From: an uncultured Nitrospira sp.
GTDB taxonomy: Bacteria; Nitrospirota; Nitrospiria; Nitrospirales; Nitrospiraceae
Length of the DNA stretch: 49,927 nt
Assembly: GCA_902500785.1 (NCBI GenBank)
Contig: CABVRW010000026.1
Span: forward strand, 1-49,927
Direction of reading: 5' to 3'
This document shows positions 1-49,927 of the stretch, one piece after another; the first letter of the stretch is position 1; each line of letters opens with the position of its first letter. The notes below the pieces were generated by a model. The model was not told the origin of the DNA. It ran no database searches and saw only the letters and a list, made by a program, of their open reading frames with translations. The translations under genes and the position numbers were made by a program.

Positions 1-86
1 ACAATGCCCTTAAAGCTGGTGCCCTTGCCGAGAAAGGTAAACTTATCGTCTTCCGCGACAGGCTGCTTTTTGGTCTCACCCCACAT
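1..86 (-). CDS. Bactofilin, N-terminal part only (cut by window edge)
   Basis: The first 28-29 codons of a bactofilin, a polymer-forming cytoskeletal protein with a beta-helical core. The ATG lies at 84-86 on the minus strand, with a strong GGAGG ribosome-binding site just upstream. The translated start ends in a GKGTSFKG stretch that matches the GKGVSFKG of the complete bactofilin next to it, so this is a tandem paralogue. The remainder, including the stop codon, lies beyond the left edge. It sits about 130 bp downstream of the first bactofilin, on the same strand. Confidence 0.8.
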   Translation of the reverse strand, partial: MWGETKKQPVAEDDKFTFLGKGTSFKGI

Positions 87-214
87 CAGCGTCCTCCTTC
101 ACACACCCCAGACGCATTGCCGCCGAGGCATGGACTGAATGGAACCTCGCTCTGCCTACCTCTTGCATACAAGGCAAGCCGGCCTCTGTCCAACGAATTC
201 GTCGTTCAACCGAT

Positions 215-691
215 CTATCCGTTGACCAACTTGACGCCTTGTCCGCGAGTGGTTCCCTGCGGCTCGCGCGTCCCCGACTGACTCATCTCCAACGTACCGT
301 TGAAGACCACCCCTTCTTCCATGGCCAGCAACGGCGCCTTCACGCCGGCATTCACCACAGCAGGAGCGCGCAACTTCACCTTCTCGCGCGCACTGATGTC
401 ACCGGTGATCTTCCCCTTGCACACCACGGTGCCAGCCGTGATTTTGGCCGTTAGGACCGCATCCTCTCCGACCAACAACACACCCTCGGTATGAATTTCT
501 CCATCCAAGTTGCCGTCAATGCGCACGGTGCCGTTATAAGAAATGACGCCTTTAAAACTCACGCCTTTTCCGACAAAGGCATTGATCTCTTCGTTTCCCT
601 CACGCGGAGCCGTGGATTCCAGATTGTCCATTTCAGTTCCCTCGCCTTGTCCTGTCTGACGCTTCCCGTCTTGCTTGTCCTTAATCCACAT
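215..691 (-). CDS. Bactofilin family cytoskeletal protein
   Basis: A 158-residue bactofilin (DUF583). These proteins self-assemble without nucleotide and often scaffold envelope or chromosome-organising factors. After a charged 35-residue N-terminal tail, the GKGVSFKG motif opens a core of short glycine- and valine-spaced beta-helix turns (IRIDGNLDGEI, VVCKGKITGDI), followed by a polar tail. I chose ATG 691 because GGAGGTG lies just upstream; a longer frame from 706 starts inside that ribosome-binding site. A later ATG at the MDNLES residues also has a GAGGG upstream and remains possible. It lies 153 bp downstream of parB on the same strand. Bactofilins act with ParAB in some bacteria, so a link is possible but inferred. 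Confidence 0.9.
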   Translation of the reverse strand: MWIKDKQDGKRQTGQGEGTEMDNLESTAPREGNEEINAFVGKGVSFKGVISYNGTVRIDGNLDGEIHTEGVLLVGEDAVLTAKITAGTVVCKGKITGDISAREKVKLRAPAVVNAGVKAPLLAMEEGVVFNGTLEMSQSGTREPQGTTRGQGVKLVNG

Positions 692-844
692 CGTTGACAC
701 CTCCAAACAAATGACAATATCTCACCCGAACCGACCGGATGACATTCACACGACGACTGAACAATGTCTGGCTTGATGCACACACTTCGATGGCATTCTA
801 CTCCGGTCAGGCGGAAAAAATCTGCCCTGAAATTTCTTCGGCCA

Positions 845-1693
845 TCAATTGAGCAACCGTTCGAGCAGCCCATCCAATTCTTCCGGCGAAAAATAATGAA
901 TCACGATCTTGCCGCCGCGTCGTCCCTTTTGAACATCGACCCTGGTGCCCAATCGTTTCTGCAACCGCTCTTCGAGATCGGACCGCAATGGCGCCCGAAC
1001 CGGACGTTTCCCCGGCTTTCTAGCTTCAGCATGTTCCTGCACTAACCGCTCCGCTTCGCGAACGGAAAGTTGTCCGCCTACAATCTGTCCCGCCAAACTG
1101 ATTTGAGCAGCCGGCGTCATCAATCCGAGAATGACCTTTGCGTGTCCTGTCGATAGCTGATCTGACTCGATCATGTGCTGCACCTCGGAGGGCAGCGACA
1201 TCAATCGCAGCAGATTCGCCACGGACGACCGGTCACAGGCCACCTTCTGAGCGATCGCCTCCTGAGTGAGCCCGAACTCATTCAGCATGCGTTGGTAAGC
1301 TCGGGCGGTCTCCATGGGATTCAAGTCGTCACGCTGGAGGTTCTCCACCAACGCCAGCACCATCGATTCCTGATCGGACACATTTCGCACGAGAGCTGGA
1401 ATCTTCTGCATTCCAGCCAACTTAGCCGCTCTCAAGCGACGTTCTCCTGCGATCAATTCATAGATGCCGTCACCCTTGCGTCGCACCAGAATCGGCTGGA
1501 GCAACCCATTCTGCTTCAATGAAGCGGTCAACTCGGCCAGCTCGACCTCAGAGAATTGTTGCCGCGGCTGAAAGCGATTCGGAACAATCGCTTCGAGCCG
1601 CAATTCCTGTACGTCTCCGCGCTCAGGCTCCGCCGTTGTTCGACCGGTCGGCAACAGCGCATCGAGGCCTCTACCGAGGGCTTTTTTCTCCAT
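845..1693 (-). CDS. parB: Chromosome-partitioning protein ParB (Spo0J)
   Basis: A 282-residue ParB, the CTP-dependent clamp that loads at parS and spreads to organise the origin region. The N-terminus has the common KKALGRGLDALL leader. The CTP-binding box GERRLRA is at residues 83-89, followed by ENLQRDDLNPME, and the helix-turn-helix that reads parS spans about 142-163. A basic C-terminal dimerisation region ends in LDGLLERLL. The ATG at 1693 has AAGGAG 10 nt upstream; a TTG nine bases earlier is too close to that site. The start overlaps the end of parA by 23 bp, indicating translational coupling. Two perfect parS sites lie within 1.5 kb. Confidence 0.97.
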   Translation of the reverse strand: MEKKALGRGLDALLPTGRTTAEPERGDVQELRLEAIVPNRFQPRQQFSEVELAELTASLKQNGLLQPILVRRKGDGIYELIAGERRLRAAKLAGMQKIPALVRNVSDQESMVLALVENLQRDDLNPMETARAYQRMLNEFGLTQEAIAQKVACDRSSVANLLRLMSLPSEVQHMIESDQLSTGHAKVILGLMTPAAQISLAGQIVGGQLSVREAERLVQEHAEARKPGKRPVRAPLRSDLEERLQKRLGTRVDVQKGRRGGKIVIHYFSPEELDGLLERLLN

Positions 1694-2447
1694 GGACCAC
1701 AAACTCCTTGGCTAGGGAAAGATAGGCTTGGGCACCGGCTGACGCCATGTTGTACAACAACGCCGGGCGACCATAGCTCGGAGCCTCAGCCAACGTCACG
1801 TTGCGCGGAATCATTGTCTGATACACGCTTTCTCCGAAGTGCCCGCGAATCTGCTCGACCACTTGACGGGCGAGCGAGTTACGCGCATCGAACATCGTGA
1901 GCACAATGCCCTCGATTTCCAGCCCTGGATTGAGGGATTGCTGCAGCCGCTGGATGCTCTCCATCAAGCGCCCAATGCCCTCCATCGCATAGTATTCACA
2001 TTGCACCGGGATAAGAACTGCATGCGCGGCCACCATCGCGTTGATGGTCAGCAATCCAAGTGCCGGTGGGCAATCCAACAAAATCGTGTCGTATCGGTCG
2101 GCCACCTCGGCTAGAGCCTCCTTGAGACGCTGCTCCCTGGCGTCCATGTTCACAAGCTCAACCTCGGCACCGGCGAGATGGGAATTGGCAGGGACAATCG
2201 ACAACCCATTGACACCGGTCGGCATCGTTAGAGACTGAATACTGTCTTTACTAATCAACGCATTGTAGATGGTCTTCGTGAGCGACATGGCATCGATGCC
2301 AAGCCCACTCGTCGCGTTTCCCTGTGGGTCAACATCGACGAGGAGAACCGATCCTCCCTCGATTGCCAACGCTGCGGCAAGGTTCACAGAGGTGGTCGTT
2401 TTTCCTACTCCACCCTTTTGATTTGCGACAGCAATGATTCGAGCCAT
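1671..2447 (-). CDS. parA: Chromosome-partitioning ATPase ParA (Soj)
   Basis: A 258-residue ParA/MinD-type ATPase that binds DNA non-specifically and moves or regulates ParB-parS complexes. The deviant Walker A motif KGGVGKTT lies at residues 11-18, and the Walker B-type strand ILLDCPPALG follows near the middle. The ATG at 2447 gives the usual MARIIAVANQ start with GGGGAA upstream. The open frame extends upstream to 2648, but that extension only overlaps rsmG and one parS site and has no homology character. The 3' end overlaps parB by 23 bp. Confidence 0.97.
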   Translation of the reverse strand: MARIIAVANQKGGVGKTTTSVNLAAALAIEGGSVLLVDVDPQGNATSGLGIDAMSLTKTIYNALISKDSIQSLTMPTGVNGLSIVPANSHLAGAEVELVNMDAREQRLKEALAEVADRYDTILLDCPPALGLLTINAMVAAHAVLIPVQCEYYAMEGIGRLMESIQRLQQSLNPGLEIEGIVLTMFDARNSLARQVVEQIRGHFGESVYQTMIPRNVTLAEAPSYGRPALLYNMASAGAQAYLSLAKEFVVHGEKSPR

Positions 2448-2488
2448 GCAGTTCCCCAATCCACTCAAACAAGATGTTTCAGCATCAA

Positions 2489-2504
2489 TGTTCCACGTGG
2501 AACA
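2489..2504. promoter_or_regulatory. parS centromere site 1
   Basis: A perfect 16-bp palindrome, TGTTCCACGTGGAACA, extended to 18 bp by flanking A/T. It lies in the 70-bp gap between rsmG and parA. It matches the widely conserved ParB-binding parS consensus, so ParB bound here may also influence parAB transcription. Confidence 0.95.
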
Positions 2505-2517
2505 TCGTCTCACCCAG

Positions 2518-3177
2518 TCAACTTTTTGAAAACACAGATAGCACTCGATGCCCGCACTGAGCAGGAAGCTCATACTCGACTTCGGTGACCAAAGCAAGGC
2601 CTGCAAGCTCAAAATCACGCCCAACCTTCTCCGCCCGGTACAGAACAACCTTCCCGTCAGGCTTAAGAAGAGTCGAAAGTGCGAGGCCCAACTGATCCAC
2701 CTTGAACGCTCTCACGACAATAAAATCAAAACTCCCTTGAACATTGTCTCGTCTCGCGTACTCTTCCAATTTTACCGTTGCCACCGTCACCCCTTGCAGA
2801 CCGAGCGAGCCGATTATGTACCGCAGAAACGCCCCTTTCTTTTCACTCGGCTCAAGCAATTCAACCGATAGGTCAGGCCGTGCAAATTTAAGGGGAAGAG
2901 CCGGAAATCCAGCCCCAGCCCCAACATCCAACATCGCTGTTTCACCATTAACATCAATGACTTTAAGCCCAGCCAAAGAATCAATGAAATGCTTCACTAG
3001 AATCCCCTGGTCATCGTCGATGGCCGTGAGATTGATCGCTCGATTCCACTTTTTCAGCTCGCTGAAGTAGTTACAAAAATATGGTACAGAGGAGGCTTGA
3101 ATCGAAATTGAGAGTTCCGCCGCGAATGCTTGGAGAGATACCGAGAGCTGACGCCTGTCTTGTTCCACGTGGAACAC
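2518..3177 (-). CDS. rsmG: 16S rRNA (guanine-527-N7) methyltransferase RsmG
   Basis: A 219-residue SAM-dependent methyltransferase that modifies G527 of 16S rRNA in the cytoplasm (formerly GidB). The LTAIDD and HFIDSL blocks at about 50-68 and the SAM motif LDVGAGAGFP at 83-92 are diagnostic. The start is taken as GTG 3177, giving MFHVEQ, which matches the usual RsmG N-terminus; these codons are the parS palindrome itself. No clear Shine-Dalgarno is seen upstream and there is no internal ATG before the core. It sits between mnmG and parA in the classical origin-proximal order. Confidence 0.95.
   Translation of the reverse strand: MFHVEQDRRQLSVSLQAFAAELSISIQASSVPYFCNYFSELKKWNRAINLTAIDDDQGILVKHFIDSLAGLKVIDVNGETAMLDVGAGAGFPALPLKFARPDLSVELLEPSEKKGAFLRYIIGSLGLQGVTVATVKLEEYARRDNVQGSFDFIVVRAFKVDQLGLALSTLLKPDGKVVLYRAEKVGRDFELAGLALVTEVEYELPAQCGHRVLSVFSKS
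3161..3176. promoter_or_regulatory. parS centromere site 2, within the rsmG start
   Basis: A second perfect TGTTCCACGTGGAACA palindrome, identical to the site at 2489. On the minus strand it supplies codons 1-5 of rsmG, from the GTG start through the FHVE residues. The two sites are 672 bp apart. Confidence 0.95.
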
Positions 3178-3268
3178 TTACGCGAAAACTACACGAACGG
3201 TCAAGTCAGTTCCTTCTGAGAGCGAAACCAACTAGGCTGGACGATCCATATCGCCATCACGAGGTCTA

Positions 3269-5146
3269 TCAATCGGCCGACGGCTGTCGCCTATACCGCT
3301 CGATCGCAACCAACAGGATGGAAATAGCGGCAGGTGTCACGCCAGAAATACGCGACGCCTGCCCAACTGAGGCTGGCTTCACTCGCTTGAGCTTCTCCCT
3401 TACTTCGCTCGAGAACCCTGTGATTCCTTCATAGTCAAACAGGTCAGGGATAGAACGATGTTCCAATTTCTGCGATCGCTGAATCTGCTGGAGCTGTCGC
3501 TTGATATATCCTTCGTACTTCACTTCGACCTGAATGGCTTCTGCAATATCAGGATCGTCTATGTCGGAGCCCCCAAACACCCTCACGAGCTTTTCATAGG
3601 TCAATTCCTGACGCCTGAGGATTTCAGCCAGTGACTGCGTCGGAGCCACGGCGCCTATTTCCTCTTCTTCCAGGAGACGCCGCACATCAGACGTCAGCTT
3701 CGGCCTCGTTTCCTTGAGGCGCCTGACCTCGCGCTCGATGGAACCTCGCTTCATTTCAAGCTTCTCGTGGACTTCATCTGGTACCAATCCGATCCGATGC
3801 CCAATATCCATCAGGCGAAGGTCGGCATTGTCATGGCGAAGCAAGAGACGATATTCCGCACGGGAGGTGAACATCCGGTAGGGCTCTCTGGCGTCTTTTG
3901 TAATTAAATCATCAATTAACACGCCAATATACGCCTGTGAACGGTCCAGCACGAGCGACTTCTCGCCACGCAACTTCAAGGCAGCGTTGATTCCGGCCAT
4001 GATGCCCTGAGCGCCAGCTTCTTCATAGCCGGAAGTGCCGTTGATTTGTCCCGCATGGTAGAGCCCGGCCACTAATTTTGTTTCCAATGAGCTGTGAAGT
4101 TGGCGTGGGGGGAAATAGTCATACTCAACCGCGTACCCAGGCTTTAACATCCTGGCTTGCTCAAGCCCTGGAATGGTCTTCAGCATAGCCGCTTGCACAT
4201 CGACCGGTAGGCTGGTTGAAATCCCGTTCGGATAAAATTCGTTGGAATCCAACCCTTCCGGCTCGACAAAAATTTGATGCCGGTCCTTATCGGCGAATCT
4301 GACGACCTTGTCTTCGATCGATGGGCAATAGCGAGGACCGACAGAATCAATCACCCCACTGAACAACGGAGATCTATCGATATTTTTCGCAATAATATCA
4401 TGCGTTTGTGAATTCGTATACGTAAGATGACAGGGCACCTGCGGCAGGGAAACACGTGTGGTACGGTAAGAAAATGGCGGAGGAGGATCATCCCCTGGCT
4501 GCAAAGCCATCACCGAAAAATCGATAGAATTACGATCGAGGCGAGGCGGAGTTCCCGTCTTCAAGCGACCGACCTCAAAGCCGAAATCACGCATGCAATC
4601 AGAAAGATGCTCCGCCGAAGACTCCCCCGCACGGCCGGCGGGGAAATGGTTGAGACCGATGTGGATCAACCCTTTGAGAAAGGTTCCCGACGTGAGGACA
4701 ATCGCCTTCGCCTGAATCTCCGTACCAGCATCCGTCACGATACCGGTCACGGCCCCCGCCTGACTGAGAATGCGGTCGACTGTCCCGCCCCTAATTTCCA
4801 GTGCCGGCTGTGCGCGAAGCGTTCCCTGCATGACCTCACGATAGATCTTTTTGTCGCATTGCGCACGTAACGCACGGACCGCCGGCCCCTTACTGGTGTT
4901 GATCATGCGGAATTGAATGCCGGCCTGATCCGTATTCCGTCCCATTTCTCCGCCCAGGGCATCGATTTCTTTGACGAGATGTCCCTTGGCAATACCGCCG
5001 ATGGCCGGATTACAGGACATCTGAGCGATCCGATCCGGATCCATCGTGAGCAAGATCGTGCGAGCTCCCATGCGAGCTGCGGCCAAGGCCGCTTCACACC
5101 CAGCATGCCCACCTCCCACGACGATGATGTCGCACTGTTCACTCAC
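3269..5146 (-). CDS. mnmG: tRNA U34 carboxymethylaminomethyl synthase subunit MnmG
   Basis: A 625-residue FAD-dependent subunit of the MnmEG complex, which installs (carboxymethyl)aminomethyl groups on wobble U34 of several tRNAs. The FAD dinucleotide-binding motif GGGHAG lies at residues 11-16. Downstream are the GidA signatures [18 protein letters not shown] and [11 protein letters not shown]. The C-terminal helical region, [15 protein letters not shown] and beyond, contacts MnmE and tRNA. I chose GTG 5146 because AGGA sits 8 nt upstream and it gives the standard start; the frame stays open to 5242 only inside mnmE. The length matches E. coli MnmG. It starts 13 bp after mnmE, so the two partners are co-transcribed. 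Confidence 0.97.
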
Positions 5147-5159
5147 GACACGAGTCCTT

Positions 5160-6590
5160 TCATTTCCCGATGCAAAATTCAGCGAAAATGCGTTCCAGAA
5201 TCTCGTCGGTGGTGATGGCCCCGGTAATTTCACCGAGGGCATCGGCAGCGATGCGAAGATCCATCGCCACCAACTCTCCCGCCCGACCGGCTTGAACCGA
5301 CTGCCTGGCCTGCTCTACCCCCTGCAACGCACGCTCGAAGGCATCGGCATGCCGGAGATTGGTCACGAGGACGCCTTCGCGGGACTCCAACCCGCTCGGC
5401 AACAACCGGCTACGAATCGCATTCCGCAATCCATCCAACCCAATTTGCATTGTCGCAGAAATATCATGGATGCCGGCATTGACGGGACAGACCTGCCCAA
5501 CCTCTTCTCTCGATAGGCCGAGCGGCAGATCGCACTTGTTCAGGACCAGCACCGCCTGCGCGGCCTCCTCACGACGGAGCAGCAGACGGTCACTCTCCGT
5601 CAACGGTTGCGAGCCGTCCAACAGAATCAATGCGAGATCCGCGTCCGCCCACGCAAGGTGGCTCCGACGAATACCCTCGGCTTCTACCGGGTCTTCAGTG
5701 ACGCGAATGCCGGCCGTATCGAACAATCGTACCGGGATGCCCTCGATACTGACGACCTCTTCCAGCATGTCTCGCGTCGTGCCGGGGATCGGCGTGACAA
5801 TGGCGCGGTCGCTCCGCAACAGGGCATTCATCAAACTCGACTTGCCGACGTTCGGCCGTCCGACAATCGCCACCGCAGCGCCTTCTCTCCAAATTCTGCC
5901 CTCCTGACCGGACCGAACCAAGCGTCGCAGCTTGATCAGGGTCTCATCGAGGACCCGCAGGAGTTCGTCCTGCCGCACGAATGCAATGTCTTCTTCGGTA
6001 AAATCGAGCGCAGCCTCGATATGCGCCAGGGCCACGACCAGGCTTGAGCGCGTCCCCTCCACCTCGCGGGACAACTCGCCTCGCCGCTGGGATTGAGCAA
6101 TCGTCAAGCTGCGTGCGGTCTTAGCACGAATGGTATCGAGCACCGCCTCGGCTTGCGCGAGATCCAATCGGCCGTTGAGAAAAGCGCGCTTGGTGAATTC
6201 TCCCGGCTCGGCCAGCCTAGCGCCCGCTGACATCACACCCCGGCACAGTTGATCCAGGATGACCGGACCGCCGTGGCACTGTACCTCGACCACATCCTCT
6301 CCCGTGAAAGAATGCGGCCCTTTCATCACGACTACGAGCGCCTCATCAAGAACCGCATCCGAGCGCGATTCCGTCCCCTGAAGAACACCAGGCGCCATCC
6401 GATATGAGCAGACATCAGCCAACGCCATCAAATGAGTACGAAGATCGTGCAGGGATTTGCCTGAGCGGAGACGAACCACTTGAGAGGCGATGTCGAGGGC
6501 TCGTGGGCCGCTGATGCGGAGCACCCCGATTCCCCCTTCGCCGGGAGGAGTGGCGATGGCACAAATCGTATCATCCAGCGCGCCATGCAT
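5160..6590 (-). CDS. mnmE: tRNA modification GTPase MnmE
   Basis: A 476-residue K+-activated GTPase partner of MnmG. The N-terminal formyl-THF-binding domain carries [16 protein letters not shown] and [13 protein letters not shown]. The inserted G domain has GRPNVGKS at 244-251, the switch region PGTTRD, DTAG, and NKCD as G4. The protein ends in the catalytic C-x-G-K motif (CIGK). The gene lies only 21 bp after yidC and 13 bp before mnmG. In many bacteria khpB/jag separates yidC from mnmE; here it is absent. Confidence 0.97.
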
Positions 6591-6611
6591 GACGCACCCA
6601 GTGATGTGGAG

Positions 6612-8360
6612 TTATTCGGGCGAACTGGTTCGCCGCTTCCCGTTGCTTTTCTGTTCTTTCGGCTCGCCGGCTCCTGCGGTGTCGGCAGCCGCCGCAGCCA
6701 CTTGCCACTTCTTCCCGAAGAGCCGCTCAGTCACGAATTGCTGCGTAATCGTAAGCGTATTGTTCGTCAACCAATAGAGCACCAATCCGGAAGGGAAATT
6801 CACGAACAGGAAGGTCATGAACACCGGCAAAAACAACATGATTTTCGCCTGCATCGGATCCATCGTGGTCGGAGTGATCTTCTGCTGAATCACCATCGTG
6901 GCGCCCATAAGAATCGGCAATACGTAATAGGGATCCTGTACGGACAGGTCACTGATCCAGAGCATGAACGGGGCCTGCCGAAGATCGATCGTCATATACA
7001 GAATATTAAACAGCGCCACGAAGACCGGCATCTGCAGCACCATCGGCAGGCAACCACCGACCGGATTCACCCGGTGATCCTTATACAGCTTGATCAGCTC
7101 CTTGTTCAGCCGCTCACGATCGTCCTTGAGCTTCGTCTGCAGCGCCAGCACTTTCGGCTGAATGACCTGCATCTGCTTCATGGACTTGTAACTCTTATAT
7201 TGCAGGGGCACGAACATCAGCTTGATCAACATGGTCAAGAGAATGATCGTGATCCCATAATTGTGCGTAAATTCGTGGAGGAAGCGCAGGACGTAGAAAA
7301 TCGGCTTGGCCACAGCCTTGACCAACCCCCAGCTTCCAAATACAAACCAGCCGAAGTCGATCGTATCTTCCAAGCCGACGTTCAATCGCTTGAGCGTGTC
7401 ATACTCTTTGGGCCCGGCGTAGAGCTGCATCGCCAGGGGAGACCCGTTCACGGGTGCGGCAAAGCGGACGCCGGCCGACACCAGCTTGTCCCCTTCCTTC
7501 TTCGCCAGGGCCGCCGCGGCCTTCTGCGGTATCAACACACTCAAAAAATACTTATCTTGAATGGCCGACCACGTGACGTCGCCTTTACGCTCCGCCTCGC
7601 CGTCCGGCGTCTCCTTCAATACCTTGTCGTCGACCGACGACGCCGAGCCCATGAGACCAATGAACCCTTCACCCCATTCCACGATGCCGAAATTGGTGCC
7701 GAGCGTGACGTCCACCGGAGCCGTCAACCCCTGAGTGCGAACTGCAATGTCCACCACGTAGGACCCATGATGAAACGTCAGCTCTTTTTCGACGTCAACA
7801 TTCTTCTGGGCGTCATGGTACCGGAAGGTTAGGTGACCGACAGGATGCGCACTATCCAGCTGAGACAGGTCTTGGGTCACGTGATAGAGGGCAGATCCGA
7901 GGTCGGTGGTGAGCGATTGATCACCGGTCACCAAGCTGAGCGGTCCCTTGAACCGTCCACCGCTATACACCAACTGGACGGGCGCCGCGCCCTGATCGAC
8001 AGACGCAGTGTATCGCTTCAGTTCCCAGGATGTAATGACGGCACCGCGATTACTGAATTTGGCATGAAACAGGTCTGTGTCCACCTCAATCGCCTGCTCC
8101 TCACTTGCGGGCCCACCCCCCTTGCCGGAAGAAGCGGACGAAGCAGGAGCACTCGAGGGTGGCACGGCGGCAGGGCTGGCTGCATTCGTGGAATCCTCCC
8201 TCGATTCCGAAGGCATACCAGTCGTGGTGTCGGAATTAAGACCAGAGGTCTCCTGCACTACCTCCGGAGGCGGCAACAGCCCCATGCCCTTCAGCAGGTA
8301 GTCGTACCCGATGATCACGGCGAGGGAGATGATAAGGAAGACGATGACGCGTTTTTCCAT
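6612..8360 (-). CDS. yidC: Membrane protein insertase YidC
   Basis: A 582-residue Gram-negative-type YidC that inserts and folds inner-membrane proteins, alone or with Sec. The N-terminal membrane anchor is at about residues 5-24. A Ser/Ala/Pro-rich linker (about 40-85) precedes the large periplasmic beta domain. The conserved C-terminal 60KD domain begins around 350, with NYGITIILLTMLIKL and VNPVGGCLPMVLQMPVF characteristic of the hydrophilic-groove region. A positively charged tail may contact the ribosome. The start at 8360 has only a weak ribosome-binding site. It follows yidD by 46 bp. Confidence 0.97.
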   Translation of the reverse strand: MEKRVIVFLIISLAVIIGYDYLLKGMGLLPPPEVVQETSGLNSDTTTGMPSESREDSTNAASPAAVPPSSAPASSASSGKGGGPASEEQAIEVDTDLFHAKFSNRGAVITSWELKRYTASVDQGAAPVQLVYSGGRFKGPLSLVTGDQSLTTDLGSALYHVTQDLSQLDSAHPVGHLTFRYHDAQKNVDVEKELTFHHGSYVVDIAVRTQGLTAPVDVTLGTNFGIVEWGEGFIGLMGSASSVDDKVLKETPDGEAERKGDVTWSAIQDKYFLSVLIPQKAAAALAKKEGDKLVSAGVRFAAPVNGSPLAMQLYAGPKEYDTLKRLNVGLEDTIDFGWFVFGSWGLVKAVAKPIFYVLRFLHEFTHNYGITIILLTMLIKLMFVPLQYKSYKSMKQMQVIQPKVLALQTKLKDDRERLNKELIKLYKDHRVNPVGGCLPMVLQMPVFVALFNILYMTIDLRQAPFMLWISDLSVQDPYYVLPILMGATMVIQQKITPTTMDPMQAKIMLFLPVFMTFLFVNFPSGLVLYWLTNNTLTITQQFVTERLFGKKWQVAAAAADTAGAGEPKEQKSNGKRRTSSPE

Positions 8361-8406
8361 GGAGTTTATGTACTAAATAGGAGCTGAAGAGTAGTTGCCA
8401 CGAGGG

Positions 8407-8670
8407 TTACCGTACCGGATCCACTCCACCGGGGTGGAAGGGATGACATTTCAGGAGGCGCAGCCCGGCCATCATCAGCCCCTTGAGAACACCATACTGC
8501 TGAATGGCGTTTTGGGCATACACGGAGCATGTGGGATGAAACCGACAAGCAGGCCCGATCAACGGGGACAGACAGACTCGATAAAGCATCAAGAGCGCGA
8601 CGCACAGCCGCCTCAGAGCGAGGGCTCTCCAAGACGGGCTAATCGCTGCCTTTGTAATGTGCCTCGCCAT
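8407..8670 (-). CDS. yidD: Membrane protein insertion efficiency factor YidD
   Basis: A small amphipathic protein that assists YidC-dependent insertion. The diagnostic core is unmistakable: SPLIGPACRFHPTCSVYA followed by CHPFHPGG near the C-terminus, with the expected cysteines. The start is uncertain. ATG 8670, used here, gives 87 residues but overlaps rnpA by 58 bp. A CTG at 8616 would form a CTGA overlap with the rnpA stop and give a more usual length near 69. TTG 8592 and ATG 8589 are the shortest options. The gene lies between rnpA and yidC, its usual position. Confidence 0.88.
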   Translation of the reverse strand: MARHITKAAISPSWRALALRRLCVALLMLYRVCLSPLIGPACRFHPTCSVYAQNAIQQYGVLKGLMMAGLRLLKCHPFHPGGVDPVR

Positions 8671-8981
8671 ACGTTCCGCAGCTCCACAAACGGCAGATTG
8701 AGACACTCTCGCTTCGGAAACACCAGAAATGTGTGACCTGGAACCAATGCCGGACGTACCGAGCGACCCAATTCCCGAAATAGACGTTTCGCACGATTCC
8801 GACGCACCGCGGTCCCAAACCGTCGCCCGATCACAATCCCCATCATCGGCTCCCCAGCCACACCGGGACAAATTTGGAGATTAAACAATCCTGTTGAAAC
8901 CCGCCGTCCATTTTTCTTGACGAACTGAATATCCCGGCTGCGCTTCAAGAAAAACGGCACAGCCCCTTGCACTGCCGCCAT
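8613..8981 (-). CDS. rnpA: Ribonuclease P protein component RnpA
   Basis: A basic 122-residue RNase P protein subunit, which helps the catalytic RNA trim 5' leaders from pre-tRNAs. The family signature is seen as VGRRFGTAVRRNRAKRLFRE-like sequence around residues 57-76, including the RNR motif, after the early FVKKNGRRV strand. ATG 8981 has CAGGCAGG 6 nt upstream; a TTG two codons earlier is less likely. It follows rpmH after 182 bp and overlaps the likely start of yidD. Confidence 0.95.
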   Translation of the reverse strand: MAAVQGAVPFFLKRSRDIQFVKKNGRRVSTGLFNLQICPGVAGEPMMGIVIGRRFGTAVRRNRAKRLFRELGRSVRPALVPGHTFLVFPKRECLNLPFVELRNVWRGTLQRQRLARLGEPSL

Positions 8982-9163
8982 GATCAACCTGCCTGTCGGT
9001 TACCAGTCCCGGCTACCCCTCAACAACCAGAGGCCACGCATCACGCCGGTGGGTTGTCCCCTCCTCTACTACGACCAGGCCAAGACGACAGTACTCACCC
9101 CAGGTGTGCCATCCACCACCCGGATGTTCGTCGACATGCAGATAGCCCAACGGCAGGAAAGTA

Positions 9164-9301
9164 TCAGACGGTGAGACGAGCGCGGCCCTTGGCTCTGCGA
9201 CGAGCGATAACCTTTCGGCCGTTCTTGGTGCTCATGCGCTTCCGAAATCCATGTTCCCGCTTGCGCTTGAGATTCGAGGGTTGCTTAAAAGTGAACGACA
9301 T
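9164..9301 (-). CDS. rpmH: 50S ribosomal protein L34
   Basis: A 45-residue, very basic ribosomal protein, translated by hand because it is short. It begins [15 protein letters not shown], contains [15 protein letters not shown] and ends in a basic KGRARLTV stretch, the complete L34 pattern. AAGGAG lies 7 nt upstream of the ATG at 9301. It heads the rpmH-rnpA-yidD-yidC operon and is preceded by a consensus promoter. Confidence 0.97.
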
Positions 9302-9345
9302 TGCGCACTCCTTCTCGAGAGATCATTTTTCACAGAAGAGGCCGC

Positions 9346-9374
9346 ATTATAGGGGTGGCACGAAATGGTGTCAA
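9346..9374 (-). promoter_or_regulatory. Consensus sigma70 promoter of rpmH
   Basis: On the minus strand, a perfect -35 TTGACA (9374-9369) and a perfect -10 TATAAT (9351-9346) are separated by exactly 17 bp. Transcription would start near 9339, leaving a leader of roughly 40 nt with AAGGAG before rpmH. Both hexamers are full matches, consistent with strong expression of a ribosomal protein operon. Confidence 0.9.
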
Positions 9375-9845
9375 TCAAGCACTGCTCCAAACCGGGGTCG
9401 CAAGCCCTGCCTTTCAGGACATATTGGGGGGGAACCAAATCAACAGCTCGCCCATCCGTTGCCAAGTCTCTAACCAGAAACGCTTGAGGCACTCTTGTCC
9501 GTTCGCGACAAACCTGCCACAGACCGACGGCCCGCACCTCTCTCGGCATTTTCACATAACTGTTTGTTCTGGAAAGACAAACACCTCGCCTGGCCGTGAT
9601 CGAATTCCTGGCACCTACATTGCGTTAGAAGAAGCCGTGGTCGTGGGTCTTGCTTCAGGCACGTAACGAGGAGCGTCGACATCGAAAACCAGGGCCGGGT
9701 TGGGAAAACGTGGTACCAACACCAGGCTTCATGACAACTTCTATCAACGGATGATCAGACGGTGCGCTACTCTCTCAGCAAGATCAGCATGGCGAAAGAC
9801 AAGAAGCACTCGCGAGACCAGCCGACCGCAAGATAGAATGAGACC
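9375..9845. other. Intergenic region without a recognisable gene
   Basis: About 470 bp between the rpmH promoter and the transpeptidase-like gene. The only structure found is a 7-bp perfect inverted repeat, TGTTTGT (9561-9567) and ACAAACA (9577-9583), with a 9-nt loop. It could be an operator or a weak hairpin. No DnaA-box cluster or AT-rich unwinding element was seen, although this position beside rpmH is where oriC/dnaA lie in many genomes. Confidence 0.5.
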
Positions 9846-11000
9846 ATGACGAAGCGTCTACCGCATATCATCTTTCGCACCGTGAACCACCTGGCTCTCG
9901 TCGGACTCCTGTCCATGAGCCTCGGCGGGTGCGTCGAAACGGTCCCGGATGAACTGGTGGAAGCCATCGAGAGCATCGATCGCGACCTCGTGACGCTCCG
10001 AGCATCCGACATCACACCCGAGGCCTATTCAAGATTTTCCCGCCAATGGATTGCGTTGCGGGCCAGAGTCCAGTCAGAAGAAAATATCGTCCGCTGGCCT
10101 TGGGAAAACAATGAGCTGGAGACCGACTTGGAAACCCTCCAGGTGGAGGGCACACAGCTTGTGGCCGTCGTTAATACTCGCCTTGATGCACAACGCACCG
10201 CCGCCGAAGCAAAATTAGCCAAAGTCGAACAACGGCTGCGCCTTCTGAACACGCGGGTCGGAGATATCGGCAGCCGTGTGGTGCTGGGCGAACACCCGCT
10301 CGAAACGGAGCTGCTCGTGAAGCAGGCTCGGCTCTTCCTTGAACAAGGACAGTTCGAATACGCAATTCGAGCCTCCGATCGCGCAGGGAAAATCCTGCTC
10401 ACGCAAACCTCGTTGCTGACCAATGAGTTGGGTCGCTATGCCGATGATGACCTCATCGCGGCGTGGAAGGAATCTGCGCAGCGAACCATTGACTCGACCC
10501 GAACCCATCGCACGCAAGCCATTGTGATCAGCAAGGCAGACCGAGTCTTAACGCTCTACAAGAACGGCCGGAAAATACTGACCTATCCGATCCGATTGGG
10601 GTCAAATGGAATCCGGGCGAAACAATACTACGGAGATGGCGCAACCCCTGAAGGTGAATATCGCATTCACCGCAAGCGTGGGTCGGGGCAGACCCCTTAC
10701 TTCCGCGCGCTCATTCTGGACTATCCCAATGCCGACGATCGACGCCGCTTCGAAGAAGCGCAGAAGGCGGGGTTGATCCCTAAGAGCCGCCATATGCCCG
10801 GTCTCATCCAACTCCACGGCATCGCGCAAGGCATTACGGACCAACCCTACGGCAGCATTCAGTTGGATAACCCGCAGATTGCCGCGTTGTTTGATCACGT
10901 CTCGGTTGGAACTCCCGTCACCATCGTCGGCGCGCTGGAGTCACAGAACTCCGTTTCTCTCGTGCTGGCCGATTTGGGCGATCAAGAAGAAGAGACCTAA
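9846..11000 (+). CDS. L,D-transpeptidase-like (YkuD) lipoprotein with Cys-to-Ser at the active site
   Basis: A 384-residue envelope protein. A signal peptide ends in the lipobox LGGC with the lipidated Cys at residue 29. A helical, coiled-coil-prone region (about 35-215) precedes a YkuD fold beginning at AIVISKADRVLTLYKNG, with the family strands TPEGEYRIHR and IQLHG (His 324). In active L,D-transpeptidases a later G-C motif carries the nucleophile; here the aligned residues are YGSIQLDN, with Ser 337 (codon AGC at 10854-10856) in place of Cys. The fold assignment is firm, but peptidoglycan cross-linking activity is doubtful. It may bind or regulate rather than catalyse. The gene stands alone before the pgi operon. 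Confidence 0.85.
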   Translation: MTKRLPHIIFRTVNHLALVGLLSMSLGGCVETVPDELVEAIESIDRDLVTLRASDITPEAYSRFSRQWIALRARVQSEENIVRWPWENNELETDLETLQVEGTQLVAVVNTRLDAQRTAAEAKLAKVEQRLRLLNTRVGDIGSRVVLGEHPLETELLVKQARLFLEQGQFEYAIRASDRAGKILLTQTSLLTNELGRYADDDLIAAWKESAQRTIDSTRTHRTQAIVISKADRVLTLYKNGRKILTYPIRLGSNGIRAKQYYGDGATPEGEYRIHRKRGSGQTPYFRALILDYPNADDRRRFEEAQKAGLIPKSRHMPGLIQLHGIAQGITDQPYGSIQLDNPQIAALFDHVSVGTPVTIVGALESQNSVSLVLADLGDQEEET

Positions 11001-11184
11001 GTAGCCTGCCTGCTCCTCCTGCCGGTGGATGTAACCAACCTCATCCATACCTCCCACTGAGTCAACTGCGCCGACGCAAGCCGTCTCCTTTCGTCATTAT
11101 TTGCCTTTTCCCACTCCCGAACCTAAGATACAAAAATTACGAGCTGCATCGATTCGTTCCTCCACCAAAGGAAGAGAGCGTGTT

Positions 11185-12888
11185 ATGCCGACCCGTCCCA
11201 CCCTATCTCACATATTGGACAACCCGACCATCAGCCGGACGTTTGACGACCTGGCCAGCAGCCACGCCATTGAACGCATCTGGACGCGCGACCACACGCT
11301 GTGGAAACCGAATCCGACTGAAATAGAAAACCGGCTAGGCTGGTTGACAGTCCTCGACCACATGCAGGACGGGCTGTCCGACTTGCGGACCTTTGCGCAG
11401 GCCGTCCGCGAGGCCCACACGACCGATGTCGTGCTCCTTGGAATGGGTGGCAGCAGCCTGGGCCCTGAGGTTTTTCGCTGCACCTTCGGCTCGGCAAAGG
11501 GCGCACCACGACTCTGGGTATTGGACTCCACCGTGCCGGGTTGGGTGGGCCAGGTCACCAAGATGATTCAACCGGCGCGGACGCTGTTTCTTGTCGCGAG
11601 CAAATCCGGCGGAACCATTGAGGTCATGTCTTTGCTGGCCCACTTCTGGGAGCTCGTTCATCGCACCAAGGGAAATCGAGGCGGAGCACAGTTTGTCGCC
11701 ATTACCGATCCCGGCACGGGACTGGAGAAGCTCGCGCGGGAACGCGGATTTTGGCGAACATTCACCAATCCGCCGGACATCGGTGGACGTTATTCCGTGC
11801 TCTCCTATTTCGGTCTGGTTCCCGCCGCTTTGCTGGGACTCGACGTGGGAAAACTCCTCGGGCGAGCCCTCGCCATGCGTGAGGCCTGTCGACTCACCAC
11901 CTCACCCAAAGACAATCCGGGAGCCGCTCTGGGAGGCATGATGGCCGCAATGGTCCGAGCAGGCCGGGATAAGGTCACCCTGCTTACCTCGCCCGCGCTC
12001 AATTCCTTCGGACTCTGGGTGGAGCAACTGCTCGCCGAAAGCACCGGAAAGGAAGGGACCGGTGTTGTCCCCGTGGCCGGAGAACCTCTGGCCGCACCGG
12101 TCGCCTATGGAACCGATCGGGTTTTCGTCTGTCTTCGACTCAAGGGTGATCGAAATGCCTCCTTGGATCGAACCGTCATCGCCCTGCAACGGGCGGGGCA
12201 TCCCGTGTTTCGATTGAACCTGATGGATCGGTATGATCTGGGCGGGGAATTTTTCCGCTGGGAGTTCGCTACCGCGGTTGCGGGCCACGTGCTCGGCATC
12301 CATCCGTTCGATCAACCGAACGTGCAGGAAAGTAAGGACAACACCGCGCGCGTCTTACAAGACATGGCCACGCAGGGACGCGTGCCCTCCCTGCCGACAG
12401 TGACGCCCAAACAGGCGCTCACTCAATTGCTCGAACAGGCCGAGTCGAATCGATACCTGGCCATTCTGGCATACACCACTCCCACCCCTCAGTTGGACAC
12501 CGCACTACGAGCGCTGCGCAAGGCGGTGATGCTGCGACATCACATCGCCACCACGGCAGGGTATGGGCCCCGCTACCTCCATTCCACCGGACAACTCCAT
12601 AAAGGTGGTCCGAACAGCGGCCTGTTTCTCGAATTCGTCGACAACATGAAACCCGATATTCCGGTCCCTGAACAGTCCTATACGTTCGGCACCCTGGCCC
12701 AGGCACAGGCCATCGGCGATCTTCAATCGCTTCATACGCACCAACGCCCGGCAGTCCGTATCGCCCTCGGACCCAATCCTGTTCGCACGATTCGAAGCCT
12801 CGTGGCACTGCTCACACCGCCCAAGACCAGTCGCCGCAAACCCGCGGCAACCAAACGGCTTACACCTAAACGTCGCCCCCGCCATTGA
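11185..12888 (+). CDS. pgi: Glucose-6-phosphate isomerase
   Basis: A 567-residue phosphoglucose isomerase that interconverts glucose-6-P and fructose-6-P. It resembles the PGI half of bifunctional transaldolase/PGI proteins. The SIS-fold phosphate loop is seen in LVASKSGGTIEV, the PGI signature in DIGGRYSVLSYFGLVP, and the C-terminal catalytic region in YLHSTGQLHKGGPNSG. The tail is strongly basic (KTSRRKPAATKR and onward). The frame opens at a TTG at 11101, but ATG 11185 has GGAAGAGAG upstream and gives a normal start. It is the first gene of a packed operon: pgl begins one base after its stop. Confidence 0.92.
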   Translation: MPTRPTLSHILDNPTISRTFDDLASSHAIERIWTRDHTLWKPNPTEIENRLGWLTVLDHMQDGLSDLRTFAQAVREAHTTDVVLLGMGGSSLGPEVFRCTFGSAKGAPRLWVLDSTVPGWVGQVTKMIQPARTLFLVASKSGGTIEVMSLLAHFWELVHRTKGNRGGAQFVAITDPGTGLEKLARERGFWRTFTNPPDIGGRYSVLSYFGLVPAALLGLDVGKLLGRALAMREACRLTTSPKDNPGAALGGMMAAMVRAGRDKVTLLTSPALNSFGLWVEQLLAESTGKEGTGVVPVAGEPLAAPVAYGTDRVFVCLRLKGDRNASLDRTVIALQRAGHPVFRLNLMDRYDLGGEFFRWEFATAVAGHVLGIHPFDQPNVQESKDNTARVLQDMATQGRVPSLPTVTPKQALTQLLEQAESNRYLAILAYTTPTPQLDTALRALRKAVMLRHHIATTAGYGPRYLHSTGQLHKGGPNSGLFLEFVDNMKPDIPVPEQSYTFGTLAQAQAIGDLQSLHTHQRPAVRIALGPNPVRTIRSLVALLTPPKTSRRKPAATKRLTPKRRPRH

Positions 12889-12889
12889 C

Positions 12890-13672
12890 ATGCCGCGCCC
12901 GCCTGAACTTCACATTTTCTCTGATGCCCAGGAGCTGACCCGAGCGGCCGCAGGCCTCTTGCTGCACGTGGGTCGGCAAGCGATTGCCGATCGGAACCGT
13001 TTCCTCGTAGCGCTCTCAGGAGGCTCCACTCCGAAAGCCCTCTATGCGACTTTAACGAGCCCGGAATACGCAGGACAGCTGGACTGGAGCAAGGTGCACT
13101 TTTTCTTCGGTGATGAGCGCGCTGTACCGCCGACCCATGCCGACAGCAATTTCGCCATGGCCGACGCGATGTTGTTCGCCCCACTACACATCCCGTCGGC
13201 ACAGATTCACAGAATGCGCGGGGAAGACTCGCCTGAAACCGCCGCGGCTCAGTATGAAGACGGCCTTCGCCGCCTCATTGCGGTTGCGCCAGGACAATGG
13301 CCGGTGCTGGACCTCATCCTCCTAGGCATGGGTGACGATGGCCATACCGCATCCCTATTCCCAGGCTCGGTGTCCCTGACCGAACACGCTCGCTGGGTGG
13401 TCCCCAGCCGTTCTCCGCAAGGGACGCGAGCACGCATAACCCTCACCCTAGGTGTGCTCAATCACGCAAGTGTGATACTGTTCCTCGTCACTGGACTTAA
13501 CAAAGCCACGGTGGCACGAAATGTTCTGGAGCAGCGCCCCGGCGATCCCAGCCCCTATCCCGCTGCCCTCGTGCAGCCTGAGACAGGGCGAATGGTGTGG
13601 TATCTTGACCGCGCCGCGGCGTCCGAGTTGACTTTGACCGCACACGACTTGTCATCGCGAGAGGAACCATGA
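12890..13672 (+). CDS. pgl: 6-phosphogluconolactonase
   Basis: A 260-residue DevB/SOL-type lactonase that hydrolyses 6-phosphogluconolactone in the oxidative pentose phosphate pathway. Family blocks are visible: LVALSGGSTPKALYATL near residue 40, VHFFFGDERAVPPTHADSNF near 75, and LILLGMGDDGHTASLFPGS near 145. The ATG is one base after the pgi stop with no clear ribosome-binding site of its own, which implies coupling. Its stop overlaps the glk start as ATGA. Neither zwf nor gnd is in the window, so where the substrate comes from is not shown here. Confidence 0.95.
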   Translation: MPRPPELHIFSDAQELTRAAAGLLLHVGRQAIADRNRFLVALSGGSTPKALYATLTSPEYAGQLDWSKVHFFFGDERAVPPTHADSNFAMADAMLFAPLHIPSAQIHRMRGEDSPETAAAQYEDGLRRLIAVAPGQWPVLDLILLGMGDDGHTASLFPGSVSLTEHARWVVPSRSPQGTRARITLTLGVLNHASVILFLVTGLNKATVARNVLEQRPGDPSPYPAALVQPETGRMVWYLDRAAASELTLTAHDLSSREEP

Positions 13673-14754
13673 TTCTGGCAGGCGATATCGGAGGCACAAA
13701 AACAAACCTGGCCCTCTTCGACTGGACCACCGAGCGAGTCGAACCGGTTCGAGAGGATAGTTTTCACAGTGCGGACTATAAGACCCTCGAAGAAATCGTC
13801 GAGGAATTTCTCAGCGCGCCGCTACCCAAGCCGCCCGACGAAGAGGCTCTTGACGATGCGCCCGCCGAAGCGACCGCAGACACGGATACGAGCACACCAG
13901 AGCCGCCGCCCGAGCCCATTCAATTGACCGCGGCCTGCTTCGGTGTGGCAGGACCGGTGATCGACAACCGCTGCCGCACCACCAATCTTCCCTGGTTCAT
14001 TGAGGGAGCCGCCCTCGCAGAACGATTTGCCATCCCCCACGTGCGTCTCTTGAACGATCTCGAAGCCACAGCCCATGGCCTCCTCCTCCTGCATGCGGAT
14101 GAGATCGTGGTGCTGAATGCCGGCACTCCACCCAAGAAAAAACAGGCTCTGGCCCTGATCGCCGCCGGCACTGGACTCGGAGAATGCATTCTCTACTGGG
14201 ATGGAACACGCTACCGCCCCATGCCATCGGAAGGGGGTCATACGGATTTCGCCCCCAACAGCGACAGCGAGATCGACCTGCTTCGTCATCTGCGCGGCAG
14301 CTATCTCCATGTCAGTTACGAACGCATCGTCTCCGGTCCCGGCCTACATGCCATCTACGAATATCTCCGCGATACGAAGAAAAACGAGCCGACATGGCTG
14401 GCGGAAAAGATCAAGGCTGGAAATCCGGCTGCGGAAATCGCCGAGGCCGGCCTCAAGGGGCAGGCCGAGATCGCCACCCAGGCCCTGGATTTGTTCGCGT
14501 CGATTTATGGGGCAGAAGCCGGGAACCTGGCACTCAAAGCCCTCACCCTGGACGGGGTCTACGTCGCCGGAGGGATTGCCCCAAAGCTATTGAAGAAACT
14601 ACAAGACGGCTCTTTTATGCGCGGCTTCACGAACAAGGGCCGCTACAAACGGATCATGAGTCAGATTCCAGTGAAGCTGGTGATGAACGACAAAACTGCG
14701 CTGCTCGGCGCCGCCTCTATGGCGGCACAACTCACCTCCTCCGTATCATCATGA
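13669..14754 (+). CDS. glk: Glucokinase with an acidic, proline-rich insertion
   Basis: A 361-residue ATP-dependent glucokinase of the Glk type, which phosphorylates glucose to glucose-6-P. The phosphate-binding motif GDIGGTKT is at residues 5-12. Family blocks FGVAGPV, TNLPWF, LLNDLEATAHG, AAGTGLGEC and PSEGGHTDFAP follow in order. Residues about 51-84 form a low-complexity stretch rich in Pro, Glu, Asp and Ala that interrupts the N-terminal domain between two strands; it is absent from typical Glk and accounts for the extra length. GAGGAA precedes the ATG. Both ends overlap neighbours by ATGA. Confidence 0.92.
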   Translation: MILAGDIGGTKTNLALFDWTTERVEPVREDSFHSADYKTLEEIVEEFLSAPLPKPPDEEALDDAPAEATADTDTSTPEPPPEPIQLTAACFGVAGPVIDNRCRTTNLPWFIEGAALAERFAIPHVRLLNDLEATAHGLLLLHADEIVVLNAGTPPKKKQALALIAAGTGLGECILYWDGTRYRPMPSEGGHTDFAPNSDSEIDLLRHLRGSYLHVSYERIVSGPGLHAIYEYLRDTKKNEPTWLAEKIKAGNPAAEIAEAGLKGQAEIATQALDLFASIYGAEAGNLALKALTLDGVYVAGGIAPKLLKKLQDGSFMRGFTNKGRYKRIMSQIPVKLVMNDKTALLGAASMAAQLTSSVSS

Positions 14755-15452
14755 TTCCCTCATCCGATCTCGACTCCGAAAAACTGCAGGCAGCACTCAA
14801 AGCCACTGAGTATGTGCGTGACGGCATGGTCGTCGGACTTGGGACCGGCACCACGTCGAAGCATCTGATTATCGCCCTCGGCGAACGAGTTCGAGCGGGG
14901 TTGAAGATCAGAGCCGTGCCGACGTCTCACGACACCGCCGCCCTGGCAAGGCAATCCGGGATTCCCCTCATCGAATCCGATCATGCCTGGACGATCGATC
15001 TAGCCATCGACGGAGCCGACCAAGTCGATCCCGCATTGAATCTCGTGAAAGGCGGCGGAGGGGCTCTGCTCAAAGAAAAAATTGTCGCCGCAGCCGCCCA
15101 ACGCTTTATTGTGATGGTCGACCACACGAAACTCGCACCGGCACTCGGCGGCAGTTTCCCATTACCGATCGAAGTCGTGCCGTTCGGATGGGGTAGCACC
15201 GCACGACATATCGAACAGGCATCAGGAGGCAAGGCCGTCCTGCGCGAGCGCAACGGGACCGTGTTTCAGACCGAGGCCGGCCACGTGATCCTCGATCTGC
15301 ATATGCCGCCGATCGAAGACCCTGCCACACTCGAAATTGAACTCAACCAAATTCCCGGTATTGTTGAAACCGGGCTGTTTATCGGACGGACCAGCATCCT
15401 AATCGTCGGCCATGCACAGGGCGTCGACATTACACTTGCAGCGGAGCCATGA
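14751..15452 (+). CDS. rpiA: Ribose-5-phosphate isomerase A
   Basis: A 233-residue isomerase of the non-oxidative pentose phosphate pathway, converting ribulose-5-P and ribose-5-P. Diagnostic motifs are GLGTGTTSKH near residue 26, the catalytic region DGADQVDPALNLVKGGGGALLKEKI, and EVVPFGW. The ATG at 14751 overlaps the glk stop (ATGA). The reading frame stays open far upstream, but that part is only a shadow of glk. The 3' end makes another ATGA at 15449, where the aminopeptidase frame can begin. Confidence 0.96.
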   Translation: MIPSSDLDSEKLQAALKATEYVRDGMVVGLGTGTTSKHLIIALGERVRAGLKIRAVPTSHDTAALARQSGIPLIESDHAWTIDLAIDGADQVDPALNLVKGGGGALLKEKIVAAAAQRFIVMVDHTKLAPALGGSFPLPIEVVPFGWGSTARHIEQASGGKAVLRERNGTVFQTEAGHVILDLHMPPIEDPATLEIELNQIPGIVETGLFIGRTSILIVGHAQGVDITLAAEP

Positions 15453-15634
15453 GGGGGGAGCAGGCCGACCCTCCGGTGACACGCCGGGAGACGGCGTTGC
15501 TTGCCGCACGTATCTTCACCAACACGGTGATGTGGTTGGGCGCCTGGCACGGCACCGCAGCGCTTGTCTTCGCACCTGCGGCCTGGAGCCGCCCGACTCA
15601 ACCCCATAACCACCAACACCCTAAGAACAACACC

Positions 15635-18226
15635 ATGACTTCATCTATGACCACCCACGATCCCTACCGACTCCCGCGCCACGTCATCCCGTCTCATTAC
15701 GACTTGCGAATCGAGCCCGATCTCCCGTCACACTCGTTCACGGGGCATGAGGTCATCACGCTCGCGGTAACCGAACCGACCACTGAGGTCCTACTGAACG
15801 CCACCGACTTGACCGTCTCGGCCGCGACATTGTCCGGCGAAGAAGGTTCACCTCGCACCGGAACCGTGCAGATGGACGAAGCACAACAACGATGCCGCAT
15901 CACCTTCCGCTCGGTCATCCAACCCGGAGCATGGACATTGAGTCTCGCGTTTCGCGGGACCTTGAATGACAAATTGCGCGGCTTCTATCGCAGCAGCTAC
16001 AAGGATGAGCACGGTGTCGCACACCACCTGGCAGCGACCCAATTTGAAGCTACCGACGCGCGCCGCGCGTTTCCCTGTTGGGATGAGCCCCAATTCAAAG
16101 CGGTCTTCGCCGTCACCTTGGCGATCGATCCGACGCTCACGGCCATCTCAAATACCCGGATCGTGGATGATCGGCAGGAAGGCGGCAAACGAGTACTGCG
16201 CTTTGCGGAATCCATGAAGATGTCCACGTATCTCGTGGCCTTCATCGTCGGAAACCTCGAAGCCACAGCCCCGATCATGGCCCAGCAGACTCCGGTCCGT
16301 CTCTGGTCGGTGCCCGGGAAACAACACCTGACTCCCTTCGGACACGAGATCGCCGTCTACTCACTGAATTTCCTCGCCGACTACTACGGCATCCCCTATC
16401 CAGGCGACAAATTAGATCTGATCGCCATTCCCGATTTTGCCTCCGGAGCGATGGAAAACCTGGGCGCGATTACCTTCCGTGAAACGGCCTTATTGCTCGA
16501 CCAGCGCACGGCCACGCATGCGGAGCAGGGACGAATCGCCGACGTCGTCGCCCACGAGAATGCTCATATGTGGTTCGGCGACCTCGTGACGATGGTCTGG
16601 TGGAATGGGCTCTGGCTCAACGAAGCCTTCGCCACATTCATGGAAATGCTGGTCGTCGATGCCTGGAAACCGGAATGGGAGCGCTGGACGGCCTTTGGCG
16701 TATCTCGCGCCGCCGCCCTCTCGGTCGATGGTCTGCGGAGCACGAGACCGATTGAGTTCCCGGTGCGCGCGCCGAAGGAAGCCGAAGCCATGTTCGACGT
16801 CCTGACCTATGAGAAGGGTGCCTCCGTCTTGCGCATGCTGGAACAGCATATCGGCCCGACGGTCTTCAGAGACGGCGTCCGCCATTATCTCACCGCTCAT
16901 GCATATGGGAACGCAGAGACGACGGATCTGTGGGTCTCCCTCGCGCATGCCTCACAGCAAGATGTCCCTGCACTCATGAACGAATGGATCTTCTCTCCAG
17001 GCTACCCGCTGCTCTCGCTCGCCATCGATTCACCCTCCACCCTCATGGTCACGCAACGCCGCTTCACCTATGACGAGGACTCCTCGGCGACATCGCCAGG
17101 AGCGCCTACACCACTCTGGCACGTTCCGATTCAGTTGCGCATCAACTCCTCGCGGGGGGAGGAAACTCGACGCGTGTTACTCAGTGAGCGAGCAAGCCGC
17201 ATCCCGTTGCCCAAAGATTGGACATCGGTACTGGCTAATGAAGGTGGGCACGGGTTCTACCGTGTTCGCTATACCGCGGATCTCCTCACCGGCCTGCAAC
17301 AGACCGGCCTGTATACACTGGCTCCCGTCGAACGATTCAATCTCCTCAATGACACCTGGGCCGCCACGATCGCCGGAATGGTAACGCCCGAGGACTATCT
17401 CAGCTTGACCCAGCATTTCCGTGGGGAGCAAGATCCCCATGTCTGGGCCGTGATACTGGGCTCCTTCTCTACTATCAATCACCTGCTCACCGAAGAAGAT
17501 CGACCGCTGCTGGCTGCCGTCGTGCGCGATCGTCTCATTCCGACCTTCCGAAATCTGGGATGGACGCCACGTACCGATGAGCGGGAGCTGGTGAAGGAAT
17601 TGCGTGGCGACGTCATACGCGCCTTGGGCACGTTGGGCCGCGACCAGGACATCCAGGCCCAAGCCATCGACGCCTACACCACAGCGCATCAGCGGACACA
17701 ACCCCTTGATCCCAATGTCATTCCAGCACTCGTCTCCATTCTCGCCTTCACGGGCAATCAGGCTCGCTATGAAGAATTTCTCGACCGCTTCCACAAGGCC
17801 TCGACGCCGCAGGAAGAACGCCGCTATCTCTTTTCCCTCGCGGCCTTTCGGATACCCGAGCTGCTGGAACGCACCCTGGCAAAAACCCTGACCGACGAGA
17901 TCCGCACCCAAGATGCACCGTTCCTCGTCAGCAGCCTGCTGCACAATGTCTATATCCGGGAACAAGCCTGGGAATTTGTGAAAACCAACTGGGAGCGAAT
18001 GGACCGGCTGTTTCCCAAGAGTGGTCTGCGTCGAATGTGCGGGGGTATCACCGGCCTTTCAACTCCCGAATTGGAGCGGGACGTCAGAGAGTTCTTCACC
18101 TCTCGCAACATCGACCTTGGCGGAAAGACTCTGGAGCAGTACCTCGAGCAGTTGCATATCGCCGTCCGCTTTCGTGAACGCGACCGCGACGCCATTCGCG
18201 CAGCGCTGGCGCAGGCGGCTGCCTGA
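15635..18226 (+). CDS. M1-family aminopeptidase
   Basis: An 863-residue zinc aminopeptidase, related to PepN and puromycin-sensitive aminopeptidases, that removes N-terminal residues from peptides. The substrate-recognition motif GAMEN is at about residue 271. The zinc site HENAH is at 307-311, with the third ligand Glu 330 in NEAF. The C-terminal half matches the ERAP1-like helical domain. ATG 15635 fits the family, whose conserved region (YRLPRHVIPSHYDL) begins about ten residues in. It has no obvious ribosome-binding site. The frame also opens at 15449, forming ATGA with rpiA and adding a 62-residue leader with a hydrophobic, signal-peptide-like stretch. Location in the cell therefore remains uncertain. 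Confidence 0.93.
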   Translation: MTSSMTTHDPYRLPRHVIPSHYDLRIEPDLPSHSFTGHEVITLAVTEPTTEVLLNATDLTVSAATLSGEEGSPRTGTVQMDEAQQRCRITFRSVIQPGAWTLSLAFRGTLNDKLRGFYRSSYKDEHGVAHHLAATQFEATDARRAFPCWDEPQFKAVFAVTLAIDPTLTAISNTRIVDDRQEGGKRVLRFAESMKMSTYLVAFIVGNLEATAPIMAQQTPVRLWSVPGKQHLTPFGHEIAVYSLNFLADYYGIPYPGDKLDLIAIPDFASGAMENLGAITFRETALLLDQRTATHAEQGRIADVVAHENAHMWFGDLVTMVWWNGLWLNEAFATFMEMLVVDAWKPEWERWTAFGVSRAAALSVDGLRSTRPIEFPVRAPKEAEAMFDVLTYEKGASVLRMLEQHIGPTVFRDGVRHYLTAHAYGNAETTDLWVSLAHASQQDVPALMNEWIFSPGYPLLSLAIDSPSTLMVTQRRFTYDEDSSATSPGAPTPLWHVPIQLRINSSRGEETRRVLLSERASRIPLPKDWTSVLANEGGHGFYRVRYTADLLTGLQQTGLYTLAPVERFNLLNDTWAATIAGMVTPEDYLSLTQHFRGEQDPHVWAVILGSFSTINHLLTEEDRPLLAAVVRDRLIPTFRNLGWTPRTDERELVKELRGDVIRALGTLGRDQDIQAQAIDAYTTAHQRTQPLDPNVIPALVSILAFTGNQARYEEFLDRFHKASTPQEERRYLFSLAAFRIPELLERTLAKTLTDEIRTQDAPFLVSSLLHNVYIREQAWEFVKTNWERMDRLFPKSGLRRMCGGITGLSTPELERDVREFFTSRNIDLGGKTLEQYLEQLHIAVRFRERDRDAIRAALAQAAA

Positions 18227-18241
18227 CAAGAACGGCAGCCG
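18216..18241. terminator. GC-rich hairpin between convergent genes
   Basis: An 8-bp perfect stem, CGGCTGCC/GGCAGCCG, with a 10-nt loop containing the aminopeptidase stop codon. It lies in the 30-bp gap between convergent genes, a natural place for a bidirectional terminator. There is no T tract on either side, so intrinsic termination is uncertain. Confidence 0.4.
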
Positions 18242-18256
18242 TCATCACGACCGCCG

Positions 18257-20929
18257 TCACTCGTGTCGGAGCACCGTCAGCGGCGGCTGCCCGAGAAGGC
18301 GGTAGGTACTGAGGAAGCCCACGAGCAACGTCAGTAGGACGGTACACCCGAGTCCGATCCCAAGCAGCGACGGCTCCAACGACCACGGTAGCTCCAAGAC
18401 ATAGCGCAAGATCGCCCACGAGAAGACGCTGGCCAGGACAACGCCGATTACTCCCGCCACGCACCCGAGCAAGGCATATTCCGCTGCAAACGACCGGGCG
18501 ATCAGCGCACGCGTCGCACCGAGCGCCTTCAGAATCACGGCCTCATACAACCGGCGATACCGCGTGGCAGCCAGAGCTGCCGCCATGACCAACGCCCCAG
18601 CCAACAGACAAAACAGAGCCACTGCCCGAATGGCCAGCGACAGGCGATCGAGCACTCGCGCAAAACTACTCAGCACCTCGCCGATATTGATGGCGGTCAC
18701 ATTGGGGAAGGTAGCCACCACGGCTGATTGGAGCGCCACTTCATCCTGAGGAGACGCACGAACCGTCGCGACATAGGTCATCGGGGCACCGTCGAGGGAG
18801 CCCGGTGAAAAAATCATGTAGAAGTTGGTCGAGAAATTCCCCCACTCGACCTTTCTAATGCTGCTCACCTCGGCTTGCAAGATCGTCCCCTGGATATTGA
18901 GATCCAGGATGGTTCCGACATCGACGCCAAGACCCTTTGCCGCTTCCTCTTCGATGGACACCTGCGGTCGCGTCACTACCTGCCCTGGCTTCCACCAAGC
19001 GCCTTTGACGATCGTATTGTCCTTAGGAAGCTGGTCGAGAAAGGTCAGCACATACTCACGATTTACATACCAGTTTTTTCGCTTCTCCGCCCGCGACTCA
19101 TCGGGAGGGTCTTCCTGTTCGGACTCGCGTTCGACCGTAACCGCCAGGCCGTTGATCGCATGCAGCCGAGACCGCACCAGCGGAGTCAGCTCGGGAGCAA
19201 CATCGCCGGTGCGTCGATGAACCAGCGCGGAAAACTCCTCAGCCTGATCGGGCTGGATGTCGACAAAAAAGAAGGTCGGCGAATCGGTCGGTCGGTTCTC
19301 CCCCACTTGACGCACTAACGCCTGCTCCAGCAACGCGATCGCAAGGATCACCATCACCCCGACCCCGATGGATACCATCACTCCAAGGGTTTGTCCCCCC
19401 GGGCGCTGGATGTTGCCGAGTGCCTGCCGCAGAGAAAGCGCACGCGGGCTGGGGAGCGCACGGATTCCGAGCAGCAGCCCTTTGGCGGCGAGGGTGAGCG
19501 CCACCACGGCAACCAGAAGACCGCCGATGAAGAGACCGCCGATCGTCAGAGACCGTGCCTGCCACACAGAGAGCCCGGCCAATCCGAGTCCGATGCCGGC
19601 CACCGTCGCGGCACGCACTGGATCTGCCGTGACCAGTCGAACCGCACGGTCCCACTCCGCTGTCTCCCCACGCAACGCAGGCTGGATGTCACCTTCCACG
19701 TCTCGCCTGAAGATGGCCGCCGGTTTAATGTCTCGAATCGTCAGCAGAGGCCACAGACTAAAAAGAAGTGTGGTCAATATGCCCAACCCCAATCCCTTCG
19801 CGAGTGGGATCAATGCCGCCCACGAGAGGACGGATGAAAACTCGACTTGCTGCAGGAGATCGGTCGCGAGCAATGCAGACAGCGCCTGCGGAAGGAAGGT
19901 CTGCAACACGAGCCCAATGCCAATCCCCACCCCGCTGCCCACTATCCCCAATCCGACGGCTTGCCCCAAATAGGACAAGATAATGGACCTCGTGTCCGCG
20001 CCCACCGTTTTAAGAATCGCAATCGACTGGAGTTTTTCGCGAATGAACGCCTGAATCGATAAGGCTACTCCAATCCCGCCGACAAACAGCGCGGTCAAAC
20101 CAACGAGCCCCATGTACCGAGCCAGTTGATCGAGAAACTGCTTGAGCTGCGGCTGAGCATCGCGATAGGAAGACAGACGCGGGGACTCTTCGGCAAGACG
20201 TCCACGAAGCTCATGGAGCAGCGGCGAGAGGGGCATGGAATCAGGCAACTTCAGCAGATGCCGTTCCCGTAAGCGACTGCCTGGTTTGACAAGATCGGCA
20301 GCCACGAGTCCTTCTTGGGAAATCAGCACCCGAGGGCCCAAACTGAACATATTGGCCATTCGGTCCGGCTCGGTGTGAATGATTCCGGTAATCCGGTACG
20401 ACGCCTGCCCAATCTTGATCGCGTCGCCCACGACCAATCCCAGCCGAATCAAAAGACTCTCCTGAACCACGGCCCCATGGCAGGCCTCTCGACAGTTGGT
20501 ATCGGAAGGGTGCAGCAGCTCCAGCAGAGGCCGGTCGGGCTCGACTCTCACAGTTCCATACAGGGGATATCCGGACTGGACCGCTTTCAACTCGACCAGC
20601 TGCGTGACATTCACCGAACCTTGAGCCCGATCGACCCGCGCCACCATCGCAACCAACTCACTCACACGCGTGGCAAGAATCCCACGCTCCGCGAGACTCC
20701 GAAGCAGGGCTGAGCCTGGAACCCCTACGGGTCTGGAGAGACGAATTTCAACGTCTCCCCCCAGCAGCCCGCGCGCTTCTTTCAAGACCGCGCGCTCGAC
20801 GTTGGCAGAAAAAAGTGACACTCCGACAACCGCCCCCACCCCGAGGGCGATACAGCCGAGAAAGTACAAAAAATGTCGCCAGGCAGAACGCAATTCACGC
20901 CAAGCCATCATGAGCCAGAATGGAATCAT
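18257..20929 (-). CDS. ABC transporter permease, FtsX/MacB fold (YbbP type)
   Basis: An 890-residue permease with about ten membrane segments in the FtsX-like arrangement: an N-terminal anchor, a large extracytoplasmic domain, a first FtsX core (VGLTALFVGGIGVALSIQAF), a second extracytoplasmic domain, and a C-terminal FtsX core (ATRYRRLYEAVILKALGATR). Its length and double-core layout match E. coli YbbP. Its start overlaps the stop of the ATPase gene as ATGA. With the adjacent TesA-like gene it reproduces the tesA / ybbA-ybbP neighbourhood of proteobacteria. The substrate is unknown; lipid- or lipoprotein-related export is a guess from context. Confidence 0.88.
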   Translation of the reverse strand: MIPFWLMMAWRELRSAWRHFLYFLGCIALGVGAVVGVSLFSANVERAVLKEARGLLGGDVEIRLSRPVGVPGSALLRSLAERGILATRVSELVAMVARVDRAQGSVNVTQLVELKAVQSGYPLYGTVRVEPDRPLLELLHPSDTNCREACHGAVVQESLLIRLGLVVGDAIKIGQASYRITGIIHTEPDRMANMFSLGPRVLISQEGLVAADLVKPGSRLRERHLLKLPDSMPLSPLLHELRGRLAEESPRLSSYRDAQPQLKQFLDQLARYMGLVGLTALFVGGIGVALSIQAFIREKLQSIAILKTVGADTRSIILSYLGQAVGLGIVGSGVGIGIGLVLQTFLPQALSALLATDLLQQVEFSSVLSWAALIPLAKGLGLGILTTLLFSLWPLLTIRDIKPAAIFRRDVEGDIQPALRGETAEWDRAVRLVTADPVRAATVAGIGLGLAGLSVWQARSLTIGGLFIGGLLVAVVALTLAAKGLLLGIRALPSPRALSLRQALGNIQRPGGQTLGVMVSIGVGVMVILAIALLEQALVRQVGENRPTDSPTFFFVDIQPDQAEEFSALVHRRTGDVAPELTPLVRSRLHAINGLAVTVERESEQEDPPDESRAEKRKNWYVNREYVLTFLDQLPKDNTIVKGAWWKPGQVVTRPQVSIEEEAAKGLGVDVGTILDLNIQGTILQAEVSSIRKVEWGNFSTNFYMIFSPGSLDGAPMTYVATVRASPQDEVALQSAVVATFPNVTAINIGEVLSSFARVLDRLSLAIRAVALFCLLAGALVMAAALAATRYRRLYEAVILKALGATRALIARSFAAEYALLGCVAGVIGVVLASVFSWAILRYVLELPWSLEPSLLGIGLGCTVLLTLLVGFLSTYRLLGQPPLTVLRHE

Positions 20930-21630
20930 AGCTGATGGTCAGGGATCCTCTGTAGGAGTGAGGCCGTCTGGTCGGACGCCACCCGGCCGTCCCGGAGTGT
21001 GATTACACGCTCCATAGAGGCAGCCAAGTGTTGATCGTGGGTGACCAAGACCAGGGTCGTCCCGGCATCTCGGTGTAACGCCATAATCAGTTCGATTACT
21101 TGCTGACCCGTACTCGAATCCAAATTGCCCGTCGGCTCGTCGGCCAAGAGAATCGGTGGCCGACAAGCAAACGCGCGCGCGACCGCGACCCGTTGTTGCT
21201 CTCCCCCGGAGAGCTGGACCGGATAGTGCGAAATCCGATGTCCCAGCCCGACGGCTCGCAACAATTCGCCCGCCCGCGTCCGAGCGTGAGAGTCACTCGC
21301 GAGTTCCAGCGGTATCGATACGTTTTCCAGGGCCGTCAGCGTGGGAATGAGATGGAACGATTGAAAGATATACCCGACGTTCGCCAGGCGCAGACGCGCC
21401 ATTGCCTTTTCGCCGAGTTCCGTAATCTCGACGCCGTTGAGCCAAATGGTACCGGATGTCGGGCGGTCGAGTCCCGCGATAAGTCCGAGCAGCGTGGACT
21501 TTCCGCTCCCGGAGGGCCCTACAATCGCGAGCGTTTGCTTCTCCGGAATATCCAATGTGACATCTTCAAGAATGGTCACTGTGTGGCCGCCGGCGTTCAG
21601 TCGCATCGTCACATGTTGAGTGGCAATCAT
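20926..21630 (-). CDS. ABC transporter ATP-binding protein (YbbA/LolD type)
   Basis: A 234-residue ATPase of the LolD/MacB/YbbA group that powers the partner permease. Walker [10 protein letters not shown], the Q-loop region [17 protein letters not shown], the ABC signature LSGGEQQR, Walker [13 protein letters not shown] and the switch His in LVTHD are all intact. ATG 21630 is used because it starts the family's first strand, with GAGG about 13 nt upstream. A TTG at 21663 would add eleven residues. It overlaps the permease gene by four bases. Confidence 0.93.
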
Positions 21631-21674
21631 TGCTTGGATAATTCCTCGCTGAGCTCGTTCCAAACCGTTTTCAT

Positions 21675-21682
21675 ATTATACT
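21675..21682. promoter_or_regulatory. Overlapping divergent -10 elements between the ATPase gene and tesA
   Basis: In the 58-bp divergent gap, one AT-rich spot reads TATAAT on the minus strand (21680-21675) and TATACT on the plus strand (21677-21682). Minus-strand transcription would begin near 21668, giving a sensible leader for the ATPase gene. Plus-strand transcription would begin at or beside the tesA ATG (21689). Neither direction has a good -35 hexamer, so this is tentative. Confidence 0.45.
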
Positions 21683-21688
21683 GTAGAG

Positions 21689-22489
21689 ATGACGAACTGC
21701 TCGGAGCTCTTCCATCGTATCACGCATCTAGGCGCTGTCTGCTTTACCGGGCTACTCCTCATCGGACTCTCGGGGTGCGATCAATCCACTCCGTCGACTG
21801 TCCCCTCGTCGCCGAGCAGCCTCGAATCCACGGCTCAATCATCCTCTGACCACACGCCTCTCCAAGGGACGATCCCGGCAACGCCGGCTCCTTCGCCGGA
21901 GGATCGACCTCGAATCATCGCATTTGGAAACAGTCTGACCGCCGGCCTTGGAGTCTCCCCGGAACAGTCGTATCCCGCCCAACTGCAGAAACAACTCGAT
22001 ACCTTAGGCTACCACTATCAGGTGCTCAATGCAGGGGTCAGCGGGGACACGTCCGCAGGAGGACTCCGGCGTGTGTCCTGGGTCCTTGCCGGTAAACCTC
22101 GCGTGGTGATTCTTGAGTTGGGCGGGAATGACGGTCTACGCGGCCTGAGCGTGCCTGAAACTCGCTCGCACCTCGATGCGATCATCAGGCAGCTGAAGGA
22201 CGCCGACGCCCAAGTAGTCTTGGCGGGGATGAAGCTTCCCCCTAACTATGGCGAAGAGTATACGACCCGATTCGAAGCGATGTATCGAGAGCTTGCCAAG
22301 CTCCATTCGCTTCCATTGATTCCGTTTCTTTTGGAGGGAGTCGGGGGGGAGAAAACGCTCAATCAAGCTGATGGCATCCATCCGACCGGAGAAGGGTATC
22401 GTATCGTGGTAGACAATGTGCTACGGAGTCTGCTCCCCATTCTCAAAGACACCACGACCGACTCTTCGGGGAAAAAGAAAAAGGCGTGA
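21689..22489 (+). CDS. tesA: TesA-like GDSL/SGNH lipase-esterase, lipoprotein
   Basis: A 266-residue SGNH hydrolase (arylesterase / thioesterase I / lysophospholipase group). A signal peptide ends in the lipobox LSGC (Cys 30), followed by a Ser/Thr/Pro-rich linker to about residue 72. Block I is FGNSLTAG with nucleophile Ser 82. GVSGDTSAGG (block II), GGNDGLRG (block III) and ADGIHPTGEG with Asp 228 and His 231 (block V) complete the catalytic set. E. coli TesA is periplasmic and soluble; this one is predicted to be lipid-anchored. It is divergent from the YbbA/YbbP-type pair, as in E. coli. Confidence 0.92.
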   Translation: MTNCSELFHRITHLGAVCFTGLLLIGLSGCDQSTPSTVPSSPSSLESTAQSSSDHTPLQGTIPATPAPSPEDRPRIIAFGNSLTAGLGVSPEQSYPAQLQKQLDTLGYHYQVLNAGVSGDTSAGGLRRVSWVLAGKPRVVILELGGNDGLRGLSVPETRSHLDAIIRQLKDADAQVVLAGMKLPPNYGEEYTTRFEAMYRELAKLHSLPLIPFLLEGVGGEKTLNQADGIHPTGEGYRIVVDNVLRSLLPILKDTTTDSSGKKKKA

Positions 22490-22531
22490 AACATCCCCTC
22501 CGCCGCACCGAGCAAAGAAACATTTCACGCC
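22483..22531. repeat. Inverted repeat between convergent genes
   Basis: A perfect 9-bp inverted repeat, GGCGTGAAA (22483-22491) and TTTCACGCC (22523-22531), with a 31-nt spacer. It lies between the convergent tesA and small membrane protein genes. It could act as a terminator in both directions, but the loop is long and no T tract follows. Confidence 0.3.
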
Positions 22532-22546
22532 ACTTTGGAAAGCTGG

Positions 22547-22723
22547 TTAGCTCTTCTTGAAGAAGGTGTCGTAGACCCCAAATCCCAAGATCAATGCGAT
22601 CAAGGTATAGTACAGGCCTGTAATCCCACTATAGTCCGGCGGACCTTCACTGACATTGGCAAACGCATTGGTGGCCTGAAGCGCCACGATTCCGCCCATC
22701 ACTCCGACGATCAGCTTGTTCAT
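22547..22723 (-). CDS. 58-residue membrane protein of unknown function
   Basis: A complete small gene on the minus strand, found by hand: ATG at 22721-22723 behind a strong GGGGGAG ribosome-binding site, and stop at 22547-22549. The protein starts MNKLIVGVMGG, resembling a signal peptide ending near NAFA. It then has a short polar stretch (SEGPPDYSG) and one clear transmembrane segment (GLYYTLIALILGFGVYDTFF), ending in FKKS. It is probably an inner-membrane protein with its N-terminal part outside or cleaved. It is convergent with tesA and about 140 bp downstream of the SWIM gene. I do not recognise the family. Confidence 0.75.
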   Translation of the reverse strand: MNKLIVGVMGGIVALQATNAFANVSEGPPDYSGITGLYYTLIALILGFGVYDTFFKKS

Positions 22724-22863
22724 AATCTCCCCCTTGTAGTCAAGGAATCCTCAAAGAGGGCCGCATTGTACTGAAGAGACCCTGGGTGACGCAAGGGGGT
22801 GTAAGAAAGGGAACCATGGAAAAGAAGGTGAGAGCGACGGCTTCTTGGCCACCGAGCGACTGT

Positions 22864-23802
22864 TCAGACCTTCCCAAGAGACTTGAGCATCGAAGACACG
22901 TCTCGGCACGTATCAGAAAGCCCTTCTAATCGGCGGCCTTTTTCCATCAAGAGACCGGCAATCGCCTTGACCTCGATTTCAAACTGCTCAACCTGTCGAG
23001 CAAGATCCGTCGTCGTCGCGACCGCAGCCTTGTGCGACTCAACCTCCCGCTGAAGGTCTCCGCAAATCACCTGCAACGACTTTGATTCTTTTACTGAGGC
23101 ATCCAGATCTTGCGTGAGGCGGGCCACGACCGTTTCTCGATTGCGAATGTCCGCATCAAGCTCGACTTGCGCGACTTCACTCTCGCGCCTGCGTTCGTCC
23201 ATCTGTTGGATCATTTGGGTCCAAGTAGACACGAGACCCGGTCCGACATGCGGTTGCTCCGGAACGGGATGCCCGGCCTGGATCGCCTGAACCACTCGCT
23301 GCATCCACTCCGTAAATTCATTCAACTCGCTCAACTTCACATCACCGGATGACACCGCTTTGCTCGCCGGTCTATCTGCCTCCAAGCGGGGAAGAACGAC
23401 TCTGGGCTTGGGGACGATTCGCGCCTTCGACCAGCGCTGATACTCGAGCAGCGCCGCCACACCGTGCCGACAGATAGGCTTCTCGGATAACGTACAGGAG
23501 CACTTGGCCTCCAGATGCCCATCCAGGAGGCGAATGGTCTGCTCATACAAGCCTGAATTTCCCATCACCGACGACGTCAGCTCCGTATCCGAGGCATCCG
23601 TCATCTGCACACGGCGTTCCGACTGGTATTGCTTCCCAATTTGAAAGGCGTTGGGCTCCACCACCGAACTAATCATCGCCGCCTCCAACAAACTGAGACG
23701 ATCCGCCGAACATGCAATTTTTCCCCTCATCGTGCCACCTGTGAAATGATTAGTGCCGCCGAATCGTCCTTGCAGACTAGCGAGTGATCGCCGCAGCGTC
23801 AT
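22864..23802 (-). CDS. SWIM zinc-finger protein with C-terminal coiled coil
   Basis: A protein of about 312 residues. The SWIM motif C-x-C-x7-C-x-H is complete: Cys 101, Cys 103, Cys 111 and His 113 (CSCTLSEKPICRH), preceded by the usual beta strands of a SWIM fold. Residues about 205-300 are heptad-like and charged (AQVELDADIRNRETVV and onward), predicting a coiled coil. SWIM domains bind nucleic acid or protein partners, but no catalytic domain is attached here. ATG 23802 follows a GGGGTGG stretch; ATG 23730 follows AGGTGG and is an equally possible start. It is not obviously in an operon. Its function is unknown. Confidence 0.8.
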   Translation of the reverse strand: MTLRRSLASLQGRFGGTNHFTGGTMRGKIACSADRLSLLEAAMISSVVEPNAFQIGKQYQSERRVQMTDASDTELTSSVMGNSGLYEQTIRLLDGHLEAKCSCTLSEKPICRHGVAALLEYQRWSKARIVPKPRVVLPRLEADRPASKAVSSGDVKLSELNEFTEWMQRVVQAIQAGHPVPEQPHVGPGLVSTWTQMIQQMDERRRESEVAQVELDADIRNRETVVARLTQDLDASVKESKSLQVICGDLQREVESHKAAVATTTDLARQVEQFEIEVKAIAGLLMEKGRRLEGLSDTCRDVSSMLKSLGKV

Positions 23803-23943
23803 AGAATCACCACCCCTTGACGTCCACCTGCCAACGAGGCCTGAGTGTACGCCGAGCCTTCTGAGACAGCTATCCCGCAGGCGGGGGGAGCCTGGCGCAG
23901 AATCGAGGCCGGGCAGCGCTTTCACATCAACCGCTGAGTAGTC

Positions 23944-24960
23944 TTATCGGCAGCGTCGAGGAGGCCCTTGAGCTCCCTGAGGTGTCAGCCACACATAGTC
24001 TGCGATCCCGTCCTGCATGGCTTGCGAGAGGTCTGCGGCTCGTTCTCTCTCGAACGTGGCCAGGTAAACGGTCACCTGTCTCAGCCCATCAGGGACCCGT
24101 CGAGTCACACGATCCGGTACCGGCAATCGATATTGCACATGCCCTCCCCCGGTATAGCTCAAGAGCGGCCCCTGTCCGGAACCGGCTTCAGCACGTAGTC
24201 GCTTGACCGCCGCGGCCAGCGTCTTAGCCATCCCCTCGTCTCTCACCATGGAAGCTTCATACATGGTCTGATAGTCTTCGGGAGACCCCCCACCATGACA
24301 ATCCTGGAGTTGAGACAAAATCCGAGATCGGTAGGCCGGCGCATCCACGATGGCCTCTCCCTCCATGCCCCATTGACGCCACTCTGGCTGTTTCTTGACC
24401 TGAACCAACCCTTGCTTGACCACCTGCCGAATCAAGCTCTTGGGGGGATTCATGGCCAGAAACGGAAGATGTTGATCTTGAGCAAACTTCGCCAATGGTT
24501 CGTAGTCCTCGAAAGCCCCGCCCCAATTGTGCTTCCATGCGACTCGTTCCAGGAACGCTGCACGATCCCCTTCATTCGAGCTGACATACTGATCGAGAGC
24601 CGGCTGACCGTCCCATCCGAACATTTCCATCGCGAGCCAAGGCCGACGACCCTGACCCACAAGCGCCCGAAGCACCGTCAGCGCCGCCTCAATATGAAAT
24701 CGATTGTTATGTTCTTCTCCCATATAGACCACATCGTATCTGGCCAGCCCCTCCAACCACGCCTCCTTCGGCACCGGCAGGCCGGTCCTGGCATCCAGCA
24801 CCTGCCCTACCGCCCATTCGTCCCACACCTGATGCGTGACAATCGATGCGCGATCTTTCGCCTGGCAGCCGAACATCACCAGGACAAGACCGAGCAACGT
24901 GAGCAACGGCCTCGTCACCGGACGAACCTTTCGACTCGAATGTGTATTGTGTATCTCCAT
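23944..24960 (-). CDS. ChaN-family (DUF399) lipoprotein
   Basis: A 338-residue lipoprotein with an N-terminal signal and lipobox MFGC (Cys 32). The core resembles the haem-binding ChaN/DUF399 family: the opening strand YDVVYMGEEHNNRFHIEAAL, then LAMEMFGWDGQPALDQYV, LPFLAMNPPKSLIRQV, and a final GGGHVQYRLPVPDRV. In ChaN-type proteins the GExH region and a later GxxH contribute to the cofactor site; both are present. AGGA lies upstream of the ATG at 24960. It is divergent from the methyltransferase-like gene, with 142 bp between them. Haem or metal binding is inferred from family only. Confidence 0.85.
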   Translation of the reverse strand: MEIHNTHSSRKVRPVTRPLLTLLGLVLVMFGCQAKDRASIVTHQVWDEWAVGQVLDARTGLPVPKEAWLEGLARYDVVYMGEEHNNRFHIEAALTVLRALVGQGRRPWLAMEMFGWDGQPALDQYVSSNEGDRAAFLERVAWKHNWGGAFEDYEPLAKFAQDQHLPFLAMNPPKSLIRQVVKQGLVQVKKQPEWRQWGMEGEAIVDAPAYRSRILSQLQDCHGGGSPEDYQTMYEASMVRDEGMAKTLAAAVKRLRAEAGSGQGPLLSYTGGGHVQYRLPVPDRVTRRVPDGLRQVTVYLATFERERAADLSQAMQDGIADYVWLTPQGAQGPPRRCR

Positions 24961-25102
24961 ATCGTCTTCCTAACATACGAACCATGTGGCCGCAAGGCGG
25001 CTCTCTTGACTCCTTCCCGACAGGACCGATACTCTGCCGACGCGGAGAATACATCGTTCGTCTCCACGCCACACCCGATATCCGTATACCGCTGATCGAT
25101 TC

Positions 25103-26431
25103 ATGCATGTCGCCCCCGACAACCTGGCTGCCTTTCGGAAACAGGTCACGTCCGTACGATCCCTGGACGCAGCCGCCTGGGATGCTTCACGGCTCCTTGT
25201 CCATTCGTCCCAGTGGCCGAGGACTCTCAAAGCGCTGACCAACGCCATCGAAACCTCCGCCGTTCCGAATGAAATCAAACACAGCCTGATCGAGGCGCTG
25301 CCACCGGAGCAGACACCAGCGAACCGCGCCTCCGGTGCGGACACGCTCAAGCACCTGACGGGACTTCCACCCACCAAAGCCCTGCGCGCTCTTTGCCTCT
25401 ACTTTGGTGTGCGATCGATGCCGACGACGAAATGGGTACCGCCGACGATCACGGCAGACGCCGTCGACACGCTTATCCGTCACCACCCCAACCCTTTCGA
25501 CCTACTGACCCATCACGCCCCCGCGTCCGTCTTGGACCTGGGAGCCGGCGACCTGTCCTTTGCGGAAGAACTGGTCGCCATCTATGGGCCGCGACTCGCC
25601 GCGCACAACACACCGCTCATTCTGCACTGCCTCGATCGGCTGGATCCCGGCTCGCAACTGGGTGGTCCCCTGCACGCCGACCCGCTCCGCCTGCACCGTT
25701 TACGCGGCAGGCCTGATCTGCAGTTTCGATTTTTCGGCGATCAAGATATGTTTGCGCTCGCCCCACTCGTACAAGACGGACGTCTGGCCGGCCGCTATCT
25801 CATCATCACATGCTGGGCCCCGGCCACACCGACCTTCGCCTATGAACCCACTCGCCTCTCTCCCGCATGCCTCGCCGAGGAACTACGGCAGACGAAGGGA
25901 GATTCCCGGCATGTCCGACATGGAAAAGAATCCGCCCTCGAAGTGCACCATGCCGGACGGAGCCTCCTCTTTCCACCCTGGAAGTTCGATATCCGTGGCC
26001 CTCTTGCCTTGTTGGAATTGATGGGCACTCACGGAGCCCTGTGCATATTAGGGGCCGTCGATTCCCAGGTGTTCTGGGAAATCCTGTCGCAGTTGATCGA
26101 TGACCCGCGCGTCAGACCTCCGGATCTCATCTTCTCAGCACAGAACCTTCCCGAGATCTTCGGAGACATCTACCAGCGGCTCTCAACTCTCCCGCTTGGT
26201 GGATCTTGCGTACTATCCGATCTCACCCCGTTGCGCCGAACTTTTCCCTCGGTGCTTCGCCCCCCTGCCGGGCAGACCGCCTCCTACCGCTTCCGACGGG
26301 TCACGATTCAGCGTGGCGCTCGGTTCGAAGGTGTTCCGGCCAGCAGCACCGCCGGCCGGTTCCAGGGAATGACGGAAGAAACTCCACCCTGGTTTCTTAC
26401 CCTCGTACCGGAATCCGCCCTGCTGGCGTGA
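25103..26431 (+). CDS. Protein with a SAM-methyltransferase-like motif, otherwise unrecognised
   Basis: A 442-residue soluble protein. An N-terminal helical region of about 130 residues includes HLTGLPPTKALRALCLYFGV. It is followed by SVLDLGAGDLSFAEELVAIYG near 142-162, a typical motif I of a Rossmann methyltransferase. A later LHCLDRLDPGSQLGGPLHAD could hold the acidic ribose-binding residue. The rest has no motif I can name. No signal peptide or membrane segment is seen. It is transcribed alone, divergent from the ChaN-like gene and upstream of the moxR operon. A class I methyltransferase is the best guess; the substrate cannot be inferred. Confidence 0.6.
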   Translation: MHVAPDNLAAFRKQVTSVRSLDAAAWDASRLLVHSSQWPRTLKALTNAIETSAVPNEIKHSLIEALPPEQTPANRASGADTLKHLTGLPPTKALRALCLYFGVRSMPTTKWVPPTITADAVDTLIRHHPNPFDLLTHHAPASVLDLGAGDLSFAEELVAIYGPRLAAHNTPLILHCLDRLDPGSQLGGPLHADPLRLHRLRGRPDLQFRFFGDQDMFALAPLVQDGRLAGRYLIITCWAPATPTFAYEPTRLSPACLAEELRQTKGDSRHVRHGKESALEVHHAGRSLLFPPWKFDIRGPLALLELMGTHGALCILGAVDSQVFWEILSQLIDDPRVRPPDLIFSAQNLPEIFGDIYQRLSTLPLGGSCVLSDLTPLRRTFPSVLRPPAGQTASYRFRRVTIQRGARFEGVPASSTAGRFQGMTEETPPWFLTLVPESALLA

Positions 26432-26506
26432 TACCAGCAGCACAACGAAACCCGCGCTGAATTGCACACCGCCCCAGGCACTCACTCGCGCGAAAGTCCG
26501 TATAAA

Positions 26507-26535
26507 TTGACGGTCTCCAGACCCTTTGTTAGACT
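26507..26535 (+). promoter_or_regulatory. Probable promoter of the moxR operon
   Basis: TTGACG at 26507-26512 and TAGACT at 26530-26535 are separated by 17 bp. The start site would fall near 26542, giving a leader of about 47 nt before GTG 26589. The -35 matches five of six consensus bases and the -10 four of six. Confidence 0.5.
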
Positions 26536-26588
26536 TCGGGCATAACACGCCATGTGCCGATCGTAACCCTCTTCAAAAACATCCCATC

Positions 26589-27530
<942 letters not shown>

Positions 27531-27608
27531 CAACCGCCACGGTTCCGGAAAAAAGACATCGCACGCATCTTCACGGCCAGATCGTTCGGCGTGCGACAAT
27601 CCATCAGC

Positions 27609-28751
27609 ATGACCGCCAATCGATTCCAAACGGGGTTCCGCCGGCTCTTTCGAAACCGCACGATTCGCGTGACGACGGAAGGCATCCGCTTTCTGTTGCT
27701 GACCCTGGCGGTCGGGATTGCCGCCGTCAACACAGGCAATAATCTGTTCTACCTTCTGCTGGCTATGATGCTGAGCCTGGTCGTTCTGTCGGGGTTGTTG
27801 TCGGAACAATGCGTGCGGCGGCTGGATTTCCATCGCCACCTCCCGGACTATCTCTTCGTGAATCAGCCGGCCACCGCAACGCTCAGGATCACCAATCACA
27901 AATCGCGCATCCCAAGTCTCTCGCTCCGACTCTTCGATGTCGTCGCCGGGAAGGATCTCGATCGCGGGATGCACCTCACACACCTCGCGCCCGGCGCGTC
28001 AACCTTGTGCTCCTATCCGTTACTCGTGCGAGAGCGCGGATCGTATCGGCTCGACGGAATCCGCGTCGTGACGCCATTTCCCTTTGGATTGTTTCAGAAA
28101 ACATCGTTCTATCCGCTCGAAGCCATCGTGATTGTCTGTCCGGAGATCATTCCTCTCTCGCCGCTGCACTTTCAGGAATTGAATGCGCTGGGACAGGAGC
28201 ACGCCTTGTCTCGACGCGGCCCTGGAAGTTCGCTCTACAACTTGCGGGAATTTCGGCCTGGAGACGATTCCCGCGCCATTCACTGGATGACAACGGCACG
28301 AACCGCGAAGTTAATGCTCAAGGAAACCGAGGCAGAAGACAGACGATCGATCACGCTGGCGATTTCGACTCTTGCGCCGGACGAACAGGATACCACCTTC
28401 GAACGGGCGCTCTCGATCGGCGCCTCGCTCATCGATCACTTTCTGAAAGACGGGTACGAAGTCCGCTTGGTCCTAGGCGATCAGCAGGACATGTATGCCT
28501 GCGGGACGGAACAATCCCTGCACCTGTTTCACGCGCTGGCACTCTGTACGCGACGCCCCATGGAAGCAGGTGCCGCGGTTCGACAAGCCATGGCTCAGGC
28601 GCTGGCAGAGCCGCAGGAGGGACCGACGATCTTGCTCTCACCCTGGGCGGATCCTGCCCAGAGCGAGACCTGGCTCCCGGTCGAGTACGTGGTGTCGCCT
28701 CAGTCACACAGAGAGCTCTTCGATGGCACTCGATCAGGCTTTCCGGCTTAG
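27609..28751 (+). CDS. DUF58 domain-containing membrane protein
   Basis: A 380-residue protein with two adjacent N-terminal membrane helices (FLLLTLAVGIAAVNTGNNLFYLLLAMMLSL region, about residues 27-60). A beta-rich domain follows, then a DUF58 segment with the recognisable LREFRPGDDSRAIHWMTTAR and a von Willebrand A-like C-terminal part. DUF58 proteins typically partner with MoxR ATPases; their role is not settled. ATG 27609 is used; a GTG six codons upstream (27591) is possible. Its 3' end overlaps the next gene by 29 bp. Confidence 0.85.
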   Translation: MTANRFQTGFRRLFRNRTIRVTTEGIRFLLLTLAVGIAAVNTGNNLFYLLLAMMLSLVVLSGLLSEQCVRRLDFHRHLPDYLFVNQPATATLRITNHKSRIPSLSLRLFDVVAGKDLDRGMHLTHLAPGASTLCSYPLLVRERGSYRLDGIRVVTPFPFGLFQKTSFYPLEAIVIVCPEIIPLSPLHFQELNALGQEHALSRRGPGSSLYNLREFRPGDDSRAIHWMTTARTAKLMLKETEAEDRRSITLAISTLAPDEQDTTFERALSIGASLIDHFLKDGYEVRLVLGDQQDMYACGTEQSLHLFHALALCTRRPMEAGAAVRQAMAQALAEPQEGPTILLSPWADPAQSETWLPVEYVVSPQSHRELFDGTRSGFPA

Positions 28752-30936
28752 CTCAATCCTGCTGGCTGCGACCGGCTTCGCGAGCCTGACACTCGCGATC
28801 GTTCTGCCGCTCTGGTTGCTCACCTTCGCGGGCGGGGCCTTTGCTCTGGCCTTGCTGCGCGTAAATCACGCCACCGCCATCTCCGGAGCCTTGCAGCATC
28901 TCCGCCTCTCTGCGCTCACATGGAACATTTTTCTCCTCCTCGCCTTCGCTGGGTTCTGGATTGATCTGCTGATTGTGTCGCAGGAACTTCTCCCCGCCGG
29001 GATTCATTTCCTCGTTCTGCTCTTGGTGAACAAACTCTCCAACCTCGATCAGCGACGAGATTTCTTGCACCTCTATGCCATCAGCCTGATCACGCTCCTG
29101 GCCTCCGCCGCACTGACCACTCAGCTATGGTACGCCCCCTTCTTCTTTGTTTACCTGGTGGCCGGAGTCTGGACTCTACTCCTGTATCACCTGTGGCAAG
29201 AGCAGGAAGAGAACGCCGGACGCCACATGACCAGTGCCAATCCTGCGCAAACTCGGTCGCCGCAGCCGACCATGACCGTCCGTTTCTTCTGGACCACCAA
29301 TGTGCTGGCAGCCGGCGCCTTTGGCCTCACCTTGCTCTTCTTCTTTTTGATTCCTCGGATCGGGGTCGGGCTCTTGCAAAACACTCACGGCGAAAGTTTG
29401 CGCACGACCGGCTTTTCGGAGCAGGTCGATCTGGGGGTCATCGGCCCGGTGAAGCAAGACCCGAGTATTGTCATGCGAGTTGAACTGCCGGACAGTGTCG
29501 GCCCTGCCTCGACAAGGGGACCGCTCTATCTCCGTGGCGTCGCCTACAATCGCTACAACGGAAAATCCTGGAGCAATAGCCTGCCGCACCGACGCATGCT
29601 CACCGAGCTTCCTCCGGGAACCTTCACGCTTCGAACGTCCGGGGCCAAGCTACCGGCCTCGCCCCGAGGGCTTCGACAGGACATTCTTCTCGAGCCGCTC
29701 GATACGGCCGTGCTCTTCGGCGCGCCCTTTCCCTCGACCATCACCGGCACGTTTCTTTCCGTCCAATCCGATCTGATGGGATCCTTACACCTGGCATTTC
29801 CCTCTCATACCCGCATCCAATACACCGCCTACTCCCTGCCGACCAGCCTCAGCTCGGCAGAGCGTACCGCAGCCGCCGTCCTGTACCCGGAACATATTCT
29901 TCAGCAGTATCTGCAGATTCCCGCCGTCAGCTCGCAGATCGTTGAACTCGCGCGTCACGTCACTCAGCCGGCCACCAGCGTCTTCCAAACCGTGACCCTG
30001 ATCCAGGCCCATTTGCTGGCCGACTATCGCTACAATCTGGATGTGCCGTCGCTGCAATCGGCCCATCCGCTGGAAGATTTTCTCCTGACTCGAAAAACCG
30101 GATATTGCGAACACTACGCCACGGCGATGGTGGTGCTGCTTCGCGCCGTTGGGATACCGGCCCGATTGGTAACGGGGTTCCTGGCGACTGAATGGAATGA
30201 GTTCGGCGGCTACTATACGGTTCGACAACGAGACGCCCATGCCTGGGTGGAGGTCTATTTCCCGCAGTCAGGCTGGATCACGATGGATCCGACTCCTCCC
30301 GTTCCCGAGACCGTTGGGCAAACCTGGTGGCAATCCATGGGGCGTGCGATGGATTCGGTCCGGCTTCAATGGGATCGGCTCTTCGTCCACTTCAGCGCGA
30401 ACGATCAGCTCACTGTCGTGCAAGGCATTCGAGAGAGTGGGGAAGTCGTCCGGACCAAACTGTCCGAATCTCTCACCGCCCTGTCCGTGAAAAGCTCCGC
30501 CATGCTCCGACGGGTGCTGTCCACCCTCACGCCGACCGGTATCCCACATGCGGCACTGCTTTTCATGCTCGCCATCTGCGCGGCCTATCTGGGGAGGCGA
30601 TTACTGCGCTCACCTCGGAATGACGCGTCACAGCCGGATGTCCTTTCAGCCCATCAACGCACGGTCATCACGCTGTACACCAATATGCTGCACTGCCTTG
30701 CGCAGCACGGCATCGAGAAGTCCGCGAGCACGACCCCCTTCGAGCTGCTTCGACAAGTTCGAGAGCAATGGTTTGAGGCCTGGCCCACTGCCGACGCTCT
30801 GACGCAACTGTACACGCACGTCCGATTCGGTCAGGCGCCGCTCACCCGTGAAGACTGCACAATTGCAGAAGACCTACTACGCAGGCTCCGCACTCTTGAA
30901 CGAGCGACGCCCCCTCAGAACAACAGGACCCTCTGA
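28723..30936 (+). CDS. Membrane-anchored transglutaminase-like protein (TgpA type)
   Basis: A 737-residue protein with about six N-terminal membrane helices (DUF3488 region, residues 1-210). A periplasmic region carries a transglutaminase-like core, and a further membrane helix near residue 615 leads to a cytoplasmic tail resembling DUF4129. The catalytic triad is complete: Cys 462 in TGYCEHYATAM, His 506 in DAHAWVEVYF, and Asp 522 in MDPTPP. This layout matches TgpA of Pseudomonas aeruginosa. The substrate is unknown. It overlaps DUF58 by 29 bp and closes the operon. The open frame reaches back to 28495, but that part is a shadow of DUF58. Confidence 0.9.
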   Translation: MALDQAFRLSSILLAATGFASLTLAIVLPLWLLTFAGGAFALALLRVNHATAISGALQHLRLSALTWNIFLLLAFAGFWIDLLIVSQELLPAGIHFLVLLLVNKLSNLDQRRDFLHLYAISLITLLASAALTTQLWYAPFFFVYLVAGVWTLLLYHLWQEQEENAGRHMTSANPAQTRSPQPTMTVRFFWTTNVLAAGAFGLTLLFFFLIPRIGVGLLQNTHGESLRTTGFSEQVDLGVIGPVKQDPSIVMRVELPDSVGPASTRGPLYLRGVAYNRYNGKSWSNSLPHRRMLTELPPGTFTLRTSGAKLPASPRGLRQDILLEPLDTAVLFGAPFPSTITGTFLSVQSDLMGSLHLAFPSHTRIQYTAYSLPTSLSSAERTAAAVLYPEHILQQYLQIPAVSSQIVELARHVTQPATSVFQTVTLIQAHLLADYRYNLDVPSLQSAHPLEDFLLTRKTGYCEHYATAMVVLLRAVGIPARLVTGFLATEWNEFGGYYTVRQRDAHAWVEVYFPQSGWITMDPTPPVPETVGQTWWQSMGRAMDSVRLQWDRLFVHFSANDQLTVVQGIRESGEVVRTKLSESLTALSVKSSAMLRRVLSTLTPTGIPHAALLFMLAICAAYLGRRLLRSPRNDASQPDVLSAHQRTVITLYTNMLHCLAQHGIEKSASTTPFELLRQVREQWFEAWPTADALTQLYTHVRFGQAPLTREDCTIAEDLLRRLRTLERATPPQNNRTL

Positions 30937-31113
30937 GGTCTACCACGCTCCGTGGAAGCACGCGAAACACACCAACCTTCCAATAGCTGTACCGAACAAC
31001 GTAAGCGTGCTATACGTGCTCGTCGGACGATTTCATGGCACCGTCCCCGTCTTGCTGATTACGCATAGGCCTGACATCGCCGTCTCCACTGCAATTCCTG
31101 GGAGCAATCTTTC

Positions 31114-32352
31114 GTGACTGTTTGCGCATGGGCGTCCTCTCTGAGATTCTCTCGCCGGCCGACTCGGGCTGAATGGGTCACTGCACTCACTCGGCCCACC
31201 AACTACCTGTATGGGATCGCGACGCTGTGCGGGGCGATCGTCCTACTTTCCAGCTCGGTCGGCCACGGGGCTGAACCAGAGCCGCAGTTAGACTGGCACT
31301 ATGGCGGATTCGTGGATGTCAGTTACGCCGTCGATTTCAATTTTCCGGAAAACCACCGGTGGCGCAGTAAAGGCACCACGCCGCGCGTCAACGAATTCGC
31401 CCCGAATATGCTGCTGGCCTACGTGCAAAAGGATCGAACCGCCTCTTCTCGCTGGGGCATGGAACTCGGCATCCAAGGCGGTTATGACACCAATGCATTA
31501 GTTCTCGATCCCATCCCTGGCCGTGATCGGCCGGCGGACGGAGCGGATACGCTGCGGCATTTTTCACGCGCGAATGTCTCCTACCTGGCTCCCGTCGGCA
31601 ATGGGTTGGTACTGACCGCCGGTCTCTTCAACAGCTATATCGGCTACCAATCTATTTTCGCCAAGCAGAACCTGAACTATACCCGCTCCTACATGGCGGA
31701 TAACGCCCCGTACTATATGTTCGGCGTAGCCGCTGAATACGCGGTAACGCAGCGGCTGCAGACGAACCTCTACATCATCAACGGGTATAGCTATTTGTCC
31801 CATCCCAACAACCAATTCAGTTATGGAACGCAAGTATCGTACAAAGCCGACAATGGGGTGACCTTCACCGAGAACCTCTACTATGGGCCGGATCAATTCA
31901 ACACCTCGCAGCGGTTTTGGCGCTTCTTTTCCGACAGCATCATTGAATGGAAACAGGACCGCCTCACCCTCGCTTTCGCCTATGACATCGGAACCGAAGA
32001 GGCAGCGGAACAGGCAGGTCATCCCCGCACGTTTTGGACGGCGGCGGCGTTCTATGCCCACTGGGAGGTGTCGGGTCCCTGGAGCGTGGCCGTTCGTCCG
32101 GAAGTATATTGGGATCGCAACGGCAGAATTTCAGGATCAGAGCAGGTCCTGCGCGCGGTGACGACCACGTTGGAGTACCGCATTCGTGCCGCACCGCAAA
32201 GCCTCGTCGCTCGCCTCGAATACCGGTACGACGAATCCACGGGCGCTGGCGGAGGGTTTTTTCGCAGAGGAGAAATTGCCCCCGGCATCATCGGTTTGGC
32301 CAAGGAACAGCAACTCATCCTCTGCTCGCTCATTTGGGCCTTCGATCGATGA
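31114..32352 (+). CDS. Outer-membrane beta-barrel protein, OmpL-like porin
   Basis: A 412-residue protein with a long basic leader and a hydrophobic signal segment (about 31-53) ending near VGHGA. The mature part alternates aromatic and polar residues in strand-like runs, such as WHYGGFVDVSYAVDF, SRWGMELGIQGGYDT and RLQTNLYIINGYSYL. This matches the putative beta-barrel porin-2 (OmpL-like) family. GTG 31114 has GGGAG about 9 nt upstream. It lies 177 bp after the transglutaminase gene. It is probably an outer-membrane channel; the solute is unknown. Confidence 0.8.
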   Translation: MTVCAWASSLRFSRRPTRAEWVTALTRPTNYLYGIATLCGAIVLLSSSVGHGAEPEPQLDWHYGGFVDVSYAVDFNFPENHRWRSKGTTPRVNEFAPNMLLAYVQKDRTASSRWGMELGIQGGYDTNALVLDPIPGRDRPADGADTLRHFSRANVSYLAPVGNGLVLTAGLFNSYIGYQSIFAKQNLNYTRSYMADNAPYYMFGVAAEYAVTQRLQTNLYIINGYSYLSHPNNQFSYGTQVSYKADNGVTFTENLYYGPDQFNTSQRFWRFFSDSIIEWKQDRLTLAFAYDIGTEEAAEQAGHPRTFWTAAAFYAHWEVSGPWSVAVRPEVYWDRNGRISGSEQVLRAVTTTLEYRIRAAPQSLVARLEYRYDESTGAGGGFFRRGEIAPGIIGLAKEQQLILCSLIWAFDR

Positions 32353-32466
32353 CCGCACCGGTGATCCTGGACCGGGAGCGCGGCACTCGCAGACAGGCCT
32401 ATCCATAATCATGCTTCCTTCGCAATGGTCAGAAATGCATGCGGGTGAGTTTTTCTCAATTACATA

Positions 32467-32475
32467 TGCTATGAT
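32467..32475 (+). promoter_or_regulatory. Possible extended -10 promoter of lapA
   Basis: TGCTATGAT reads as an extended -10 (TGn followed by TATGAT at 32470-32475), about 34 nt upstream of the LapA ATG and just downstream of an AT-rich stretch. No convincing -35 is present. Confidence 0.35.
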
Positions 32476-32508
32476 TCGCTACCCTAGAACCGGCAGGCAC
32501 AACAGGCT

Positions 32509-32829
32509 ATGAGTACGCTTCTTATCTCACTGATTCTGGCGCTGGTCGCGGTGGCCTTTTCGTTGCAGAATACCGAGGCTGTGACGATACACTTTCTCCT
32601 GTTCGAATATCAGACGTCACTGGTATTGGTCATCCTCGGCGGACTCGCCCTAGGCGCAGTGCTGGCTCTGATCGCGTCCATCGGTCCTCGCATGAGGCGT
32701 GCGCGTCATACGCGGCAGTTGCAAGATACGGTTGCCGCGCAGGGAAGCCGCATCCATTCCCTGGAAGCGCAACTTCAACAACAACAGACTCCGGCCAAAG
32801 AATCCTCGTCGTTTCTCTCGGAACTATGA
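32509..32829 (+). CDS. lapA: LapA / DUF1049 family membrane protein
   Basis: A 106-residue inner-membrane protein with two hydrophobic helices (about 3-19 and 39-60), the NTEAVTIHFLLF strand typical of DUF1049, and a cytoplasmic coiled-coil tail rich in Gln and Arg. In E. coli, LapA and the TPR protein LapB (YciM) control LpxC turnover and lipopolysaccharide assembly. Here the stop overlaps the start of a TPR gene as ATGA, echoing that pairing. The downstream protein is secreted-looking and lacks a visible rubredoxin-like domain, so it is not simply LapB. Confidence 0.8.
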   Translation: MSTLLISLILALVAVAFSLQNTEAVTIHFLLFEYQTSLVLVILGGLALGAVLALIASIGPRMRRARHTRQLQDTVAAQGSRIHSLEAQLQQQQTPAKESSSFLSEL

Positions 32830-34040
32830 CGATACCATCCCGATTCGATCGCAGGTGTCAGCTCTCAGACCGGATCAGACAATGTATACGCCATCTCACG
32901 GCCTGCAGCGTGCTCACGCTGAGTCTATGCCCGGCTGTCTCTGGAAATCATGATATTCCCATCCCGCTTTCGGAAGAAGGATTCGCGGCGTCCATCGAAC
33001 CACGCCTCTCCGAAGCCCTGAAGGCGTCCAACGAGGCCGTTACCCATCACAACTTAGGACTCGTCCTGCTGTCGAGACAGGACCTCAAGTCGGCAGCCGA
33101 TGAATTCCGGGCCGCCATTCAATTGAGTCCTGACTTCTCCGATGCCTATCACGGTTTGGGCCTCTGCCTGATGAAAACGGGGGACATTCCCGGTGCCATC
33201 CAACAGTATCGACAGGCCATCCGCTTGGATCCGGTCTATTCGCTGGCTCACACCAATCTCGCGCTGGCCTTGGAGCTGGATGGCGAGACGGACGCAGCCC
33301 TGGAAGAATACCGTGAAGCGATTCGCCTTCGACCGGACAATGCGGTGGCCCACAACAATCTCGGAATCCTACTCAAGTCCATAGGTGACGTTGACGGAGC
33401 GATCGCTGAATATCGACTCGCGATCAGTAGTCGTCCCGACAGTGCCTCGGCGCACAATAACCTCGGGGTCGCGCTGCAAGCGAAAGGCGACCTCCAAGGC
33501 GCGATCCTTTCGTACCAGGAGGCGTTTCGTCTGCAAGCCGGAACCGGCGCCGTCCTGTATGCGCTCAATCTGGGAATGGCCCTGCAGGCCAGCGGCAAAG
33601 TCGATGGTGCGCTGGGACTCTATCGAACCGTCGTGCGGCTGAAACCGGAGCTGGCTGAGGCCCATTACCAGCTCGGCACGGCGTGGCAGATCAAGCAACA
33701 ACCCGACCATGCCATCGCCGAATTCCAGGAAGCCATCCGCCTACGACCGGCCTATGCCGATGCCTATGCCGCGCTTGGCGTCGCCTACCAAACGAAAGGC
33801 GATTCGGATCAGGCGCTGACTTACTTACAACAGGCGTCGAACCTGCATACCGAAGCGGCGCTGACCCATTACAAATCCGGCATGAGATCCCTGGCGACGG
33901 GAAAACCGCGGAAAGCCGGACGAGCCTTCGAGGAGTTTCTTCGCTTGATTCCGGACAATCCCGACACCCATGACAAAATCGTCACGGCAAAGAGCATGCT
34001 GAACGAACTCGCCGTGCCCGCGCGAAAGGACGCACCATGA
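32826..34040 (+). CDS. Exported TPR-repeat protein
   Basis: A 404-residue protein made almost entirely of TPRs. After a signal-like N-terminus (TACSVLTLSLCPAVSG, about 25-40), nine consecutive 34-residue repeats can be counted from about residue 72 to 385. Each has the A-x-x-x-x-G/A-L and A-I/L...P pattern, for example YSDAYHGLG-like and IRLDPVYSLAHTNLA-like segments. Such arrays are protein-interaction scaffolds. It overlaps lapA by four bases and is followed 34 bp later by a lipoprotein gene. No catalytic domain is visible. Confidence 0.85.
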   Translation: MTIPSRFDRRCQLSDRIRQCIRHLTACSVLTLSLCPAVSGNHDIPIPLSEEGFAASIEPRLSEALKASNEAVTHHNLGLVLLSRQDLKSAADEFRAAIQLSPDFSDAYHGLGLCLMKTGDIPGAIQQYRQAIRLDPVYSLAHTNLALALELDGETDAALEEYREAIRLRPDNAVAHNNLGILLKSIGDVDGAIAEYRLAISSRPDSASAHNNLGVALQAKGDLQGAILSYQEAFRLQAGTGAVLYALNLGMALQASGKVDGALGLYRTVVRLKPELAEAHYQLGTAWQIKQQPDHAIAEFQEAIRLRPAYADAYAALGVAYQTKGDSDQALTYLQQASNLHTEAALTHYKSGMRSLATGKPRKAGRAFEEFLRLIPDNPDTHDKIVTAKSMLNELAVPARKDAP

Positions 34041-34074
34041 CCCGCTCACGCCTCGGCCTTTGTCATGAGGGGTT

Positions 34075-35316
34075 GTGGACATAGGGCTACTCCTCAGTTG
34101 CCGCACCCTCGCCTGTGCTCTCGCGATTGCGATGCTGGCCATGGCAGGCTGTCTCTCACCTATTGCTCTGCACGAAGCGGTGATCGAGTACGACCGCGCG
34201 GCGAATAGAATCCAATCGGACATGCTGTTGCTGAACATCGCGCGGGCACATCATTTTCAACCCCTGCACTTCACCGCCGTTTCCAGTGTGGCCGCCACCT
34301 TCGACTTTACCGCGAACATCGGCATCTTCCCCACGCAGGCGGAGCGTAACCCCTCGCCCGTCTCGCCGGGACTCGGCGTCAGCGTGGCCGAACGACCGAC
34401 CATTACCATCGTACCGATCGAGGGAGAGGATTTTACCCGTCGGATTCTGGCCCCGATGGACTCCTCCCGGCTCTCGGCGCTCTTTCAGCAGGGGGCCGAC
34501 TTCGGCCTCCTCTTTCGTCTCATGGCGAAGGAACTCGTCGTGAGCGGTTACGGTGAGTCCGAGTATCTGAGGAACGATCCGAGCGACCGCGAACAGTACG
34601 TGGCCTTTCGCCGGAGGGTCCTGCATCTCTCGTCCCTGAATCTCGCCCGCTCTCTCTATGTCGGCCCGATTGTGTTTGAAGACGCGCTGCCGATCTCTAT
34701 CCCAGTCAACTTGGCGCCGGGCGAGGGGCTGGCTGCGCTGGACAAGGTCATGTTAGCGCAAGAGAAGGGATACTATTGGAACAACCACGCCGGTGATCGC
34801 ACCGCCGTGCTGACAAAGCAGGTGATCGGCCGCATTGCGATCACCAACTACGACATCAGCAAACTGCCCAACGATGTCCGCCGTCGGCTGAACGAGGAAG
34901 CGAATCAGCTGCCGCAAAATGCCGTACTGGTCGATGTGCGTCCGGGGGACGAGGGCGGAGACTATCCCCTGCATGGGTATTTTGTCCTGAGAAGCTTCCA
35001 CGCCATGATGCGGTTCATTGCCAACGGCATCGACATTGCCCCTGAATTCCATGTCGAGAAGGATGGCCGAACCGGGGAAATTGCCAAAAATCCTCCATGG
35101 ACACTCCTGATCGAAGAGACGGACAAGCGACCTGATGAGGCAGCCTTCGCCATTCGCCATGAAAGCCATTGGTATTCGATTCGCCGGGCTCCCCAGGTGG
35201 AAGGACTGGTGTTCCCATGGAATCAGGAAGCGTTCCGTCTCCTGAATCATCTCTATCAGATGACCGTGACCGAGTTGCGAGATGTTCCCACTCCCGCAAT
35301 TACCATTGCCAAGTAA
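34075..35316 (+). CDS. Lipoprotein of unknown function
   Basis: A 413-residue protein with a signal peptide and lipobox AMAGC (Cys 26), so probably lipid-anchored. The mature part opens with YDRAANRIQSDMLLLNIARAHHFQPLHFT-like sequence; only short motifs such as LLLNIARAHH and PLHFTAVSS stand out. The rest is mixed alpha/beta with RRILAPMDSSRLSALFQQG and GYFVLRSFHAMMRFIANGI. I do not recognise the family. The start is GTG 34075 with GAGGGG very close upstream. It follows the TPR gene, and a hairpin just after its stop may end the lapA-TPR-lipoprotein operon. Confidence 0.75.
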   Translation: MDIGLLLSCRTLACALAIAMLAMAGCLSPIALHEAVIEYDRAANRIQSDMLLLNIARAHHFQPLHFTAVSSVAATFDFTANIGIFPTQAERNPSPVSPGLGVSVAERPTITIVPIEGEDFTRRILAPMDSSRLSALFQQGADFGLLFRLMAKELVVSGYGESEYLRNDPSDREQYVAFRRRVLHLSSLNLARSLYVGPIVFEDALPISIPVNLAPGEGLAALDKVMLAQEKGYYWNNHAGDRTAVLTKQVIGRIAITNYDISKLPNDVRRRLNEEANQLPQNAVLVDVRPGDEGGDYPLHGYFVLRSFHAMMRFIANGIDIAPEFHVEKDGRTGEIAKNPPWTLLIEETDKRPDEAAFAIRHESHWYSIRRAPQVEGLVFPWNQEAFRLLNHLYQMTVTELRDVPTPAITIAK

Positions 35317-35322
35317 ATCATC

Positions 35323-35344
35323 TTCTGCGCAGCGCGGCGCAGAA
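35323..35344. terminator. Hairpin after the lipoprotein gene
   Basis: A perfect 8-bp stem, TTCTGCGC/GCGCAGAA, with a 6-nt loop starts 6 bp after the lipoprotein stop and lies about 40 bp before the next start. It could end the upstream operon. No T tract follows, so it may instead protect the 3' end or attenuate readthrough. Confidence 0.45.
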
Positions 35345-35386
35345 CAACAGGTTTGAGTGATTGCTAGCTCTATTCTGGAGATCCCT

Positions 35387-35929
35387 ATGCGGAAACGTGT
35401 GATGCGATCCCTCTTCCCCATGGCCCTCTTGTGCGTAACGGTGTCATCCTTGACGATTCCAGCTCCCTGGGCAGCGGCGCAGCCGGCGGAAGGGCTCGCG
35501 TCAACCGGCACACCATATAAGACCGTGAAAGGAGAGTTGGTCCGGATCGAAGGACGCTATTATGTCCTCAAGGACGACCAGGGGAAGGAAATGCATCTGC
35601 TTATCGGTCCGGATACCCTGGCGCAGGGCTCGTTCAAAACGGGAGATCGCATCGAAGTCTCCGCCTCACCAATCGAGCATGCGATGTTTATCAAACCGCT
35701 CTCCCAGCGCCACGTCGACGTGGATTTGGAAGCAGCCACGCGCACCATCCGCGGCCGCCTCATGAAAATAGAAGGCCGATATTATGTCTTGAAGGATGCG
35801 ACGGGGCGTGAATTTCGTCTGCTCGTCACCGCGAGCACCGAAATGGTCGGGGCATTCAGACCGGGCGACGACCTTGAGGTCGCGGTGTCGCCGGTGGAGC
35901 ATGCCATGAGCATCCGGGCGAATCCTTGA
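35387..35929 (+). CDS. Exported protein with two copies of a small beta-rich repeat
   Basis: A 180-residue protein with a signal peptide ending near APWAA (about residue 30). Two tandem repeats follow, about 46-103 and 119-177. Each has the pattern G-x-L-x-x-I-E-G-R-Y-Y-V-L-K-D, a hydrophobic strand (HLLI or RLLV), F-x-x-G-D, and a closing SP-x-EHAM-x-I. ATG 35387 has GGAG upstream. The repeats resemble those of the broken gene at 39011, making the two paralogues. The compact strand pattern suggests a small beta-barrel or OB-like fold, which is inferred. The function is unknown. Confidence 0.8.
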   Translation: MRKRVMRSLFPMALLCVTVSSLTIPAPWAAAQPAEGLASTGTPYKTVKGELVRIEGRYYVLKDDQGKEMHLLIGPDTLAQGSFKTGDRIEVSASPIEHAMFIKPLSQRHVDVDLEAATRTIRGRLMKIEGRYYVLKDATGREFRLLVTASTEMVGAFRPGDDLEVAVSPVEHAMSIRANP

Positions 35930-35988
35930 GTCGTTGAAAGTATGAAGATGTCTGGCGGCTGACGTGCGCCGCGAGCAGCGTGCTCGAG

Positions 35989-37233
35989 TCAGGTCTGCCT
36001 GGTCTCCCGCCCATGCGGGCGCAACAGCCGCCCGATGGTCAGCCCCTGCACGAGTATCGAAAAGACGACCACGGCATAGGTGATGGTGACGATGGCATTC
36101 CGTTGGCCTCCCGGCGGAATCGACAGCGCTAAGGCCACCGAGATTCCTCCTCGCAACCCACCCCAGGTCAACACCGCAATCGTTCGCTCGCTGAATTCAC
36201 GGACCAGGCTGAAGAGCTTGATTTGCACGCCGACACTGAGAAATCGCGCCAAGAGGACGATCGGAATGGCCATGAGACCAGCGAGGACATAGGGGCGGTC
36301 CAGACTCAGGATCACCACTTCGAGGCCGATAAGGACGAACAGCACGGCGTTCAACAACTCATCCACCAATTCCCAAAAACTATCGAGATGTTCACGCGTC
36401 TTGTCGGACATGGCCCACCGCCGGCCATGATTGCCGATAAAGAGCCCGGCAACGACAACGACAATCGGACCCGACGTGTGCAGGGCATCCGCCAACGCAA
36501 ACCCTCCCAACACGAGAGCGAGGGTGATCAGAATCTCCACCTGATAGTTATCGACTGATTTCAGCATGCGGTAGGCGACATAGCCCAACACCCACCCCAG
36601 CAGGGCTCCACCGATGGCTTCCTCAACCAACAGCATGACGATGCCCGGCACGGTGATCGAACTTGGAGGGAGGAGACTCAACAACACGAGGAACACCACG
36701 ACACCGACACCGTCGTTAAAGAGCGACTCCCCGACGATTTTAATCTCCAGAGGCTTGGGCAGGCGAGCGTCTTTCAGGATGCCCATCACGGCGATGGGAT
36801 CGGTGGGTGCGATGAGGGCCCCGAACAGCAGGCAATAGATCAGCGGGAGATCAATCCCGGCGATATTGAACAGATAATATCCGAGGAATCCGGTGATGAG
36901 GGTCGACAGCACCACGCCGACGGACGCCAGTGCGCCGACCACCCACTTTTGGTCCAGCAATTCGGACAAATTGACGTGCAGCGCCCCCGCAAACAGCAGA
37001 CAACTCAACATGCCGTGCATGAGCGCTTCATTAAAATCGATCCCCATGATGAATTGTCTGGCCCCGTTTTCAATCCCGAGGTCCAGCTTCCCCAGCGCCA
37101 CGACCACGAGAGACATGACCAGCGAAATGACCATGAGTCCGATCGACTGGGGCAGTTTAAAGAACCGGTGATTCACATAGCTGAATACCGCTGCCAGGCA
37201 GATCAAGATGGTAATCGTATGGATAAGGCTCAT
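35989..37233 (-). CDS. Na+/H+ antiporter, CPA1 (NhaP-like)
   Basis: A 414-residue inner-membrane cation/proton antiporter with about 12 hydrophobic helices. The CPA1 ion-binding signatures are present: FGALIAPTDPIAVMGI with TDP at 144-146, and GESLFNDGVGVVVF with Asn-Asp at 173-174. The C-terminus is short, with no regulatory domain. It would exchange external H+ for internal Na+ or K+; specificity cannot be read from sequence. It is a single gene, divided from its neighbours by strand changes or gaps, about 5.5 kb from the N-type ATPase operon. Confidence 0.93.
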   Translation of the reverse strand: MSLIHTITILICLAAVFSYVNHRFFKLPQSIGLMVISLVMSLVVVALGKLDLGIENGARQFIMGIDFNEALMHGMLSCLLFAGALHVNLSELLDQKWVVGALASVGVVLSTLITGFLGYYLFNIAGIDLPLIYCLLFGALIAPTDPIAVMGILKDARLPKPLEIKIVGESLFNDGVGVVVFLVLLSLLPPSSITVPGIVMLLVEEAIGGALLGWVLGYVAYRMLKSVDNYQVEILITLALVLGGFALADALHTSGPIVVVVAGLFIGNHGRRWAMSDKTREHLDSFWELVDELLNAVLFVLIGLEVVILSLDRPYVLAGLMAIPIVLLARFLSVGVQIKLFSLVREFSERTIAVLTWGGLRGGISVALALSIPPGGQRNAIVTITYAVVVFSILVQGLTIGRLLRPHGRETRQT

Positions 37234-37572
37234 GATGACTCGCGCAATAGGTTCATTGACGTGTCGACGATGTCGAGTCGAGGGCCCCAGGCCGCTGAAA
37301 AGAACTCGCGCCCTCCAACGGAGAGCTCGTGAGCCATTTCTCTTTAGGCCTATGGGAGTCGCGTGTACTCTGAGAAGAACCGCCTCACCGCCTGGATTCC
37401 CACAGCATCTCTACGCGCGCGCCATAATGGAGGCGGAATGATCGCGCAATCACCTTATCAGTACGCTCGGCATACAGGGATCCTTCGAGACCGACGACAT
37501 GCGCTGCTCGTCTCGCGGCACTCCTGGACGGATCATGACACCCAGCGTCCTGTGGCACGTCGCGATCTAGGC
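37234..37572. other. Intergenic region upstream of the antiporter
   Basis: About 340 bp between two minus-strand genes. It should contain the antiporter promoter, but no good -10/-35 pair was recognised. A plus-strand frame of 62 codons starts at 37438 behind GGAGGCGGA and runs into the end of the binding-protein gene; its composition is not convincing and it is not called as a gene. Confidence 0.4.
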
Positions 37573-38406
37573 CTACCGATCGAGCGGAACATACAGATCG
37601 TCCAGCAGCGTTTGCCCTTCGGGTGAAAGGGCCAAGTCGAGGAAGGCTTGGGCGAGCGGCGAGGGGTGCTTGTTCGTCACAAGCACCACCGGACGCTTCA
37701 CGCGATATCGCCCTGATCGGATGGTGGATCGACCCGGCTCGACCCCGTCAACCAACAGGATCCGCACGGACATGCCGTACGTCACCGCATCCAGAGCCGC
37801 CTTCATGGAAAGATATCCGATTGCATCCAGTTGTCCCGACACGCGGCTTAGGACTTTCTGATCGGAACGGATCGGCTCGGCAGCCTCGGCCATGCGTCCG
37901 ACGATGCCAAGGGCCCGCTCGAATCCTTCGGTGAGATTCTGATCGTCAGGTCGCACCACCAGTCGTACCCTGCCTGCCGCCCTCTCATCAAGTTCCGACC
38001 AGTCACGAATCGATCCCGAGAACAGGGACGCCGCCTGTGGGATCGTCACGTCGGACACCGGATTGGAAAAATTCACGATCATGGCCAGCCCATCCCAGGC
38101 GATGGGAGTGGCCATCACATCGGAATCTTCTCTGCCTCCGACTGCGAGGTCGGCCTCGCCGGCCTTCACCATCTCACTGGTGCGAAAATTCCGATTCCAG
38201 AGAATGTCCACCGCAGTTCCGATGTGAGCCCTTTCAAAGGCTTGAGCCAGCTTCTCGATCACCGGCCGCTCCGGACCTCGGCCGACAACGGTAAGACTTC
38301 CCCGCAATTCATCCGCGAGGCCCTTCGATGTCAGGAAACTCGATATCAGCAGCACCGACCAGAGCCACACAACCGATGAAATGGCATGACGCCGAGATGT
38401 CTTCAT
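37573..38406 (-). CDS. PstS-like periplasmic substrate-binding protein
   Basis: A 277-residue protein with an N-terminal signal peptide (ending near SKGLA, about residue 31) and a PBP-like fold related to phosphate-binding PstS proteins. It has LTVVGRGPERPVIEKLAQAF, then EADLAVGGRED, VNFSNPVSDVTIPQAASLFSG, and QLDAIGYLSMKAAL. The usual phosphate-loop serines are not obvious, so the ligand may differ. No ABC permease or ATPase lies beside it, making it an orphan binding protein. ATG 38406 has GGGAGC upstream; the frame stays open 14 codons earlier. Confidence 0.78.
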   Translation of the reverse strand: MKTSRRHAISSVVWLWSVLLISSFLTSKGLADELRGSLTVVGRGPERPVIEKLAQAFERAHIGTAVDILWNRNFRTSEMVKAGEADLAVGGREDSDVMATPIAWDGLAMIVNFSNPVSDVTIPQAASLFSGSIRDWSELDERAAGRVRLVVRPDDQNLTEGFERALGIVGRMAEAAEPIRSDQKVLSRVSGQLDAIGYLSMKAALDAVTYGMSVRILLVDGVEPGRSTIRSGRYRVKRPVVLVTNKHPSPLAQAFLDLALSPEGQTLLDDLYVPLDR

Positions 38407-39010
38407 GTTCCGTATGCTCCCAGTCGACACAGTCACCAGTCGCTCCATGTCATAACGTTGAGGCGCCGACGTTTCTCATGGTCCGAACACAGGTCTGACG
38501 AGCATGAATCGCAGCGACACGATCATAGCATTAACCCAGCGGTGAGAGTGAGTCTAGGAACGATGGGCGCGGGCGCAGACCCTTTGAACAGCGCGCCCTA
38601 ACGACGACTGGCACATCGCCGGATCAAGACGAGCGCCACCGAGCCGAGCGCGCAACAGCGCACGGATTCGCAGGCATGTTTCGGGAAACACGTCCGTATA
38701 CCTCTCCTAACTCACAGGAATGCCGGAGCCCCTGTTTGCGCAAAAGAACCCTGCTTACCCTTCGCTGTCCTGTGGCAGCAAGGGACAGATATCCCTCTCA
38801 CCCTGCCCCAATATTCCCCATCCATCCCATGAACTCATCCCGTCAGTCCAAGACGAACCATGAGGGACGCTACAACGATCTGTTCGATATCGTTCGCGTT
38901 TTGCTTCAAGCGGCTGGGAGAACATGATCCTGGAACCGACGTGGCACTAAAGATGTACTTGGTCAATGGTCGGTCGCGTTGCGATCATCCCCTTTACGCG
39001 AGGAGGCGGT
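38407..39010. other. Intergenic region, no gene recognised
   Basis: About 600 bp separating the divergent binding-protein and repeat-protein genes. Short open frames exist on the plus strand but lack ribosome-binding sites and protein-like composition. No convincing promoter, RNA gene or large repeat was found, apart from the GAGGAGG ribosome-binding site at its right end. Confidence 0.4.
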
Positions 39011-39518
39011 ATGAAACGGCTCATCACCCTATTCATGTCTGCGCTGCTCATTGGCATCGGAATCTCATCCCTTTCCTCCGCGGCAGGCTCCAAGCTCATC
39101 GAAGGAGATATTCTGAAAATTGACGGAGAGTACTACACGGTCCACGACAAAGCCGGCCATGACGTGCGCCTGCATGTCAACAAGAGCACGCACCTGGAAG
39201 GGTGCGTTCAAGGCGGGAGACAAGGTCGAAATCCACGCGACCGATAAGGGGCATGCCCGTTCGATCGTGCACTTGACTGCCGCCGGCAAGCTAGAAACCG
39301 CTGGCTCGAAGGTCATCGAAGGCGACATTCTGAAAATCGACGGAGAATTCTATACGGTCCATGATATGGCCGGCCACGAAGTACGCCTGCATGTCAATAA
39401 GACCACGCACCTGGAGGGAGACGCCTTCAAGGTGGGGGATAAGGTCGAGGCCTATGCGACGGACAAGGGTCACGTCCGATATATGTACCATCTCGCTGAG
39501 ATGACTCCGGCTCCGTAG
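39011..39518 (+). pseudogene. Two-repeat exported protein broken by a frameshift
   Basis: A gene with an excellent start (GAGGAGGCGGT before ATG 39011) and a signal peptide (MKRLITLFMSALLIGIG, cleavage near SSAAG). It encodes two similar repeats: KLIEGDILKIDGEYYTVHD onward, and KVIEGDILKIDGEFYTVHD onward. The first frame goes out of register after GGG at 39200-39202, where CTGGAAGGG runs straight into TGCGTTCAAG, and stops at 39247. The correct sequence continues in another frame to the stop at 39518. Compared with the second repeat (LEGDAFKVGDKVE), two bases are missing between 39202 and 39203. Restoring them would give about 169 residues. This may be a real mutation or an assembly error. 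Confidence 0.85.
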
Positions 39519-39721
39519 GATGCCGATAGCCATGAGCAGTCTCACTGCGACGGTACCCTGGCAGGTGTGATGACGAGCGGCGTCGAGCTGAAGTGACTCC
39601 CTGATGCGGGTTGCTTCCGGTAATGCGGACGAGCTGATCACCTGAAACACAGGCCTGTCCGACCGACTGCTCGTGAGACGTTACGCGAGAACGAATGAAG
39701 GCGAATGCAAGAGGAGGCCGT

Positions 39722-40018
39722 ATGACCAGTGAGGAAAAAGCGCAAAAGATCACTCAGTGGATCGACCCGGAAGAACGGGTGACGGTACATTTTCTCGACG
39801 CACGAGATCTCAATGCGGAAGTGACAGGGTGTACCGAGCAGCTGGTTGACCTCGCAATCGAAACCCATGTGCCGTTTATGCAGCAACGGATCTCGATTCC
39901 ATTGAGCCGCACGGAAGTCTCGGAGGATCTCGCACATTACACGCGCGACCCTGAGCGACCTCTCAAGCGGCAGCGATTGATGTTGGTCGTCAACGAGAAA
40001 CGGCCGGCCATCATCTAG
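39722..40018 (+). CDS. 98-residue protein of unknown function
   Basis: A small soluble protein with a strong ribosome-binding site (GGAGG) 4 nt upstream of ATG 39722. It begins MTSEEKAQKITQWIDPEERV, then has a beta-rich middle (VTVHFLDARDLNAEV, LVDLAIETHVPF, QQRISIPLS) and a charged C-terminus with LMLVVNEKRP. The strand pattern is reminiscent of a small regulatory beta domain, but no PilZ RxxxR motif is visible and I do not recognise the family. It stands between the broken repeat gene and the glucan phosphorylase gene, 92 bp upstream of the latter. Confidence 0.7.
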   Translation: MTSEEKAQKITQWIDPEERVTVHFLDARDLNAEVTGCTEQLVDLAIETHVPFMQQRISIPLSRTEVSEDLAHYTRDPERPLKRQRLMLVVNEKRPAII

Positions 40019-40110
40019 CGACGACGGAACGAGTGCCGTCACTCGGGCCATGTCGTAGTAACACAGCAGGCAACCCGAGTCGTCGTGAAGGTGCGGAGGT
40101 CCTCGAAGGC

Positions 40111-44667
<4,557 letters not shown>

Positions 44668-44675
<8 letters not shown>

Positions 44676-45009
44676 GGAGCCACCGAGGGACAACGTGAAA
44701 AAAAGCGCGCCCACCCTGGCCCGGCAGGTCGGCACGAAGGCGGCGCGCAAGCTCAAAGCGCAACGTCACTCCGAGCGGACCATCTGGTTCGGCTTGGGCA
44801 TGATGGGGCTCATCGGCTGGTCGGTGGTGGTTCCGACGCTGCTCGGCGCAGCGCTCGGCATCTGGCTGGACCGAGCCTATCCCGGACGACAGTCCTGGAC
44901 GCTCACGCTGCTCTTCCTCGGTCTGATCATCGGCTGCGTGAATGCATGGCATTGGGTCGCCAAGGAAGGCAGGGAAATACGGGCGGAACAGGAGAATCAC
45001 GATGCATGA
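44668..45009 (+). CDS. atpQ: N-ATPase accessory membrane protein AtpQ (AtpI-like)
   Basis: A 113-residue protein with a basic N-terminus (RQVGTKAARKLKAQRH) and two membrane helices: WFGLGMMGLIGWSVVVPTLL, and WTLTLLFLGLIIGCVNAWHW. The sequence GAALGIWLDRAYPG lies between them. It resembles AtpI, which assists c-ring assembly in ordinary F-type operons. AtpQ is one of two extra membrane proteins that mark N-type ATPases. ATG 44668 overlaps the atpC stop but lacks a ribosome-binding site; GTG 44695 has GAGGGA upstream and is the main alternative. Confidence 0.88.
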
Positions 45010-45313
45010 CATGTGGAATTTGGTTCCGGCGCTCCTGGCGGGTCTGTTGCTCGGAGCGATATTTTTCGGCGGCCTGTGGTGGACCATTCGCCAAGGCCTC
45101 TCGTCGCCCCAACCGGCTGCGTGGTTTTTCGGGAGCCTGCTGCTGCGGATGGGCTTGGCCGTGACTGGATTGTATCTGGTTTCCGGCGGTCAAATGGAAC
45201 GGTTGTTGGTATGCCTCTGCGGGTTTGCTCTGGGACGGTGGATGGTGACTCGCATCACTCGAGTGGAGGCCAACCGAGTCCCTCCGGCAGGGGAGGTCGG
45301 CCGTGCGTCTTAG
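45002..45313 (+). CDS. atpR: N-ATPase accessory membrane protein AtpR
   Basis: A 103-residue protein with three predicted membrane helices: LVPALLAGLLLGAIFFGGLWW, AAWFFGSLLLRMGLAVTGLYLV, and LLVCLCGFALGRWMVTR. Helix 2 carries an Arg inside the membrane span (LLLRMG) and helix 3 a second one (GRWM), a feature described for AtpR and proposed to contact the c-ring carboxylates. AGGAG lies 7 nt upstream of ATG 45002. It overlaps atpQ by 8 bp and atpB by 11 bp. Confidence 0.88.
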   Translation: MHDMWNLVPALLAGLLLGAIFFGGLWWTIRQGLSSPQPAAWFFGSLLLRMGLAVTGLYLVSGGQMERLLVCLCGFALGRWMVTRITRVEANRVPPAGEVGRAS

Positions 45314-45992
45314 CCCTGACGAAATGATCTTCTGGCAACAGGGGTTCCTGAAGCTGAACGCCACCATTGTGTTCACCTGGGGACTGATGCTCGCACTGGC
45401 AGTCGGCTCGAAATTGATCACCCGCAATCTTTCCATGGATCTGACACGTTCTCGCTGGCAAAACGTGTTGGAAATCCTCGTCCTCGCGATCGAGAAACAA
45501 ATCAAAGAAGTCGGCCTGCGCCGGCCGGATCGATATCTGACGTTCCTCGGCACATTATTTTTGTTCGTGGGCATGGCCAGCCTCTCCACCGTCATACCCG
45601 GCTACGAACCACCGACCGGCTCGCTCTCGACTACCGCGGCCCTCGCGCTGTGCGTGTTCGTGGCCGTGCCGTTCTTTGGGATCAAGGAGCAAGGGATGGG
45701 TGGCTACCTCCGGTCTTATGCGGAGCCGACCGCCATCATGCTGCCGTTTAACATCATCAGCGAACTATCGCGTACGCTCGCCCTGGCCATTCGTCTGTTC
45801 GGCAACATGATGAGCGGCGCGATGATTCTCGCCATTCTGCTCACCATCACGCCGTTTTTCTTTCCGATCGTCATGACGGCGCTCGGTCTGCTCACGGGGA
45901 TGGTACAGGCCTATATTTTCAGCATCCTCGCCGCGGTGTACATTGCGGCCGCTACGCGAGTCCGTGAATCCACGCCGGAACTCGAGACGTAA
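45303..45992 (+). CDS. atpB: N-ATPase subunit a
   Basis: A 229-residue ion-channel subunit a with five to six membrane helices. The essential arginine of the ion path is in SRTLALAIRLFGNMMSG, the hallmark helix of subunit a, followed by GMVQAYIFSILAAVYIAAA. The start is GTG 45303, behind GGGGAGG six bases upstream. The N-terminal PDEMIFWQQGFLKLNATIVFTW is typical of the N-type form. It overlaps the end of atpR. Confidence 0.93.
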   Translation: MRLSPDEMIFWQQGFLKLNATIVFTWGLMLALAVGSKLITRNLSMDLTRSRWQNVLEILVLAIEKQIKEVGLRRPDRYLTFLGTLFLFVGMASLSTVIPGYEPPTGSLSTTAALALCVFVAVPFFGIKEQGMGGYLRSYAEPTAIMLPFNIISELSRTLALAIRLFGNMMSGAMILAILLTITPFFFPIVMTALGLLTGMVQAYIFSILAAVYIAAATRVRESTPELET

Positions 45993-46028
45993 GCTTCAAC
46001 ATGCAGGACGACAACCAAAGGAGCCCCC

Positions 46029-46310
46029 ATGGATAGCATGACCCTGATCGCCGTGGCATCCATCATCACCGCCGGCATCACCACCGGTTTCGGCACGATG
46101 GCGCCGGCGCTGGCGGAAGGACGGGCGGTCGCCTCGGCCCTCAGTTCGCTGGCGCAGCAACCGGACGCCTCCGCCACCATCACCCGGACGTTATTTGTCG
46201 GGCTCGCGATGATCGAGTCCACAGCCATCTACTGCTTTGTGGTCTCGATGATTCTGATTTTCGCCAACCCGTTCTGGAATCATTTCATCGGTCAGGCCGC
46301 GGGGAAATAA
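46029..46310 (+). CDS. atpE: N-ATPase subunit c with two membrane glutamates
   Basis: A 93-residue hairpin proteolipid that forms the rotor ring. Helix 1 contains APALAEGRAV with Glu 30, the polar loop is AQQPDA, and helix 2 has MIESTAIYCF with Glu 63, Ser 64 and Tyr 68. In the Na+-type c subunit of Ilyobacter tartaricus the ligands are Gln 32, Glu 65 and Ser 66 with Tyr 70; here the Gln position is Glu. Two carboxylates per site are typical of N-type c subunits. Na+ coupling is suggested by Glu-Ser-x-x-x-Tyr, but an N-type ring of Burkholderia was shown to use H+, so the ion is not settled. AAAGGAG lies upstream. Confidence 0.95.
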   Translation: MDSMTLIAVASIITAGITTGFGTMAPALAEGRAVASALSSLAQQPDASATITRTLFVGLAMIESTAIYCFVVSMILIFANPFWNHFIGQAAGK

Positions 46311-46313
46311 CCG

Positions 46314-47144
46314 ATGCTCATCGATTGGTTCACCGTCGGGGCCCAGGTGCTGAACTTTCTCCTCCTGGTGTGGCTGATGAAGCGCTTTTTGTATAAGCCC
46401 ATCCTCCAGGCCATCGACGAGCGAGAGAAGCGAATCGCCGCACAAGTCGCGGACGCCCACACAATCAAGGCCGAAGCCCAGAGAGAGCGGGACGAGTTCC
46501 GGCGGAAGAACGAATCGTTCGATCAGGAGCGCGCTGCCCGCTTGAACAAAGCCATGGACGAAACCAACGCCGAACGTCACCGCCTTCTCGACGGGGCCCG
46601 GCAGGAGGCGGACGGCGCGCGCGCCAATTGGCAGGAAGCATTGCGCGGCGAGCACCGGAATTTGAAACAAGACCTCACCCGTCGAGTGGGGGAGGAAGTC
46701 TTTTCAATTGCGCGAAAGACGCTGGCTGATCTTGCCACAACCGCTCTCGAAGAACGTGTAGGCGAGGTATTTATACGCCGCTTGCGAGCGATGGACGGCC
46801 GGACAAAAGACGAACTCGCGGCCACGCTTCGCACCGCGTCTACTCCCGCTGTGGTTCGTAGCGCCTTCGCCCTGCCAGCGGAGCAACGCGCGGCGATACA
46901 GCATGCGCTGAACGAAACCTTCTCCGCCGACGTTCGCTTGCAGTTCGAGATCAAGTCGGAGCTGGTCAGCGGGATCGAACTCATCACGAACGGACATAAG
47001 CTGGCATGGAGCATCGCAGATTATCTGGCATCGCTGGAACAGCGCGTCGGGGAGCTTCTCAAAGAGAAGGATCAGACTGATGCTACCGTCGAGCCTGCGC
47101 TCCACCCAAACGGCGAATCGCAGGCTCACACAACGAGCCCATGA
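46314..47144 (+). CDS. atpF: N-ATPase subunit b with delta-like C-terminal region
   Basis: A 276-residue stator subunit, longer than an ordinary b subunit (about 156-170). One N-terminal membrane helix ([22 protein letters not shown]) is followed by a long charged coiled coil to about residue 165. The C-terminal third (about 185-245) contains [17 protein letters not shown] and [24 protein letters not shown], resembling the end of delta/OSCP subunits. The operon lacks a separate delta gene, so this extension probably supplies the link to the F1 head (inferred). The stop overlaps atpA as ATGA. Confidence 0.9.
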
Positions 47145-48706
47145 GCATGAAGTCTGAGAGCCTCCAGCAGATGTTCGAAAATGCGTTGGCCGACATCCGG
47201 CAAGTGCGGGACGCATTCACCCCGACACTGAGCCCGCAGGAAGTGGGGAAGATCACCAGTGTGACCACAGGCATTGCCAAAGTGTCAGGCCTCCCCGGCG
47301 TGGGATTCGAAGAGGTGCTGAAATTTCCCGGCAATGTCTACGGCATCGCCTTCAATGTCGATGAGGACGAAATCGGTGCCGTGCTCCTGGGTGACTATTG
47401 GCAGCTGCATGCGGGCGATGAAGTCGAGCGCAGGGGACACGTCATGGACGTGCCGGTGTCCGACGGGTTGATCGGGCGAGTCGTCACTCCCCTGGGACGC
47501 CCCCTGGACGGCCGTGGGCCGGTGACCTCCACCAAGCGACTGCCTATCGAACGTCCCGCACCGTCCATCATGAATCGCGCGCCCGTCACGGTGCCGTTAC
47601 AAACCGGCATCAAGGTCATTGATGCGCTCATTCCGATCGGCCGCGGCCAGCGTGAGTTGATCTTGGGCGACCGTCAGACGGGCAAGACGGCCATTGCGTT
47701 GGACACGATCGTGAACCAGCGCGGACAGAATGTGCTGTGCGTCTATTGCGCCATCGGCCAGCGCGCCTCCGGCGTGGCCAAAGTCGTGGCGGCCCTTCGC
47801 GACCAAGGCGCGATGGAATACACCATCGTCGTCGTGACGGAAGGCAATGACCCGCCGGGGCTTTCCTATATCGCCCCGTACGCCGCAACCAGTATCGCGG
47901 AATATTTCATGGAGCAAGGACGCGATGTGCTGGTCGTATATGACGATCTCACCCATCACGCGCGCGCTTATCGCGAACTGTCCTTACTGTTGCGCCGTCC
48001 CCCGGGCCGCGAGGCGTTTCCCGGCGACATCTTTTACATCCACTCGCGTCTTCTGGAGCGAGCTACACACTTGGGCAACGAATTCGGCGGCGGCTCGCTG
48101 ACGGCCCTGCCCATTATCGAAACGGAGGCGCAAAACATCTCCGCCTATATTCCGACCAACCTGATCTCCATCACGGACGGCCAGATCTATCTCTCCCCCT
48201 CGCTCTTCGAATTGGGCGTGTTGCCTGCAGTCGATGTCGGGCAATCCGTATCCCGCGTCGGGGGGAAAGCCCAGCGGTCGGCCTACCGGGCGGTGGCGGG
48301 GGATCTCAAGCTGGCCTATGCGCAGTTCGAGGAGTTGGAAACCTTCGCCCGGTTCGGTGCCAGGCTGGATGATGACACTCGAAAGATCATCGAACATGGG
48401 CGGCGAATCCGTGCCTGCCTGAAGCAACCGGAATTCGCTCCGGTGTCCGTGCCCGCCCAAATCGCCATTCTGCTCGCACTGACCGGGGAACTATTTGACA
48501 GTGTGCCGATGGACCGGATGACGGACGCCGAGCATGCGGTGCATGAAGCGGCGGCGAACATCCCGGCGGAGGTGTGCGCGCGATTCGAATCCGCCACGAA
48601 ATTGAACGACAAAGATCGCCGGACCATTATCGAGATCGCCCGCAGTTCGCTCGCACCCTTCCAACTCACTACGCCATCCGAGGGAAGAGGCCGGAGAAAC
48701 CCATGA
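47141..48706 (+). CDS. atpA: N-ATPase alpha subunit
   Basis: A 521-residue alpha subunit, the regulatory partner of beta in the F1 head. Walker A GDRQTGKT is at 176-183. [44 protein letters not shown] and the signature [17 protein letters not shown] are intact. ATG 47141 overlaps the atpF stop (ATGA); a second ATG two codons later is also possible. Its stop overlaps atpG as ATGA. Confidence 0.96.
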
Positions 48707-49611
48707 GCGACACCACCATTAGTCTGCGCCGCAAGATCGGCAATGCCGGAGATCTCCATTCCGTCGTCCGCACCATGAAAGCCCTGGCGGCCTCGAACGT
48801 CGGACAATACGAGCAATCGGTACGGGCGCTGGCCGACTACTACCAGACCGTGGAGTTAGGATTGAGCGTCTGTCTTCGGGAGCGTGAGCCACCGGTTTTC
48901 ATGAGAGAGGACCGTGAACCTGTCGGAACCGACGCGATCGCCGCCATCGTGTTCGGGTCCGATCAGGGGTTGGTGGGGCAATTCAACGACGTGGTGGCAG
49001 ATTATGCGATTCAGACGCTCGCGAGCGTACCTGGCGAGCCACACGTGTGGGCTGTCGGAGAACGAGTGTATGCGCGCCTGAAGGATGCGGGCCTGTCCAT
49101 GATGGGACTGTTCGTGGTGCCGAACTCCGTCAAAGGCATTGCCCCGCTCGTCGGTCAAATTCAAATCGAAAGCGAAGCGCACCGGATCAAAGGCGAGTAT
49201 GGGCGGGTGTATGTCTTTCACAACCGGCCGCAGGCGCGGGCGGTGTACGAACCGGTCAGCCAACGGTTGCTGCCGCTTGATGCGCAATGGCAAAAAAATC
49301 TGGCCGCCATTCGATGGCCGACGAAAAACTTGCCTGAGGTCATGTGCGGCGGCACCTCGACGGTGCGCGCCCTCATCCGCGAATACCTATTCATCTCGCT
49401 CTTCCGAGCATGCGCCGAATCCCTGGCCAGCGAAAACGCAAGCCGCCTGGCCGCGATGCAACGCGCCGAGAAAAACATCGACGAATTACTCGAGAACCTC
49501 ACGAGCCGCTTTCACCAATTGCGCCAAAGCGGCATCGACGCGGAGCTGTTCGATGTCCTTTCCGGCTTCGAATCACTGGCCAACGCACCAAAGCCTCGCC
49601 GCGACGAGTAA
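48703..49611 (+). CDS. atpG: N-ATPase gamma subunit
   Basis: A 302-residue gamma subunit, the rotating central shaft. The N-terminal helix shows [24 protein letters not shown], and the C-terminal helix shows the usual [24 protein letters not shown], which together form the coiled coil inside the head. The middle Rossmann-like domain begins [19 protein letters not shown] 48703 makes ATGA with atpA; the open frame upstream of it is a shadow. It is the last gene of the operon. The 271 bp to the tRNA contain only short, weak hairpins. Confidence 0.94.
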
Positions 49612-49882
49612 ACGCACGGCAGATACGTTCATGCGAGAGGACAGACGATGATCTGTTCTGTCGGACCCAATCGTGTTAGCAGGCTGCGGGGCAACCTTGT
49701 CAGTACGCGAACCTTTCGCGCATCGGCTGCATCCGCGCCCAAGCCCATGCCCAACGTCGCCGCACCGCTGGTGGCAGGCGCAGAGCTGCGCCACCCTTCA
49801 CTCGCGGTACTGGGAATCTGAGTCCGCTGTCTAGAGGCGAAGCGACGAAGACAACTCTCGACGAGATATACGTGGGGAAAAT

Positions 49883-49927
49883 TGGAGCGGGAAACGGGAT
49901 TTGAACCCGCGACCCTCGCCTTGGCAA
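49883..49927 (-). tRNA. tRNA-Gly (GCC), 3' part only
   Basis: Minus-strand tRNA cut by the right edge. Reading 5' to 3', the visible part starts in the anticodon loop TTGCCAA (anticodon GCC, glycine). It continues with the 3' anticodon stem GGCGA, a 5-nt variable loop, the T arm GCGGG-TTCAAAT-CCCGT, the 3' acceptor strand TTCCCGC, discriminator T and encoded CCA ending at 49883. The D arm and 5' half are outside the window. Confidence 0.95.

Follow-up and report, generated by a model that had tools for sequence, protein, structure and literature searches.

At one locus of an uncultured Nitrospira sp., two plus-strand genes flank a minus-strand antiporter and a minus-strand binding protein, raising the question of what the two genes encode and whether their products are tied to ion transport. 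The sequence-only reading had placed in each a signal peptide and two copies of a repeat, which it took for an uncharacterised periplasmic domain, possibly ligand- or ion-related. Its arrangement of two separate genes around the antiporter and the binding protein was borne out in the window (the whole stretch of DNA analysed, 49,927 nucleotides), and the features are as follows.

35387..35929 (stop included), + strand: gene 1, intact two-unit secreted protein of 180 aa (dN/dS 0.137 against the nearest genome)
35387..35479, + strand: signal peptide of gene 1, residues 1-31 (boundary judged by eye)
35519..35704, + strand: OB unit 1a (profile match)
35741..35917, + strand: OB unit 1b (profile match; CusF fold match with Z 10.8, model residues 85-148)
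35989..37233, - strand: CPA1-type Na+/H+ antiporter, outside the repeat family (PF00999, E 1.2e-59)
37573..38448, - strand: PstS-like binding protein (PF12849, PBP_like_2, E 2.4e-19)
39000-39006, + strand: gaggagg, ribosome-binding-site-like sequence of gene 2
39011..39518, + strand: gene 2, secreted protein with two units and, in the assembly, a frameshift (break at ~39200-39204)
~39095-39275, + strand: OB unit 2a, running across two frames (profile match)
39309-39497, + strand: OB unit 2b, intact, with the H18/H23 pair (profile match; AF2 mean pLDDT 94.4)

Against the more specific models, the antiporter stays below the cut-off of TIGR00831, and the binding protein, with E 2.2e-28, below that of TIGR02136. 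A Na+-type ATPase operon lies downstream in the window. Promoter and terminator scans gave nothing beyond shuffled sequences.

Repeat units and the state of gene 2

Each gene encodes a hydrophobic N-terminus followed by two units of ~60 residues, as read from the sequence, with the signal peptides judged by eye. The similarity among the units is above chance; with the 3′ part of gene 2 as a single-sequence query, unit 2a was recovered (E 3.8e-19), as was gene 1 (E 7.6e-11 and 2.0e-6). Profile A2 was built with the units of the window included, and its E-values for these units are thus not independent. The four copies counted within 4 kb are real, but they are four of about 10 unit-like places in the genome, which that count had overlooked (10 at E <= 1 with a single-sequence query; at least 11 at E <= 0.001 with a profile).

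Duplication had been proposed both within and between the genes. The former is supported by the sister relationship of units 1a and 1b in the unit tree (support 100/96) and by tandem copies visible in the DNA, which are 71% identical over 56 nt in gene 1 and 84% identical over 119 nt in gene 2. The latter is less clear: the unit tree, made without one weak row (L153), places gene 1 with the copies of L095, L119, and L138 (97/89) and gene 2 with those of L101-L103 (99/82), whereas an AU test did not reject a grouping of gene 1 with gene 2 (p-AU 0.103). Because the tree separates the two genes and the AU test does not exclude their grouping, no firm claim is made that they are sisters.

Gene 2 does not form the single open frame that had been assumed. 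The frame starting from ATG 39011 stops at 39247, and unit 2a goes on in a second frame (39120-39518), with the break inside the first unit; the two DNA copies within the gene are 217 nt apart, which is no multiple of three. In the nearest genome, gene 1 has a counterpart at 94% identity (dN/dS of 0.137 against that genome), and gene 2 has lost the signal peptide and the first unit by a route other than that seen in the window; some intact orthologues occur elsewhere. A pseudogene under relaxed selection was considered and rejected, as dN/dS of the 3′ part of gene 2 between two sister genomes (0.083) is below that of the neighbouring binding protein (0.303). The damage is therefore recent, or else an assembly error, and gene 2 appears to have been recently lost or damaged in this lineage or to be misassembled here.

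Predicted fold and distribution of the family

High-confidence modelling predicts a small OB barrel with CusF topology for the unit. The best solved match of the AF2 model of unit 2b was CusF (Foldseek E 8.8e-4), which superposed in VIA-align with a Z-score of 10.5 and an rmsd of 1.4 Å over 60 aligned residues, the next non-CusF entry scoring 8.8; for unit 1b, the listed score against CusF is followed by 8.7 for the next non-CusF entry. The fold matches to YgiW (1nnx), with Z-scores of 7.4 and 7.8, fall within the OB-fold background. At the sequence level, CusF was reached in the PDB by profile A2 (E 0.002) and by the broad profile A7 (0.032), but was not found there by the narrow profile A5, so that the sequence link to CusF is weak when taken alone. 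Alignment by hhalign of the family with CusF-family sequences of other Nitrospirota gave a probability of 87 (P 3.7e-6, 42 columns).

The description as an uncharacterised periplasmic domain holds insofar as the units score below cut-off in every Pfam and NCBIfam model scanned and look exported, but the fold is CusF-like. The wide profile search thus yielded a likeness to a known fold and no membership in a known family. Genes 1 and 2 both belong to a large Nitrospirota family that is unnamed and lineage-expanded, with one to three units per protein. The family is found in 28 of 29 congeneric genomes (80 family genes) and, by profile search, in at least 60 of 148 Nitrospirota genomes. One single-unit query detected no relatives in plasmids and phages at E 0.01, and none were found in viral contigs.

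Genomic context and candidate roles

Clustering of the family with ion-transport genes, as suggested from the two neighbours at this locus, did not materialise: a PF00999 antiporter lies within 10 kb of 4 of the 80 family genes in the 29 congeneric genomes, and these four are genes 1 and 2 of the present locus in each of two sister genomes, with nothing beyond this locus. One other copy (L190, genome G054) adjoins an NhaA-type antiporter. The family instead tends to sit near general-stress genes (CsbD, BON/OsmY). Among the matches listed, a CsbD or BON gene lies within 5 kb of 10 of 126 family genes against 1.0 expected, a comparison made after such neighbours had been noticed, in related genomes, with 3 of the 10 cases in one genome (G054). 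The 126 comprise the listed profile matches with E-values up to 2.2e-8, with 16 weaker ones set aside, and the CsbD and BON genes counted are those listed for genomes holding such units, mostly with one row per multi-domain gene. The CsbD, BON/OsmY-like, YflT, and Crp-type neighbours are Pfam-confirmed. Two family copies are located near split RND pump genes, which score below the cut-offs of the multidrug and the CusA/CzcA models that they match; among the window neighbours scanned, there is no CusCBA-type RND efflux gene.

We put at about even odds (roughly 0.5) the reading that genes 1 and 2 encode exported two-barrel proteins of CusF topology working as periplasmic stress or binding proteins like YgiW, YdeI, and SipA, with both export and role inferred. 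Each protein would be exported with two small OB barrels joined by a flexible linker; in the periplasm, the barrels may act like these stress OB proteins and bind a small ligand, a peptide, or a partner in the envelope when the cell is under envelope, osmotic, or metal stress, while the numbers of copies and of units would shift through duplication and loss. SipA/YgiW (PMC6370654) set a precedent for OB proteins that act in the periplasm under cadmium and peroxide stress. Against this reading, for 116 of the 126 family genes no CsbD or BON gene is listed within 5 kb and none was seen in the window among the proteins scanned, the YgiW fold match does not rise above other OB folds, and the matches to BOF/stress_OB_fold are below cut-off.

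The units might alternatively belong to the cell envelope as an OB module that is structural or binds oligosaccharides or peptides, without any part in stress, which we regard as possible but rather unlikely. OB folds commonly bind oligomers, the joining of tandem units by low-confidence linkers suggests avidity, and glucan phosphorylase and trehalose-type enzymes adjoin some copies; however, conservation in the unit falls mainly on glycines and turn residues, with no obvious binding-groove signature, and the enrichment near CsbD/BON genes also argues against it. That the units assist the antiporter or the binding protein next to them, in line with the earlier ion-related reading, is very improbable: the nearest genome keeps the gene order, the ATPase operon lies downstream, and NhaA adjoins the copy mentioned above, yet the antiporter association is confined to this locus, genes 1 and 2 are on the strand opposite to both neighbours, and around L103, the orthologue of gene 2, the downstream phosphorylase and ATPase-like gene are all that is retained, the antiporter being absent.

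It also seems unlikely that the units, at least those of the gene 2 type, are CusF-like metal chaperones with a His pair that hand on Cu, Zn, or a comparable ion within the periplasm; this reading is kept because a subset has the pair at CusF ligand positions. CusF is the top fold match, and H18 and H23 occur together in 14 of 109 distinct units, all of which keep H28 and H55; provided that the RxF/RxH strands are paired as in the HMMER alignment, the two residues fall on the CusF His and first-Met positions. PF11604 matches were found in 0 of 32 genomes of the same taxonomic family among the 148 searched, and, according to PMC13374858, CusCBA is encoded by almost all nitrifiers and CusF by 0-30.8%. 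On the other hand, the His-Trp-Met-Met loop is absent from the units, its W/Met ligand stretch being ~6 residues shorter, with Met at the first-Met position (23) in 0/109 and at the second (25) in 17/109. Positions 18 and 23 are K/K in 30/109 and varied in others, and both flank a hairpin turn, so that their co-variation may reflect no more than strand pairing. The location of two copies near split RND genes counts in favour of this reading, and the sub-cut-off matches of these genes to both pump types count against it. It is more doubtful still that units of the gene 2 type branched off from the CusF fold with a His-based site and replace CusF in the Nitrospira family as tandem two-site chaperones for an oxidised or divalent metal; if true, a lineage with a niche set partly by copper would have a His-based CusF substitute.

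Nitrospira-type bacteria have a central part in nitrification, and this unnamed family is present, in several copies, in almost all genomes of the genus that were searched. With a fold and a role open to testing (binding in the periplasm under stress, possibly of metal), these hypothetical proteins would become a defined family.

Comparison with known systems

DUF5666 (PF18914), DUF5818 (PF19135), and DUF3006 (PF11213) resemble the family in being small secreted domains, OB-like and bearing a GD motif, and match it weakly, but the units score below the cut-offs (16.8 bits for DUF5666 and 22.9 bits for DUF5818, each against a gathering cut-off of 27). The same genome encodes a genuine DUF5666 protein elsewhere (locus C111), distinct from the repeat family, and this one passes the cut-off. 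The likeness to ExtJ (NF040942), a selenite/tellurite operon protein of Geobacter, consists of weak matches in 8/29 members (best E 0.0032; 19.1 bits against a cut-off of 52.5), and no ext operon was seen in the family loci read. The BOF family of YgiW, YdeI, and SipA (PDB 1nnx) shares with the repeat family a small exported OB domain, a link to stress tolerance that is putative for the repeat family, and weak profile matches (PF04076 in 3/29 units, best E 0.019), and the repeat family differs in its tandem units, its occurrence here in Nitrospirota, and its sub-cut-off scores in the BOF/YgiW test (PF04076, NF033674; 13.2 against 35 bits for gene 1).

CusF (PF11604; PDB 2vb2 and 1zeq; including SilF and the C-terminal domain of SilB) is a periplasmic Cu(I)/Ag(I) chaperone, the metal ligands of which are His-Trp-Met-Met, and this H-W-M-M motif is present in CusF-family sequences of other Nitrospirota. 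The repeat family is similar in its predicted small periplasmic OB barrel with remote profile similarity (15.8 bits against a gathering cut-off of 27; 2/29 units at E <= 0.1), and different in the shorter loop without W/Met ligands and in often having two or three units. A shared OB fold fixes no function, and the family illustrates how the CusF barrel can outlast the loss or exchange of its copper site.

Gene structure at the locus and state of gene 2

The two family genes lie on the plus strand, and the intervening antiporter and binding protein on the minus strand:

35387–35929 (+), gene 1, ATG to stop, intact frame of 180 residues (units 1a and 1b)
35989–37233 (−), antiporter
37573–38448 (−), PstS-like binding protein
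39011–39518 (+), gene 2, ATG to stop, frame broken within unit 2a (units 2a and 2b)

The start ATG of gene 2 is preceded by a ribosome-binding-site-like gaggagg; the first half of unit 2a is encoded in one frame, and the similarity from ~39204 runs in a different frame up to the stop. The two-unit structure proposed in the sequence-only reading thus holds for the intact gene 1 but not for gene 2 as a single frame, the break at ~39204 having been read across. Internal DNA copies have 84% identity over 119 nt in gene 2 (spacing, 217 nt) and 71% over 56 nt in gene 1 (spacing, 222 nt).

In G023, the nearest genome (its contig reappears as locus L100, Nitrospira sp. isolate RBC_NOB1), the gene order is that of the window and gene 1 is 94% identical; from the G023 gene 2, both the signal peptide and unit 2a are missing altogether. 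For the remaining 3′ part, dN/dS between the window genome and G023 is 0.083 (gene 1, 0.137; antiporter, 0.109; binding protein, 0.303), indicating that the gene 2 remnant was under selection until recently. The frameshift in the window contig may be an assembly error; an intact two-unit orthologue of gene 2 is found at another locus, L103, upstream of the same glucan phosphorylase gene (75.6% identity).

Upstream of gene 1, a 413 aa protein (34075–35316) is strongly conserved (dN/dS, 0.076 versus the nearest genome) and matches none of the Pfam or NCBIfam models at the thresholds applied. Pfam and NCBIfam scans also gave no family for a 107 aa frame (39695–40018) between gene 2 and the phosphorylase, which is kept in the nearest genome. 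Downstream of the phosphorylase lies an F/N type ATPase operon (42737–48706) with two ATP-synt_ab genes, ATPase_gene1, ATP-synt_A, and ATP-synt_B fused with OSCP, likely an N-type, ion-translocating ATPase.

Family extent, duplication and neighbourhood

The exported repeat noticed from the sequence proved real and uncharacterised: a single-sequence search with gene 2 hit 28 of the 29 genomes searched within the genus, and no Pfam or NCBIfam model reached its own cut-off with the window proteins and 29 diverse units (20 units in one of the family-model scans). Export is inferred from hydrophobic N-termini judged by eye. At an E-value threshold of 0.001, the broad profile A2, which includes window units, had matches in 60 of the 148 Nitrospirota genomes, among them 30 of the 32 coded as the same family. 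Two peptide patterns, whose conservation brings only near relatives within reach, gave 39 loci in genomes of 84,980 species, 38 of them in records named Nitrospira or Nitrospirae/Nitrospiraceae; the other (L105), named Nitrosospira, encodes a protein nearly identical to Nitrospira L106 and may be a misbinned contig. One-, two- and three-unit proteins are all present; a three-unit member in genome G156 (C2:3259584–3260411) is a single 329-residue frame. In a unit tree built on only 63 columns, 1a and 1b are sisters (support 100/96), as are the L103 units, whereas in L102, L109 and L113 the units of one protein do not pair with each other, which argues for tandem duplication more than once, or for later exchange.

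The suggested tie to ion transport was not borne out: an antiporter lies within 10 kb of only 4 of 80 family genes, all four being the two genes of the window locus in two sister genomes. In the loci read, Pfam-confirmed CsbD, BON and Crp-type genes adjoin several copies, and an OsmY model match among neighbours fell below cut-off. A search of 148 genomes, made after such neighbours had been seen, placed CsbD or BON within 5 kb of at least 10 of 126 family genes (7 genomes; 1.0 expected under random placing). The Poisson P for this count cannot be read as a real probability, because related genomes are not independent and two cases (G111 C8 and G114 C17) had been seen before the count; the other 116 have neither within 5 kb among the matches listed. 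The copy at L190 sits next to an NhaA antiporter and an amylase-family enzyme, that at L193 next to trehalose-phosphate-synthase-type genes, and that at L102 next to YflT; in two different genomes (L184, on C65 of its own genome, and L188), a family gene has split RND pump genes together with a ModA-type binding protein in its vicinity.

Predicted fold and comparison with known systems

The model of unit 2b (mean pLDDT, 94.4; strands 2–11, 14–19, 24–28, 34–36, 45–50, and 55–61) had CusF as its top PDB match in Foldseek (E, 8.8e-4). In VIA-align, whose own note takes Z below 8 as background, CusF exceeded that level with unit 2b (Z, 10.5; rmsd, 1.4; 60 residues; unrelated OB folds, ≤8.8) and was again best with the second unit of gene 1 (Z, 10.8; next other protein, 8.7; silver chaperone 8bxj, 8.4; SilB, 8.1), taken from a two-unit model (pLDDT, 82.4; linker, <50). 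The unit is therefore predicted to be an OB barrel of CusF topology. Taken alone, the sequence link to CusF is weak, and by family membership the units are not CusF. The repeats, the family and its distribution are direct observations. The protein is of an ordinary kind, a small periplasmic OB barrel within an unnamed, expanded family.

By analogy with YgiW/YdeI/SipA, which contribute to survival of cadmium and peroxide and have porins or peptides as binding partners (PMC6370654), we infer that the units would bind a ligand or an envelope partner under stress. Alternatively, and less probably, they may be metal chaperones, in line with a His pair in a subset (H18 and H23 together in 14 of 109 distinct units, gene 2 included), with PF11604 not being found in any of the 32 same-family genomes searched, and with CusCBA occurring in nearly all nitrifiers and CusF seldom, according to PMC13374858. 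CusF-family sequences of other Nitrospirota carry the loop H-GPIKxFG-W-xx-M-T-M, whereas the matching stretch of the units is about six residues shorter; with the correspondence drawn from a HMMER alignment of the adjoining strand rather than a structural one, Met occupies the first-Met position in 0 and the second in 17 of the 109. The most frequent pair at 18/23 is K/K (30 of 109), and the gene 1 units pair K18 with K or R23.
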